Assembly: GCA_947307175.1 (NCBI GenBank)
Contig: CAMZIK010000003.1
Coordinates: forward strand, 1-64,000
DNA: 64,000 bases
Direction of reading: 5' to 3'
From: an uncultured Clostridia bacterium
GTDB lineage: Bacteria > Bacillota > Clostridia > Oscillospirales > Ruminococcaceae
Below the pieces are notes generated by a model. The model was not told the DNA's origin. It saw only the letters and a list, made by a program, of their open reading frames with translations, and searched no databases. A program made the translations under genes and the position numbers. Positions 1 to 64,000 of the stretch are shown piece after piece. The stretch's first letter is position 1, and each line of letters opens with the position of its first letter.

Positions 1-3000
1 GGTAGATTATCGGCGCATTCTTTATCGCTGCCACAGGTGAAGCCGAAAGAGCATCTGCAAACGCTGAATCCGTTGCGAAGAAAATAGTATCAGGAGCTTT
101 CTTTGTCTTGGTCTGCAGCGCTGTTGCAACCTTCGCAGCCGTCTCAAAGCAGTTCTTACCGCTTATCATTGTCGGGTTGTACTTCGCCAGTGCAGCCTTA
201 ACAACCGAACCAACCGCTCCGTTTGTGCTAACAATAATGACTTTCTTAGCCTTGAGACGTTTAAGCTCCTCCTCTGTCTGCTTAGTAACTTGTTTGTTAG
301 TCGTCAGCAGAAGCGGTGCATCGTAAGCGTTTGCAAGCGGCACAGCAACAAGTGCATCGTGGAAATCAAGTCCCGTTGCAACTATGACCGTACCCGTTCC
401 GCTTGGGTATGAGCCTTTAGAGATAAGCCTTGCCGTGTCGTATCTGTTTGCGCCCGCAAAGCGCTGATATGACTGCGTTTGCGTCTTTCCGCAAACTGTG
501 CATTTTCTTGTCTGAGTGTAAGTGTTTTTGCTCTTATCTGAGCTCGTCGTTTTCCAAGCCGACCACTTGTGACCTGTTGCAGCTATGGTCTCGGTCTTCT
601 TCTTTCCGCAGATAGTGCAAGTCAAAACTCTCGTTCCGTTTTGCGTGCAAGTTGCTTTTTTAGTCACTTTCGGGTTTGCAAATTTGTGCTCATGCAGGCT
701 GCCTATCTCAAACGGCTGAACAGCATAGAATGTCGGAGATGTACCGTTGGTCGCATACCATCTGATACAGCCGTCCTTGCAAAGTATCGGTTGACAGTCC
801 GAAAGTCTGCCCTTAACTGTTCCTACAGCGGAACACTTTTTGCCGCTTCCGTCAATGAGCAGCATCTTGACTTCTGTTGTATTCTTATTAAGATTTCTTT
901 CCTCCCACATAACAACAAACAGATAGTCAGAAACCTTTACAAGCTGCGGTGTGCTTGCACGCACATTTGATTTTTCCGTAAATGATGTGAGCTTGACCTC
1001 ATCGGTCTTGTTGAAAAGCTTGTCGGTAATACTTACATAGATATTCCTACGATTCGTATCATTATTGATGTCCTTTGTATAGGCTATAAGCAGGCTGTTC
1101 TTCGATATCTCAAATCCGCCGACAGATGCGCCCGTATAATTCTGACCCGAAGCTCCGTCAAAAGAAACAGGTATCGTATATCTTACATCTGTTACTTTTC
1201 CACCGACTTTGAAAGCGGTTATCGAAATACCTCGTGGATGAGCATCTCCGTGATCAACTCTGAATATCTCTTTTCCGTCCGTCTTTATGAACTGGTTGAA
1301 CGAGTGGCTGACATAACCTGCCTGCGCAATATTCATTACATCATAATAGCTGTCAACGACTTTCATTTTCGATTTATTGATAACAAAGGTCATGTTAGCT
1401 TGATGTCCACTATACATCTCATGGCAGGTATGGATATATATCTTTCCGCTTATCTCGGCGAATCTGCACGAGCCTGCATCAAACGGGGTATACGTATTTG
1501 CACCCTTTATGCTGACATGGTCTTTCTTCTTCCAGTCCTTTGTGTAGCGTGTTATGCGCATTACCTCAACGCTGTCGCTGTACTTGGGATTTGTCTGTCC
1601 AGTAACGACATAGTTGTAGTCGCTGCTGAAATATACTCCGCCGAATATCGGCAGCTCAGGTGTTATTGTGTATGTCGAAAGCAGCTTCTTTGCGCCCTGG
1701 GAATACTTTTCGACTTTGATCTTCTTGCCGATATACTCTGCACGCCATATGTTCTGATCCTTATCTTCATAGATATATGAGTTGTTTACATCAGACCAGA
1801 CTGTATAGTTCTGTGACGATGCGTTGGTGCTTTTTGCTCCCTTTGAGGCTGTCTTGATAACAGGTGAAACAAGAGCAGAATTTGCCTTGACGGTTATCTT
1901 GACAGAAGACTTGACGCCGTTGTTTGTTGTGACGGTTATGGTCGCTGTGCCTGTTCCTGTTGCATAGACTTTTCCGTCAGAAGAAACAGTTGCGACTTTG
2001 GTATTGCTGCTTGACCATGTGAGAGTTTCATTAATTACGCTGTCTGTCTTTGCACTGAGTTTTATCGTCTTGCCGACAACGGTGTTCTTTGAAGGTGCGG
2101 TGATAGTAACTTTAGTAGCTCTTTTCCACGGTATTACTTCAAGGTAGAAGCTCTTTGAGTCATGCTGCTCGACAGCAATGATATTATTGCCTACCTTGTT
2201 CATTGAGAACACGTGGGTCAGGGTCTTGAATTTCGAAAGCTGATTTCCCTTTTTATCAAACTCATACAGAGTATTTGAATTGCCGTAGAATACAAACGAA
2301 TCTGTGCCCTTGATATACTGCGCTCTTGTGCCGAAGCTTTTCGTATCAACGCCCGACTCGCCGTTTTCAAGCTGCGGTCTTGCCACACTGAGCAGCGGCG
2401 TAACACTGTCTTTTGTAAGATCAAACTTATTTGAATCAATATAATTAACATAGTTGTTCGCACTTACCAGATACCTTCCGTCGATCAGATCGGAAGAATT
2501 GTTGTGGTCATAATAATATCGCTGATAAAGAAGGTCTATGTATTTTGAAGTAAAGCTTATCTTATTATTCTTCACGTTTGCTGAAAACAGCGCATTGAAG
2601 TCATGATGATAGCCCCAGTAAAGATAGTCGTAATATCCCTCAAAATACAGGTTGCCGTTTGTTTCGTCATAGCCTGTGAATCGGTATACATAATTATTTC
2701 CGACAGAGACATCAGAGATCTTTTTGCCTGCCGATGTGAGCATGTATATCGTTGAGTCGTCAGAGACGAAGATATTTCCTTTTGTATCAGCCGCAACAGC
2801 TCCGGCTTCTATTTTTGTGGACATACGCTTTACGAGCTTTTTGGTATCAAGGTTATAGATATATATGTTGTATTTATAATTTCCGTTCTGATAATTACTG
2901 CCAACAGCATAAAGCTTATTTCCGCAGACGTAGGAATTCTTTATAGTATCTGATGCAAGAGAGCTGAAATCATAGACCTTTGAGGTCTTTCCTGTTGATG

Positions 3001-4606
3001 CGGAGATATAATACAGAACTGACTTATTGATGACATAAAGTCCATTGTTCTTTTCGTTGGCATAGATACCGAATCCGAAATCAGTAGCACTGAAATGATT
3101 GAACGGAGTCTCGCTGATCTTTTTTGCGCCGCTTTTTTCAAATCCGTCAGGGACTTTTGAGTCTATGAGCTTATACTCTATTCCTTCCCTTGCTGCATAC
3201 GACTCCGCTGCGCTTCCAACATAGCAGCGAAGCACAAAACCTTCAACATTACATTCCTTATACTGCGAGTAATCATGACATTTTCCGAATGCACTTCCGC
3301 CTATATACGTCACGCTCTTTGGAACGGTAACGCTCTTGAGGCTGGTACAGCCGTAGAAAGCATCTCCTCTGATCGTGGTTACTCCCTCGGGGATAGTTAC
3401 CTTTTCAAGAAGACTGCAATCTTTAAATGCGTATTCTTCGATCGTTGTCAGACCTTTTGGAAGAACGGCAGATTTAAGAGAAGTGCATCGTTCAAATGCC
3501 GCATTGCATATCTTTTTGAGGGATTTAGGGAACGTTACGCTCTGCAGATTTACGTTGTCGCAGAATGAACTGATACATATCTCCGTGACGGTCGATGGGA
3601 TAGTGACATTTTTCTTGCTTTGCGGACACTTTATCAGCTTGGTCTTTTTCTTGTTATAGAGTATGCCGTTTTCTGAGCTGTATTTGGTGTTTTCACTGTC
3701 AACGTTTATAGCTGTCAAAGCAGTACAATCATAAAATATAGGTTCGTCGATAGATGTAACGGTCTTTGGGATAGAAATACTTGTAACATTTCCGTTATCT
3801 GTAAAAGCTGCACCGGCTATGGATGTAACGGTGCTTGGGATCTTTACCTTGCCTGTTGCGTTATAAGCATCTATAAGTATGCCGTTTACAACGACCAGCG
3901 TTTTTTTCTTCCGCTGATCCTTGATCCATTGAGTCCAGTCAAAAGCATTATAACCGATCTTTTTCAGACTGCTCGGGAAAGATATGCTCGCAAGATTGCC
4001 GCAGCTGTAAAATGCATTCTTACCGATGCTTTTAACACTCTTTCCGATCTTTACGCTTGTCAGACCTGAACAATAACAAAAAGCGCTGTCATCTATTGTC
4101 GTAACGCTGTCAGGGATTATCAGTTTTTTAAGGCTCCTGCAGCCGTAGAATGAACAATAGCCGATAGTCTTGAGCTTACTTGGCAAGGTTATGCTTGCAA
4201 GCTTTGAACAGTTGTTGAATGAATTGTTTGCGATCGCCGTCAAGCTACTTGGGAAGGTAACACTTTTCAGTTCTGAACAGCCATAAAACGCATAGATGCC
4301 GATCTCTTTGACAGTATCGGGGATAGTTACGCTCGTGATAGTACTATTATTACTAAAGACTCTATCACCTATCTTTGTTACCTTCATTTTATTGATCGTT
4401 GAAGGTATCTTCACCGTAGCGGCACTGCCTTTGTATGAATCTATCTGCACCGTGCCGTCATCAAGCTTGGTGTACTCATAATCACCCGAGACCTCTGCGC
4501 TTGCCGTGATGCTTGTGCTTTCACCGAATACTCCCTCGGGCAGAACAGCCGCAGAGCCGAAAATAAGGCTTGCTGCAAGCAGCAGGGAGAGCAGTCTTTT
4601 TTTCAT
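1..4606 (-). CDS. Secreted BspA-like leucine-rich-repeat protein with Big_2-like Ig domain, CXXC linker repeats and CW_binding_2 C-terminus (partial, runs off window start)
   Basis: Open minus-strand frame from ATG at 4606 (MKKRLLSLLLAASLIFGSAAVLPEGVFG signal peptide). Many LRR_5-type repeats (FPSSLTAIANNSFNNCSKLASITLPSKLKTIGYCSFYGC). Ig-like SSSNTKVATVSSDGKVYATGTGTATITVTT. HKWSAWKTT..CTVCGKTQ linker and RFAGANRYDTA CWB2 start. Absent from ORF track because no stop lies in the window. Confidence 0.88.
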   Translation of the reverse strand, partial: MKKRLLSLLLAASLIFGSAAVLPEGVFGESTSITASAEVSGDYEYTKLDDGTVQIDSYKGSAATVKIPSTINKMKVTKIGDRVFSNNSTITSVTIPDTVKEIGIYAFYGCSELKSVTFPSSLTAIANNSFNNCSKLASITLPSKLKTIGYCSFYGCRSLKKLIIPDSVTTIDDSAFCYCSGLTSVKIGKSVKSIGKNAFYSCGNLASISFPSSLKKIGYNAFDWTQWIKDQRKKKTLVVVNGILIDAYNATGKVKIPSTVTSIAGAAFTDNGNVTSISIPKTVTSIDEPIFYDCTALTAINVDSENTKYSSENGILYNKKKTKLIKCPQSKKNVTIPSTVTEICISSFCDNVNLQSVTFPKSLKKICNAAFERCTSLKSAVLPKGLTTIEEYAFKDCSLLEKVTIPEGVTTIRGDAFYGCTSLKSVTVPKSVTYIGGSAFGKCHDYSQYKECNVEGFVLRCYVGSAAESYAAREGIEYKLIDSKVPDGFEKSGAKKISETPFNHFSATDFGFGIYANEKNNGLYVINKSVLYYISASTGKTSKVYDFSSLASDTIKNSYVCGNKLYAVGSNYQNGNYKYNIYIYNLDTKKLVKRMSTKIEAGAVAADTKGNIFVSDDSTIYMLTSAGKKISDVSVGNNYVYRFTGYDETNGNLYFEGYYDYLYWGYHHDFNALFSANVKNNKISFTSKYIDLLYQRYYYDHNNSSDLIDGRYLVSANNYVNYIDSNKFDLTKDSVTPLLSVARPQLENGESGVDTKSFGTRAQYIKGTDSFVFYGNSNTLYEFDKKGNQLSKFKTLTHVFSMNKVGNNIIAVEQHDSKSFYLEVIPWKRATKVTITAPSKNTVVGKTIKLSAKTDSVINETLTWSSSNTKVATVSSDGKVYATGTGTATITVTTNNGVKSSVKITVKANSALVSPVIKTASKGAKSTNASSQNYTVWSDVNNSYIYEDKDQNIWRAEYIGKKIKVEKYSQGAKKLLSTYTITPELPIFGGVYFSSDYNYVVTGQTNPKYSDSVEVMRITRYTKDWKKKDHVSIKGANTYTPFDAGSCRFAEISGKIYIHTCHEMYSGHQANMTFVINKSKMKVVDSYYDVMNIAQAGYVSHSFNQFIKTDGKEIFRVDHGDAHPRGISITAFKVGGKVTDVRYTIPVSFDGASGQNYTGASVGGFEISKNSLLIAYTKDINNDTNRRNIYVSITDKLFNKTDEVKLTSFTEKSNVRASTPQLVKVSDYLFVVMWEERNLNKNTTEVKMLLIDGSGKKCSAVGTVKGRLSDCQPILCKDGCIRWYATNGTSPTFYAVQPFEIGSLHEHKFANPKVTKKATCTQNGTRVLTCTICGKKKTETIAATGHKWSAWKTTSSDKSKNTYTQTRKCTVCGKTQTQSYQRFAGANRYDTARLISKGSYPSGTGTVIVATGLDFHDALVAVPLANAYDAPLLLTTNKQVTKQTEEELKRLKAKKVIIVSTNGAVGSVVKAALAKYNPTMISGKNCFETAAKVATALQTKTKKAPDTIFFATDSAFADALSASPVAAIKNAPIIY

Positions 4607-4786
4607 AAGAATTCACTCCATTCATAAATTCTGAACTCAATATGATTATAGCAAATGATATTACAATCGTCAAGACCGAGTGGTAAACAATTCTCAAAAA
4701 TATGGTTTGCCGCTTGTCTTGATACATGATCCGCACAGCGAAACGGGAGAAAGTATTAAATAAATGTAAAATCACACAAAGGGGCA

Positions 4787-4815
4787 TTGACAAAACTAAC
4801 GGTCGGTAGTATAAT
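4787..4815 (+). promoter_or_regulatory. Consensus sigma70/sigmaA promoter (TTGACA-17 bp-TATAAT) upstream of tetR
   Basis: TTGACA 4787-4792, TATAAT 4810-4815, 17-bp spacer. Confidence 0.8.
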
Positions 4816-4854
4816 AACTAACGAAAGGTAGCTAAAAGGCTAACGGCTGCTAGC
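4795..4854 (+). promoter_or_regulatory. Three 16-bp operator-like repeats at exact 22-bp spacing
   Basis: ACTAACGGTCGGTAGT (4795), ACTAACGAAAGGTAGC (4817), GCTAACGGCTGCTAGC (4839); each a partial palindrome. Confidence 0.7.
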
Positions 4855-4874
4855 TTTGAAAAGAGGTGGTCAGA

Positions 4875-5474
4875 ATGGACAAGAAAGAGGAGATAATCCT
4901 TGCGACGCTCGACCTTGCCTGCGAGCGTGGGCTGAACGGTGTTTCGCTGGGGCAGATAGCTGAAAAGGTCGGTATAAAAAAGCCGTCTATTTACAATCAT
5001 TTTGAGTCGAAGGAAAAGCTGATAGAGCAGATGTATGTTTATCTGCGTGAAAAGGCGAAGCAGCAGACTGCGGAGACGAATTTCGATGTCAGCGCACTGA
5101 TACAGGGCAAAAGCGCTTTTGAGATACTGATGATAGCAGTCGGCGGATATGCAAAGATGAACAGCGATGAAACAATGGAGAAATTCTATCGGCTGATATA
5201 TGCACAGAGGACTTCCGATCCTGCGGCAGCAAAGATAATCGCAGACGAGACAAAAAGAATGATCGGTGCGACAAAGGCGCTGTTTTATGCTATGCAGGCG
5301 CACAAAAAGATAAACTGCGATGACATTGACACGGCGGCTTTCGGGTTTGCAATGACAGTTCACTCGATACTTGATTATATGCTCGACTGTAAAAACTGCG
5401 GCGAACCGCTTGGGGAAGACCTGCTCGGACAGTATGTCGGCTGGTTCTGCAAACAGTTCGCATCTCAGGGCTGA
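4875..5474 (+). CDS. TetR/AcrR family transcriptional regulator
   Basis: N-terminal HTH: ILATLDLACERGLNGVSLGQIAEKVGIKKPSIYNHFESKEKLIEQMY; RBS-like aagaggtgg upstream. Confidence 0.92.
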   Translation: MDKKEEIILATLDLACERGLNGVSLGQIAEKVGIKKPSIYNHFESKEKLIEQMYVYLREKAKQQTAETNFDVSALIQGKSAFEILMIAVGGYAKMNSDETMEKFYRLIYAQRTSDPAAAKIIADETKRMIGATKALFYAMQAHKKINCDDIDTAAFGFAMTVHSILDYMLDCKNCGEPLGEDLLGQYVGWFCKQFASQG

Positions 5475-5542
5475 ACAAACAAAAAGACAAAAAATGCAGG
5501 GACAAAAGAAAAACAAAACAAAGCTTTTAAGGAGGCAGCAAA

Positions 5543-6199
5543 ATGAAACAGAAAACACTTATCAATTACATCGGACTGCTTGGCGTGGTGGCATTCCTGT
5601 CGTACCTTGCGGCAGTGATATTTTCGCCGCTGGCATACCCCGGATATGACTGGATGTCGCAGGCGGTCAGTGACCTCAGCGCAGAGAATGCGCCGTCGAA
5701 ACTGCTGTGGAATATACTTGACGCACCGTCTGGCAAATGCACGCTCGTTGTCCTTATGGCTGTGTGCGTTTTCATTCAGGGCAAGCTCAACAAACCGCTG
5801 AGAGTCGGTATTTATCTGTTCACGGCGATGAGCTGGGTATCGGGCATCGGCTATTCAATGTTCCCACTTTCCGACAGCGGCAATGCAGGCAAGTTCCAGG
5901 ACGTTATGCACGTTTACGTTGTTACTCCCATCGTTGTTATGCTCTCCATTGCGTCGCTCGTTACGATAATGGTGGGCGGCTATCGCTCAAAGGGGAAATT
6001 CCGCTATATCGCAATTGCGGCAACTGTCGCTCTCGGTATGATGTTTGCAGGTCCTACGGGCATGGGAATCTTCCCGAAGGCATACTTCGGCATATTCGAG
6101 CGATTCAGCGTGTTCGCCGCAACAGGCTTTACTGCTTTTCTCGGCATCTGCCTGCTCAAAGGCTTCGAGCCACACAGCAAAAATGCAGAAGCCGAATAA
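5543..6199 (+). CDS. DUF998-like integral membrane protein
   Basis: Multiple TM segments; YPGYDWMSQAVSDLSAENAPS resembles the DUF998 family; RBS aaggagg. Confidence 0.75.
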   Translation: MKQKTLINYIGLLGVVAFLSYLAAVIFSPLAYPGYDWMSQAVSDLSAENAPSKLLWNILDAPSGKCTLVVLMAVCVFIQGKLNKPLRVGIYLFTAMSWVSGIGYSMFPLSDSGNAGKFQDVMHVYVVTPIVVMLSIASLVTIMVGGYRSKGKFRYIAIAATVALGMMFAGPTGMGIFPKAYFGIFERFSVFAATGFTAFLGICLLKGFEPHSKNAEAE

Positions 6200-6224
6200 A
6201 AGCGTCCGAACGGAGTGATAAGAT

Positions 6225-6305
6225 ATGCTTAAACTGTATTTCGGGAGCATACCCATTTTTTTATCAACATCTTTGTTTCTGCTTTTTGTGCTATTTTTAT
6301 TATGA
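6225..6305 (+). CDS. 26-aa hydrophobic ORF overlapping the next gene (ATGA), or 5' part of a frameshifted gene
   Basis: MLKLYFGSIPIFLSTSLFLLFVLFLL*, stop overlaps ATG at 6302. Confidence 0.4.
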   Translation: MLKLYFGSIPIFLSTSLFLLFVLFLL

Positions 6306-6622
6306 CCGTGAAAAAGCCGGAAGGCAATAAGAAATGGAAAAAAGCAGCGATAGTAACTGTACTTGCAGGAACACTCATGTCTGCGCTCAGCGGAATAAAG
6401 GACAGCGCTGCTGAAACGGCAGCAGTCTCATTCAAGCAGATGAATCCTTCGCTTGCAATACTGTGTGCGTTAGGTGCAGCTGCAGTTATATCCGGCATTA
6501 TAGCAGGTTTGTGCAAGAAAGAAAAAGCTAATAAGGTCATATTTTATATCCTGAGTTTTATTATTCTTGCAAAGACAATTCTGGTCGAAGTATTGCGTAT
6601 TGTAAAATATTTTAACGGTTAA
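6302..6622 (+). CDS. Small membrane protein, unknown function
   Basis: 106 aa with hydrophobic segments. Confidence 0.5.
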   Translation: MTVKKPEGNKKWKKAAIVTVLAGTLMSALSGIKDSAAETAAVSFKQMNPSLAILCALGAAAVISGIIAGLCKKEKANKVIFYILSFIILAKTILVEVLRIVKYFNG

Positions 6623-6638
6623 TAATTATCGATTTAAT

Positions 6639-6666
6639 GAGCTTGCCTCAGGGCAGGCTCTTTTTG
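6639..6666 (+). terminator. Rho-independent terminator
   Basis: GAGCTTGCCTcaGGGCAGGCTC followed by TTTTTG. Confidence 0.75.
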
Positions 6667-6727
6667 TTGACATCTTTCTGCTTACGTGGTAAAATGATTG
6701 AAATAAATCACAAAAAGGAGGAGCGCT

Positions 6728-7690
6728 GTGAAAAAAGGATTATGTACTCTGCTGACTGCTCTTGTACTGATTATGCAAGGCTCTTTGGGCGGCTATGCGG
6801 CAGCGGAGGAAACACAGGGCAGAAACACCCTGAAGGGTGCGGCACTCGTCGTCTCAGACGGGATAATCATTGATTTTTATCTTGACATAAAAGACCGCTC
6901 GTTCACGGAGTTTGTTCTTGACGGTCCGAATGGCAAAAAGACAGTTGCGCTGGATTCGGTATCGTCGCTGATAAAAGGTGAACATGCAGGTCTTTACAGG
7001 CTCTCCTACCCTGTCACTATGCAGCAGATAGGTGAAAATGTAAGCATCACGCTTTCAGATAGCGGCAGCAGCTGTACGCTTTACAAGGCAGACGGGCAAA
7101 GCGCATACGAGAACGACTGTGCTGCAACGAGCGTAAAAAAATATATCGACACTATCAATGCAGACAGTTCAGCGAAAACAGCTCTGAAGGCTCTTGTCAA
7201 TGCACTTTGCGCTTATGCAGAAAAAAACGATTCAGAGTCTTTCAGCAAATACAAGACCGCAATGGAAAGCTACTCAAAAGCAGTGAGCGACGGCTCTACG
7301 ATAGAGAGCATAGAGATAAAAAGCACAGACGGTCTGGGCAGCAATTACTCTTTCAGCTACGGCGGAATGGATTTCATCGCACAGTTCACTGTCGATCAGG
7401 CAAGCGGCAAGGAAAACTGGAAGATAATCGACTCTTACAGGGTGAGAAACGAAGCTGATATGAAAGTCATTTGTCAGGCGCTTATCGACCTTCACCCTGT
7501 TCACGGCAAGGATATGGTGTCATTCAGGACAGCAAAGGATATGGCTGATGAATGGCAGCTGCATAATCTTGCTTATGACGTTCTGCCTGAGGGAAGACAG
7601 AAGCAGCGTGCTAAGGATGTTGACCTCGACCCTGATGATCAGGGCAGGACGCTTTCGGATTTTATCAAAAAGATAACAAGCGGCGGCTGA
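6728..7690 (+). CDS. Secreted protein of unknown function
   Basis: Signal peptide MKKGLCTLLTALVLIMQGSLGGYAAA; RBS aaaaggagg. Confidence 0.7.
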   Translation: MKKGLCTLLTALVLIMQGSLGGYAAAEETQGRNTLKGAALVVSDGIIIDFYLDIKDRSFTEFVLDGPNGKKTVALDSVSSLIKGEHAGLYRLSYPVTMQQIGENVSITLSDSGSSCTLYKADGQSAYENDCAATSVKKYIDTINADSSAKTALKALVNALCAYAEKNDSESFSKYKTAMESYSKAVSDGSTIESIEIKSTDGLGSNYSFSYGGMDFIAQFTVDQASGKENWKIIDSYRVRNEADMKVICQALIDLHPVHGKDMVSFRTAKDMADEWQLHNLAYDVLPEGRQKQRAKDVDLDPDDQGRTLSDFIKKITSGG

Positions 7691-7703
7691 TAAGGAGAGA
7701 AAA

Positions 7704-7925
7704 ATGAAAAAGGCATTTATAGTTATTTTTGTGTGCGCAGCGCTGCTTTGCGGCTGCAAAGGTGACAGTTCATCAGAGGCGGAAAGCTCGCAGGCGCAGC
7801 AGGAAACAAGCAGCAGTCAAACGCAGACTCAGACAGAAAAGACAGAGACCCAGACCCAGCAGCAGAAAGATGATGCGGACAGCTCGCTTGCACAGGTAGA
7901 GCTTCCGATCTACCCAGTACAGTAA
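7704..7925 (+). CDS. Small Ser/Gln/Thr-rich lipoprotein
   Basis: Lipobox ALLCGCKG; low-complexity SSSQTQTQTEKTETQTQQQ tail. Confidence 0.6.
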   Translation: MKKAFIVIFVCAALLCGCKGDSSSEAESSQAQQETSSSQTQTQTEKTETQTQQQKDDADSSLAQVELPIYPVQ

Positions 7926-7938
7926 AAGGAGGTACACT

Positions 7939-9630
7939 ATGATCGAAAAGGAATATCCGACACTTAAAGATGTCAAGCAGATGACTGTACCGCACGGAAA
8001 GCTGATCGCTGCGGACAGACATTCAAGCTCGCACGGAATGATGGCATTGAGCGGTGTCAGCGACACATTTACGCTCAAAGAAGTAAACGGTGAATATGTA
8101 CTTCTGCACTCGCACAAGACCGATATGGACGGAACGACCGAAAAGCTGTACCGTGCCGATGCGCAGGCTTTGCAGAAGATAGCTGAGATAGCTGAGAGGG
8201 AAAATCTTTATGCGTGGGGCGAAATGCGCATTGACCCCGAAAAAGACAGCCGCCCGAAAATATACGACTTTTCAAGCTCATCAGGCATGACGCTTTACAC
8301 AGACGACAGTATACAGAATAGGTTCTCTTTCAACTGCGATACAGCAAGATACTACGGCGCAGGCGACGTGATAGACGAGATAAATAAAATATTCAGCAGC
8401 TATATCACAGATGAGAACTTTATAAGTGAAAAGAAGATACCCATTACCGACCCGAACATCTTAAAGATGAAAAAGAACTATTTCAGGATGCCTATGGGCG
8501 TTGACCCGTCAAAGCAGACTCCGCTGTCGGCAAATCTCGGTGCGTGGAAATGCCCCGAGTGTAATGCTGAGGGAAACACGGGCAAATTCTGCACGAACTG
8601 CGGTTCGCTGAGACCTGCGCCTGAGACAGAGAAAACAGAGCCTGAGACCAAGCCCGAACCCGAGCCTGAACAGGAATGGACTTACAGCGGTGGTGCGTGG
8701 ACTTGTCCCTTGTGTAACGGAGAAGGAAACGAAGGCAAGTTCTGTGCGACCTGCGGAAGCTGGAGACCCGACCTTGACCCGAACAAAGACAAAAGACCAA
8801 AAGCAGATCTGACACCACAGGTACAGCCCGGTCACCCGATGTTCAAAGGTTATCCCGGCGCTATGGGAATATCCGGACAGAAACCCGACGAGCAGCCCGA
8901 AAAACAGGAGCAGCCTGCTTTCCCGATGGAGAACGCACTTGTGAAAGCTATGGGGCTTTTGCCAGGTGATAAGCAAGACGAGCAGCTTGCGGCTCTTCTC
9001 GCAAAGCCGGCACAGCACGGCAGGCTCACCAAGTTTGAGCATCACTGCTGGTCAAACGGTATGACGCCGAACAGTCACCATGAGGACACAACAACGGCAG
9101 AGTGGACCGAAAGCGGCGAGGTGACGGTCAGGTGGTATATGCAGCAGGGCACTGCGGACGCTATGGTGACCGATTACAAGGCAGGCGAAAAGGTCATAGC
9201 AGAGCTTGAAAAGTTTATAACCGAAAGCAACCTCACCAACCTCGGACAGCTCAAATACGACCGTTCAAAAGACCCGTTCTCAGGTATGACCGACACTTCG
9301 GGCGACTCGTATTACACGATGATCTTTGATGATTCGTCTGTCGGAGGGAACAAGTCTGCCTACTTCAAGCTCGACCCTGCGGCGATCAGCCAGCACGGCG
9401 GAGGTGCGATAGCCGAAAAGCTCAGAGACTTCACGCAAAGGCTATGCACCGAAAGCGAAATGCTCTCCTCTCATCTCGAGCCGCCAAAGACACCGGCAAT
9501 GAGCGGCTTTATGGGCATGGGAATGCTTATGCAGCACAGCGAAGCTGAAAAGTGGACCTGCCCTGCGTGCGGATATGACCAGAACGGCGGAAAGTTCTGC
9601 AACAACTGCGGTGAGCCGAGAAACAAGTGA
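7939..9630 (+). CDS. Protein with duplicated unknown domain and three RanBP2-like/zinc-ribbon CPxC...CxxCG motifs
   Basis: WKCPECNAEGNTGKFCTNCG, WTCPLCNGEGNEGKFCATCG, WTCPACGYDQNGGKFCNNCG. Confidence 0.75.
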   Translation: MIEKEYPTLKDVKQMTVPHGKLIAADRHSSSHGMMALSGVSDTFTLKEVNGEYVLLHSHKTDMDGTTEKLYRADAQALQKIAEIAERENLYAWGEMRIDPEKDSRPKIYDFSSSSGMTLYTDDSIQNRFSFNCDTARYYGAGDVIDEINKIFSSYITDENFISEKKIPITDPNILKMKKNYFRMPMGVDPSKQTPLSANLGAWKCPECNAEGNTGKFCTNCGSLRPAPETEKTEPETKPEPEPEQEWTYSGGAWTCPLCNGEGNEGKFCATCGSWRPDLDPNKDKRPKADLTPQVQPGHPMFKGYPGAMGISGQKPDEQPEKQEQPAFPMENALVKAMGLLPGDKQDEQLAALLAKPAQHGRLTKFEHHCWSNGMTPNSHHEDTTTAEWTESGEVTVRWYMQQGTADAMVTDYKAGEKVIAELEKFITESNLTNLGQLKYDRSKDPFSGMTDTSGDSYYTMIFDDSSVGGNKSAYFKLDPAAISQHGGGAIAEKLRDFTQRLCTESEMLSSHLEPPKTPAMSGFMGMGMLMQHSEAEKWTCPACGYDQNGGKFCNNCGEPRNK

Positions 9631-9644
9631 TAGCTAAAATATGT

Positions 9645-9703
9645 AAAGGCTTACTCGAAAAACGGGTAAGCCTTTGTTTATACTTTTTTGAAAAAGTATA
9701 AAC
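9645..9703. terminator. Convergent-gene terminator pair
   Basis: AAAGGCTTACTCgaaaaaCGGGTAAGCCTTT and GTTTATACTTTTTtgAAAAAGTATAAAC between convergent genes. Confidence 0.7.
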
Positions 9704-9705
9704 AT

Positions 9706-10305
9706 TTATCTATACAAGCCCCAGTCCGCCATATCAAGACGGATATAATAACCCTGCTCGCCATGGCAGACAGGGCAATTCTGAGGAACTTGTGTGCCTT
9801 CAAGGATATAGCCGCAGTTGAGGCATATCCATTTTGTCGTTTCATCGCTCGAAAAAAGCTTTCCGTCCTTTTGCAGCTGCGCCATTCGCTCAAATCGCTG
9901 ACCGTGGGTGCTTTCTATCGAGGCGATGTTCTCAAAGTCCTGTGCGATCTGCGCAAAGCCCTCATCTCTGGCGGTCTGCGCAAAAGCTTTATATATCTCG
10001 CTGCTCTCTTTGAACTCGTGTGATGCTGCCGAATCAAGTATGCAGGCTATATCGCAGCTGTCCTCGTCAACAGGGTATGCCGCCTGTATCTCGGTCTCCC
10101 CTGCTCCGTTTTGTTTGAGGTGGTCATAGAATATCTCGGCGTGCTCTTTCTCCTGATCTGCTGTGAAGCGGAAAAGGTCTGCAAGCATGAACTGCTTCTG
10201 GGCGATCATCTGCGCCTGCGCAAAGGTATAGCGGTTTCTCGCCTGACTCTCCCCTGCAAATGCACGCATAAGGTTCTGCCTTGTTTTTGAGCTGTTAAAA
10301 TCCAT
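9706..10305 (-). CDS. rbr: Rubrerythrin
   Basis: Ferritin-like N-terminus (FAGESQARNRYTFAQ...QEKEHAEIFYDHL) and C-terminal rubredoxin-like CLNCGYILEGTQVPQNCPVC. Confidence 0.93.
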   Translation of the reverse strand: MDFNSSKTRQNLMRAFAGESQARNRYTFAQAQMIAQKQFMLADLFRFTADQEKEHAEIFYDHLKQNGAGETEIQAAYPVDEDSCDIACILDSAASHEFKESSEIYKAFAQTARDEGFAQIAQDFENIASIESTHGQRFERMAQLQKDGKLFSSDETTKWICLNCGYILEGTQVPQNCPVCHGEQGYYIRLDMADWGLYR

Positions 10306-10318
10306 AGTTTTTCTCCTT

Positions 10319-11656
10319 TCAGACTGTCAGCGTTCCAGTGGGCGTTTCGACAAGCAGAAGTATCTGCTGTTCTTCGCCCGTCTCGGCGTTGATATAGACA
10401 AGCACGTTCCTGTCGTTTTTTGCTTTGCACTTGAACTCGTAGCACAGCTTCTCGTCAAGGTTATCTGTCGGGATAATGCACAGCTGAGAGCCTGTAACTT
10501 TGAGCTGCGGAGAAATTTTCTCCTGAGCCTTCAGCTTTGAATAAAGCTTTTTAGGATAGGAACGCTTAGTATGGTTGACAAGATAGCCTCTCTGGTCAAA
10601 ACCGAGTATCTCGCCGTTATCCATTGCGACAGAGACTTTGACAAGATCGGTATAGACGCAGGTGCCGATGTCGTTATAGGCGTAGTTAATAGTCATGACT
10701 CCGTCCTGAACATCTGAATAGGTCGTTTTCATAGAGAGCATACCGACATAATCGAGGAACTTCCCTGCTGCTTTCTGCGCATCTTCCCGTGAGAGCTTCT
10801 CCTCTCCGACATTACGCCATTTAAGAAAATAGGAAACATGTCCTCCGCCCTTTGTTACCTCACAACTTACGGTCTTGTCGGCATTTGTGAAGCGCCAGCC
10901 CGGCATCTTTCCGCCTACCTCGCTGATACTTTCAAAGTCGTTAGCCGAGGAGTTCAGAGCGATACAGCAGCGTTCCAGCGCCTGCTTTTCGCTCACCTGC
11001 GCTTCATTTGCAGTCATTTTCGGTGTCTTTTCCATGATGTTGTCCGAAAACGGTCCGTCATAGATAAGGCTGGGATAGTCGTCAAAGCTTTCCTCAAAGT
11101 CGGAAAAGCCGTCGATAACAGACGGAGTGCTGTCCTGCTTTTCAGGCAGGTCTGCATTTTCAAGATCTAACTCTCCTGCGGTCACCTCGTTTTCAAGTTC
11201 CCACATATCCTCCGAAAGCGTCTTTGAAAAATCATAGAGCTTTGAGATGTTGTCGTAATCCTTCTGCGAGACAGTCTTGTCCTTGTCAAGCTTTTTGGTG
11301 ACGGACAGCGAATAGTTGCCGACCTGAGACAAGAATTTATAGGTGTTGTCAAGCTGCGGCTTATCCATCGGCAGCTGCGACAGTGCAGCTTTTGCAGCGC
11401 TTGCCTGCTGATAAAGCTTTACCGCAAGATCTCTGTGCATATCGGGAGAATTTGTGTAAAGCTGCTTTTCAAGCGTTTCGCTCACATTTCTGCAGGCATC
11501 GGCAAGCTGCTCGACAGCGCTCGAATAGTTGTTCGCAAGTGCAAGTCTGCTTTTGCTTGCATCGTCCATAAGCTGAAAGTTCCTTGCGATGAGAACTATC
11601 AGCGCAAAGATCCCAAAGCTGAATATCCTTATTAGACAGCGTCTTGAGCATTTCAT
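10319..11656 (-). CDS. ypeB: YpeB-like germination protein with PepSY-type repeats
   Basis: Single N-terminal TM, coiled region, C-terminal repeats (SREDAQKAAGKFLDYVGM...); overall similar to YpeB. Start taken at MKCSRRCLIRIF. Confidence 0.75.
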   Translation of the reverse strand: MKCSRRCLIRIFSFGIFALIVLIARNFQLMDDASKSRLALANNYSSAVEQLADACRNVSETLEKQLYTNSPDMHRDLAVKLYQQASAAKAALSQLPMDKPQLDNTYKFLSQVGNYSLSVTKKLDKDKTVSQKDYDNISKLYDFSKTLSEDMWELENEVTAGELDLENADLPEKQDSTPSVIDGFSDFEESFDDYPSLIYDGPFSDNIMEKTPKMTANEAQVSEKQALERCCIALNSSANDFESISEVGGKMPGWRFTNADKTVSCEVTKGGGHVSYFLKWRNVGEEKLSREDAQKAAGKFLDYVGMLSMKTTYSDVQDGVMTINYAYNDIGTCVYTDLVKVSVAMDNGEILGFDQRGYLVNHTKRSYPKKLYSKLKAQEKISPQLKVTGSQLCIIPTDNLDEKLCYEFKCKAKNDRNVLVYINAETGEEQQILLLVETPTGTLTV

Positions 11657-11845
11657 TTTTTCATTCCTCCGTTCACGACTAATTTGTGCAGAAACACAGA
11701 CTTTATGCACGGCTCGGAAAAAGATTTAAAAATAATGTAATTGAAATGGCTTTCGATTTGTGATATAATATTTTTGTTTATAGTCAAAAAGCACGGAGTA
11801 TTCCTGCTTCTTGCTTCTGACCATCTTGCTTCCAGAGGGAAAGGA

Positions 11846-12982
11846 ATGGATATTGTGATATATCTTGATAATGCGGCTACGACCAAGCCGTGCAGGCAGT
11901 CTGTCGAAGCCGTAATGAAAGGCTTGGAAACTTTCGGAAACCCTTCATCGCTGCACAGTCTCGGACTTGAAGCGGAAACTCTTATCTCCGAGCAGCGTGA
12001 AACTATCGCCCGTGCTGTCGGCGCACAGGCAAAGGAGATATTCTTTACATCGGGTGCAACGGAAAGCAGTAACACAGCTATATTCGGAGCTTTCGCTGCT
12101 CACGGCAAGCGCAAACACCGTGTCGTTACAACAACAGTCGAACACCCAAGCGTTGCAAACCCTATCGGTAAGCTTGAAAAGCTGGGCTGCGAAGTCGTAA
12201 GACTCTCGCCCGATGAAAACGGACAGATAGACCCCAAAGCTGTACTTGAAGCAGTCAATGAGGATACATTCCTTGTCAGCATGATGCTTGTCAACAACGA
12301 AACAGGTGCTGTGTTCGATGTGGGCGGAGCTTTCAGTCTGATAAAGAAAAAGTATCCGCAGGTGCTGACTCACTGCGACTGCGTCCAGGGTTTCATGAAG
12401 CTTCCGTTTACAGTAAAAAAGCTGTGTGCGGATATGATCTCGCTGAGCGGTCACAAGATCTATGCACCAAAGGGCATCGGCGCTTTATATGTAAAAAACG
12501 GAGTTCATATCCCTGCATTTCTGCTCGGCGGCGGACAGGAAAGCGGCTTTCGCTCAGGAACGGAGAGCGTTCCGCTTATCTGCGGTTTCGGCGCAGCAGT
12601 AAAAGCGCTTGAAGGGAAAGTCGAGGAGAATCTCAAAAGAGCAAAAGCTGTTCAGGAGCATCTTGTGGAAAAATGCAGCGAGAACGGCGGTATCACGGTA
12701 AACTTTGCCGCAGGCTCACCATACATAACAAGCATATCCGTTGACGGTTTGAAATCAGAAGTACTCTTGCATTTCCTTGAGAAAAAGTACATTTTCGTTT
12801 CCAGCGGTTCGGCCTGCTCCAAGGGAAAGAAAAGCTCGGTGATAAAAGAGTTCAGAATACCAGATAAGCTGACTGACAGCGTTTTGCGCATAAGCATCTC
12901 GGCGGACACTACAACTGAGGACATAGATGCGCTGATGGCTGCACTGTGTGAAGCGCAGTCATCACTTGCGAGAATAAGATGA
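11846..12982 (+). CDS. Cysteine desulfurase (NifS/IscS-like)
   Basis: YLDNAATTKPC, SGHKIYAPKGIGALYVK, SSGSACSKGKKS active-site loop. Start at 11846 rather than 11741. Confidence 0.93.
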   Translation: MDIVIYLDNAATTKPCRQSVEAVMKGLETFGNPSSLHSLGLEAETLISEQRETIARAVGAQAKEIFFTSGATESSNTAIFGAFAAHGKRKHRVVTTTVEHPSVANPIGKLEKLGCEVVRLSPDENGQIDPKAVLEAVNEDTFLVSMMLVNNETGAVFDVGGAFSLIKKKYPQVLTHCDCVQGFMKLPFTVKKLCADMISLSGHKIYAPKGIGALYVKNGVHIPAFLLGGGQESGFRSGTESVPLICGFGAAVKALEGKVEENLKRAKAVQEHLVEKCSENGGITVNFAAGSPYITSISVDGLKSEVLLHFLEKKYIFVSSGSACSKGKKSSVIKEFRIPDKLTDSVLRISISADTTTEDIDALMAALCEAQSSLARIR

Positions 12983-13010
12983 TACAATAATATAGTATGG
13001 GGTGAATGAT

Positions 13011-13412
13011 ATGTTTATCCAGAATGGTATCGAGGGAATTGAAATACTTAGAGCTGAGCTGCCGCAGGAATTGCAGAACTGGCACAAGTTCGGAACGATA
13101 AACGATCTGCATTTCAAATGGGATCTTGATGAATGCAGCGGTGAGTTCGTGCGCTGCATTGATATGGCGCTTGCCTGCAATGGAAGCAGCTTTACGGTTC
13201 AGCTCTCTTTGTTCAATGTAAGCGGAAATCTGAGCTTTGATGCTGCAAACGGCTTTTTCAGCGGGCTTTCAATAGAAGAACGAACAGATGCAGGCTGTGA
13301 AAAAACAAGCAGGTTCAGAGTGTTCTCCGACGAACAGGACTGCCGTTTTGAACTGTTCTGCGAACGGATAAGAGCAGAGCTTTTTTCTGATATAACAAGC
13401 AGTATAGGGTAA
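13011..13412 (+). CDS. Hypothetical protein
   Basis: 133-aa ORF after nifS, RBS-like ggggtg. Confidence 0.6.
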   Translation: MFIQNGIEGIEILRAELPQELQNWHKFGTINDLHFKWDLDECSGEFVRCIDMALACNGSSFTVQLSLFNVSGNLSFDAANGFFSGLSIEERTDAGCEKTSRFRVFSDEQDCRFELFCERIRAELFSDITSSIG

Positions 13413-13789
13413 ATCAGAATTTAGTTTATTACTATGTATAAAGATGTGCACCCGAAGGGGTTTGGGGGCGATCGGAAAGCCCCCAAAAACAAGAGCTTTA
13501 CATCTGATGTTCAATCCGCCTTTTTGCAGGCGGCTTGAGGCGGCTGGCGTTACCACGGGGCAAGGGAAAGCCCTCTCTTACAGGGCTTTCCCTCTTGAAA
13601 AACAGTCCACAGGACTGTTTTTCAATTCACCCTTTGCCGTGCGCCTGACGTAAGGGATTTCGCTCTCTGCGGAGAGCGACGAGGGCGCTGCCCTCGACCC
13701 GCCACCTTTTTTTACGAGAAAAAGGTGGACGAAAAAACCTGTTTTTATGGCAGGTTTTCAAAGCCTGATTAGACCTATAAATTCTGATT
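13412..13789. repeat. Structured intergenic repeat element, family A copy 1, with 12-bp perfect TIRs
   Basis: AATCAGAATTTA (13412-13423) / TAAATTCTGATT (13778-13789); about eight internal hairpins; homologous to 34144-34545. Confidence 0.85.
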
Positions 13790-13819
13790 CATATGCAATA
13801 GATGAAAGGAAAGATAAAA

Positions 13820-14995
13820 ATGAAAGAGATAATACTCTGCAAATACGGAGAGATAGCGCTCAAAGGCTTGAACAAGAGTACCTTTGAGTCGATGATGATG
13901 AAAAGCATCAGGCGCAGGCTGAAAAAAATCGGCGAAATGAAAATAACAAAATCTCAGTCAACCGTTTATGTCGAGCCTCTGGACGAGAGCATCGACGTTG
14001 ACGAGGTTGTGGACAGGCTTTCTAAGATATTCGGAATAATCAAGCTTTGCCGCTGCTGCGTAGTCGAAAAGACAATGGAAGCTATCCTTAACGACTGCAT
14101 TGAATATATCCGTGACGAAATGGAGTCAGCACGGACATTCAAGGTCGATGCAAAGCGCAGCGACAAGAAATTCCCGTACAAGAGTCCCGACATATGCAAC
14201 GAGCTGGGCGGAAAGATATTGCAGGAGTTCCCGCACCTGAGCGTTGACGTTCACAAGCCTGATGTTATCGTGACTGTTGAGGTGCGTGAGCAGAACGCTT
14301 TCATTCACGCAGGCAAGCTTGACGGAGCAGGCGGTATCCCCGTCGGTTCAAGCGGAAAAGCCATGCTTCTGCTTTCGGGCGGTATCGATTCACCTGTTGC
14401 AGGTTATATGATGGCTAAACGTGGTGCGGTCATAGATGCCGTTCATTTTGAAGCTCCGCCGTACACCTCTGACAGAGCAAGAATGAAGGTAGAAAAGCTG
14501 GCAAAGATAATCACGAATTACTGCGGAGACATTGCATTTTACTGCGTGCCTTTCACCGAGATACAGGAAACTCTGCGTGACAAATGCCCCGAGGAACTTT
14601 TCACGATACTTATGCGCCGTCTGATGATGGAGATCGCACAGAGGCTTGCAGAGAAAAACGGCGCTCAGGCACTCGTTACAGGAGAAAGTCTCGGCCAGGT
14701 CGCAAGCCAGACTATGTACGCTATGGTCTGCACTGATGCTGCCTGCCGTCTGCCTGTTTTCAGACCGTGCATCGGACTTGACAAAACGGAAATAATAGAA
14801 ACTGCACGCAAAATAGACACCTTCGAGACATCTATCCTGCCTTATGAGGACTGCTGCACTGTTTTCACACCAAGGCATCCAAAAACAAGACCTACCCTTG
14901 AAGCTGTCGAAAAGGCACAGGCGCTCTATGACTGGGAGCCTATGATACAGAAAGCTCTCGAACAGACGACAGTGCAGATGATAAGACTCGACTGA
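13820..14995 (+). CDS. thiI: tRNA 4-thiouridine sulfurtransferase ThiI
   Basis: THUMP region plus LLLSGGIDSPVAGYMMAKRG PP-loop motif and ALVTGESLGQVASQT. Confidence 0.93.
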   Translation: MKEIILCKYGEIALKGLNKSTFESMMMKSIRRRLKKIGEMKITKSQSTVYVEPLDESIDVDEVVDRLSKIFGIIKLCRCCVVEKTMEAILNDCIEYIRDEMESARTFKVDAKRSDKKFPYKSPDICNELGGKILQEFPHLSVDVHKPDVIVTVEVREQNAFIHAGKLDGAGGIPVGSSGKAMLLLSGGIDSPVAGYMMAKRGAVIDAVHFEAPPYTSDRARMKVEKLAKIITNYCGDIAFYCVPFTEIQETLRDKCPEELFTILMRRLMMEIAQRLAEKNGAQALVTGESLGQVASQTMYAMVCTDAACRLPVFRPCIGLDKTEIIETARKIDTFETSILPYEDCCTVFTPRHPKTRPTLEAVEKAQALYDWEPMIQKALEQTTVQMIRLD

Positions 14996-15159
14996 CACAG
15001 CCATTTTTTGCTCAAACGGTTACAGGACGGTTAAGCTGTGACCGTTTTTCTGTTTGAAACAGAACGTGTTTTATAGTTTTCGGCACTGAGAAATTAACAA
15101 AAAAGCAACAAATCTACGGCGTTTTATGTGCAAATCGGAACAAAAGGAGTGCGTTTTTT

Positions 15160-15693
15160 ATGCAAATCAATAAAAATGACAATTCGGTAACAAAAACTAT
15201 TGACACCGTCGCCGAAGGTGTAGTAAAATATATGATACAGTCGGGTAAAAGTCTTTGCACAGCGGAAAGCTGCACCGGCGGAATGGTCAGCGAAAAGATA
15301 ACTTCCGTTGCAGGTGCATCAAAGATCTTTCTCGGCGGCGTTTGTAGCTACACCGAGGAGATAAAGCAGAAAATACTTGGCGTTAAAAAAGAGACTTTAG
15401 ACAAATATACCGTTTACTCGATGCAGACAGCAAGCGAGATGAGCAAAGGTGCAATGGAGCTTTTCGGGGCTGATGTCGCCGTGGGTATAACGGGTATAGC
15501 AGGACCTGGAGGCTGCGGAGATAAGCCCGCAGGTACGGTCTATATAAGCGTAAGAGACATAAATAACGAGATAGTCAGAGACATAAGGGTGTATGAGCTT
15601 TACACCGATCCTGACAGGGAAACTGTAAGGACGGTATCGGCGCACATAGCGCTTGAAATGATCCTTGAGCTTTGCACCGCAGATGCAGGATAG
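15160..15693 (+). CDS. pncC: CinA C-terminal-domain protein (nicotinamide-nucleotide amidohydrolase)
   Basis: SLCTAESCTGGMVSEKITSVAGASKIFLGGVCSYTEEIK...VGITGIAGPGG. Confidence 0.9.
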   Translation: MQINKNDNSVTKTIDTVAEGVVKYMIQSGKSLCTAESCTGGMVSEKITSVAGASKIFLGGVCSYTEEIKQKILGVKKETLDKYTVYSMQTASEMSKGAMELFGADVAVGITGIAGPGGCGDKPAGTVYISVRDINNEIVRDIRVYELYTDPDRETVRTVSAHIALEMILELCTADAG

Positions 15694-15704
15694 GATAAAA
15701 CACA

Positions 15705-16769
15705 ATGCCACAGATCAATGACTTCAGTATAAAAAGATACCTTTTCCCGATGAGAGAAGATAACAGGAGCGAAAAACTGCGCAAGATAGTCTTTCTGTTT
15801 TCAATAGTTGTCTTCATCGCATCGCTGGTCCAGCTGGGATTGTTTTTGCGAAACAAAGGGATAGAAGAGAATTACAAACAGGAGCTTCTGAGCTATGCTC
15901 CGCAGCTTGAAGACGATATACCGTTATCTCCTTCCTCACAGCAGCCTGCTCAGACACAGAAGTCAGACCCTTCGTCTCCTTCACAGCCCACAGACCCCAA
16001 AAACACAGCGGCTGAACGGACTGTTCAGCCATGGGCAGAAAAGCTGCTCAAAAAGAATAAGGACGTTGTCGGCTGGCTGTCAATACCTACGCATACCGAC
16101 AGCAAAGGCGATGCATATATAAACACAGCCGTTGTCAAGGGCAAGGACAATGACGAATATCTCTATCTGAACCTCGACAAACAGTACAGCATCTCAGGTA
16201 CGCTTTTTGCGGATTCAAGATGTACTATCGAAAAGGACAAGCAGTCAGACAACATCACCATTTACGGACACCATATGGGCTACATAGGAACAGGTCTGAC
16301 ACATATCCATGAATATAAGCAGGGCGTCGATTTCCTGAAGAAAAACGCCGTTATAAACTTCAATACAATTTATGACAGCAAAAATCAGAGGTATGCCATC
16401 ATCGGCTGCTTTGTTACCAATGCTTTCGAGAGTGCGGACAACGGAAATATCTTCAGATACTGGTCTGCTCAGGATCTTGAGGGCAAGACAAATGAATTCA
16501 ACGAGTGGATAAGCAATGTCAGGAAGTATTCGTGGTATTCTTCTGACATAAACTGCACCGACAAGGACGACTACCTCACCCTTTCTACCTGCTCTGACGA
16601 ATGCTGGGGCATCAGATGGGTAATAGTTGCAAAAAAACTCACAGCAAGCGATGACATCAAAAAGATAACCGAATCCTACAAGGAAAAGCCCGAAAGCGAA
16701 ATATACTTCCCTGCTGTATGGGTCAATAAATACGGCAATAAGAAGGTCTATTTCGGCTGGGATTTCTAA
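15705..16769 (+). CDS. Class B sortase
   Basis: N-terminal TM; TIYGHHMGYIGTG...LTLSTCSDECWGIRWVIVAKK (His, TLSTC Cys, Arg). Confidence 0.9.
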   Translation: MPQINDFSIKRYLFPMREDNRSEKLRKIVFLFSIVVFIASLVQLGLFLRNKGIEENYKQELLSYAPQLEDDIPLSPSSQQPAQTQKSDPSSPSQPTDPKNTAAERTVQPWAEKLLKKNKDVVGWLSIPTHTDSKGDAYINTAVVKGKDNDEYLYLNLDKQYSISGTLFADSRCTIEKDKQSDNITIYGHHMGYIGTGLTHIHEYKQGVDFLKKNAVINFNTIYDSKNQRYAIIGCFVTNAFESADNGNIFRYWSAQDLEGKTNEFNEWISNVRKYSWYSSDINCTDKDDYLTLSTCSDECWGIRWVIVAKKLTASDDIKKITESYKEKPESEIYFPAVWVNKYGNKKVYFGWDF

Positions 16770-16837
16770 GATCGGGATACACTATAATAAAAGGCAGTCC
16801 GAGGCTGAAGGCTGCCGGAAAGGTAATGTGACGGATA

Positions 16838-17785
16838 ATGAAAAAGGACACAAACAAGCACTCAAAGCCACGTACAAGCGGAAAGGCTGCCAGACTTACA
16901 GCTCTGGTTTGCATGATGCTGATAATGCTCGGAGCAGCAGGTGTGTTTATCTTTACGGGAAATTCTATCGAAACTACCGATGAGAGCAGTGAAGCTGAAC
17001 AGACAACTACCCAGTCCGAGTCTGTTACGACCACTTCGCAGACCACAACAGTTTCTGACACCTATACCGCTAAAGGACAGTTCCAATGGCATAAGGCGGG
17101 AATCGGTGAATACGATAGAGCAAAGGCAGATCAGACTGTTACTACCACAAAGGCTTCTTCGGAAACAACCACCGAGAGCAGCTCGCAAACAACATCTCAG
17201 ACTACAACGGCTTCTCAGGCAGCAGTAACTACCACTACGAGCGCAGCCCCTGTTACAACCACCACTGCAGCGGCGACCACCACAAAAGCTGTTGTCACAA
17301 CTCAGCCGACTACCACAACAAGACCAGCGACCACCACGAAAAAGGCTGCTACCACAACAAAAGCACCTGCCGCAAAGACGATTTACAATTCACCTAAGAT
17401 AAAGTATACCGCAGAAGAATTTGATATGCTTTGCTATGTCGTTCAGGCAGAAGCAGGCTACTGTGCGGAATACTATAAGATAGCGATAGCAAATGTCGTT
17501 ATCAACAGAGTAAAATCGCCGAGATTTGCATATGCAACGAACATAAAGGCTGTTCTCACCGCTTCAAATCAGTTCACAGCCATCTCCAACTACTACACAA
17601 AGGCAAACAAGCCAAACCAGAGCACGATAAACTGCTGCAAGAGAGCGCTCAACGGCGAGGATAACTCAAACGGTGCGGTCTACTATTACTCACCAAAATA
17701 TGTCGGCGGCGCAGTCGCTGCGTGGTTTGAGTCGATGCAGCTGTGCGTTGCGTTTGACAGCGCAAGATTCTTCAAGCCATGGTAA
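16838..17785 (+). CDS. Membrane-anchored cell wall hydrolase (SleB/CwlJ-like, Hydrolase_2) with Thr-rich linker
   Basis: N-terminal TM, TTT-rich linker, C-terminal MLCYVVQAEAGYCAEYYKIAIANVVINRVKSPRFA. Confidence 0.85.
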   Translation: MKKDTNKHSKPRTSGKAARLTALVCMMLIMLGAAGVFIFTGNSIETTDESSEAEQTTTQSESVTTTSQTTTVSDTYTAKGQFQWHKAGIGEYDRAKADQTVTTTKASSETTTESSSQTTSQTTTASQAAVTTTTSAAPVTTTTAAATTTKAVVTTQPTTTTRPATTTKKAATTTKAPAAKTIYNSPKIKYTAEEFDMLCYVVQAEAGYCAEYYKIAIANVVINRVKSPRFAYATNIKAVLTASNQFTAISNYYTKANKPNQSTINCCKRALNGEDNSNGAVYYYSPKYVGGAVAAWFESMQLCVAFDSARFFKPW

Positions 17786-17866
17786 AAAAGCAAGCACAAA
17801 ATATAGTGCAGGGCTTATGTGCAATATGCCCGTATATTGATTTAAAAGTTGTTTAAAATGCTGAAA

Positions 17867-17903
17867 AGTCAGGACTAATTTTGTATAGGTCTTGACTTTT
17901 TTT
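17867..17903 (+). terminator. Putative terminator
   Basis: AAGTCAGGAC...GGTCTTGACTTTTTTT. Confidence 0.5.
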
Positions 17904-17982
17904 GTTGTGGTGTTTACAATTAAATTGTATGTAAAAATTTTGAGCTGACAGCAAAAAATCATATCTTAAAAAGAGGTTTTTT

Positions 17983-19446
17983 ATGCAAGGCTTAACAAAA
18001 ATAAAAGGACTCGTGAAACGGATAGGCAAAGCTAAACTGTGTGCAGCAGGTGCAGTCTGTGCGGCAGCTGTCGTGATAACTGCAGCGTTTGTGATCTCAA
18101 AACCGCAGCAGCAGGGAAACGATATTAAAAGCTCATCACAGGCAGCAGACTCGCAGACATCACAGCAGCAGACAGGCAGCCTTGCGGTCATGACGTTTCG
18201 GAAAGCTCCCCTGAGCGATTATGATATGGCTCAGACCTATATCGGCTCATCGTCAGGAGAAAATAAGCAGGAAGAAACAAAAGAGGAAAAAGAAGATGAT
18301 CCTGAAACTGCGGATTTCAGGGTCGCACCTGAGGATAAAAGCTTCAGCTATTCCGACAATATGCCTGCTTCATCAAGGCTTTATGCTTCAAGAGATATAA
18401 GCAGCGAGTTTTTTACGGTAAGAGATATTACGACTGGCAAAACAGTAACTATGAACGCCCACGAGCTCGTCTGCGCTATCGTGTACAACGAGATCGGTGA
18501 CGGCTGGGGACAGGAAGCGATCAAGGCACAGGCTGTTGCGGCTTACTCCTGCCTCAGATACAGTGACAGCATTGGTATGCTTGAAACTGTCGGCATAAAG
18601 AGAAATTATACCGCCAAGATAGAAAGCTGTGTAAGGGCTGTCGAAGGTCAGGTAATGACCTATAAGGGCAGTATCGCTAACACGCTCTACTCTGCTTCGA
18701 CCGCTGGATATACCATACCTTCGGGAGATGTGATAGTTTCAAAGTATCCTTATCTGACCTGCGTTAAGAGCGCATACGACAGCAAAGACCCCAACTGGGG
18801 ACGAAAGACATCGTTTACACTTCAGCAGGTCAAAACAAAGCTTGAGCAGAGATTTCACATCACGCTGTCTGAAGATGTTAAAAACTGGTTCAGGATAACC
18901 GACAGCCGATATGGCAAATACATTTTCGGTATGTCGATAGACTCAAAAGCAAAAACCACAGGCAAGGAGATCGAAAGCCTTTTCGGACTCAGATCAAGAG
19001 CCTTTGAAATAAGCTATGCAAATGGAAAATTCACTTTCACTACATACGGCTGGGGACACGCAGTCGGTATGTCACAGTGGGGCGCATGTATGTATGCCAG
19101 AAACGGATACAGCTACGACCAGATACTAAAACACTATTACCCCGGCACATCGCTCAGTCTTTCCAAAGTGAGCCAGAAGGCTGTGGAAAGAGGAAAGAAG
19201 TCTGAGGAAGAACTGAGAAAAGAGGCGGAGACTGCAACTCAGACGACCGCAGAGAGCGAACAGCCTCCTGAAACAACAACCGAACAGCAGCAGACTCAGC
19301 CGAAGGCAAGTACGACTTTGAAGACAAGCGGACCCGAAGAAGAACAAACAACTGCTCAAACTACGGTCAAAAACGAGCAAAGCAGTTCCTCGCAAAGTGA
19401 AAAGCAGGCTGAAAAAGTAACCAAATCGGTCGATCAGACCGAGTAA
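17983..19446 (+). CDS. SpoIID/LytB-domain protein
   Basis: EAIKAQAVAAYSCLRY...YSASTAGYT...GWGHAVGMSQWGACMYARNGYSYDQILKHYYPGT. Confidence 0.92.
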   Translation: MQGLTKIKGLVKRIGKAKLCAAGAVCAAAVVITAAFVISKPQQQGNDIKSSSQAADSQTSQQQTGSLAVMTFRKAPLSDYDMAQTYIGSSSGENKQEETKEEKEDDPETADFRVAPEDKSFSYSDNMPASSRLYASRDISSEFFTVRDITTGKTVTMNAHELVCAIVYNEIGDGWGQEAIKAQAVAAYSCLRYSDSIGMLETVGIKRNYTAKIESCVRAVEGQVMTYKGSIANTLYSASTAGYTIPSGDVIVSKYPYLTCVKSAYDSKDPNWGRKTSFTLQQVKTKLEQRFHITLSEDVKNWFRITDSRYGKYIFGMSIDSKAKTTGKEIESLFGLRSRAFEISYANGKFTFTTYGWGHAVGMSQWGACMYARNGYSYDQILKHYYPGTSLSLSKVSQKAVERGKKSEEELRKEAETATQTTAESEQPPETTTEQQQTQPKASTTLKTSGPEEEQTTAQTTVKNEQSSSSQSEKQAEKVTKSVDQTE

Positions 19447-19468
19447 TATAAAAAATGAGGTGATCATT

Positions 19469-20407
19469 ATGGGATTCTTATCAAACACAGACCCAAGAGA
19501 AAAAGCAGTAAATCAGCAGATCCAGCAGACACACAATCAGATCAACGAGCTGTACACCGATCTGGGAAGATATGTTAAACTCAATCTTAAAGATCAGATA
19601 CAGGATCAGTATGTTCAGAATACTGCAAGAAATATAGATGACTGTCTTGCAAGGCTTCAGCAGCTCAACAACGAGCTTAACAACATCAGAGGCATCAAAC
19701 TGTGTGTAAACTGCTCGGCTCAGATACCTATTGCAGTTTCCTTCTGCCCTTCATGCGGCACAAAACAGCCTGATAATGGCATGGGCATGGGCTCACCAAT
19801 AAACAACGGAATGGGCGCTCCTATGAACGGCGGCATGAATAACGGTATGAACGGCGGTATGGCATATAACAACAATATGGGCGGTATGCCTAATCAGGGT
19901 GGTATGCCTAATCAGGGCGGCATGCCTAATCAGGGCGGCTTTGTTGCTCCTGCTCCTGTACCGACACCTGTTCCTGCACACCAGCAGACAGGCTTTAACC
20001 CGACCGCTGCCGGAAACTCCCCTGCTAATGCAAATAAGAACAAGATCGGTGCTGATATGAATACTCATCAGACTCAGCCGAATCCGCAGAACGCTCCTCT
20101 GCCTCCGCTTAACGACGTTCCGCCTGTACCGCAGGTACCGGGTGCAGCAACTGCTGATATCCCACCTGTTCCTCCTGTTCCGGAAAAGGCAGAGCCGTCA
20201 GCTCCGCAGACCGATCCTCTTGCAACAAACACTATCACAAACAGTGAGCCGGATCCCGAAAAGACCACTGTGCCTGAAACAGCTGCTCCTGTTATAAACG
20301 AGCCTACACCTGCTCCTGCTGCAGAAAGCTTTGTTTTCTGCTCGCAGTGCGGTCACAAGGAGCCATCTGATGTTGCTTTCTGCTCACAGTGCGGAAGCAA
20401 ACTCTGA
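19469..20407 (+). CDS. Zinc-ribbon protein with GGMPNQ repeats and Pro-rich linker
   Basis: CVNCSAQIPIAVSFCPSCGTK and FCSQCGHKEPSDVAFCSQCGSKL. Confidence 0.75.
   Translation: MGFLSNTDPREKAVNQQIQQTHNQINELYTDLGRYVKLNLKDQIQDQYVQNTARNIDDCLARLQQLNNELNNIRGIKLCVNCSAQIPIAVSFCPSCGTKQPDNGMGMGSPINNGMGAPMNGGMNNGMNGGMAYNNNMGGMPNQGGMPNQGGMPNQGGFVAPAPVPTPVPAHQQTGFNPTAAGNSPANANKNKIGADMNTHQTQPNPQNAPLPPLNDVPPVPQVPGAATADIPPVPPVPEKAEPSAPQTDPLATNTITNSEPDPEKTTVPETAAPVINEPTPAPAAESFVFCSQCGHKEPSDVAFCSQCGSKL
19883..19936 (+). repeat. 18-bp tandem repeat x3 (coding, GMPNQG)
   Basis: ggtatgcctaatcagggt / ggtatgcctaatcagggc / ggcatgcctaatcagggc. Confidence 0.9.
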
Positions 20408-20466
20408 TCGGAGATCTGAGATAAGGCTCAAAAGGCAAAAACCGCTAATCATCATAATACAAACTA

Positions 20467-20493
20467 ACAGGCGGTGTTTTTCCGCCTGTTTTT
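20467..20493 (+). terminator. Rho-independent terminator
   Basis: ACAGGCGGtgtttttCCGCCTGTTTTT. Confidence 0.8.
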
Positions 20494-20537
20494 GCTGATA
20501 ATATACATAGAGATAAGAAGAAAGAAAGGATAGTTTT

Positions 20538-21134
20538 ATGTCATTATCAATTCGTGATACCCTCAGAGAGTATGATGTTATTCTTGCATCATCGTCACCA
20601 AGACGCAAGGAGCTTTTGCAGCTCATCTGCTCAAATTTCAGGGTTATACCGCCTGAATGCGATGAAAAGCTGCCTGCAAATATCCCGACAAACGAGGCTG
20701 CCGAGTATCTTTCAGATCTAAAGTGCAGATATATCGCCGACATCTACGATAACAGCATAGTTATCGGCTGCGATACTATGGTCATCTGCGGCGGTGTCAT
20801 CTACGGAAAACCAAGCGATGAGGACGATGCAAAACGTATGCTTCGTGCCCTTTCGGGAAAAGAACACGTGGTTGTCAGCGGAGTTACGATAGGCTACCAG
20901 AAAAGATTCCTGTCGTTTTCAGTGAACACCAAGGTCACCTTCAGAAATCTCAGCGATGCCGACATCGACATCTATTGCCGTTCGGGCGAACCGCTGGATA
21001 AGGCAGGCGCTTACGGTATCCAAGGGATCGGCTCTATGCTCGTCAAGAAGATAGACGGCGATTTCTACAATGTCGTAGGGCTTCCGGTCTCGGAAATAGC
21101 TGAGAACCTTGAAGGCTTTCTCAGAACTGTCTGA
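20538..21134 (+). CDS. maf: Maf family nucleotide pyrophosphatase
   Basis: VILASSSPRRKELLQLI...VIGCDTMV...YGKPSDEDDAKRMLRALSGKEHVVVSGV...GAYGIQGIGS. Confidence 0.95.
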   Translation: MSLSIRDTLREYDVILASSSPRRKELLQLICSNFRVIPPECDEKLPANIPTNEAAEYLSDLKCRYIADIYDNSIVIGCDTMVICGGVIYGKPSDEDDAKRMLRALSGKEHVVVSGVTIGYQKRFLSFSVNTKVTFRNLSDADIDIYCRSGEPLDKAGAYGIQGIGSMLVKKIDGDFYNVVGLPVSEIAENLEGFLRTV

Positions 21135-21150
21135 ATAATAAAGATCTGTT

Positions 21151-21192
21151 CGGGGACAAACTCGTTTAAAGATGGGTCTGTCCCCGTTTTTT
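21151..21192 (+). terminator. Rho-independent terminator
   Basis: CGGGGACA...TGTCCCCG followed by T6. Confidence 0.8.
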
Positions 21193-21410
21193 ATAAAACA
21201 AATGCTCTCTGGGAACTTTAAGTGTCCGACAGAATGGACATTTTACGATAATTGTTCTACTTGTTAGAGGGTTACAGCGCTTAGTTTTGTGCAAAATGCA
21301 CATTGTTTTAAAAATTATTTGTAAAATTCGCAAATAGGCTTGAAAAAATAAGTCGAATGTGGTATCATAACTGTATATGTGAAATAGTGAACCTAAGAGG
21401 ATCTGAGAAA

Positions 21411-22307
21411 ATGAAACAAAAGAAAGACAACAGCAGCAAGCAGCGGTCAAGAGTCCGTCTGCAGCAGAATATCATTTCTCTGTGCTGTCTTTTGTGCGTC
21501 GTTTTTGCGGTCGGCTGGATGATCCATTCCGCAGGCAGCAGAAGAGAGTTCTTTACCTTCTCCGATCACAGCAGCTCACAGGTCAAAGCAGACAGCTCGA
21601 AAACGGATAGTTCCTCTCAGAACGAAAACGACAGCTCAAAAATAAAGACCGACAATTCTGCTGCGGACAGCAGTTCTCAGGCCAATCAGCCTCAGCTGCC
21701 TGATGACGCTCATCCTTATTCGGTTGCAAGAGATACCGAGGACGAACTTGCAGACGCTTTGTTTATCGGAGATTCAAGGACAGTAGGACTATTCAACACC
21801 TGCGACAGACCCAAAGCTACATTCTATTGCAGCATAGGTCTGAATATACAGACAGTCTTTGAAACGCAGGCGATAACGCTTGACAACGGCACGATGGGTA
21901 CGGTCATAGATGCGCTTGCACAGGGACATCAGTTCGGGCGTGTATTTATCAACTTCGGAACGAACGAGATGGGCTGGCCTTACTATGACAGCTTTATAAA
22001 CTACTATTCCCAGCTTGTGCAGACTATAAAGCTTTACAGCCCGAATGCCAAAATATACTGTGAATCGATACTTCCCGTGACAGCTACAAGAGAGCTTCAG
22101 GGGGATGCAATAAACAATGAGAATGTCAAAACACTCAACGGATATATCCAGCAGTTCGCTGCTGCAAACGGCTGCATATATCTTCAGTGTGACACTGCGG
22201 TCGCCGGAGAAGACGGCAAGCTCCCGGAGGAAGCAAGCACCGACGGCATACATCTCAATATTGAGTATTGCAAGTATTGGTTGAACTATATCATTGATGA
22301 AACTTAA
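21411..22307 (+). CDS. Membrane-anchored SGNH/GDSL-like hydrolase
   Basis: N-terminal TM; FIGDSRTVGL, INFGTNEMGW, STDGIHLN motifs. Confidence 0.85.
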   Translation: MKQKKDNSSKQRSRVRLQQNIISLCCLLCVVFAVGWMIHSAGSRREFFTFSDHSSSQVKADSSKTDSSSQNENDSSKIKTDNSAADSSSQANQPQLPDDAHPYSVARDTEDELADALFIGDSRTVGLFNTCDRPKATFYCSIGLNIQTVFETQAITLDNGTMGTVIDALAQGHQFGRVFINFGTNEMGWPYYDSFINYYSQLVQTIKLYSPNAKIYCESILPVTATRELQGDAINNENVKTLNGYIQQFAAANGCIYLQCDTAVAGEDGKLPEEASTDGIHLNIEYCKYWLNYIIDET

Positions 22308-22327
22308 TTTTGAAAGGAAAGATATTT

Positions 22328-22876
22328 ATGAGATCAAAGAAAGCAATTTGTGCGGTACTTGCCGCAGCAGTAATGACAACTATGGCTTTTGCTTCATGCG
22401 GTGATTCAAGCAGCACTGCCGAAACATCTTCAAGCAAGGCTGCATCAAGCTCCGCTGACAGCACGACCGCTGTTTCGACCTCCGAGGCTACGACCAAGGA
22501 CATCACTTCTATCGCAAACAAGCTCAAGGATTCACTTGACGATGCTGTAAAGGCAACAATGACAGAGTTTGACGAGAACAGGATCGAAAAGATGATCGGC
22601 GTTAAGAAGGATCTTTACAACAAGGCTGTCTGCATCGTTGACGCTTCAGGTGCTTCTGCTCACGAGATCGACTGCTTCGAGGCTAAGGACGAAAGCTCTG
22701 CAAAGGAGATCGAGACTGCTCTCAAGCAGCGTATCGAGAACCAGAAGAACGGTTTCAAGGACTATGTTCCTGCCGAGATGGACAAGCTCAACAACCCTGT
22801 ACTTGTAGTTGACGGAAACTATGTTTTCATGTGCCTGTCCAACAACAACGACAAGGCTAAGGAGATCATCGGCTAA
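22328..22876 (+). CDS. DUF4358-like lipoprotein
   Basis: Lipobox FASCGDSS, Ser-rich linker, MIGVKKDLYNKAVCIVDASGASAHEIDCFEAKD. Confidence 0.75.
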   Translation: MRSKKAICAVLAAAVMTTMAFASCGDSSSTAETSSSKAASSSADSTTAVSTSEATTKDITSIANKLKDSLDDAVKATMTEFDENRIEKMIGVKKDLYNKAVCIVDASGASAHEIDCFEAKDESSAKEIETALKQRIENQKNGFKDYVPAEMDKLNNPVLVVDGNYVFMCLSNNNDKAKEIIG

Positions 22877-22971
22877 TAAGGATCATTTCATCAGTCATGT
22901 TCTGCCGCAAAGGCGGAGCATGGCTTGATTTTAGTTTAAGCGAAATAAACAAAGGTACGGTGAAAGAATAA

Positions 22972-24387
22972 ATGCTTTTTTCAAGCACGGTTTTTCTGTT
23001 TTTGTTTCTGCCTGCGGTACTGATACTCTATTATATCGTTCCCCGTAAGGTCAGGAATCTGATACTATTTGTGTTCAGCCTTGTGTTCTATGCATGGGGC
23101 GAGCCTGTATACGTCTTTCTGATGATAGGCTCGACTATCGTTGCATATATAACAGGATTGCTTGCAGATAAAACAGTCAAAGGGCGAAAAGCGTGGGTCC
23201 CGAAAGTCTCGCTGCTTGTGGCGATACTGTGGAACATGGGATTGCTTCTGTTTTTCAAGTATACGGATTTCTTTATCAACAACGCAAACGACATCTTCGG
23301 TCTGCATATAAAAGTGCTGGGGCTGAAGCTGCCTATTGGTATATCTTTTTACAGCTTCCAGACGCTTTCATATGTCATCGACGTTTACAGAGGCGACGTT
23401 GCTGCACAGAAAAACTACCTTACACTCGGTACTTATGTTGCACTGTTCCCGCAGCTGATAGCAGGTCCTATCGTAAGATACAAGGACGTTGCTTTGCAGC
23501 TTGCTCAGAGAAAAGAAACGATGGGACAGTTTGCAGAGGGCGTAAAACGCTTCTCTATCGGTCTTGGAAAAAAGGTCCTGCTCGCAAACAGCATTGGTGC
23601 GCTGTTTGATACGATAAGCAATACGCCGCAGAGCGATATGAGCGTTACTGCTGCATGGCTTGGGATCATCGCATATACATTCCAGATATACTTTGATTTC
23701 TCGGGTTATTCGGATATGGCTATCGGTCTGGGCAAGATGTTCGGATTCGATTTCCTCGAAAACTTCAACTATCCTTACATCTCGGATTCTATCACAGAAT
23801 TCTGGAGACGCTGGCATATGTCCCTTTCAAGCTGGTTCAGGGATTATGTCTACATTCCTCTCGGCGGAAACCGCAAGGGCAAGTTCAGACAGTGCGTCAA
23901 CATAATGATAGTCTGGTTCCTTACAGGCTTCTGGCACGGAGCAAACTGGAACTTTATGATATGGGGAGTTTATTTCGGTATTATCCTGCTTTGTGAAAAG
24001 CTGTTTTTGCTCAAAGCTCTCACACGTATCCCTAAAGTCATCGGACATATCTATGCACTGATACTTATAGTCATCGGCTGGGGTATCTTCGCATTTGACG
24101 ATTTCGGAAAGCTGACGCAGAATTTCAAGAATATGTTCGGCTTTGGAGGCATCGACCTTATAAATCATCAGGCTGTTGCATGGCTTGCGACCTATGCAGT
24201 AACATTTGTTATACTTATCGCCGCTTCGACTCCGCTTATCAAAAAGATCGGAACTTTCGTAAAAGGCGGCTTCCCTGCTCTGTACAGCTGCTTTCTCCAG
24301 CCTGTAATGGTGCTTGGTCTGCTCGTTCTTTGCACCGCATACCTCGCAGGAAATTCGTTCAACCCGTTCCTTTATTTCAGATTTTAG
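22972..24387 (+). CDS. MBOAT family O-acyltransferase (AlgI/DltB-like)
   Basis: FYSFQTLSYVIDVYRG, FWRRWHMSLSSWFRDYVYIPLGGNRKG, GFWHGANWNFMIWG. Confidence 0.95.
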   Translation: MLFSSTVFLFLFLPAVLILYYIVPRKVRNLILFVFSLVFYAWGEPVYVFLMIGSTIVAYITGLLADKTVKGRKAWVPKVSLLVAILWNMGLLLFFKYTDFFINNANDIFGLHIKVLGLKLPIGISFYSFQTLSYVIDVYRGDVAAQKNYLTLGTYVALFPQLIAGPIVRYKDVALQLAQRKETMGQFAEGVKRFSIGLGKKVLLANSIGALFDTISNTPQSDMSVTAAWLGIIAYTFQIYFDFSGYSDMAIGLGKMFGFDFLENFNYPYISDSITEFWRRWHMSLSSWFRDYVYIPLGGNRKGKFRQCVNIMIVWFLTGFWHGANWNFMIWGVYFGIILLCEKLFLLKALTRIPKVIGHIYALILIVIGWGIFAFDDFGKLTQNFKNMFGFGGIDLINHQAVAWLATYAVTFVILIAASTPLIKKIGTFVKGGFPALYSCFLQPVMVLGLLVLCTAYLAGNSFNPFLYFRF

Positions 24388-24399
24388 GAGGTGACCGTA

Positions 24400-25545
24400 A
24401 TGGATAAAAAAGTAGAAAAGATCTCACAGATCATTATGGTCAGCGTGTTCCTTATCTTTATAATCGGCTTTGCAGTGTGGAGCTTTCTGCTCAAAGACAG
24501 AGAGTTCTCTGAAATGGAAAACCGCAACCTCGCTCAGTTCCCGACATTCTCATGGCGCAACCTTAAAGACGGAACATTCACCGATGGACTTGAAAAGTAT
24601 GTTTCCGACCAGCTGCCTTTTAAGGACGAGCTGGTAACGCTCAAGACCGATGCAGACAGACTGCTCCTGCACGACCTGCAAAACGGCGTGTACTTCGGCA
24701 AGGACGGCTACTATCTCCAGGATTACAAGGAAAACAGCAAACAGATAGAAACCAACGTAGGCTGCATAAACGATCTTGCAAAGCTTTGTCCTGATGCTGA
24801 CATCAGCTTTATGCTCGTTCCCAACAGCATCAGCGTTATGGACGACAAGCTGCCTTCCGTCAACACGACTGACGACCAGAAAGAAACGATAGACAAGGTC
24901 AAGGGTATGCTCGAGGAAAAGGTCAAGTTCTACTGCCCTATCAACGATCTGAAAGAGGCTGCCAAGGACGGCACTCAGGTGTTCTATAAAACCGACCACC
25001 ACTGGACATCAGACGGTGCAAGAGTCGGATTTGACGGGCTGATGAAGTTCATGGGAGAAGACGAGCTGAAAGCTGAATATAGCGTCAAGGAGATACCCGA
25101 TTTCCTCGGAACGCTCTATTCCAAAGCTCCTTCCGCATTTACCGAAAAGGACACCATGAAGCTTTACACCGACAAGAACAACTCTATGGCGGTAAACTAT
25201 GTTGATAAGAATGAAACAAAGGACACTATCTTTGACTCGTCCTTTGAGGAAAAGAAGGACAAGTACTCCACTTTCTTCGGCGGCAACTTTGCTAATATCA
25301 ACATCAAATCAACAGGTGCGCAGCAGGATAAAAAAGTGCTTATCTTAAAGGACAGCTACGCAAACTGTGCAATGCCGTACTTCACAAGTATGTACTCGGA
25401 CGTTACGATGATAGATATGCGTTACTATCACATACAGCCGCTGTCCGTGTCGGAGTATATCAAGCAGAACAAGATAGACAAGGTGATATTGCTGTATAAC
25501 GTAGATTTTCTCAACACCGATAACAACTTTGTCTGGATAGACTGA
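24400..25545 (+). CDS. DHHW family (AlgJ/AlgX-like) protein
   Basis: N-terminal TM, ENRNLAQFPTFSWRNLKDGTFTDGLEKYVSDQLPFKDE, FYKTDHHWTSDGA. Confidence 0.9.
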   Translation: MDKKVEKISQIIMVSVFLIFIIGFAVWSFLLKDREFSEMENRNLAQFPTFSWRNLKDGTFTDGLEKYVSDQLPFKDELVTLKTDADRLLLHDLQNGVYFGKDGYYLQDYKENSKQIETNVGCINDLAKLCPDADISFMLVPNSISVMDDKLPSVNTTDDQKETIDKVKGMLEEKVKFYCPINDLKEAAKDGTQVFYKTDHHWTSDGARVGFDGLMKFMGEDELKAEYSVKEIPDFLGTLYSKAPSAFTEKDTMKLYTDKNNSMAVNYVDKNETKDTIFDSSFEEKKDKYSTFFGGNFANINIKSTGAQQDKKVLILKDSYANCAMPYFTSMYSDVTMIDMRYYHIQPLSVSEYIKQNKIDKVILLYNVDFLNTDNNFVWID

Positions 25546-25549
25546 TTTA

Positions 25550-25663
25550 TTGAGGTGGAACTCTATTGGAGAAGAGTTCCACCTCAAACTCCCCCTCAGA
25601 AACCTCTTATTTATTATTCACCGATAGGATATAAAACCCTATCGGCGAATAATCAGTAGGAAT
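25550..25663 (+). repeat. Hairpin repeat family B, copy 1
   Basis: TTGAGGTGGAACTCT-attggaga-AGAGTTCCACCTCAA, then CTCAGAAACCTCTTATT and a second hairpin 25613-25653. Confidence 0.75.
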
Positions 25664-25723
25664 TTCCAAGAGAGATCGAAAAGAAATCATTCCAAGAGAA
25701 CACCCACAATAAACCACCCGATC

Positions 25724-25761
25724 AAAAAAAGAGGTTACGTCCCAAGGACTAACCTCTTTTT
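25724..25761. terminator. Bidirectional terminator between DHHW gene and tyrS
   Basis: AAAAAGAGGTTA...TAACCTCTTTTT. Confidence 0.75.
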
Positions 25762-25777
25762 ATTATACGCTATTGTA

Positions 25778-26995
25778 TTACTTTGCCACTGCCTTGTGGA
25801 AGACCTTCTTGCCTTTTTTGATGATGACTGCATCAGACAGGTCTACCATAGCCTTGGGGTCGGTGAGCTTTTCATCGTTCACGCTTACGCCGCCCTGAGT
25901 TATAAGTCTTCTTGCTTCACCGTTTGACGGACACAGACCGCACTTGACCAGCAGCGTGAGGATACCTATTTTTCCGTCTTCAAGCTCGCCTGCGTCTATC
26001 TCGGTGGTCGGCATATCATCGCTTACGCCGCCCTTTGCAAAGATAGCCTTTGCTGCGTCGTCAGCCTTCTTAGCCTCATCCTCGCCGTGAACGAGCTTGG
26101 TAAGCTCAAACGCCAGCAGCTCCTTAGCCTTGTTAAGCTCTGCGCCCTGCATCGTCTTTTCCATTTCCTCTATCTGCTCGATAGGCACAAATGTCAGCAT
26201 TTTGAGGCACTTGATAACGTCAGCGTCACCGACGTTTCTCCAGTACTGGTAAAAATCATACGGGCTAGTCTTTTCAGGGTCGAGCCAAACTGCGCCCTTT
26301 TCGGTCTTGCCCATTTTCTTGCCTTCGGAATTGAGCAGCAGAGTTATGGTCATTGCATGAGCGTCCTTGCCAAGTTTCTTTCTGATAAGCTCTGTGCCGC
26401 CGAGCATATTTGCCCACTGGTCATCGCCGCCAAACTGCATATTGCAGCCGTATTTCTGGAACAGCATATAGAAGTCGTAAGACTGCATTATCATGTAGTT
26501 GAACTCAAGGAATGTGAGTCCTCTTTCCATTCTCTGTTTGTAGCACTCAAATGTCAGCATCTTGTTTACCGAGAAGCAAGCGCCCACCTCACGCAGAACG
26601 TCAACATAGTTGAGGTCGAGAAGCCAGTCGCCGTTGTTTACTATCATAGCCTTGCCGTCAGAGAAGTCGATAAAGCGGCTCATCTGCTTTTTGAAGCAAG
26701 CCACGTTATGCTCGATAGTTTCCTTTGTCAGCATCTTTCTCATGTCAGATTTACCCGACGGGTCACCTATCATAGCAGTACCGCCGCCGATAAGAGCGAT
26801 AGGCTTGTTGCCAGCCATCTGAAGCCTCTTCATCAGACACAGCGCCATAAAGTGTCCAACGTGAAGGCTGTCAGCTGTCGGGTCAAAACCGATGTAGAAA
26901 ACTGCCTTTCCGTTGTCGATCATATTGCTGATTTCTTTTTCGTCTGTGACCTGAGCGATAAGCCCACGTCTTACAAGTTCTTCGTAACAAGTCAT
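25778..26995 (-). CDS. tyrS: Tyrosyl-tRNA synthetase
   Basis: [39 protein letters not shown]4 domain C-terminus. Confidence 0.97.
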
Positions 26996-27035
26996 TTTCT
27001 TTTCCTCCGTTTTGTTTTATCGTGTTTTAATTTTC

Positions 27036-27593
27036 TTACTCGTTTTCATCAGCATCATCATTGTCATTTTTCAGCTCAACAAGTCTGCCCGAGCAGTTGT
27101 AATGCTCTTTCAGCATCTTCTCCGCAAGCTCTGCGTCGCCAACTATTCTGAACATCTGCTGACGCTTTGAGAACTTTGTGACAAACGTGAACTCGACCTT
27201 TCCGCCGCCGCTGCAATAGCTGCACTGCTTTGCGTTCCTTGCGCTGTCAGGCAGTATGATATGTGTATCGGTGAGATAAATGCTGCTGCGGCATAACCAG
27301 ACTATCAGAAACACAAGTGCTGCAAGCAGCTCCGCCGCCATAACTACGAGATGCAGCTTATCTTTGTCCTGTGTGAACGCCAGCAGGCTGTATCCGCCTG
27401 CCAATGCCAGCGCACCGCAGAGATACGGATAAAAGATCGCCGCATTGCTGCCGAAAGGCTCGAGCTTTACTCGCTTTGCCGCAGTTTTTCGCCGTATTAT
27501 AAACCCATGAATGACCGCCGGATAGCTCGTCAGCGAGACAAGCCCCAACAAAACTGCCCAGACTATCCTTGCGACCGCTGCCATAAAATGCAC
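27036..27593 (-). CDS. Hypothetical membrane protein
   Basis: 185 aa, four hydrophobic segments; upstream of and co-directional with tyrS. Confidence 0.6.
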   Translation of the reverse strand: MHFMAAVARIVWAVLLGLVSLTSYPAVIHGFIIRRKTAAKRVKLEPFGSNAAIFYPYLCGALALAGGYSLLAFTQDKDKLHLVVMAAELLAALVFLIVWLCRSSIYLTDTHIILPDSARNAKQCSYCSGGGKVEFTFVTKFSKRQQMFRIVGDAELAEKMLKEHYNCSGRLVELKNDNDDADENE

Positions 27594-27600
27594 GCTCCTT

Positions 27601-28098
27601 TCATTCGTCTGATTTATCAGCCTTTGCCTCTTTCCTGTGGTTAAGATGTATGCCGATATGACCTATGCCGAGAATGATAACTGCGATAAGCATCGGCAGG
27701 TTTCCGCCGTACACCGCAAGCAGCCCGAATGCAATTACCGGCAGCGTAGCTCCCGCAACGGGTACGCCGAGGATACTGCTGTACATATCCCTCATCGTCT
27801 TTTCGCTCAGAAAATATCTTATCCAGTATATCTCATATAATATCATCAGCAAAAACGACACAAGCAGAACTATGCTCCACGGGCGTATGCTGCCGATGTT
27901 GAAATCCGAAAAGATAAGGCACAGCGTACTCACAAGCACCTCGCCGATGCGCTCAAAAGCGAGCAGCACCTTGTTCTCATTTGCAGCATATTTCTCATAA
28001 TCTTTCGGCAGATTTTTACTCCAGATAATATTCGGTGTCATAAGCATCACCAGATATATAAGCCCTACATATGAAAACCCGAAATGCAACTCCCGCAC
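27601..28098 (-). CDS. Hypothetical membrane protein (start corrected to GTG 28098)
   Basis: The ORF-track start at 28197 lies inside the T-box terminator/antiterminator. GTG at 28098 is preceded by a purine-rich AGGCAGGGG. Confidence 0.6.
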   Translation of the reverse strand: MRELHFGFSYVGLIYLVMLMTPNIIWSKNLPKDYEKYAANENKVLLAFERIGEVLVSTLCLIFSDFNIGSIRPWSIVLLVSFLLMILYEIYWIRYFLSEKTMRDMYSSILGVPVAGATLPVIAFGLLAVYGGNLPMLIAVIILGIGHIGIHLNHRKEAKADKSDE

Positions 28099-28124
28099 CC
28101 CCTGCCTCTGCGCTTTGTCAAACA

Positions 28125-28391
28125 AAAAGTCCTCCGACAAGCTCACGCTCATCAGAGGACGAATAAATCGTGGTACCACCTCAAGTTTACAGAGCAAAAC
28201 ACGCTCTGCCTCGTGCGTTATAACGGCACGCCGCCGTGCTGCCTTTGCCTAAAGCTTTCTTGACAGCCTGCTCCATGATGTATTCAACCTGTGCCTGCAT
28301 ACTTCCTTTCACCTGCCGGAAGCTCTCTGAACGCTGACAGCACAAATCTACTTGTTCATTTCACCGCATTTCAAATATTAAAGTTAATATA
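28125..28391 (-). ncRNA. T-box leader, candidate Tyr (UAC) specifier
   Basis: Minus strand: AGAGAGCTTCCGGCAGGTGAAAGGAAGTA stem I features, GAATACA specifier-like site (28280-28285), AGGTGGTACCACGA T-box (28168-28181), GTCCTC...GAGGACTTTTTG terminator (28125-28160). Confidence 0.88.
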
Positions 28392-28414
28392 ACACACACA
28401 TTCAGCTTTGTCAA
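28386..28414 (-). promoter_or_regulatory. Promoter of the T-box/tyrS operon
   Basis: TTGACA-17 bp-TATATT on the minus strand. Confidence 0.7.
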
Positions 28415-28420
28415 GCAATG

Positions 28421-28960
28421 TCATTGTTTTTTTACATATGCTGACACGATCTCACCGACATACTGTGTATGATAGTCGCCTGATGCATACCACTGCTCAT
28501 CACAGGACTTGTCAACAAAACACTCAGGCTTCATTTCCTGTGCGTACAGCTTTTTGCAGACAAAAGCCATAGATGCCTGCTCAAAAACAGTCGAGCCGTC
28601 AGTAAATACAGGAACCAGTCCCGTTTCCTTTGCCTTGTCGCAGTCTCTTCCGCTGTGTCCTCCGCAGAATGCAAGCGCCTTTTTGTACTCCTCATTAAAG
28701 AAACATACCGTGAAATACTCGCTTTTGTCGATAAATTCCTTTGTGTACCTCTGCGGTCTGATAACTACGCTGAAAGCGTTCTTTCCCCAGATAACTCCCG
28801 CATAGCCCCACGATGCAGTCATCGTATTCCAGCCGTTTTCATCGCCCGCAGTCACGAGCATCCACTGCTGACCTATCTTTTTGAATACATTGAGATCAAG
28901 CTCAACCAGCTGTTCTCCCGAAAGCTTCTCAAACCCAAGCTCATTCATTTTATCCGACAT
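28421..28960 (-). CDS. Flavin reductase-like domain protein
   Basis: WMLVTAGDENGWNTMTASWGYAGVIWGKNAFSVVIRPQRYTKEFIDKSEYFTVCFF. Confidence 0.85.
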   Translation of the reverse strand: MSDKMNELGFEKLSGEQLVELDLNVFKKIGQQWMLVTAGDENGWNTMTASWGYAGVIWGKNAFSVVIRPQRYTKEFIDKSEYFTVCFFNEEYKKALAFCGGHSGRDCDKAKETGLVPVFTDGSTVFEQASMAFVCKKLYAQEMKPECFVDKSCDEQWYASGDYHTQYVGEIVSAYVKKQ

Positions 28961-29146
28961 AAGAATACCACCTTCCGATATTGTTTTTGCGATACATTAA
29001 TTATACACGAAAAAACTTGAAAATGCAAGCGTTTTATAGTTGCAATTTGCACACGGACGTGTTATAATGTAAGCAGAAATGTGCGCCTGATGGAGCAACT
29101 TTGCCGACCGAGATAGCGAAATGTATATTTCAGTGCATGCAATTCG

Positions 29147-29184
29147 TTTTTATACATAATTATACGCAAAATTATGTATAAAAA
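29147..29184. repeat. 15-bp perfect inverted repeat upstream of argG
   Basis: TTTTTATACATAATT-atacgcaa-AATTATGTATAAAAA. Confidence 0.8.
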
Positions 29185-29206
29185 TAAAATTTATTTGCAT
29201 AACCAC

Positions 29207-29234
29207 TTGACAAGGCTGCATAAAAGTGTATAAT
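29207..29234 (+). promoter_or_regulatory. argG promoter overlapping an ARG-box-like sequence
   Basis: TTGACA-16 bp-TATAAT with ctgcataaaagtgtat in the spacer/-10 region. Confidence 0.6.
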
Positions 29235-29313
29235 ATACTTGACAGCACATTCGGGCATATCATTTTATGCTTTTATGCGTTTGATTGATTATTATTGATA
29301 CGGAGGAATCATT

Positions 29314-30546
29314 ATGGCTAACAAGATCAAAAAAGTAGTGCTTGCATATTCGGGAGGACTTGATACATCTATCATTATCCCGTGGCTGAAAGAAAACTAT
29401 GACAACTGCGAGGTCATCGCTGTTTCGGGTGACGTAGGACAGGGTACAGAGCTTGACGGTCTGGAGGAGAAGGCTCTCAAGACAGGCGCTTCAAAGCTCT
29501 ACATAGAGGATCTTACCGAGGAGTTCGTTGAGGATTATGTGTTCCCTACTGTTCAGGCAGGCGCTATCTACGAGAACCAGTATATGCTCGGTACATCATT
29601 TGCAAGACCTATCATCGCTAAAAGGATCGCTGAGATCGCTATCAAGGAAGGCGCTGATGCTATCTGCCACGGCTGCACAGGAAAGGGCAACGACCAGGTA
29701 AGATTTGAACTTGCTATCAAGGCTTTCGCTCCTGATATGCAGATCATCGCTCCTTGGAGGATCTGGAACATCAAATCAAGAGATGAAGAGATCGACTACG
29801 CAGAGGCTCATAATATCCCTCTGAAAATAAACAGAGAAACAAACTACTCAAAGGATAAGAACCTTTGGCATCTTTCCCATGAGGGTCTGGATCTTGAGGA
29901 TCCTGCAAACGAGCCGCAGTACGAAAAGCCGGGCTTCCTGGAGATGGGCGTTTCACCTATACAGGCTCCAGATAAGCCGACCTATGTTACTATCCACTTT
30001 GAAAGGGGCATTCCTACTTCCATCGACGGCGTGGAAATGAACGGCAAGCAGATCGTTGCAAAGCTCAATGAGCTGGGCGGCGCAAACGGCATTGGTCTTG
30101 CAGACCTCGTTGAGAACAGACTCGTTGGTATGAAGTCAAGAGGCGTTTATGAGACTCCTGGCGGAGCTATCCTCTACAAAGCTCACGAAGTTCTCGAAAC
30201 GATAACTCTGGATAAGGAGACTGCAAGAGTTAAGCAGTATCTCAGCATCAAGTTCGCTGATATAGTTTATAACGGTCAGTGGTTCACTCCTCTGCGTGAG
30301 GCTATGAGCGCTTTCGTTACCGAAACTCAGAAGACAGTTACAGGCGACGTTAAACTCAAGCTCTATAAGGGCAATATCATCAACGCAGGCGTTACCTCTC
30401 CTTATACTCTCTATGATGAGGAAGTTGCAACATTTGATGAGGATAACGTTTACAACCAGGCTGATTCCGCAGGATTCATCAACCTGTTCGGTCTGCCGAT
30501 CAAGGTAAGAGCTAAGCTCGAACAGAAGAGAAACAACAATAAGTGA
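29314..30546 (+). CDS. argG: Argininosuccinate synthase
   Basis: [42 protein letters not shown] cggagg. Confidence 0.97.
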
Positions 30547-30583
30547 TCTATATAAACAACTTTTTCAATAAGGAGGTTTTGTT

Positions 30584-31015
30584 ATGTCAGATGTAAAAAA
30601 AGTATTTGAGCCTGCACTTGATAAGAAGGTGGAGATCTCTTACGACAGCCTTCCGAACTCGACTTTTGAGGACGTAAACTTAGGCAGTGCGACCTTCGAC
30701 AACGTTAACCTTAAAGAAGCAAATTTCAACGATGTCAATATGGACAGCGCAAAGTTCAACGATGCAAGTATGCGTGGTGCTGATTTCACAGACATTTATA
30801 TGGTGGATTCAAGATTCCTCGGCGTTAACCTGAGCAATACAAGATTCGGCTGCTCGATAATGAACAATGTGGAATTCAAGAACCCCGACCTGAAAAACTC
30901 GCAGTTTATCCATTGTGACCTTTCAAACGTTGAGATAAACGACTGTAAGATAGAGGGCATGAAGATCAACGGCATCGACATCTCCAAGCTCCTTGAACAG
31001 CACGAAAAGGAATAA
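30584..31015 (+). CDS. Pentapeptide-repeat protein
   Basis: SATFDNVNLKEANFNDVNMDSAKFNDASMRGADFTD repeats. Confidence 0.9.
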   Translation: MSDVKKVFEPALDKKVEISYDSLPNSTFEDVNLGSATFDNVNLKEANFNDVNMDSAKFNDASMRGADFTDIYMVDSRFLGVNLSNTRFGCSIMNNVEFKNPDLKNSQFIHCDLSNVEINDCKIEGMKINGIDISKLLEQHEKE

Positions 31016-31036
31016 ACGGCTACTGAATATGCAAGC

Positions 31037-31078
31037 GGGCAGAACGATTCCATACAGGATCGTTTTGCCCATACGTTT
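31037..31078 (+). terminator. Putative terminator after pentapeptide-repeat gene
   Basis: GGGCAGAACGAT...ATCGTTTTGCCC then atacgttttttaa. Confidence 0.55.
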
Positions 31079-31186
31079 TTTAATTCAGCAAGAGAATATA
31101 TCGAGGGCATATACTGTATCTGCTCTTGCTGAATCTATTGAGATACTCTCTTGGGAGTGTTTTCCTTCAGACTCGTTCTTGACTTT

Positions 31187-31347
31187 CACTGCTTTTTCGT
31201 TATCGGAGGACTTGCTCCCTCCGATAACGAAAAAGCAATAAGAGGTTTAGGAAAGGGGTTTGGACGGGACAGAGTAACCGTTACCACGGTTACTCTAAAG
31301 AACGGCAAAGCCGTTCTTTGACCCTCTCTCCAAAAGGGTTTCCCCCA
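31187..31347 (-). repeat. Hairpin repeat family B, copy 2, inverted, with extra hairpins; directly upstream of argH
   Basis: 20-bp stem 31190-31209/31218-31237; AGAGTAACCGT/ACGGTTACTCT; AAAGAACGGC/GCCGTTCTTT; reverse complement carries CCCTTTTGGAGAGAGGG and AAACCCCTTTCCTAAACCTCTTATT like the other copies. Confidence 0.75.
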
Positions 31348-31375
31348 ATAAATCCAGCAAAGGACGGTAAAAGCT

Positions 31376-32758
31376 ATGTCACAGAAAATGTGGGCAGGAA
31401 GATTTACAAAAGAGGTAGACGAGAGAGTCAACGACTTCAACTCGTCGATAAAGTTTGATGCAAGAATGTATAAGCAGGACATCAACGGCTCGATAGCGCA
31501 TGCAACGATGCTCGGCGAGTGCGGGATAATAGACAAAGCAGAGAGCGAAACTATCGTAAAAGGTCTGAAAGAGATACTTGAGGACATCGAAAGCGGAAAG
31601 CTGCCGTTTGACCCGAACGCAGAGGATATACATATGTTCGTTGAGGCAGAGCTGACAAAAAGACTCGGCGACACAGGCAAGCGCCTGCATACCGCAAGAT
31701 CAAGAAACGACCAGGTAGCGCTCGATGTCAGAATGACGCTCAAGGACGAAACGACAGAGATCATCGCCCTGCTCAGAAAGCTCACGCAGACAGTCACCGA
31801 CATCGCTAAAAAGCATACCACGACGGTAATGCCGGGATATACTCACCTGCAAAGAGCGCAGCCGATAACCTTTGCGCATCACCTTATGGCGTATGCAAAC
31901 ATGTTTGTCAGAGATCTTGGCAGACTTAAAGATACCTACGACCGTATGAATAAGATGCCTCTAGGAAGCGGCGCACTTGCAGGAACTACATATCCTATCA
32001 ACAGACAGAGAGTCTGCGACCTGCTCGGCTTTGATGAGATAACAATGAACTCGCTCGACGGCGTGTCCGACAGAGATTTCTGCATTGAACTTTGCTCGGC
32101 TCTTTCGATTCTTATGATGCACCTTTCAAGATTCTCCGAAGAAGTGATACTCTGGTGCTCGTGGGAGTTCAAGTTTGTTGAGCTCGACGATGCCTACGCA
32201 ACAGGTTCGTCAATAATGCCGCAGAAAAAGAACCCCGATGTAACGGAGCTTATCAGAGGAAAAACAGGCAGAGTCTACGGCGACCTTATGACGCTGCTGA
32301 CTATGATGAAAGGTATCCCGCTTGCATACAACAAGGATATGCAGGAGGACAAAGAAGCAGTATTTGATGCGATAGATACCGTAAAGCTGTGCCTCGTTAC
32401 ATTTGACCCGATGCTCGCAACTATGAGAGTTATCCCCGAAAACATGAGAGCAGCAGCCGCAAAAGGCTTCATCAATGCGACTGACTGTGCAGACTACCTC
32501 GTTAAAAAGGGTATGCCTTTCAGGGATGCATATAAGATAACAGGTACGCTCGTTCATACCTGCATAGAAAAAGGCTGTACGCTTGAAACGCTTGAGCTTT
32601 CAGAGTATAAAAAACTCAGCGAAAACTTTGACAACGATGTTTACGATGCAATAAGCCTTGACACCTGCGTTATGCAGAGAAAGAGTGCAGGCGGACCTGC
32701 ACCTGAGTCGGTAAAGGAACAGATAGACTATGTCGAAAAAGCCATCAAGAATTTCTGA
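31376..32758 (+). CDS. argH: Argininosuccinate lyase
   Basis: MWAGRFTKEVDERVNDFNSSI; GSSIMPQKKNPDVTELIRGK. Confidence 0.97.
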   Translation: MSQKMWAGRFTKEVDERVNDFNSSIKFDARMYKQDINGSIAHATMLGECGIIDKAESETIVKGLKEILEDIESGKLPFDPNAEDIHMFVEAELTKRLGDTGKRLHTARSRNDQVALDVRMTLKDETTEIIALLRKLTQTVTDIAKKHTTTVMPGYTHLQRAQPITFAHHLMAYANMFVRDLGRLKDTYDRMNKMPLGSGALAGTTYPINRQRVCDLLGFDEITMNSLDGVSDRDFCIELCSALSILMMHLSRFSEEVILWCSWEFKFVELDDAYATGSSIMPQKKNPDVTELIRGKTGRVYGDLMTLLTMMKGIPLAYNKDMQEDKEAVFDAIDTVKLCLVTFDPMLATMRVIPENMRAAAAKGFINATDCADYLVKKGMPFRDAYKITGTLVHTCIEKGCTLETLELSEYKKLSENFDNDVYDAISLDTCVMQRKSAGGPAPESVKEQIDYVEKAIKNF

Positions 32759-33182
32759 GCATATCTTTGAACACCCTGTTCTGTGGGCAGTCACATCTAT
32801 CGCTGTCTGGGCAGCGGTGACAAATGTTATGTTCTTGCTTACAAACTACGTTTTGCAGGACGCATTCATGCTGTTTCTGTGCTTTATGCTGATATACCCC
32901 ATCGGTTCGCTGATAATCTGCTTTTTATATGCAAAGCGCTGCGGGATAAAATGGTATATGCCGTTTTCAATGGTGCCAATAATTACTTTTGAATATCTCA
33001 TCTCAGAGAATTTCAGGGCTATTCAGCCGAACATATTCATCACAACTGCTTTTGCTATGCTTTTCGGAAGCGGCGTAGGGAACATATTCGCCGACAAAAA
33101 AGCACTTGAAGCCCAGAAAAAAGCAAAGCACGATAAACGTTTGCATGAGGACAAAAAATACAGGAAGATCCTTGACGATTAG
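32730..33182 (+). CDS. Small membrane protein overlapping the 3' end of argH
   Basis: 150 aa, several TM segments; 29-nt overlap with argH in another frame. Confidence 0.6.
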   Translation: MSKKPSRISEHIFEHPVLWAVTSIAVWAAVTNVMFLLTNYVLQDAFMLFLCFMLIYPIGSLIICFLYAKRCGIKWYMPFSMVPIITFEYLISENFRAIQPNIFITTAFAMLFGSGVGNIFADKKALEAQKKAKHDKRLHEDKKYRKILDD

Positions 33183-33193
33183 GAGAGAGTATA

Positions 33194-34141
33194 ATGAAAA
33201 CCAAAGTTTTTATTGACGGAAAAGAAGGAACAACAGGTCTGAAGATCTTTGAGCGCTTTGCAAAGCGTGACGATCTGGAGATACTGCTGATAGATGAGGA
33301 AAAGCGCAAGGACAGCGCCGAAAGAGCAAAGATGATCAATTCATCTGACTTTACTTTCCTCTGCCTGCCTGATGCGGCAGCAAGAGAAGCGGTGAGCCTT
33401 TGTACAAATCCCGATGTCAGAATAATCGACGCATCTACCGCTCACAGAACAGATCCCGACTGGGATTACGGCTTTCCTGAGCTGAGCGAACAGCACAGAG
33501 AAAACATCAGGAACTCAAAAAGAGTTGCTGTGCCGGGCTGCTACGCAAGCGGATTCATTTCCCTTTGCTATCCTCTCGTTCAGGCAGGGGTTCTGCCTGA
33601 GGATTACCCTGTTACCTGCCATGCAGTTTCAGGTTACAGCGGCGCAGGCAAGAAGATGATTGCCGTTATCGAAAGCGACGATAAGACTTTTGAAATGCAG
33701 TCACCAAGACAGTACGCACTCGGTCAGACCCATAAGCACCTGCCTGAGATGCAGAAAATTTGCGGACTCAAATATCCGCCTATGTTCAATCCCATAGTTG
33801 ACGACTACTTTGCAGGAATGGTAGTGACTGTTCCGCTGGTGAGCAGATGCCTCACGAAAAAGTATACTCCTGCTGACATTCACGAGATAATGTCTGCGCA
33901 TTATGCAGGACAGCACTTTGTAAAGGTTATGGAGCTTGGCGGAAAAGAAACTCTCGCTGATGGTTTCCTGCCTGCGAATACACTTGCAGGAACGAATAAT
34001 ATGCAGATATTTGTCTGCGGAAACGACGAGCAGATACTTCTCTGCTCTCGTCTTGACAATCTCGGCAAAGGCGCAAGCGGCGCAGCAGTGCAGTGCATGA
34101 ACATAATGCTCGGCATCGACGAAACAACAGGGCTTGAATAA
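33194..34141 (+). CDS. argC: N-acetyl-gamma-glutamyl-phosphate reductase (short type)
   Basis: KVFIDGKEGTTGLKIFERFAKRDDLEIL; VAVPGCYASGFISLCYPL; 315 aa. Confidence 0.94.
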   Translation: MKTKVFIDGKEGTTGLKIFERFAKRDDLEILLIDEEKRKDSAERAKMINSSDFTFLCLPDAAAREAVSLCTNPDVRIIDASTAHRTDPDWDYGFPELSEQHRENIRNSKRVAVPGCYASGFISLCYPLVQAGVLPEDYPVTCHAVSGYSGAGKKMIAVIESDDKTFEMQSPRQYALGQTHKHLPEMQKICGLKYPPMFNPIVDDYFAGMVVTVPLVSRCLTKKYTPADIHEIMSAHYAGQHFVKVMELGGKETLADGFLPANTLAGTNNMQIFVCGNDEQILLCSRLDNLGKGASGAAVQCMNIMLGIDETTGLE

Positions 34142-34143
34142 GA

Positions 34144-34545
34144 CAAATTAGAATTTAGCGGAGCTTCGCTCCGCTTTGATGCGCACATAATAAAAGTGTT
34201 TGCCCGAAGTGGTTTTAGGGGGCGATCGGAAAGCCCCCTAAAGAAAGTTCTTTGATGTTCAAGCCGCCTTTACGCAGGCGGCTTGAGGCAATATGCGTTA
34301 CCACAGGGTAAGGGAAAGCCCTCTCTTACAGGGCTCAGCACGGCACAGCCGTGGTGAACCTCATTTCAAAACAGTCCGCCGGACTGTTTTGAAATTCACC
34401 CTTTGCTGTGCGCCTGACGCTCGGGTGTTTCGCTGTCTGCGGACAGCGACAAGGGCGCTGCCCTTGACCCGCCACCTTTTTTTACGAAAAAAAGGTGGAC
34501 GAAAAAACCTGTTATTATTGGTTCGTTATTTTAAATTCTGATTTG
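34144..34545. repeat. Structured intergenic repeat element, family A copy 2, with imperfect TIRs
   Basis: CAAATTAGAATTTA (34144-34157) / TAAATTCTGATTTG (34532-34545), 13/14 bp; same ordered hairpins as 13412-13789. Confidence 0.85.
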
Positions 34546-34576
34546 TAAAAGAAAGAGAATTATAGGAGAGAACAAA

Positions 34577-35020
34577 ATGATAGCATATCGCACAATGGAC
34601 ATTTCCGACTACGAACAGGTATACGATCTATGGCTGTCCTGTGCTGGAATGGGACTGAATAACTTGGACGATTCAGAAGAAGGAATACAGCGGTTCCTGA
34701 ACAGAAACCCCAAGACCTGCTTTGTTGCGCTGGCAGAGCAAACGGTGATCGGAGTGATAATTGCAGGCAACGACGGAAGAAGAGGCTATATCTACCACAC
34801 AGCCGTCGATCCCGATCACAGACATCAGGGAATTGCCACAGAGCTTGTAAACAAAGCTATGGACGCATTAAAAAAGCTAGGTATCAACAAAACTGCTCTG
34901 GTTGTTTTTTCAAAAAATACAGACGGAAATGCCTTCTGGGAGAAAAGCGGTTTTACCTCACGTCAGGATCTTGTTTACCGCAACAAGACAATTACCGAAA
35001 TGGTCAGAATAGACACATGA
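34577..35020 (+). CDS. GNAT family N-acetyltransferase
   Basis: IYHTAVDPDHRHQGIATELVNKAMDALKKLG; FWEKSGF. Confidence 0.92.
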   Translation: MIAYRTMDISDYEQVYDLWLSCAGMGLNNLDDSEEGIQRFLNRNPKTCFVALAEQTVIGVIIAGNDGRRGYIYHTAVDPDHRHQGIATELVNKAMDALKKLGINKTALVVFSKNTDGNAFWEKSGFTSRQDLVYRNKTITEMVRIDT

Positions 35021-35048
35021 ACCCAAGAATAGATCAAAAGTGGTGAGA

Positions 35049-36563
35049 ATGTTGAAAAAAAGACTATTTACACTTATTATGTGTGCAGCTATGCTGTTTG
35101 CATCTTGCGGTACAACAGACAGCAGCGAGGATACTCAGGCAGCGACTTCATCAAAGACAGGAGTTATCAGGAGCAGTGAGCGTCAGAAACTTGTCGAAAA
35201 CATTGAAAGCGATAAAAAGCCAGAGCTTATAAAAGTTGAGTTTTCGGGCATCTGCAAAGATGAAATAAAGCATCACGCAAGATTATCCGACATATATGAA
35301 ACAGACTACCGCCACAACGGAGTCGTCGGGCTTATCGGTTCTCCAATAGAGTTAAAATACGACAGCGTTGATGAAGCGCAGATAACCTTCTACTACGACA
35401 AAACGCAGCTTAGAGGTATACCCGAAAAGAACCTGCTGCTCATGTGCTACGCAAATGAAAACGAGTCATACAAGGAGGTAAAAAGCGCAAAGCTGGACAC
35501 CGCAGCGTGTACAGTCTCAGCTCCTATCAGCGAACAGGGAGTTTATCTTCTTTTAGACGCTTACACATGGTACAGTACATGGGGAATGGACGCTTCGCAG
35601 TATGCGTATGATGTAGATAAAACATCATTTGATACCGACTGGGAAAGAGAATGTGACACGGGAAGTATAATGAAGCTTGCCGATAAGGACTGGGCAAAGA
35701 AAAATGCACCCGATTTCCACGTTTCAACTCCCGAGCAGCTCGCATCAGCAGTCTACTATGTCAACGGCGTGAACTCGACATACGGAAAAGTGAATATTAC
35801 GCTTGAAAAAGACATCGACCTTACAGGCTACGACTGGAGACCAATGGGCTGGAACAAAGCCAACAATCACGGTTTCAACGGAATTGTCAACGGAAATAAT
35901 CACATCATAAAAGGCATGAAGATAAAGTGTGACTATGAACAGTGCGGATTCATCGGCTATGGTATGAATGTGACCGTAAAGGATATAAGCTTTATAAACG
36001 CCGATGTTACTGGTACACATTCTACGGGCATAGCAGGCGGAGAGATATACGGCACAAGCGTCTGGACAAACGTTTTTGTACAAGGCAAAGTCTCAGGCGG
36101 CGGCGAGTACGGTGCTATCGTCGGCAGAGAGTCAGCCATCACCTTCAAAGACTGCTCCGCCGATGTAACTGTTGACGGAAAGCCTTTCGATTACTTCTCA
36201 AACAGACAAAAACACACTGCCGAGACCCCTGTCGTTGAGTATTACCACCTTAAACGCCTTCCTGACGGAGTTATCGTGCGTGATGACCGCAAAGACATGG
36301 AATGCACATGGCATATAGAGCTTGACGGAGTTCAGATACTTGAACGTGGCACTACAGACCCTCGCACTGGCGAACCTGAGCTTGAACTTCCTACTGATGT
36401 CCAGTGGCTGAAAGGAACAGAGGGCAAGCATACAATATACCTTGTCTCTTATATCGACGGCGGCTACGTCAGAGTCAGCAACATCATCGAATATGAGGGA
36501 ACAGGACTTGACGATAAACAAACTACTCAGAAAACAGTAAAAGGAAGTATCAAAACCAATTAA
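35049..36563 (+). CDS. Lipoprotein with GLUG-like/beta-helix region
   Basis: Lipobox LFASCGTT; GFNGIVNGNNHIIKGMKIKCDYEQCGFIGYGMNVTVKDISFINADVTG. Confidence 0.75.
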   Translation: MLKKRLFTLIMCAAMLFASCGTTDSSEDTQAATSSKTGVIRSSERQKLVENIESDKKPELIKVEFSGICKDEIKHHARLSDIYETDYRHNGVVGLIGSPIELKYDSVDEAQITFYYDKTQLRGIPEKNLLLMCYANENESYKEVKSAKLDTAACTVSAPISEQGVYLLLDAYTWYSTWGMDASQYAYDVDKTSFDTDWERECDTGSIMKLADKDWAKKNAPDFHVSTPEQLASAVYYVNGVNSTYGKVNITLEKDIDLTGYDWRPMGWNKANNHGFNGIVNGNNHIIKGMKIKCDYEQCGFIGYGMNVTVKDISFINADVTGTHSTGIAGGEIYGTSVWTNVFVQGKVSGGGEYGAIVGRESAITFKDCSADVTVDGKPFDYFSNRQKHTAETPVVEYYHLKRLPDGVIVRDDRKDMECTWHIELDGVQILERGTTDPRTGEPELELPTDVQWLKGTEGKHTIYLVSYIDGGYVRVSNIIEYEGTGLDDKQTTQKTVKGSIKTN

Positions 36564-36578
36564 AAAGAGGAATGTAAA

Positions 36579-37853
36579 ATGAAACAGTTTGAAGGATTCA
36601 AATATATCGAAGGCGGCGTCTGCGCCGCACAGGGATTCAAGGCAAACGGTCTTTACTGCGGTATCAAAGACCCGCACGCCGCACCTGACGGCAACGAAAG
36701 CCCGATAAACAATATGAAAAACGACCTGTGCCTTGTGACATCAGATAAGATGTGCAATGCAGCCGCCGTGTTCACACAGAACAAAGTCAAAGGCGCACCG
36801 GTAACCGTGTCGCAGAAAAACCTTGCTGCAACAGGCGGAAAAGCACAGGCTTTCATTCTCAACTCCAAGAACGCAAACACCTGCAACGCTGACGGCGAAC
36901 AGAAAGCTTTCAGAATGTGCGAACTTGTCGCTGAGAGAATGAACATCAAGCCCGAAGAAGTGCTGGTTGCACAGACAGGCGTTATTGGACAGATCTTCCC
37001 TATCGAGCCTGTCGAAAGAACGATAGATACGCTTTTCGCAGGTCTGGGCTATGACAAGAACCTCGAAGCCGCAACTGCTATAATGACTACCGACACAGTC
37101 AAGAAAGAGGTTGCTGTCGAGTTTGAGATAGGCGGAAAGAAATGCCGTCTCGGCGGTATGGGCAAGGGCAGCGGAATGATCCATCCGAATATGGCGACCA
37201 CCCTTAACGTCGTAACGACAGACTGTGCCGTAAGCGCAGAAATGATTCAGAAAGCTCTCAAAGAGAACGTAAAGATAACCTACAACTGCCTGTCGGTAGA
37301 CGGAGACCAGTCCACCAACGACACCCTTGCTGTAATGGCAAACGGTCTTGCAGGCAATGATGAGATAACCGCAGAGGGCGAGGACTTTGAAGTTTTCAAA
37401 AAGGCTCTTTACATCGTAATGATGAATATCACCCGTATGCTTGCCAAGGACGGCGAGGGTGCGACCAAGCTGCTCGAATGTACCGTAAGCGGAGCAAAAG
37501 ACCTTGATACTGCAATAATCATCGCAAAGAGCGTCATCTGCTCTCCCCTTTTCAAATGTGCAATGTTCGGCGCAGATGCAAACTGGGGTCGTGTGCTTTG
37601 TGCGATAGGATATGCAGAGGCAGAGTTTGATATAAACAAAGTCGATGTAAAGCTCTGCTCAAAAGCAGGCGAGGTACATGTCTGCGAAAACGGATCAGGT
37701 GTTGAGTTCTCGGAGGAGACCGCAAAGAAAGTCCTGCTCGAAGACGAGATACAGATACTTGTCAGCGTAGGTGACGGAAACGGCGAAGCAACAGCCTACG
37801 GCTGCGACCTGACATACGATTACGTTAAGATAAACGGAGATTACAGAAGCTAA
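36579..37853 (+). CDS. argJ: Bifunctional ornithine acetyltransferase/N-acetylglutamate synthase
   Basis: GKGSGMIHPNMATTLNVVTTDCAVS (autocleavage MATTL); GADANWGRVLCAIGYA. Confidence 0.97.
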   Translation: MKQFEGFKYIEGGVCAAQGFKANGLYCGIKDPHAAPDGNESPINNMKNDLCLVTSDKMCNAAAVFTQNKVKGAPVTVSQKNLAATGGKAQAFILNSKNANTCNADGEQKAFRMCELVAERMNIKPEEVLVAQTGVIGQIFPIEPVERTIDTLFAGLGYDKNLEAATAIMTTDTVKKEVAVEFEIGGKKCRLGGMGKGSGMIHPNMATTLNVVTTDCAVSAEMIQKALKENVKITYNCLSVDGDQSTNDTLAVMANGLAGNDEITAEGEDFEVFKKALYIVMMNITRMLAKDGEGATKLLECTVSGAKDLDTAIIIAKSVICSPLFKCAMFGADANWGRVLCAIGYAEAEFDINKVDVKLCSKAGEVHVCENGSGVEFSEETAKKVLLEDEIQILVSVGDGNGEATAYGCDLTYDYVKINGDYRS

Positions 37854-37912
37854 TAGCAATAAAAATCAAGACAGAATAAAGAACAAAAGAAAAACAAAAA
37901 GGGGAGAATCAG

Positions 37913-38788
37913 ATGTATTACAAGAATTACGGTATCAACGGCGAACTCGAAAAAATGTTCAACAAGCCTGTGAACAAAAACGTCAGCCTTGAAGAGAACC
38001 AGCGAATAATCAATCTTTACAGAGCATTTCTTCTCAAGGACGAAAGAGTGATGTTTGAGTGTGCGGGCGAAGTCCCGAAGCAGAAAAAAAAGCACACCAA
38101 GATATTCAAGCATTATTTTGACCTGCGTTCAATCATTATCGGTATCATCATTCTTATCTCCGCTGCCGTGCTGTTCGTGATGTGGATGGGCGATACCTCA
38201 AGAACAATACTCATCGTGCTGGCTCTTGCCTTCCCTTTCGTTTACGCAACAGGCGTCCTGATCTACTGGCAGGTCATCGACCAGAGCCCCGATCTTGAAG
38301 CGATAGGAAAGATAAAATATCTCATCACAGACAGAAGGATAATCGCAAGACACAAAGAAGATGTTGATATTACAGACATTGAGCGTATCCTGTATGTTCT
38401 GCCCGAAAAAAGAGGCAGAAACATCGGCAACGTCATCTTTGCTACCGACGAGCCTGACTTCCCTGTTATCTTCGGAGGAGCATATCAGCACAGCGGAATC
38501 TATATGACAAGAGATTTTTCGACTGCCTTTGAGATAATCAGAACGCTTATCATGGACAGAGACAGACGAAATGAATTTATAAACGAAAACAGCCCCGAAT
38601 ACGAAAGGATCAAACAAGCCTCAGGACCGGTCAGAAAGTTCCAGAGAACTATCGTGACCGATTACGGCGAGGGACTGCACAAACAAAAGGTAAATGCGGA
38701 AATGGACGAGCTTGAGCTGCCCGATCAGCTGACAATGGACGCTCTGCTTGCCACAGACGAGGATTATAAACAAGACAGTGAGGAGTAA
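37913..38788 (+). CDS. Hypothetical membrane protein (possible PH-like domain)
   Basis: Two TM segments then IKYLITDRRIIARHKEDVDITDIERI. Confidence 0.6.
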   Translation: MYYKNYGINGELEKMFNKPVNKNVSLEENQRIINLYRAFLLKDERVMFECAGEVPKQKKKHTKIFKHYFDLRSIIIGIIILISAAVLFVMWMGDTSRTILIVLALAFPFVYATGVLIYWQVIDQSPDLEAIGKIKYLITDRRIIARHKEDVDITDIERILYVLPEKRGRNIGNVIFATDEPDFPVIFGGAYQHSGIYMTRDFSTAFEIIRTLIMDRDRRNEFINENSPEYERIKQASGPVRKFQRTIVTDYGEGLHKQKVNAEMDELELPDQLTMDALLATDEDYKQDSEE

Positions 38789-38794
38789 TGTAAA

Positions 38795-39652
38795 ATGGAA
38801 CTGAAAAACAATATGCGCTCTCAGGTGCTTATCGATGCCCTGCCGTATATCCAGAAATATCACGATAAGATAGTTGTGGTAAAATACGGCGGAAACGCTA
38901 TGACCAACGACGAGCTGAAGGACGCTGTAATGAATGACATCGTGCTTCTGAGCATGGTAGGCATCAAGGTCGTGCTCGTTCACGGCGGAGGTCCTGAGAT
39001 AAATGCAATGCTCAAAAAAGTCGGCAAGGAAAGCAAGTTTATCGGTGGTCTGAGATATACCGATGAGGAAACTATCGACATCGTTAAGATGGTACTGTGC
39101 GGCAAGGTAAATAAAGAACTTGTAAGTTCTCTTCAGACACACGGCGGCAAAGCACTCGGTCTTTGCGGCTGCGACGGTCAGATGATCGTTGCACAGAAGC
39201 TCACGGGAGATGTTGACCTGGGCTATGTCGGCGACATCAAGAAGGTCACCACAAAACCGATATTGGATGCACTGAATAACGGCTATGTTCCAATAATCTC
39301 CACTGTCGGCATCGGCGAGGACGGACACAGCTACAATATCAATGCAGATACAGCAGCTTCACGCATCGCTGCCTGCCTCAGAGCAGAAAACCTTATCCTT
39401 ATGACAGACATCGTCGGTCTGCTTGAGGATAAAGACGATGACTCCACCCTTATCCCTACTGTAAATGTCAGCGAAGTGCCTTACCTTAAAAAGAAAGGCA
39501 TCATCAGCGGCGGCATGATACCTAAGATAGACTGTTGCGTGGAGGCTGTCAGACGAGGCGTCAAGAAGACAGTTATCATCGACGGAAGGATACCTCACTC
39601 AATACTCATCGAGCTGCTCACCAACGAAGGTATCGGCACGCAGTTCATCTGA
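38795..39652 (+). CDS. argB: Acetylglutamate kinase
   Basis: VVKYGGNAM...VLVHGGGPEINAMLKKVG; GGMIPKIDCCVEAV. Confidence 0.97.
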   Translation: MELKNNMRSQVLIDALPYIQKYHDKIVVVKYGGNAMTNDELKDAVMNDIVLLSMVGIKVVLVHGGGPEINAMLKKVGKESKFIGGLRYTDEETIDIVKMVLCGKVNKELVSSLQTHGGKALGLCGCDGQMIVAQKLTGDVDLGYVGDIKKVTTKPILDALNNGYVPIISTVGIGEDGHSYNINADTAASRIAACLRAENLILMTDIVGLLEDKDDDSTLIPTVNVSEVPYLKKKGIISGGMIPKIDCCVEAVRRGVKKTVIIDGRIPHSILIELLTNEGIGTQFI

Positions 39653-39664
39653 CAAGATAATATC

Positions 39665-39928
39665 ATGGACGAAAAAAGCAAAAAGACCGCCCTGACGATA
39701 ACGACCATAGTCACCCTTTGCTGCCTGCTGTTTGCATTAACGCTGGGGGTGCTGTCAAGATTCATGGCGGTAAGCGATGTATTCTATTATATACTCGCCT
39801 ATATTGCACTGTTTTCGATGCTGACCGATGCCTGTATACGTAAGAAAAAGCTTGCACGATTCTTTATGGTGATCATATATAGTGCATGCATACTTCTGAT
39901 AACACTGTTCATCTTTTTCAGGAAATAA
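39665..39928 (+). CDS. Small membrane protein
   Basis: 87 aa, hydrophobic, between argB and the next ORF. Confidence 0.5.
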   Translation: MDEKSKKTALTITTIVTLCCLLFALTLGVLSRFMAVSDVFYYILAYIALFSMLTDACIRKKKLARFFMVIIYSACILLITLFIFFRK

Positions 39929-39941
39929 CGGGAGTGACCAT

Positions 39942-40343
39942 ATGAATGCAAAGCTTGAATACTGCGGGAATTATCTTGAAATAGCGAACTTCAGGTACTA
40001 TCCCGAAGAAGAAAACAGAGGCAACCCATACAACACCGATTTTGATATAAAAGTCGTTTCGGACGGTTTCTCTGGTTATTCTCAGTACTGGGAGTATGAC
40101 CACAGGGAGCTTGCAGACTTCATCGGACAGCTTGAGGATCTTATGTATGCAAGGGTAAACGAGGTCGTGCTTCAGGAGATAGGCGTAGGTCAGAGGATAT
40201 TTTTCAAAGGTGACGGTCAGGGACACATCAGCGTGTCGGGAACTATACACAGCGACAATGTAATATCGCAGTCGCTGACCTTTGAGTTTGTCACCGACCA
40301 GACCGTGTTCCCGTCATTTATAGCTCAACTAAAAGAATTGTAA
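39942..40343 (+). CDS. Hypothetical soluble protein
   Basis: 133-aa ORF with gggagtg RBS-like upstream. Confidence 0.6.
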   Translation: MNAKLEYCGNYLEIANFRYYPEEENRGNPYNTDFDIKVVSDGFSGYSQYWEYDHRELADFIGQLEDLMYARVNEVVLQEIGVGQRIFFKGDGQGHISVSGTIHSDNVISQSLTFEFVTDQTVFPSFIAQLKEL

Positions 40344-40369
40344 AACAAATCATTTTGGAGGAAAGGAAA

Positions 40370-41554
40370 ATGAATACCATAGAAAAATTCAACCAGCACG
40401 TTATGGCGACCTACGGACGCCTTGACATCGTGCTTGATAAAGGCAGCGAGCAGAACGCTGTCGCCGAGGACGGAAAGGAGTATATCGACTTCGGTTCGGG
40501 CATCGGCACAAACAGCCTCGGCTACTGCGATAAGGACTGGGCTGATGCTGTCTGCGCTCAGGCAAGGAGCATACAGCACACATCAAATTACTATTATACC
40601 AAAGTACAGGCTGACTTTGCCGCAAAGCTTTGCGATGCCACAGGCTATAAGAAAGCCTTTTTCGGCAATTCGGGAGCAGAGGCAAACGAGTGCGCAATAA
40701 AACTCGCAAGAAAATACAGCTTCGATAAGTACGGCAAGGACGCACAGAGGAATATCATCATCACTCTTGTGAACTCTTTCCACGGCAGAACGCTCGCTAC
40801 CCTTTCCGCAACAGGACAGGACGTTTTCCACAACTATTTTTTCCCGTTCCTTGAAGGCTTCGTGAACGTCGAGGCAAATAACATCGACGACCTGAAAGCA
40901 AAGCTTTCCGAGAACAAAGGCAAGGTCTGCGCCGTAATGTTTGAGTTCGTTCAGGGCGAAGGCGGTGTCTGCCCGCTGACAAAGGAATTCGTTGATGCGA
41001 TATTTGAGGAGTGTGAAAAGGACGATATACTCACGATCGCAGATGAAGTCCAGACAGGTATCGGCAGAACAGGCGCTCTGCTCACATCTCAGCTGTTCGG
41101 CGTAAAACCGAATATCACCACTCTTGCAAAGGGTCTTGCAGGCGGCGTTCCGATAGGTGCCTGCCTTGCCGATGAAAGCTGCTGCGACGTGCTTACCAAA
41201 AGCACACATGGCTCGACCTTCGGCGGAAATCCTCTCGCCTGCGCAGGCGGAAGCGTAGTCATCGACAAGGTCACAGATCCGGATTTCATCGCAGAGATAA
41301 ACAAGAAAGCCGAGTATTTCAGGGCAAAGCTTGCAGAGATAGACGAGGTCGAGGGCGTTGACGGAATGGGTCTTATGCTCGGCGTAAGGCTCAAAACTAA
41401 AAAGGCTGCGGATATACTTGTAAAGTGCGCAGAAAACGGACTTCTGATACTTACCGCAAAGGATAAGCTTCGTTTCCTGCCACCGCTGAATATCTCATAC
41501 GAAAACATCAAAAAGGGAATGAAGATTCTCAAAGATATACTTGATGAAAAATAA
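40370..41554 (+). CDS. argD: Acetylornithine aminotransferase
   Basis: YIDFGSGIGTNSLGY; FFGNSGAEANECAIKLARKY; TLAKGLAGGVPIGA. Confidence 0.95.
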   Translation: MNTIEKFNQHVMATYGRLDIVLDKGSEQNAVAEDGKEYIDFGSGIGTNSLGYCDKDWADAVCAQARSIQHTSNYYYTKVQADFAAKLCDATGYKKAFFGNSGAEANECAIKLARKYSFDKYGKDAQRNIIITLVNSFHGRTLATLSATGQDVFHNYFFPFLEGFVNVEANNIDDLKAKLSENKGKVCAVMFEFVQGEGGVCPLTKEFVDAIFEECEKDDILTIADEVQTGIGRTGALLTSQLFGVKPNITTLAKGLAGGVPIGACLADESCCDVLTKSTHGSTFGGNPLACAGGSVVIDKVTDPDFIAEINKKAEYFRAKLAEIDEVEGVDGMGLMLGVRLKTKKAADILVKCAENGLLILTAKDKLRFLPPLNISYENIKKGMKILKDILDEK

Positions 41555-41567
41555 GGAGGAAAACAAA

Positions 41568-42476
41568 ATGGATCACTTACTTAAACTGCTTGACCTTTCA
41601 AAAGAGGAGATAATCGACATCATCAATCTTGCCGACCAGCTCAAATACGAAAACAAGAACGGCATCGAGCATAAGATACTCAAAGGAAAGACTCTCGGAA
41701 TGATATTCCAGAAGTCCTCTACCCGTACAAGAGTTTCGTTTGAAACGGGTATGTATCAGCTCGGCGGACAGGCACTGTTCCTTTCAAACCGTGACCTTCA
41801 GATAGGCAGAGGCGAACCTGTTCAGGATACCGCACGAGTTCTTTCACGCTACATCGATGGCATAATGATCCGTACCTTTGAGCAGAAAGAGGTCGAGGAC
41901 CTTGCAAACTACGGCTCTATCCCGATAATCAACGGTCTTACAGATTTCTGCCACCCATGTCAGGTGCTTGCTGACCTTATGACTATCCGTGAGTTCAAGG
42001 GTCGTTTTGAGGGCTTGAAGATGTGCTATATCGGCGACGGAAACAACATGGCTAACTCCCTTATCGTCGGCGGTCTGAAAGTAGGTATGCAGGTCTCTGT
42101 TGCCTGCCCTAAGGACTATCAGCCCGATGCGCAGGTGCTTGAATTTGCAAAAGGCTACGGCGATATGTTCTCAATGACAGATGTTCCGCTTGAAGCTGCA
42201 AAGGACGCAGATGTGCTGTTTACAGATGTATGGACATCAATGGGCGAAGAAGCCGAGACCGAAAAGCGCAAGCTCGCTTTCAAGGGCTATCAGATAAATG
42301 ACGAAATAATGGCTGCCGCAAAGCATGACGCTATGGTCCAGCACTGCCTGCCTGCTCACCGTGAGGAGGAGATCACCGAAAAGGTATTCGAGGCTCACGC
42401 AAACGAGATATTCGAGGAAGCAGAAAACCGTCTCCATGCACAGAAAGCCGTTATGGTCAAAGTCATGGGCGAATAA
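41568..42476 (+). CDS. argF: Ornithine carbamoyltransferase
   Basis: FQKSSTRTRVSFETGMYQLGG; DVWTSMGEE; HCLPAHREEEIT. Confidence 0.96.
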   Translation: MDHLLKLLDLSKEEIIDIINLADQLKYENKNGIEHKILKGKTLGMIFQKSSTRTRVSFETGMYQLGGQALFLSNRDLQIGRGEPVQDTARVLSRYIDGIMIRTFEQKEVEDLANYGSIPIINGLTDFCHPCQVLADLMTIREFKGRFEGLKMCYIGDGNNMANSLIVGGLKVGMQVSVACPKDYQPDAQVLEFAKGYGDMFSMTDVPLEAAKDADVLFTDVWTSMGEEAETEKRKLAFKGYQINDEIMAAAKHDAMVQHCLPAHREEEITEKVFEAHANEIFEEAENRLHAQKAVMVKVMGE

Positions 42477-42493
42477 CTATATCCGTATTTTTC

Positions 42494-42541
42494 TGGGGAA
42501 CTCTTTTTTGAGAAGGGTTCCCCTTAACTTATTTCAGAAGC
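42494..42541 (+). repeat. Hairpin repeat family B, partial copy 3 after argF
   Basis: GGGGAACTCttttttgagaAGGGTTCCCC followed by ttaacttatttcagaagc. Confidence 0.6.
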
Positions 42542-42612
42542 ACTCTGTCACTTTTCTGTCCTCATGCTCGTTTATATTATATGAAACGTTTCAATAAAGG
42601 TGGGATATTCAA

Positions 42613-43146
42613 ATGACCGACAAGGAGTTAGCCGGGCTGCTTTCGCAGGATGCAGACAAAGGACTTGCCGAAGCGGTAAAGCTGTACAGCGGATATGTCT
42701 ATAAGATAGTCCTCACACGGCTTTCGGGCATCTGTGCAAAAGAGGACATAGACGAGGCTGTAAGCGATATTTTCTTCAAACTGTTTTCTGCCGCAAAAAG
42801 CGGAACGGCTTTTACAAGCGTAGGCGGTTATCTTTCAGTTATCGCTCAGAGACATTGCATCGACCTTTTCAGAAAACACACAGGCAAAGCACAGACAGTA
42901 CCGCTTGAAGAAATAGATGAGCTTTCGACCGAGGAAGATATATCAGCCGAAAGCTCATCCGAGCTTATGGCTGCGATAAAAGCACTTGGCGAACCCGATA
43001 CGCAGATATTCCTGCGCAGGTATTTCTTCGGGCAGCGCAACAAAGATATAGCGCAGGAGCTTGGAATGAACTCCGCAGCGGTCAACAAACGGATTTCCCG
43101 TGGACTGGTCAGACTAAGAGAAATACTGAAGGAGGGAGAAAGATGA
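42613..43146 (+). CDS. ECF-type RNA polymerase sigma factor
   Basis: AVSDIFFKLFSAAKSG...YLSVIAQRHCIDLFRKH...FLRRYFFGQRNKDIAQELGMNSAAVNKRISRGLVRLR. Confidence 0.92.
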   Translation: MTDKELAGLLSQDADKGLAEAVKLYSGYVYKIVLTRLSGICAKEDIDEAVSDIFFKLFSAAKSGTAFTSVGGYLSVIAQRHCIDLFRKHTGKAQTVPLEEIDELSTEEDISAESSSELMAAIKALGEPDTQIFLRRYFFGQRNKDIAQELGMNSAAVNKRISRGLVRLREILKEGER

Positions 43147-44177
43147 CAGCAAAACTAACACAGCTTGCATATCATGCTGACGAAAAAGACTGCGCACTTA
43201 TGCTTGACCAGCTTCTGTGCTTCGGCAGCGAGCCTCTTTCGGAAAGCGCACAGAGTGGCATCATCTCCCGTGTGACAGGAAAGGCGGAAAAAGAGATGAC
43301 ACAAGCAAAACCGAAAAAGAAGATAAAGCGCAAGCTGATAACATTTTTAGTTGCGGCGGCGATACTCGTACCAACGGGAGCTTATGCGGCGGGCAGGTTC
43401 TTCCACAAGGACAATGTGGAATGGTATCTCAAAGGCTCGGAGCGCATAGAGCAAAACGAAAACGCAGTACAAAACTATGTAATGGAGAACGAAGAATATA
43501 AAGTTACCATTGACTCGCAGCTGTCCGACGGACATAACGTGATGCAGATAGTAACACTGGAGGGAAAGAACTCGAACGCCGAGAACAAGCTGGCATACTG
43601 CTCAGGTATGCTTTTCACAGCGAAAGCAGAGTATTCCGATGGCTCTGACGGACCTCATTTCAATAATACTGAAAATATGTTTTACAGCGATGGATATGCT
43701 TTCGGTAAGCACGCAAGCAGCGGTGATGCAAAGGTCGTTGTTTACAGCTGCAAAGACATCGACATCAAAAAAGACCTCAAGCTGACCTATTACAGAGCTT
43801 ACGGTGATATTGAAGGCGTTGAGATCACATCGGACAGAGAAGCAGAATGGGGCTTTGAAAAGGTCGAAGGATTTGAGTACACCACAAACTTTGCGCCGAA
43901 TGTAAAGACAGCAAAGCTGAAAAACGCCGACGGCAAAGAAATATTTATGTCTGAATTTGAGATATACACAAACGATAACCATTTCCCGTGGAACAGTTAC
44001 TCCGATGCACATTTTGATGACGGTGAATTCTATTTTATCAAAAACAATGGAGAAAAGGCAGAATTGGATAAAGAAGCTCACCATTGCAGTTCATTTGATT
44101 ATTACATCTTCGGCGAGATTATCGACCCAGACGAGTTCAAAGGCGTTGAGATCGACGGTGTACAATATCTTAAATAG
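43143..44177 (+). CDS. Membrane protein co-encoded with the sigma factor (probable anti-sigma/DUF4179-like)
   Basis: ATGA overlap with the sigma gene; single TM after cytoplasmic N-terminus (KLITFLVAAAILVPTGAYAAGRFF). Confidence 0.7.
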   Translation: MTAKLTQLAYHADEKDCALMLDQLLCFGSEPLSESAQSGIISRVTGKAEKEMTQAKPKKKIKRKLITFLVAAAILVPTGAYAAGRFFHKDNVEWYLKGSERIEQNENAVQNYVMENEEYKVTIDSQLSDGHNVMQIVTLEGKNSNAENKLAYCSGMLFTAKAEYSDGSDGPHFNNTENMFYSDGYAFGKHASSGDAKVVVYSCKDIDIKKDLKLTYYRAYGDIEGVEITSDREAEWGFEKVEGFEYTTNFAPNVKTAKLKNADGKEIFMSEFEIYTNDNHFPWNSYSDAHFDDGEFYFIKNNGEKAELDKEAHHCSSFDYYIFGEIIDPDEFKGVEIDGVQYLK

Positions 44178-44182
44178 AAGCA

Positions 44183-44222
44183 AGAAAAAAGTCGTGTAGT
44201 TTTGTCTGCACGGCTTTTTCGT
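44183..44222 (+). terminator. Putative terminator
   Basis: AAAAAAGTCGTG...CACGGCTTTTTCG. Confidence 0.55.
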
Positions 44223-44335
44223 TTTTTGCACATTTTGTCGCTCAATTTGTCAAAATATTTGTGCAAAATGCTTGAAAAATCCTGACAGCTGTGGTATAAT
44301 TGTTTTAACTTAAAGAATCGAGGCGAACTGTCTTT

Positions 44336-45922
<1,587 letters not shown>

Positions 45923-45944
45923 CCAGCAACTTGTCTGCGGATAA

Positions 45945-46105
45945 TTGGGGAAAACTCTTTTGGAGAAGAGTTTTCCCCAAACCCCTTTCAGAAACCTTTT
46001 ATTACTTTTTCTTTATCGGGGTAAACCCCGATAAAGAAAAAGCAGTGAGAGACCAGACAGAGTAAGGAGATGACCCTTTTCAGAAGGGTTCTCCCAAATA
46101 CTCAC
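45945..46105 (+). repeat. Hairpin repeat family B, copy 4
   Basis: TTGGGGAAAACTCT-tttggaga-AGAGTTTTCCCCAA; ACCCCTTTCAGAAACCTTTTATTA; CTTTTTCTTTATCGGGG-taaa-CCCCGATAAAGAAAAAG. Confidence 0.8.
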
Positions 46106-46200
46106 AAACAGATTGCCGAACAACACTCTCACCCGAACAAAGATCGCTGAGAGCAAATGACACATGCGACAACTATACTTGCGAAAGGAATCAAGACCGT

Positions 46201-47145
46201 ATGAAGATACTCCATGTAAATGCACTCAACCACCGCATTTTGCAGGACGAGAAAAAGTTTATTGCAGACAGCGATAACAACTATACTCAGCGTCTGATCT
46301 CCATTGCGGACAACATCGAAAACTCCAAGGACACAAAGCCTATCCTTCTTCTTGCTGGTCCGTCAGGCTCAGGCAAGACAACAACAGCTTTAAAGATAAG
46401 AGAGATACTGCTCGAACGTGGTATCATCACATACAATATCTCGCTTGACAACTATTTTCTTCCCAAGGAGCGCTTCCCCGTTGACGAGAACGGCAAGGTC
46501 GATCTTGAATCGCCTGCCCATGTTGACAAGGAGCTTTTCACTCAGCAGCTCACCGATCTGTTCAACGGAAAGGAAATAACGCTGCCTGTGTTCAACTTCC
46601 CCGACCAGTCAAGGCACTGGGGTCCTAAGCTCAGACGTGAAAAAGACGATATATTCATTTTTGAAGGCACACACGCTCTGAATCCTTCTGTTATAGGCGA
46701 GGTCGCAGAGTATTCCCACAAGATGTATGTCAGCGTAAGAACAAGGCTTCAGTACGATGTCAAGGGCGAGGACGATCAGCTGCTCGACCCTGCATATATC
46801 AGGCTCATGCGCAGGATAATCAGAGATATTCTGTTCCGCGGCAGAGACGTTTCCGTAACTCTTGATATGTTCGACAGCGTTGAAAGAGGCGAAATAAAGT
46901 ATATCATGCCTTATAAAAACCTTGCGGACTATTCGGTCGATTCCTTCATACCGTATGAAGTTCCGGCGTATAAGAGCTTTGTGCTTGGAAAGCTTAAAGC
47001 TGCCATCGCACAGAATAATAAATATGAGCGCTTCAGACCAATAGTCCAGGCGCTCACAGAGATAGGTGCTATCTCACTTGACAATATCCCAGGCAATTCA
47101 CTTACAAGAGAGTTTATCGGCGACAGCACCTACATTTATACCTGA
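46201..47145 (+). CDS. Uridine kinase-like nucleoside kinase
   Basis: LLLAGPSGSGKTTTALKIREIL; DNYFLPKERFPVDENGKVDLESPAHVD. Confidence 0.9.
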   Translation: MKILHVNALNHRILQDEKKFIADSDNNYTQRLISIADNIENSKDTKPILLLAGPSGSGKTTTALKIREILLERGIITYNISLDNYFLPKERFPVDENGKVDLESPAHVDKELFTQQLTDLFNGKEITLPVFNFPDQSRHWGPKLRREKDDIFIFEGTHALNPSVIGEVAEYSHKMYVSVRTRLQYDVKGEDDQLLDPAYIRLMRRIIRDILFRGRDVSVTLDMFDSVERGEIKYIMPYKNLADYSVDSFIPYEVPAYKSFVLGKLKAAIAQNNKYERFRPIVQALTEIGAISLDNIPGNSLTREFIGDSTYIYT

Positions 47146-47191
47146 AAAGACTATAACCCGACCTCCTGTGTTGCTGATAATACAGCAAAAG

Positions 47192-47234
47192 GCAGCCGTA
47201 TATAAGGATAGCTTATGTACGGCTGCTCTTTTTG
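47192..47234 (+). terminator. Rho-independent terminator
   Basis: GCAGCCGTA...TACGGCTGCTCTTTTTG. Confidence 0.7.
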
Positions 47235-47343
47235 TCCAAAATGCTCCTTGACAATCGAACACTTGTGTGGTATATTTTTTAAGGATATTTATTACACAGA
47301 CAGAAACGATAACGGACAAAAGAGGCATTGACAGGAGATGAAA

Positions 47344-48306
47344 ATGAAAGACAGCAATAAAAAGCAGCACATCAGATATTTCAGAATAGCTGTTGCACTT
47401 CTGACTCTTGCAGTGCTTATTACCGCTGCGGTACTTATCATAAAAACAAGAGCCAATGAGATAGAGTCCTCTCCCGAAAGCCAAAAACCACGAACGGTCA
47501 GTGATGTTTCGGTCATCTTTGAAAGCGATCCATCGACTGAATCTGAACCTGAAGCGCAGCCTGAGGAAGAAAATGATAATGTCGGCAGTCTTGCTGATCT
47601 TAAAGCAAAGATAGAGGATAAGTTCTCAGGTTATTCGGGCAACTGGTCAGCTTATATAAAGAACCTTGACACAGGAGAACATTTTACAATAAACAACACC
47701 AAGATGTACCCTGCAAGCATGATAAAGCTGTTCGCTATGGGCGCCTGCTATCAGCAGATAGAGGAAGGCAAGATAAACGAGGACGACTTCTATACTTATA
47801 TTTACAGCATGGTCGTAATGAGCAATAACAATGCTTTCAACCATATGATCTGGGCAATAGGCAGAGAATATCTCACACAATGGTGTCATGAGAACGGATA
47901 TAAATACACCAATCAGTATCATGGGCTTGAGCCGTCGGACAACGCAGGCGGACTGACCACAGCGAATAAGGACAACGAGACCTGTGCAAGCGATGTCGGA
48001 CATATGCTGGAGGATATTTATAACGGCAAGTGCGTCTCAAAGGAAGCAAGCGAGAAGATGCTCGAACTGCTCAAAAATCAGCACTGGCGCAACAAGATAC
48101 CATCGGGTATCCCCTACGGACCAACGGTTGCAAACAAGACAGGAGATACCGAGAACCAGTCGCACGATGCTGCTATCGTGTATTCAGAGGGTGCAGATTA
48201 TATAATCGTGCTTATGAGCGAAGAACCCAAGGTCTCATTCAATAACGACTACTACTTCATTGATATATCAAGAACGGTGTATGAATACTTCAATCCTGAA
48301 AAATAA
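47344..48306 (+). CDS. Serine hydrolase (class A beta-lactamase-like fold)
   Basis: N-terminal TM; MYPASMIKLFAMGA (SxxK), MSNNNAFNHM (SxN-like), NKTGDTEN (KTG). Confidence 0.88.
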   Translation: MKDSNKKQHIRYFRIAVALLTLAVLITAAVLIIKTRANEIESSPESQKPRTVSDVSVIFESDPSTESEPEAQPEEENDNVGSLADLKAKIEDKFSGYSGNWSAYIKNLDTGEHFTINNTKMYPASMIKLFAMGACYQQIEEGKINEDDFYTYIYSMVVMSNNNAFNHMIWAIGREYLTQWCHENGYKYTNQYHGLEPSDNAGGLTTANKDNETCASDVGHMLEDIYNGKCVSKEASEKMLELLKNQHWRNKIPSGIPYGPTVANKTGDTENQSHDAAIVYSEGADYIIVLMSEEPKVSFNNDYYFIDISRTVYEYFNPEK

Positions 48307-48343
48307 AGCCTGAAAGCAGTTTGATCCTGCTCTCAGGCTTTTA
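48307..48343. terminator. Terminator between convergent genes
   Basis: AGCCTGAAAGCAGtttgatcCTGCTCTCAGGCTTTTA. Confidence 0.7.
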
Positions 48344-48349
48344 TTATTG

Positions 48350-51300
48350 TTATTTGCCGCAGGCAGTCTTGATGCTCTGTACTGTTTTTTCAGAAACAGC
48401 CGATGTTCCGCCGAATACGTGGATCTTTTCTGCCTGTCTGCCTTTAAGATAGTTTTTCTGTGATGCCGAAAGCACATTACCCACCAGAAGTACCGGTGAA
48501 TCTGTTATTGCAGCCAGAACGCTTCCCGAAAGTGCATCAGGGAAATCCTTTCCTGTTGCAATGCAGATGCTGTTGCCTCTGAATGAGTTCCTGAAAGTCT
48601 TGTTCACAGCAACACTTGTCAGGTATCTGTCTGCACCGGCAACTCTCTGCGCCTGAACGCCGAGGCACTTTTCTATCTTGAACTTTCTGACGCTTTCCGA
48701 GATAACTCCCTCTCCGCCTATCACATAAGCCGAGGTCGTTTTTCCGTTCACCGACTTCAGATATTCCTGCGTTGCGCTGTCAAGCTCACCCGTCTGCCTT
48801 GTATAAAGTATCGGAGAACCCTTTACCGCTGCAGCAGCACTTGCCGAAAGTGCATCAGGAAAATTGTTGAAGCATACGAAGAATACGCTCTTCGGAGCAT
48901 CTCCCGTGACCTTTTCAAGCCTTTGTGCTATCTTCGCAGCCGTCTCAAATCTTGTTGCGCCTGCGATACGCTCAGTAACATAACCACTCTGCTGTATCTG
49001 CTTTTCAACGCCTTCGCTGATAACTCCCGTTCCTCCGAGAATAATGACAGATGTTACGTTTTTAAGCGCCTTTATCTGCTCAAGGGTGTTATTGGGAAGA
49101 ATATCTTTGTCTGTGAGCAGGATCGGTGCATTGTAAGCCTTTGCAAGAGGAACGCCCGCAAGTGCATCAGCGTACGATGTTCCACTTGCAAGCAGAACAT
49201 ATCTGCTGTCAGAAAATACAGCGCTGTCGTTTGCTATCATAGCTGCGGTCTGGTAGCGGTTTGCTCCGCCGTAGCGGTGAACGATCTCACCCGTCGCAGG
49301 TATCCTTTCCTCCTGAGTCTGTCCGCAGACCTCGCAGGTGCGTGTTTTAACGCCGTCCTCAGAAGCGGTCGCCTTCTTGGTCTCGCTCCATTCGCTCCAC
49401 TTATGCTCGCTCTTCGCAAGCGTCACGGTTTTAGTCTGCTTTGCAAACGTCTTGTCAGCAAAGCTTGCAGTGTAAACTCCCACTCCTGTTTTCTCGCATA
49501 TAGGAGCAGTTTTCTGAGAATATGAAGCATTTGCGGTCTGTGAGAGCTTTTCTCCGCAGGCGCTGCATACTGCCTCTGCCGTGCAGGTCTTGTTTTCGCT
49601 GTCCCAGCTGTAAGTCTGCTTTGTCCATTTATGAGCGCCCGAAGCACACTTATACTGCTTTCTTATAACAGTTGAATAGTTCTTGTAAGTCGAAAGCCCC
49701 TTTGCATCTCTTCCGATGACAGTGATGACATTCTTTGTTCCCACAGGCTGAGTGAACATGCTGCTGTCGATAGTCAGCTCTGCCTTTGAGCTTTGCAGTG
49801 CCACCGTCTTGCAGAGTATACCGTTTACATAAACGCTTACGCTCTTTGTATTCTTGTCCTTTACGGTTATCTTTGTCTGGAGGTCTTCACTTGCACCAAT
49901 TATGCCGTTTGCCTGTGCGTGCTGTGACTGCTTGTCTCTCTTGGCATTTTTAAGCTGAATAACGACTTTATCATCTGATTTTGTGTAAGGGAAAGCGCTG
50001 TGCGGGTTGTATGTGCTAAGAAGCAGCACTCTGTCCGTTTCAAACTGCTTGTCCAGCCATGCAACACGCTTTGTCAGGTAGTTTTTAAGAGCCTGCGCAT
50101 CTTTCTGGAAGCCTCTTGCCTTGCCCGGATATGTAACAGATCTGTCCCAAACCTGTCCGTCAGCCTTGCCCGACTCAGAGAGATAAGCTATCTGCTGATC
50201 GAGGATACCGCCCTTTTTGATAAGATCCTCAAGATAAGGTCTGATCTCCCAGTATTTTTCGGTAGCCTTGCAGAAGAAAAGCGGATCGTCAAGGAACTCC
50301 TTGAAGAAGTTGTCGGCAACTCCCTTTTGTGAGAGTACCCAGCGTGTATCATATATCGGGTCTGAAAGCATCGAACCCGAATAGTAGTCAAAATCCCACG
50401 GAGGACCGAATTTGAGCAGCTCGCCTTTGTCCTTGTAAGCATATCTGCTCTTCCAGACAGCATCATTGTTGCCCATTATCTCCATTTCGAGCCAGTAAGC
50501 CACCATAGAATCAAGGTCAGCAAGCTCTGTGTAATGCTTTGTACCCTCAGCCATCTTAACGTAGCCGTCTTCTGCCTTTATTGCCGATTCAAAGCTAGTC
50601 CAGTATCTCTGAGCATAGAACATCATATCCGAGTTGGATTTGAGATATTCGGGAGCTTTTATCATTACCTTCAGACCGCCCGGCGTAGTGAACTTCGACA
50701 GCTCATCGTATTCGCTTGACAGCTCGAAAAGATAGCCTCCCGACACATCTTCATCATAGTCGCAATAGTCCGAGATCGTATATGTAACACCGTCAAATGT
50801 GAACTTGCCTGTTGATACCCACGAAAGATCTTCAACGAGCGCATCTTCCAGCTCGTCTTTTTTATCATTCAGAGCGCTTACAGCCTTGCTCACAGCCGAA
50901 GCTATTTTCTCGGCTTCATCTTCCCAGTCAAAAATATCGACTCTTGTTTTGCCTATGCGGATATGCTCGCAAAGCTGATAGTTGCCGACATACACGCCGT
51001 TGAGAACGACATCTGTTGAAACACTTAACATTGTTTCAAGGCCGAGCTGCTCAGAGAGCATCTCAGCTGTTCTGTTTCTCAGAAGGCTCTCATCTATATA
51101 GTTTGCCAGCAGCACCCAGTGCTTGCTCTTGCCCATGCCGAACAGGTCTGCTTTCTTGTCGAGCTTGATCTTATAAGGCTTTTTGGGGAGGTTCCAAGTG
51201 GTGTTTCCTCTGCCCTTTATCTCTATCTTGCCCGAATACATCGCTTCATCCTGCTTTGTATTGTCCTGAATGACCATATTGGCGTCCTTGTATTCTTCCT

Positions 51301-51727
51301 TTACAGTAACGTCCTTGCCGTCATCAGTATTGATATAGATAACAGGGAGCTTGCTGAAATACACCTTGTCTCCGCAAACCATTTCATTGCAGTTGTAAGC
51401 TCTTACGCCTATCCATTTTTCATAGTAAGCAGCCTTGAGCGTCAGCGAACCTGTCGAGACCTGCTTATCGCCAACAAAGAATTTAAGCAGATACCCGTTC
51501 GGGTTTTCAACCGAAAGCTTTTCCCCAGCTTTAAGGTAAGCCTTGTTGATCCTGATACCCGTTATCATCTCTTTTTCTTTTTCCTTGTCCTTATCCTTTT
51601 CCTTCTCCGCCGAAACGATACCCGATGCAAACGGGCTGCTTTCAAAAGCACCGGCAGGCAGCAGAGCTGCAAACCCGAAAATCATACAGACCGCAAGAAC
51701 TAATGACAGTGTTTTCTTTTTTATCAT
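48350..51727 (-). CDS. Secreted CotH kinase-family protein with CXXC linker repeats and three CW_binding_2 repeats
   Basis: Signal peptide; IEIKGRGNTTWNLPKKPYKIKLDKKADLFGMGKSKHWVLLANYIDESLLRN; GPPWDFDYYSG; RYGGANRYQTAAMI, RIAGATRFETAAKI, RVAGADRYLTSVAV. Confidence 0.93.
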   Translation of the reverse strand: MIKKKTLSLVLAVCMIFGFAALLPAGAFESSPFASGIVSAEKEKDKDKEKEKEMITGIRINKAYLKAGEKLSVENPNGYLLKFFVGDKQVSTGSLTLKAAYYEKWIGVRAYNCNEMVCGDKVYFSKLPVIYINTDDGKDVTVKEEYKDANMVIQDNTKQDEAMYSGKIEIKGRGNTTWNLPKKPYKIKLDKKADLFGMGKSKHWVLLANYIDESLLRNRTAEMLSEQLGLETMLSVSTDVVLNGVYVGNYQLCEHIRIGKTRVDIFDWEDEAEKIASAVSKAVSALNDKKDELEDALVEDLSWVSTGKFTFDGVTYTISDYCDYDEDVSGGYLFELSSEYDELSKFTTPGGLKVMIKAPEYLKSNSDMMFYAQRYWTSFESAIKAEDGYVKMAEGTKHYTELADLDSMVAYWLEMEIMGNNDAVWKSRYAYKDKGELLKFGPPWDFDYYSGSMLSDPIYDTRWVLSQKGVADNFFKEFLDDPLFFCKATEKYWEIRPYLEDLIKKGGILDQQIAYLSESGKADGQVWDRSVTYPGKARGFQKDAQALKNYLTKRVAWLDKQFETDRVLLLSTYNPHSAFPYTKSDDKVVIQLKNAKRDKQSQHAQANGIIGASEDLQTKITVKDKNTKSVSVYVNGILCKTVALQSSKAELTIDSSMFTQPVGTKNVITVIGRDAKGLSTYKNYSTVIRKQYKCASGAHKWTKQTYSWDSENKTCTAEAVCSACGEKLSQTANASYSQKTAPICEKTGVGVYTASFADKTFAKQTKTVTLAKSEHKWSEWSETKKATASEDGVKTRTCEVCGQTQEERIPATGEIVHRYGGANRYQTAAMIANDSAVFSDSRYVLLASGTSYADALAGVPLAKAYNAPILLTDKDILPNNTLEQIKALKNVTSVIILGGTGVISEGVEKQIQQSGYVTERIAGATRFETAAKIAQRLEKVTGDAPKSVFFVCFNNFPDALSASAAAAVKGSPILYTRQTGELDSATQEYLKSVNGKTTSAYVIGGEGVISESVRKFKIEKCLGVQAQRVAGADRYLTSVAVNKTFRNSFRGNSICIATGKDFPDALSGSVLAAITDSPVLLVGNVLSASQKNYLKGRQAEKIHVFGGTSAVSEKTVQSIKTACGK

Positions 51728-51909
51728 GATCTTTTACTCCATTATTCAGATTTTGAGACATTAAACATAGATATTATATCATATAATATCTGAAAAATAA
51801 AGCTTTTTTCAAAAATTAGTTCATATTGTCTAAAAAGAGTTATTCCATTTTGTACGATAACATACAAAAAAGCGGAAATAAGTTTTGTTATCACCGCTTT
51901 TTGTCATAT

Positions 51910-53142
51910 TCAGTTCCAGCCCGTTTCCGTCTGTATCTTCTCGCTTATAAGCGCAGCGACCTTATCATAAGTCGTTACCGAAGGGTGTCCGTTTATCGTG
52001 CAGCCGTCTGCCGCAATATCCTGAAGCGGAAGATCAAGTGTGCTTATGTTCTTATCGCCTGTCTGGGCGCTGTACTGTGATACCGCTTCGTTCATTGCAC
52101 CGTTGAGAGCATTTCCCATAGTTCCGAGAGTGCATATTATCTTCGCCTGAGCATTCACAGACCGCACTTTTTTCAGAAACTCCACATAGTCCGCTGTATA
52201 TTCCTTCTGCCTGTCCTCATCATATCCCGTGTAACTTGAATCGTTCGTTCCGAGATATATAACGATAACATCAGGCTTGAAAGCTGAAAAATCCCATGCT
52301 ATTTCCGAAGGGTTCTTTCCGTCAAATCCGCTGTTCTCAGTAAAACCGTAGCTCTCGTAATACTTCGGGACAAGACCGTCAGTATTCTTATAGCCGTCAC
52401 CCGTATATCCCGAAACTATGCCGTATCCGCTGAATGAAACAAGGCTGTATTCCGCATCGAGTCCCATTGCCGTCTTATAAGCATAGGCTTTTGTACAATC
52501 CTCAGTAGAAGTCGAGAATCCATGAGAAAGATCAGGGTCATCGACCCCATAGCCGCAGGTTATCGAATCGCCGATAAATTCGATCCTTCGCTGTTTTGAT
52601 GCCGCCTTTTCTATCTTTCCGCCGTGAGCTTCTATCGCTGTTATCGCACAGCAGGAGCTTGAACACTCCGAAAGCTTGATAATACGGACATTTATCGGTG
52701 TGTCTCCCTTTCCGTCAATATCGACCGTCTGCTCTGCACCTGTCAGACACAGATCCTTTTCGAGCTGACAGTCAACGAAGATACCTACCCTTGCCGCTTT
52801 ATCCTCTGAGCTTTGATTGCCTCTCATAGTTACAGACAGCTTGCTTCCCGTATAGATCAGCTCTGCTCCCGTTCCCGACAGACCCATCCAGATAGTTCCG
52901 TCAGAAGCGGCATATGTCCTTCCCAGCAGTTTGACATTATCAACGGTCATTTCTTTTTCTCCTCCGCTTTGTGATGAGATCTCACCGTCCGAAGAGGACG
53001 TCCTCGCAGCCGAACTCGTACTGCTGTTGGTCCTGCTGCTTGAAGTCTCGGCTTGGCTTTTGCTTTCCGAGCCGCAGGCAGTCCCCGAAGCAAGCATCAC
53101 AATTGCACCAAGCAGCACGCACGCCAGCTTTTTTACACTCAT
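51910..53142 (-). CDS. SGNH hydrolase lipoprotein (carbohydrate-esterase CE2-like architecture)
   Basis: Lipobox ASGTACGS; jelly-roll-like N-terminal part; IEFIGDSITCGYGV, IYLGTNDSSYTG, INGHPSVTTYDKVA. Confidence 0.85.
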   Translation of the reverse strand: MSVKKLACVLLGAIVMLASGTACGSESKSQAETSSSRTNSSTSSAARTSSSDGEISSQSGGEKEMTVDNVKLLGRTYAASDGTIWMGLSGTGAELIYTGSKLSVTMRGNQSSEDKAARVGIFVDCQLEKDLCLTGAEQTVDIDGKGDTPINVRIIKLSECSSSCCAITAIEAHGGKIEKAASKQRRIEFIGDSITCGYGVDDPDLSHGFSTSTEDCTKAYAYKTAMGLDAEYSLVSFSGYGIVSGYTGDGYKNTDGLVPKYYESYGFTENSGFDGKNPSEIAWDFSAFKPDVIVIYLGTNDSSYTGYDEDRQKEYTADYVEFLKKVRSVNAQAKIICTLGTMGNALNGAMNEAVSQYSAQTGDKNISTLDLPLQDIAADGCTINGHPSVTTYDKVAALISEKIQTETGWN

Positions 53143-53244
53143 ATCATCACTTTCTTTCCCTGATTTTCTATCATTTTATCACACACCTGACTGTGTGTCA
53201 ACAAAAAAGAGATCGGAACAGATCCGATCTCTGATTGTCTGATA

Positions 53245-54570
53245 TTAGCCCCAGTACTGTCTCCAGATGTACATATAACCCCAAGGGATCTTGAAGCCGT
53301 ATGCGATCCTGCTGTCAGACTTAGCCACTGAGCTGTTGCACCAATAGAAGATATTGTAGTCATTAGCAATGCCGTTGTAGTAAGTGATGCCGTAGGTAGC
53401 GCCCCAGACTGCCTTCTTTACTCTTTCGGTGACTCTTGAATATGTTGCTCCACGAGCTGTGAGACCTGCATCTGACAGGAATCCGCCGCTTGTGTAGATA
53501 ACGCTCTCGATATTGGGGTATCTGCTGTAATACTTAGACCAGATGCCCTGATATGTGTACTTAGCGCAAACATACTGGTTAGTGACACAGTCAGCAACGT
53601 AAACTATCGGCTTATCCCACATAGAACCTGCTGCTCCGCCTACCTCATGGTAAACGATACGGCACATTGCCTGCCAGCCTGCTGCGGAATAGTCCATTCT
53701 TGCTGTCTTGATATTAACAGCAGCTGAAAGACCTGAAGTCTTGTTGTTAGCATCTACTGCCTGAACTGCGAATGAATACATCGTATCTCTGTTCAGACCG
53801 CTTACTGTACACTCTGTTGCAAGAGTAGTTGTAACGTTTGTCCAGTTGCTGAACTGGCCGTTCTTAACGTATACCATATACTTCTTAGCACCGCTGACAG
53901 CATTCCAGTGTATCTTGATCTGTCTGGTCTGGTTGTTGTACGGATGAGTATAATCGGTATCGTATGTTCTTTCTGGAGTGATTACAGGAACTGCGATCGT
54001 GCCTGTTGCCGGAGAAGGAGCAGGCGTTGTAGTGGTAACTACCGGTCTTGGAGTTGTTGTGGTAGTTGCTCTTGTGGTCGTTGTTGTAGTTGCTCTTGTA
54101 GTAGTTGTCGTTGTTGTAGGAATGATCCTTGGTGTTGTAGTGGTCGTATATACCGAAGGAACATAACCGTCATAGATATACGGCATTTTTACCGTTGTAG
54201 TCGTAGTTGTAGTATTGCCGGAAGTAGTGGTCGTATCCGTCTGCTCTGCTGAGGACTTTTTCGTTGTGGTAGCTGCAGGAGCTTCCTTGCTGTTGTACAT
54301 CGCCATACCCACGTTGTCAGTCTTCTTATCAACGAAGCTGATCTTCTGGGTCTGTGATGCATCGTAATTAGCCATGGTGTACTCAGCCGTCTGAGATTCC
54401 GACGCAGACTGTACCGCAGTAGTAGTCTGTTCTGTCTCAGCAGCGGTTATTTCATTTGCGTCGATCGCAAAAACTATTGAAGCTGAAAGTGCGATCGCAG
54501 CAGCGAGACAACCCGATGCAAGTTTCCATGATGCTTTCTTCTTTAACATAAACAGTATTCCGACAGCCAT
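53245..54570 (-). CDS. Secreted Thr-rich-linker protein with Fn3 and SleB/CwlJ-like hydrolase domain
   Basis: Signal/TM KLASGCLAAAIALSASIVFA; TTTTTT linkers; Fn3 ITPERTYDTDYTHPYNNQTRQIKIHWNAVSGAKKYMVYV; MCRIVYHEVGGAAGSMWDKPIVYVADCVTNQ. MLKKKASWK at 54549 is an alternative start. Confidence 0.75.
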   Translation of the reverse strand: MAVGILFMLKKKASWKLASGCLAAAIALSASIVFAIDANEITAAETEQTTTAVQSASESQTAEYTMANYDASQTQKISFVDKKTDNVGMAMYNSKEAPAATTTKKSSAEQTDTTTTSGNTTTTTTTVKMPYIYDGYVPSVYTTTTTPRIIPTTTTTTTRATTTTTTRATTTTTPRPVVTTTTPAPSPATGTIAVPVITPERTYDTDYTHPYNNQTRQIKIHWNAVSGAKKYMVYVKNGQFSNWTNVTTTLATECTVSGLNRDTMYSFAVQAVDANNKTSGLSAAVNIKTARMDYSAAGWQAMCRIVYHEVGGAAGSMWDKPIVYVADCVTNQYVCAKYTYQGIWSKYYSRYPNIESVIYTSGGFLSDAGLTARGATYSRVTERVKKAVWGATYGITYYNGIANDYNIFYWCNSSVAKSDSRIAYGFKIPWGYMYIWRQYWG

Positions 54571-54987
54571 ATCTCTCTTGTTCGGCTGCCCGAATATTCA
54601 CACCCTTTCTTATCTGAAAACGCTTACGCATTTCCAAACATAAATGTTAGCTATTTGTAATCGCAAACGTTTGAGAGTTACAAATTGATTACAAGCGTTA
54701 TGGTTATTGTAATACATTCGGGCATTTTTGTCAAGCCGATTATCTCTAAAAAACTGTAAACAGCCGTTTTTTCGGACATTTTCGTTCGTTTCGTAATTGT
54801 TACATTAATATTATAGACACAAATAGTTACCTAAATGCGCCGTCGGCATATAGACAGTTATTTTTTTCAGTTTTTCCGCCTCGTTAAAATAAAGTTTACA
54901 TTTCGGGCTGATTTTTTTGCCTTGAAAGGCAAAAAGGAGCTGCTGCGCTGGCAGCAACTCCCAGAAAATATCCTAAATTTTGTAATC

Positions 54988-56316
54988 TCAGTACATCAAT
55001 GCTCTTATGCCGTCAGCACGGCTCGTTGTATAGAAGCTTGAAAGGGACGATCCGAACAGGATATCCGTCGCACCCACCTGCTTGTAAAAGTTCTTCAGAC
55101 CGACATGAGTATATCTCATATCCAGCACATAGATCTTTTCAAAGCTGCCCACAAAGTACGGAACGAGCGCATTTCCGTAGCTGTCCTTGAACAGCACGAG
55201 CGTTCTGCCGTTCTTTACGTCAGTCTTTATCTCGGCAATGGTATCGTCTGTGCCGAGTACCGAGAGGTAACAGCTGCTGCCCGTAGCCCAGTCGTAGAAC
55301 AGGCTGCCTGCTCTTGCGCCCTGAAAATAGCCGTTATAATAGGTAGTGGTATAGCTGTTCTTGGGCTTCCAGTAATAATAGGTATCGGGATACGTCAGGA
55401 ACTCCTGACAATTGCTGTAATAGTGCATCGAGCCTGTAAAGCCCTTCTTCACGCCTGCCTGCATTTCAGAGAGCGTCTTGAACGGCACTCCTGCGGTCTT
55501 CGCGAACGCTTCTGCAGCATAATAAGCCGCAAGCTCTGTCCAGTGATGATCTGTGCGGAAATAGATATATTCGCTCGTGTGCGGTGCAAGTGCAGCGTAG
55601 GTATCAACGTTCTTTACATCGCTGCGCAGGAACTTGTTAAGGTCTGTGATAGCCTTGTGCTGATCGGTCGTAACGCCTGTCATGCCCTTTGGCGTATAGA
55701 ACGCCGAAGAAACCGGCGCACCCATAGTGTAGACATTCACTCCGCTGCCGACCATCTTCTTCATATCGTTTACCATCGAGCAGAAATACTGTGCCAGGCT
55801 CTCATTTCCGCCAAAGGAGATAAGTCCCCTTATCTTCGGACCAAGATTCCTGTCGCACACGACTACGCCGCCTATCCACTGACCTGACTGCGGAACAGAA
55901 AACGTCTCTTTTCCATTAGCCGCAGGAGTCGTAGCCTTTGTCGCAGCAGTTGTTGTAGTCGTCTGAGGAGCCGTCTGCGCCTTTGTGGTCGTCGCAGAAG
56001 CCTGCTTGGTAGTCGTAGTAGTCTTTTCAGTTCCTGACTGAGAGGAGCTTTCCGAAGCTGTCGTAGTCGTTTCGCTCGAATCAGAAGCTTTTGACGTCGT
56101 TGTAGTTGTTGTTTCGCTTTCCGATACCGACGAGTCAGTCTCCTTTTCAGATGCCGAGCTTTGAGCCTCAGAGCTGTCTTCCTGCGAAGATGCAGAAGCA
56201 GTCGTATCCTTTGCAGCTCTTGACGAATCCGAATCGCTGACTTCGTTTCCACAGCCTGCCATGCTCAGAGTCAGTACAGCCGCAAGCACAGCAGCCATTA
56301 GCTTTGTTCTTTTCAT
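54988..56316 (-). CDS. DHHW family lipoprotein (AlgJ/AlgX-like), paralog 1
   Basis: Lipobox SMAGCGNE; long Ser/Thr linker; YFRTDHHWTELAAYYAAEAFAK. Confidence 0.88.
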   Translation of the reverse strand: MKRTKLMAAVLAAVLTLSMAGCGNEVSDSDSSRAAKDTTASASSQEDSSEAQSSASEKETDSSVSESETTTTTTSKASDSSETTTTASESSSQSGTEKTTTTTKQASATTTKAQTAPQTTTTTAATKATTPAANGKETFSVPQSGQWIGGVVVCDRNLGPKIRGLISFGGNESLAQYFCSMVNDMKKMVGSGVNVYTMGAPVSSAFYTPKGMTGVTTDQHKAITDLNKFLRSDVKNVDTYAALAPHTSEYIYFRTDHHWTELAAYYAAEAFAKTAGVPFKTLSEMQAGVKKGFTGSMHYYSNCQEFLTYPDTYYYWKPKNSYTTTYYNGYFQGARAGSLFYDWATGSSCYLSVLGTDDTIAEIKTDVKNGRTLVLFKDSYGNALVPYFVGSFEKIYVLDMRYTHVGLKNFYKQVGATDILFGSSLSSFYTTSRADGIRALMY

Positions 56317-56336
56317 TTTAATGCTTTCCCCTTTTC

Positions 56337-58007
56337 TTACTGCACTCTGATATTGTTTATGCTGCTTATTCCGACATCAGAGCATATCAGCGAGATAGCG
56401 CCTGTGAACAGCAGATCTGTACAGCCGACCTTCTTGCAGAAATCCACACCGTTGATGTCAAAATATCTGTAATCGCACACATATATCTTTGAGAAGCTGT
56501 TTGTAAGGAACGGTATCATCGCATTTCCGTAGCTGTTCTTGTATACAACGAGTACACGGTTGTTCTTGCACGGAGTGTTGATCTCAACTATCTGCGCATC
56601 GCTTCCGAGGAATGACAGATAGCAGTTGCTTCCCTCCATAGAATCGTAGAAAAGTCCGCTCTTGTCAGTGCCGTAAGGTGTCGCCATCTTATTGAAGCTT
56701 GTGTCATAGTATGTGCAGGAAACCTGATCGATGTTCTTTGCCTTGTAATATACAAAGGTATCGGGGTTGTTCTGAATACCCTGATCGTAGTTTGAATATG
56801 TGTACAGCGTACCGAGGAAGCCTTCCTTTGTCAGCTTGGTGTACTGGTCAAGCTCAGGATAATCCACCTGTGCAGACTCTGCAAACACCTTTGTAGCGTA
56901 ATATGCGCCCAGCGGCAGCCAGTGGTGGTCTGTTCTTGCGTAAATGTCCTCATTCATATGCTTTGCAAGCTCATTTACGCAGTTGATGCCGACAACGTTC
57001 TTCAGATTGCCCACGATGTTCTTGATATTCTCGTCCTGATCCGTACCCATATTTTTCATATTGCTTGGCATATAGAATGCACTTGAAAGCGGGTCAGGCA
57101 TCGCATACACGTTCACGCTGTCGCCGAGGTCTTCCTTCCACTTGTTCACCGCATCAGCAAACTGTTTTCCGAGATCAAAGTTGACATAGGACATTACCAG
57201 ACCTCTTGTTTCCTTGCCCGAACCGTAAACTATAACGCTTCCGAGCAGTTTACCCTCATTTGTGTTTTCAGGTATCTCAACTATCTCTTCTTTTTTCTGA
57301 TTCGACTTTGTAGTGGTAGTGGTAGTCTTGTCAGTCTCCTGTCCTTCCTTGGTCGTTTCCGAAGCGGTAGTAGTCGTTGCAGGAGCAGTGTTGATGCTTA
57401 CCTTTGTGGTCGTAACACCCTTATCGTCGAACTTTTCCTGCTCGACCTTCTTGAGCGAGCTGTTTATCTTTACATCGCCCACCGAGAAGCCGAAACACTC
57501 GGTAAATGACGAATTGAAGCGCTTTATAGACTCTCTGCCCGGTATCGTATCTGTGAAATACGTTGAGATACCTTTGGTGAAATCTCCCTCGAACAGCGAT
57601 GAGAACGAGAATTTCGGGAATTCTGCGAGTTTACGGTTTTCCGAAGGGCTTTCCTTTTCACGCTTGCCCATTATCGTCATTACAAGAAGCACTATCGCAA
57701 TAAGGAATATTGCGCCCAGACAAACGATTATATTCATTACCTGAACGCTCTCGCCCTCACTTACAGCAGCATTCTGCTCCTGTTTTTCGGGTGGTCTTCT
57801 TCTCCTTACAGGTCTTTCCTCATCTTCCCTGCTGTATCTTCTTACAGGTCTTGCCTCGTCTTCTCTGTCATATCTCCTTGCCGCACTCATGCGATCCTCA
57901 GGTGAAGGTCTGCGGCGCATAGGAGGTCTTGTGCGTGAACTCTGCATAGGTCTTCTCTGCGGAGCAGGTCGTCTTGGTCTTTCGCCGCTGTATCTGTTGT
58001 CGTCCAT
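56337..58007 (-). CDS. DHHW family membrane protein, paralog 2, with Arg-rich cytoplasmic N-terminus
   Basis: N-terminal RRPAPQRRPMQSSRTRPPMRRRP...; one TM; ENRKLAEFPKFSFSSLFEGDFTKGISTYFTDTIPGRE; YARTDHHWLPLGAYYATKVFAE. Confidence 0.9.
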   Translation of the reverse strand: MDDNRYSGERPRRPAPQRRPMQSSRTRPPMRRRPSPEDRMSAARRYDREDEARPVRRYSREDEERPVRRRRPPEKQEQNAAVSEGESVQVMNIIVCLGAIFLIAIVLLVMTIMGKREKESPSENRKLAEFPKFSFSSLFEGDFTKGISTYFTDTIPGRESIKRFNSSFTECFGFSVGDVKINSSLKKVEQEKFDDKGVTTTKVSINTAPATTTTASETTKEGQETDKTTTTTTKSNQKKEEIVEIPENTNEGKLLGSVIVYGSGKETRGLVMSYVNFDLGKQFADAVNKWKEDLGDSVNVYAMPDPLSSAFYMPSNMKNMGTDQDENIKNIVGNLKNVVGINCVNELAKHMNEDIYARTDHHWLPLGAYYATKVFAESAQVDYPELDQYTKLTKEGFLGTLYTYSNYDQGIQNNPDTFVYYKAKNIDQVSCTYYDTSFNKMATPYGTDKSGLFYDSMEGSNCYLSFLGSDAQIVEINTPCKNNRVLVVYKNSYGNAMIPFLTNSFSKIYVCDYRYFDINGVDFCKKVGCTDLLFTGAISLICSDVGISSINNIRVQ

Positions 58008-58023
58008 AGCTTTTTACCTCCTG

Positions 58024-59460
58024 TCAGAATTTGAAATACAAGAATGGGTTGTTTGTGGTGTTTACCAGAAGCATACTGCTGATAAGCAGTATCGCAAGAT
58101 TGCACAGTACGCCAAAAGTACCGAATGCCTTTGCCGAGCTTTTGCTCGTGCAGATAGCTTTCTTTATCTTCGGGATAAGCGGTGTGCTAAGAGCGCAGGC
58201 AGCGATGAACAGCCAGATGTTCTGTGTAAAGAGGCTGTTTGTCGAAACGTCCGTGAATCCGCCCGGAGCGAAGCCGACCAGCGACTTGAAAAACTTTCCG
58301 AGGCTGCCGAACTCCTCAAAGTAGAATATTCCCCAGCCGATAGCGACCAGAATAACTGCATAAAGGTGCTGAACAAAGCTGTTTGTCCTTTCGAGCTTTT
58401 TGAGCAGGAACAGCTTTTCAACTAGCAGCAGTGCACCGAAATAAGCGCCCCATATCATAAAGTTCCAGCTTGCGCCGTGCCAGAAACATGTCAGCGACCA
58501 CACGATCATAATATTGATGCACTGTCTTGTCTTGCCCTTTCTGTTTCCGCCCAGAGGGATATAAACATAATCCCTGAACCATGTAGAAAGCGAGATGTGC
58601 CAGCGTCTCCAGAACTCTGTAATAGATGTGCATATATAAGGATACTTGAAGTTCTCGTCAAAATGGAAACCGAAAATGCGTCCCATACCGATAGCCATAT
58701 CCGAATAGCCCGAGAAATCGTAGTAATACCACAGTCCTACGAGAACAGCGCCGTACCATGTACCCAGCACCGTAACGTTGCCCATAGCCTCATAGCCGTC
58801 TTTCATCTCGCCGAAAAGCGAGGTAACTATCGTGCTGATGCTGTTTGCGATGATAACTTTCTTTCCGAGTCCGAGAATGATCCTTGAAACACCGTCTGAA
58901 ATGTCCTTGAGGCTGATCTTTCTTCTGTCTATCTCATCAGCGATAGTCGAGTATCTTACGATAGGACCTGCAACGAGCTGAGGGAACAGCGAGATGTACA
59001 GCAGGAGTTTTGAGTAAGTCTTCTGTACAGGCACTTTTCCACGGTAAACGTCAATTACATAAGAAAGCGTCTGGAACGTGTAGAACGAAATACCGATAGG
59101 CAGCGTGATCTTCGGAACTGGTATGCTCAGTCCGAACCAGCTGTTGAAGTTGATTACAAAGAATCCTATATACTTGAAGCAGAACAGCACGCCCAGATCC
59201 CATATCGTCACCAGCGCCATCAGCAGCTTTGCCTTTGAATCCTGCTTCGCCTTTGCTATCGCAAGTGCCGCAAAGTAGTTCAGCACCGATGAGAGCAGCA
59301 GGATAAATACCCACACAGGCTCGCCCCAGGCGTAGAACACCAGCGAGAAACCTATCAGCACTCTGTTTCTGTACACTGTCTTTTTGGTTAAAAAATACAG
59401 CGCAAGGCACAGGGGCATAAAGAAATAGATGAAAAACAGATCGGCAAATATCAATTTCAA
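58024..59460 (-). CDS. MBOAT family O-acyltransferase (AlgI/DltB-like)
   Basis: FYTFQTLSYVIDVYRG; FWRRWHISLSTWFRDYVYIPLGGNRKGKTRQCINIMIVWSLTCFWHGASWNFMIWGAYFG. Confidence 0.95.
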   Translation of the reverse strand: MKLIFADLFFIYFFMPLCLALYFLTKKTVYRNRVLIGFSLVFYAWGEPVWVFILLLSSVLNYFAALAIAKAKQDSKAKLLMALVTIWDLGVLFCFKYIGFFVINFNSWFGLSIPVPKITLPIGISFYTFQTLSYVIDVYRGKVPVQKTYSKLLLYISLFPQLVAGPIVRYSTIADEIDRRKISLKDISDGVSRIILGLGKKVIIANSISTIVTSLFGEMKDGYEAMGNVTVLGTWYGAVLVGLWYYYDFSGYSDMAIGMGRIFGFHFDENFKYPYICTSITEFWRRWHISLSTWFRDYVYIPLGGNRKGKTRQCINIMIVWSLTCFWHGASWNFMIWGAYFGALLLVEKLFLLKKLERTNSFVQHLYAVILVAIGWGIFYFEEFGSLGKFFKSLVGFAPGGFTDVSTNSLFTQNIWLFIAACALSTPLIPKIKKAICTSKSSAKAFGTFGVLCNLAILLISSMLLVNTTNNPFLYFKF

Positions 59461-59591
59461 AACTCCCTTTTATATAATAACGATCGCTTTTGCGACAAAA
59501 TTCAACATACGAAGACATTATATCACACAAACCGCCTAAAGTCAATATAAATTGAGCATAAAATCACAGCGCTGTCCAAAAAACAACGCTG

Positions 59592-60125
59592 TTAATCATC
59601 ATCTGTTATGCTTTTTACAGGTCTGCTTTCTTTTTCGGCCCGTTCTTTTTTCTTTTTTCTGACATATCCGGCAGCGCATATGACCGCAAGAACGAGCGAA
59701 AGCACAGCTCCCGCAAGCACGGGCAGCGCCCTGTACATATACCTCTTGTCCAGATCGAGCAGATCGTTCGGAACGACTCTGTTTTCTATCTCGTGCCTTG
59801 CTGTTTTCACAAACCAGCCCGATGCCGCAAGAAAGCAGGCTGCACCGACAGCGCTTGAAAGCAAGCAGAATATGTATCTTCTGAAAGCAGCCAGCACCAT
59901 AGCGCCTATCAGCAGTGCTTCACCCACGCCCATGCACACGCCCACCCATACAGGCGGTGAAAAATCCGCATATGCGCCCTTGAGCAGCGAAAGCAGCGCC
60001 GTGCTTCCCCAGAAAACAGCTCCATAGGTATACAGCGCCAGCATCAGATATTTTATTATCCGCACATAAAGCGTTTCTTTTCCTTTTTTGGAAAAAGCAT
60101 TGGAACGTCTGTCCTGTTTTGACAT
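59592..60125 (-). CDS. Hypothetical four-TM membrane protein
   Basis: Hydrophobic segments; RBS-like ggtgaggg before ATG 60125. Confidence 0.6.
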   Translation of the reverse strand: MSKQDRRSNAFSKKGKETLYVRIIKYLMLALYTYGAVFWGSTALLSLLKGAYADFSPPVWVGVCMGVGEALLIGAMVLAAFRRYIFCLLSSAVGAACFLAASGWFVKTARHEIENRVVPNDLLDLDKRYMYRALPVLAGAVLSLVLAVICAAGYVRKKKKERAEKESRPVKSITDDD

Positions 60126-60332
60126 AAAAGCCCTCACCGATATATTAAAATTATCCTGTATCTGATTATAGCATATCCCAGATGATTAATCAACCGCCAT
60201 ATACCGCATCAAAGCATTTTATCCCATAAAAACCAAGGGATATAATGCTTCAATTGCCTTGAATTAAAGATAATGCCTTGTGAACAATAAGGACAAGCAT
60301 CGAAAAAAATTTGAAAGGAGCTATCTATTATT

Positions 60333-61541
60333 ATGTGTGATTTTTTCAGAAAATGCGCAGCTGTTTTTCTTGCAGCAGGGCTTATCGTGCTTATGATAGC
60401 AGGATTCTACGCATTTGCGCTGCCCGACAGGTTCACCGTATCCCAGCAGGACGACTTTGCAGTAAGCACGCTTTTCCCCGTTTCTGCCAAGCCATGTGAA
60501 AGAGACATAGCAGCAGCGTCATACGCAAAGCAGACCTCAAAAAGCACACTCATGCTGTTCGGAACAGTGCCTATCAAGGATGTAACGACAGAAAAAACAG
60601 AAAGACCTATGCTCGTTCCCTGCGGAACGCCTTTCGGAGTAAAGCTGATAACAAACGGCGTTCTTGTCGTGGGCTTGCAGGAAAACTGCGGAAAATGCGC
60701 CGCAAAGCAAAGCGGTATCAGAAAAGGCGACATCATCATGTCGATAGACGGCAAAACCGTCTGCTCAAATGAAGACGTAGGAGAAGTGATCTCCCAAAGC
60801 GGCGGAAAAAGCTGCACAGTAAAGCTTATCCGTGACGGCAACGAGATAAGCACCGAGCTTGAACCTGACTCGATAAACGGCGAATACAAGGCAGGAATGT
60901 GGGTAAGGGATTCATCAGCAGGCATAGGAACAATGACCTTCTATGACAGCAAAACCGGGCTTTTCGGCGGTCTTGGTCACCCTATCTGCGATGCGGAGAT
61001 ACAGACTCCCCTGCCTCTTTCAAAAGGCAAAACAGGCAAGATAAAGCTTTCAGACTACAAAAAGTCAAAGAAAGGCTCGCCCGGCTGGCTCAGCGGTGAT
61101 TTTGTAAATTCCTCAAACACGGGCACAGTCCTTATGAACACAAGCTGCGGCGTATTCGGAGAACTCTATTCTCCTCCCGAAGTGAGCAGCGACGAGATAC
61201 CGCTGGGATTCAGACAGGAGATACAAAACGGCGAAGCAGAGATCTATACCTCGATCGACAACTCAGGACCCAAAAAGTATAAGATAAAGATCTCAAATAT
61301 CGACCTTACAGGAACAGGCAGCCACGATTTTGACATCGAGGTCACAGACAAAGAGCTTATCGACAAAACAGGCGGCATACTGCAAGGCATGAGCGGCTCT
61401 CCGATAATCCAAAGCGGCAGGCTCGTCGGCGCTGTGACCCATGTTATCGTCGATGACCCAAAGTGCGGCTTCGCAGTCTTTGCAGACAGAATGTATGAGC
61501 AGTGCGGACAGATCCCTCACAAAATGGAGAAGGCAAGCTGA
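60333..61541 (+). CDS. spoIVB: SpoIVB peptidase (S55 family) with PDZ domain
   Basis: N-terminal TM; PDZ CAAKQSGIRKGDIIMSIDGKTV; FGGLGHPICD; LQGMSGSPIIQSGRLVGAVTHVIVDDPKCGFAVFADRM. Confidence 0.94.
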   Translation: MCDFFRKCAAVFLAAGLIVLMIAGFYAFALPDRFTVSQQDDFAVSTLFPVSAKPCERDIAAASYAKQTSKSTLMLFGTVPIKDVTTEKTERPMLVPCGTPFGVKLITNGVLVVGLQENCGKCAAKQSGIRKGDIIMSIDGKTVCSNEDVGEVISQSGGKSCTVKLIRDGNEISTELEPDSINGEYKAGMWVRDSSAGIGTMTFYDSKTGLFGGLGHPICDAEIQTPLPLSKGKTGKIKLSDYKKSKKGSPGWLSGDFVNSSNTGTVLMNTSCGVFGELYSPPEVSSDEIPLGFRQEIQNGEAEIYTSIDNSGPKKYKIKISNIDLTGTGSHDFDIEVTDKELIDKTGGILQGMSGSPIIQSGRLVGAVTHVIVDDPKCGFAVFADRMYEQCGQIPHKMEKAS

Positions 61542-61573
61542 AAAGCTTGCTTTTTCACGTATTTCCGCACCAT

Positions 61574-61580
61574 TTCGACA
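61574..61580 (-). promoter_or_regulatory. Candidate 0A box
   Basis: TGTCGAA on the minus strand. Confidence 0.4.
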
Positions 61581-61630
61581 TTTTTTTCCTGCCTGCGACA
61601 CCCACTTTTCCGAAACTGTCGCAGACACGG

Positions 61631-61637
61631 TGTCGAA
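61631..61637 (+). promoter_or_regulatory. Candidate 0A box
   Basis: TGTCGAA on the plus strand (gtgtcgaaaaa). Confidence 0.45.
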
Positions 61638-61867
61638 AAACGCTTTTAAACGTAAAAATATTGCGATTAGAAATATTATATGCAAATCTACTGTTCAATA
61701 TGCTGTAAAATGTCGTTATTTTTGTGACGATTTATCCAAAAAACTATTGCATTTGAAATGCTTTTGTGATATGCTTTTGATTGTGGAAAACATATAGAGC
61801 TCTGTACAGAACAAAGTATAAACAACATAAAACATCTACTATTTACTTATCATCAGGAGGAATAATC

Positions 61868-62650
61868 ATGACAAACAAGATCAAAATACTTATCGGCGAC
61901 GATTCTGCACAGTACGGAGTGTTCTGCGCTTCTTCCCTCAGAGCGATGGGATTTTTCGTAATAACAAGACAAAAAGACGGCATGGTGATATACGACGCAA
62001 TAAAGAACGAGCTTCCCGACGTAGTTATGATAGATGCCGTCATGCCGAATCTGGACGCTATCGAGCTTATAAAGAAAGTAATGTCCTCAGGCTACAAAAA
62101 GCCGCTTTTCATTGTAACCAGCGCATACGAGAACTCCTTCATCGAAAGTCAGGTCATGAACGCAGGCGCATCATACTTTATGTTAAAGCCGTTTGATGTC
62201 AAGATGCTCGGCGACAGGATAAAGGCGATGCTCGATATTGATACCGACATCAGCTCGGATGCTCCCTTGATACATAAAAAAGGCAGCCCCAACCTTGAAA
62301 TAATCGTCACCGATATTATCCACCAGATAGGCGTTCCAGCGCATATCAAGGGCTACCACTATCTGCGTGAGGCTATAATCTCCTGCGTCGGCGACAAGGA
62401 GATGCTCGAAAGCGTCACAAAGCTGCTCTATCCCTCCGTTGCAAAGAAATTCTCAACTACGCCTTCAAGAGTCGAAAGAGCTATCCGCCACGCTATCGAG
62501 ATAGCCTGGGACAGAGGCGATGTAGATACCCTCAACAGCTTTTTCGGCTATACCATAAACGTCGGCAAGGGAAAACCCACAAACAGCGAATTCATCGCCC
62601 TTATAACCGACAAGATATGCCTCAAGTACAAGTCACTCGTGGCTTGCTGA
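61868..62650 (+). CDS. spo0A: Sporulation response regulator Spo0A
   Basis: Receiver ILIGDDSAQ...[19 protein letters not shown]-binding [31 protein letters not shown]; directly after spoIVB. Confidence 0.95.
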
Positions 62651-62910
62651 AACAACGCTTCCCCCATATTTTCCCTTTTAATTGCGCCCTCAGAAATAAA
62701 ACTCGCTGGGGGCGCTTTTATTTTCTGCTGCAAAAACAGCATAAAAGTGATATTGCAAAAAGCTATGGTCTGCGATAGAATTTATGCATATGATAGTCAA
62801 ATTAACTAAAAAGTACGCAAATACAGCTGTTTTTCCGTCCTTTTGTAATATTGAACAAATCAAATCAAAGTGGTATAATTATGACAATAAATCAAAAGGA
62901 GAAATGTAAA

Positions 62911-63639
62911 ATGAAAAAGTTTTTATCAATGCTGGCAGCAGCCGTGCTTTGTGTTGCTTGTCTTGCATCATGCGGCGATTCCAGCTCAAAGTCTGAGTCA
63001 TCATCTTCAAAGGCTTCAAGCTCAAGCTCAAGTTCGGCAGAATCCTCATCAGTAGCTGAGTCTTCTTCCGCTGCTGAGTCAAGCTCACAGGCTGAGGAAA
63101 GCTCGACTACCGACGGTTCTTCATTGCCTGAGTCAAGTTCAGAGGCTGAAAGCTCATCTGAACCCGATGCAAAGAACGAAGCATCCATCACTATCAATGT
63201 TTCCGAGATTCTCGAAAACTACGATTCTCTCGAAAAGGGACTTCAGAGTGAGGAATTCGTTCCTCAGAGCGGAAAGATCATCGACGCAAAGAGCTATGAG
63301 TTCACAGAAGGTCAGACCGTTTATGACCTGCTCACAAAGGCTGCAGAGGAAAATAATATCAAGATAGATTCCAAGACCACCGAATACGGTATGTATATTG
63401 AGGGCATCAACCACATAGTAGCAGGCTCATGCGGACAGGCTTCAGGCTGGATCTACAGAGTAAACGGCAAGGACGCTGAGTTAAGCGCAGACCAGATCAA
63501 GCTCCAGAAGGGCGATCAGGTCGAGTTCTTCTACCTCTGCGACTATAACAAGTATTACGCAACACAGACGACAACCGAGACCACAACTCAGGCACAGACC
63601 GAGGCTGATCCTCAGGCTACCACTCAGGCTGCTGCATAA
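62911..63639 (+). CDS. Ser-rich lipoprotein with DUF4430 (transcobalamin-like) domain
   Basis: Lipobox CLASCGDS; TVYDLLTKAAEENNIKIDSKTTEYGMYIEGINHIVAGSCGQASGWIYRVNGKDAELSADQIKLQKGDQVEFFY. Confidence 0.85.
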   Translation: MKKFLSMLAAAVLCVACLASCGDSSSKSESSSSKASSSSSSSAESSSVAESSSAAESSSQAEESSTTDGSSLPESSSEAESSSEPDAKNEASITINVSEILENYDSLEKGLQSEEFVPQSGKIIDAKSYEFTEGQTVYDLLTKAAEENNIKIDSKTTEYGMYIEGINHIVAGSCGQASGWIYRVNGKDAELSADQIKLQKGDQVEFFYLCDYNKYYATQTTTETTTQAQTEADPQATTQAAA

Positions 63640-64000
63640 TGTGCTATTTCAGAACATTTGACCCTATCGTGCCCATGACGTACTTCCTGTGCGTCATGAG
63701 CATTTGTGTATTTACGGCAAATCCGTATCTTCAGGCTTGCGCACTGCTCGGCGGTGTTGTGCTGCTTTTGTGCATAAAGAAAGCAAAAGCGCTGAAACTG
63801 CTTGCGCTGAGCCTTGCAGTCATAGCGGTAATGGGCGCTACGAACCCATTATTCGTACACAGAGGACTTACAGACCTGTTTTATATCGGCAAAGACCCGT
63901 ATACGCTCGAAGCACTGCTTTACGGGCTTAGTCTGGGCTGCTCGATAGCAAGCCTGCTGATCTGGTTCTCTGTTTTCAATGCGATAGTAACTCAGGACGA
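63639..64000 (+). CDS. ECF-type transporter transmembrane (T) component, CbiQ-like, partial
   Basis: ATG overlaps the preceding TAA (TAATG); MCYFRTFDPIVPMTYFLCVMSICVFTANPYLQACALLGGVVLL...; open at window end. Confidence 0.75.
   Translation, partial: MCYFRTFDPIVPMTYFLCVMSICVFTANPYLQACALLGGVVLLLCIKKAKALKLLALSLAVIAVMGATNPLFVHRGLTDLFYIGKDPYTLEALLYGLSLGCSIASLLIWFSVFNAIVTQD

Follow-up and report, generated by a model that had tools for sequence, protein, structure and literature searches.

Interchangeable perfect palindromes with strong covariation form a probable MITE-like repeat family in Ruminococcus and its relatives

Two copies of a compound palindromic element lie in the window, by which we mean the whole 64,000-nucleotide stretch of the draft genome of an uncultured Clostridia bacterium that was analyzed here. 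Copy A is placed directly between an unnamed upstream ORF and thiI; the ORF ends at 13412, and its stop codon is completed by the left terminal repeat of the element. Copy B has as its neighbors a gene encoding a semialdehyde dehydrogenase domain on one side and a GNAT acetyltransferase gene on the other. Copy A has a 12-bp inverted repeat at each end with eight palindromes (H1 to H8) arranged in series between them (Table 1), and copy B has the same ends and the same hairpin order. Terminal inverted repeats bound both copies and were absent from the initial annotation, which had described a chain of hairpins with compensatory changes. No intrinsic terminator and no promoter signal is found between 13350 and 13850, and H7 lacks a following U-tract and thus gives no intrinsic-terminator signal.

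Table 1. Positions of the two element copies and their parts within the window
Feature	Position	Strand	Description
Copy A	13412..13789	+	Complete compound palindromic element bounded by terminal inverted repeats; ~40 places in the source genome match along its length
Left terminal inverted repeat, copy A	13412..13423	+	AATCAGAATTTA
H1 hairpin, copy A	13461..13487	+	TTTGGGGGC-GATCGGAAA-GCCCCCAAA, loop GATCGGAAA
H2 hairpin, copy A	13511..13538	+	Mismatch on one arm, 91% complementary
Core, copy A	13550..13747	+	H3 to H7
H3 hairpin, copy A	13563..13593	+	AGGGAAAGCCCT-CTCTTAC-AGGGCTTTCCCT
H4 hairpin, copy A	13595..13625	+	TTGAAAAACAGTCC-ACA-GGACTGTTTTTCAA
H5 hairpin, copy A	13660..13679	+	TCGCTCTC-TGCG-GAGAGCGA
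H6 hairpin, copy A	13680..13696	+	CGAGGGC-GCT-GCCCTCG
H7 hairpin, copy A	13702..13728	+	CCACCTTTTT...AAAAAGGTGG
H8 short palindrome, copy A	13734..13758	+	AAAACCTG...CAGGTTTT
Right terminal inverted repeat, copy A	13778..13789	-	Same 12-mer, on the reverse strand
Copy B	34144..34545	+	79% identical to copy A across the shared part
Left terminal repeat, copy B	~34146..34157	+	AATTAGAATTTA
Core, copy B	34298..34518	+	
Additional hairpin, copy B	~34336..34356	+	CAGCACGGCACAGCCGTGGTG, within the 3' arm of H3
H4 hairpin, copy B	34363..34395		
Right terminal repeat, copy B	~34532..34543	-	AATCAGAATTTA on the minus strand

The stem pairs that the initial annotation quoted for H1, H4, H5, and H6 are all present exactly as given in both copies, and these four stems differ in sequence while remaining paired. 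The H1 arms of copy B are TTTAGGGGGC...GCCCCCTAAA, and the two double substitutions reported for H4 fall in two adjacent pairs, with transversions on both arms. Elsewhere the pattern is less regular: H3 of copy B is interrupted by an inserted hairpin, and H2 of copy A is mismatched on one arm. Among further copies, the inner 8 pairs of H4 are almost invariant and the outer pairs are hypervariable yet complementary, and other repeat units carry the H1 module separately from the core.

That pairing is maintained is borne out by an alignment of 27 copies, in which 96.2% of cells pair, compared with 87.3% in shuffled copies and 37 to 54% when partners are slid by 1 to 3 columns. Cells changed on both sides number 118 (38 in shuffled copies and 5 to 12 with slid partners), with a covariation score of 0.231 (0.086 and ~0.05, respectively), and the covariation among these copies is both real and strong. 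The 378 nt of copy A fold at -168.9 kcal/mol, compared with -111.7 ± 6.1 for shuffles (z = -9.4), and folding of the minus strand is just as stable (z = -8.65), as is expected for DNA palindromes. The suggestion that no named family matches has held up. Comparison with Rfam 15 at the gathering threshold leaves the element without a family match, ruling out a known RNA family (the best weak match, RNAI, reaches 29.3 bits for a cut-off of 47), and a literature search found no paper describing the element. Elsewhere in the window, a T-box leader is present at 28152-28373 on the minus strand, with a score of 118.6 bits that is over the Rfam gathering score.

BLAST locates the element at about 40 places in the source draft genome and finds matches in 23 of 61 genomes, mainly of the same genus, with the core being the part most widely common between species. 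Cores often occur without terminal repeats, including in genomes nearly devoid of them (G003, G021, and G028), and the pattern of H4 plus TTCACC is found in many genomes of Ruminococcus and other Oscillospiraceae/Clostridia, including R. flavefaciens, among the matches listed. At one locus G006 is identical to the uncultured Ruminococcus sp. RUG13219, which assigns the genus. Neither plasmid nor phage collections contain a match, and carriage by either was rejected on the basis of these collections. We also note several isolated occurrences: a core piece at the edge of one viral contig; H4-like hairpins (AACAGTCCACAGGACTGTTT...TTTCACC) in another repeat context in Streptococcus macacae (L102 and L108), which may point to a module that is more widespread or has arisen by convergence; a good core copy on a 1.49-Mb contig labelled Alistipes sp., Bacteroidota (L113), reflecting either a mislabelled bin or horizontal transfer; and, in genera elsewhere in the family and order, lone AAAACAGTCCnnnGGACTGTTTT hairpins (L065 and L066, in G043 and G036) adjacent to sequence that resembles the 3' ends of tRNA genes.

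With a crude gene caller, 121 cores have two neighbors, which are tandem in 78 cases, convergent in 36, and divergent in 7, compared with 367, 110, and 93 baseline gene pairs at the same loci; divergent pairs are depleted (P = 0.0017) and convergent pairs enriched (P = 0.014). Between tandem genes, 31 cores are in sense and 47 in antisense orientation (P = 0.09), and certain gaps contain two cores in inverted order.

The terminal repeats define units that vary in position and content. There are 82 exact sites of AATCAGAATTTA in the source genome and none of the reversed control, as counted by sequence searches of a draft assembly that is broken at repeats. The consensus of 81 aligned ends is (A)TA at the edge followed by AATCAGAATTT(A/G). 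Position -1 is A in 80 of the 81, and positions -2 and -3 are T and A, respectively, each in 66 ends, giving an ATA edge; several ends carry CA or AA in place of TA, and the TA is possibly part of the terminal repeat. Complete noncoding units running from repeat to repeat are 103 to 470 bp long in the source genome and about 100 to 530 bp in relatives, and they have common ends and very different interiors. The number of terminal repeats also varies among relatives (41 in G017 and 1 in G016). As in MITEs, terminal inverted repeats surround a short noncoding unit, and the copies are dispersed and show insertion polymorphism.

Empty and altered sites are seen at several slots. In G004, G006, G010, and G017 the L009 slot contains no unit and the two genes abut. 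The L216 slot likewise lacks a unit in G006 and G010, whereas in G017 it is occupied by a unit that has the same TA edges and a different interior. These intergenic empty sites are strongly diverged, and the edge TA is indistinguishable from the end of a terminal repeat. In G009 the L009 slot (L259, C1:80900-81900) holds a gene-length insertion, apparently encoding a phosphoesterase, with no repeat. The element is absent from the copy A site in the eight relatives read, and only the right junction is comparable because the upstream gene is different there. At the copy B site, relatives carry palindromic units of unrelated sequence, a remnant from which palindromes have been deleted, or the H1 module alone; two palindromic blocks present in L203 are deleted in L204, one of them between CCCAA direct repeats. 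A second compound-palindrome family (GGGGGAAACCC...CCCCAG and CAGTAATGGGG...CCCCATTACTG), with the same terminal repeats as copies A and B in the source genome, occurs at L202, L203, L204, and L206 (copy B site, relatives) and at L214, L218, and L219.

The search for a transposase covered the DDE_3 (IS630-type) and IS200-type Y1 classes. The source draft genome has no DDE_3 transposase gene, and an IS630-type mobilizer was rejected on this basis. Its lone IS200-type Y1 gene has neither core nor terminal repeat in the flanks read, and an IS200/RAYT mobilizer was likewise set aside; the repeat-flanked RAYT gene by which REP/BIME/REPIN systems are recognized was not seen in this draft. No facing pair of terminal repeats enclosing an ORF was seen in the assembly, which breaks at repeats. 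A candidate terminus for such an element, the terminal-repeat end on C313 (L240), was rejected as an autonomous end, since it consists only of the 3' portion of a small ORF.

Within the units, hairpin modules form a mosaic: they are swapped, deleted, or inserted into one another's stems, and the mosaic breakpoints coincide with hairpin borders. For example, L011 and L013 are identical in 176/176 columns through H3 and then in 13/28 at H4, and L001 and L012 share H4 exactly and differ in H5-H6. Two-arm changes outnumber one-arm changes by 44:17 between copies that are 90 to 95% identical and by 8:4 above 95%, these being pairwise comparisons that are mutually dependent. The double changes are runs of adjacent pairs with transversions, in blocks common to mosaic copies, and because swapping a 30-bp hairpin alters both arms together, the paired changes are not independent compensations. 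Hairpin exchange or correction at the DNA level explains both the mosaics and the double changes without invoking RNA. Template switching, which generates multibase compensatory change in RNA genes (PMC8794818), would by analogy be a second DNA-level source of paired changes. The likeness lies in multibase compensation of stems by arm copying; here the substrate is repetitive DNA, and the inverted loops produced by certain events of this kind are not evident, with 0 of 174 H4 loops inverted.

We consider it probable that the element belongs to a MITE-like family of nonautonomous mobile DNA composed of interchangeable perfect palindromes. A trans-acting transposase that works on the terminal repeats would have moved units into TA-rich intergenic slots, and recombination between copies would have replaced whole hairpins, giving rise to the "compensatory" changes. 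Copying of one palindrome arm from the other by template switching during replication may have added further paired changes, and stepwise compensation at the RNA level would not be their main source. Selection may later have retained some core copies at fixed positions between genes, in either orientation. Counted against the MITE-like reading are the frequency of the core without terminal repeats, the lack of a DDE_3 or Y1 transposase linked to the repeats, an edge TA that may belong to the terminal repeat itself, the lack of inverted H4 loops, and the conservation of orthologous cores beyond that of fourfold sites, which is more than expected of junk DNA.

This conservation is seen between gyrB and gyrA, where cores of different species are identical at 176/178, 171/178, and 171/178 positions without gaps (96 to 99%), whereas gyrB fourfold sites in the same comparisons match at 94/169, 71/163, and 90/167 (44 to 56%). 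Over the five slots compared, with one genome per species, core identities are 0.73 to 0.98 and those of neighboring fourfold sites are 0.46 to 0.66, a significant difference in each pair. Orthologues in the same orientation are 0.90 to 0.98 identical at three slots, above the ~0.8 that is usual for unrelated copies; at the other two they are 0.73 to 0.80 identical, which is not above that level, and the cores there could be re-insertions. Slots exchange content or reverse orientation between species, and at two of them the core is inverted in certain species while remaining 0.80 to 0.87 identical. Opposite core orientations within a slot are seen in L022 relative to L048, L049, and L068, and in L069 and L315 relative to L294 and L302. 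At the L289/L301 slot, transfer between species is possible, since the non-core flanks are conserved too. Judged from these few slots, the core is likely to be under constraint where slots are orthologous, and some retained function is likely as well; the conservation could be explained either by DNA-level selection or by a circulating family that has recently re-seeded the slots.

Conservation at slots is one of several features that would be consistent with selection of the hairpins as DNA, either extruded or single-stranded and bound by protein, as in a chromosome-organizing site resembling gyrase-binding BIMEs or a structure recognized by a single-strand transposase. The stems are kept Watson-Crick, blocks of stem and loop (AACAGTCCnnnGGACT, TTCACC, and TGCG) are near-invariant across genera, orientation is indifferent, and inverted core pairs share one gap as in BIMEs. 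We regard this reading as unlikely, however, as no binding protein or RAYT-type transposase is linked to the repeats, whole hairpins are lost or swapped at certain slots with the neighboring genes visibly intact, and a bias toward convergent genes is also seen in pneumococcal mobile repeats. There is similarly a small chance that the core, a chain of hairpins, has been domesticated into a DNA device that selection retains at fixed intergenic slots, including gyrB-gyrA, irrespective of orientation. It would be replaced or flipped in place by exchange of palindromic cassettes, with the covariation arising from this exchange under DNA-level selection. We know of no bacterial precedent for covariation that arises from cassette exchange in this manner.

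A structured RNA (a 3' untranslated element, an attenuator, or a small RNA), with the paired changes as ordinary RNA compensation, would account for the strong covariation, the low folding energy, the near-identity of the gyrB-gyrA cores relative to gyrB fourfold sites, and the depletion of cores between divergent genes. On the transcribed strand an RNA stem can accommodate G.U pairs and not A.C pairs, and the type of mismatch thus discriminates RNA-level from DNA-level pairing. With stems located by a score in which G.T and A.C carry the same weight, the element stems contain 17 G.T, 33 A.C, and 4309 Watson-Crick pairs among 4433 (0.4% G.T), whereas predicted intrinsic terminators at the same loci, which served as the G.U control, contain 40, 23, and 1240 among 1330 (3% G.T). 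The G.T:A.C ratio differs between elements and terminators (Fisher P = 0.002), and G.T is ~8 to 10 times rarer in the element stems (P = 3e-14). There is no strand preference of wobble pairs with respect to neighboring gene direction (G.T 9, A.C 12), and the A.C excess, considered as a sign of a minus-strand RNA, was dismissed, being 17:8 at H4 once redundancy is removed and weak overall (33:17, P = 0.03). The element stems are almost purely Watson-Crick, as would fit pairing at the DNA level. Moreover, the two strands fold alike, cores lie in both orientations to genes, one slot carries the core inverted in other species, and neither a promoter or terminator signal nor an Rfam match accompanies the core; we judge the RNA reading to be quite improbable. 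The proposal that secondary structure is selected, as RNA or as single-stranded DNA, is thus sustained in part: pairing is maintained and core constraint at orthologous slots is likely, but compensation does not serve as a sign of RNA-level selection in stems that avoid G.U, fold alike on both strands, occur in both orientations, and change block-wise on both arms. Selection on DNA hairpins may still be a source of the maintained pairing. That the match is a chance or low-complexity artefact is refuted by the copy number and the shuffles, and we give it essentially no weight.

The MITE-like reading places the family among several known groups of repeats. Correia/NEMIS elements are classical bacterial MITEs with a TA target. 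TIMEs are mosaic MITEs (PMC4133298). The Ruminococcus family resembles both in having short noncoding units set by common terminal repeats and arranged in mosaic structures, and differs in an interior that is nearly all perfect hairpins and in a terminal repeat, AATCAGAATTTA, that was linked to neither a DDE_3 nor a Y1 transposase. Pneumococcal BOX, RUP, and SPRITE repeats are intergenic, highly base-paired, and MITE-like, with an excess between convergent genes; BOX is modular and spans 67 to 637 bp, and the terminal inverted repeats of SPRITE are short and simple (PMC3049150). The family described here is alike in its intergenic location, base pairing, terminal inverted repeats, and convergent excess, but differs in its apparently unlike sequences, its Oscillospiraceae/Ruminococcus hosts, its nested interchangeable palindromes, its core that is common without terminal repeats, and its interspecies slots with swapped or flipped content. 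REP, BIME, and REPIN sequences, associated with RAYT transposases, are palindromic high-copy intergenic repeats that spread nonautonomously (PMC2817692, PMC3116915); the high-copy intergenic palindromes and the inverted pairs within one gap are shared features, whereas the Ruminococcus units are far longer, have 12-bp terminal repeats at a TA edge, and do not lie beside the sole Y1 transposase gene. The GTAG/CGTC foot that accompanies the 20-40 bp REP palindrome was not noticed among the aligned copies.

These elements constitute an abundant and apparently unnamed repeat family of Ruminococcus and its relatives, at whose copies draft assemblies break. Covariation of the textbook kind, normally taken as proof of a conserved RNA, would here be the product of palindromic mobile DNA, and the count of G.U versus A.C with a terminator control is a cheap discriminator that could be used to screen repeat-derived RNA candidates. 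It is a puzzle that the core is 73 to 98% identical at common slots although nearby silent sites are near saturation. The family is probably one of mobile or formerly mobile, mosaic intergenic repeats built of palindromes, the core of which may have been put to use.
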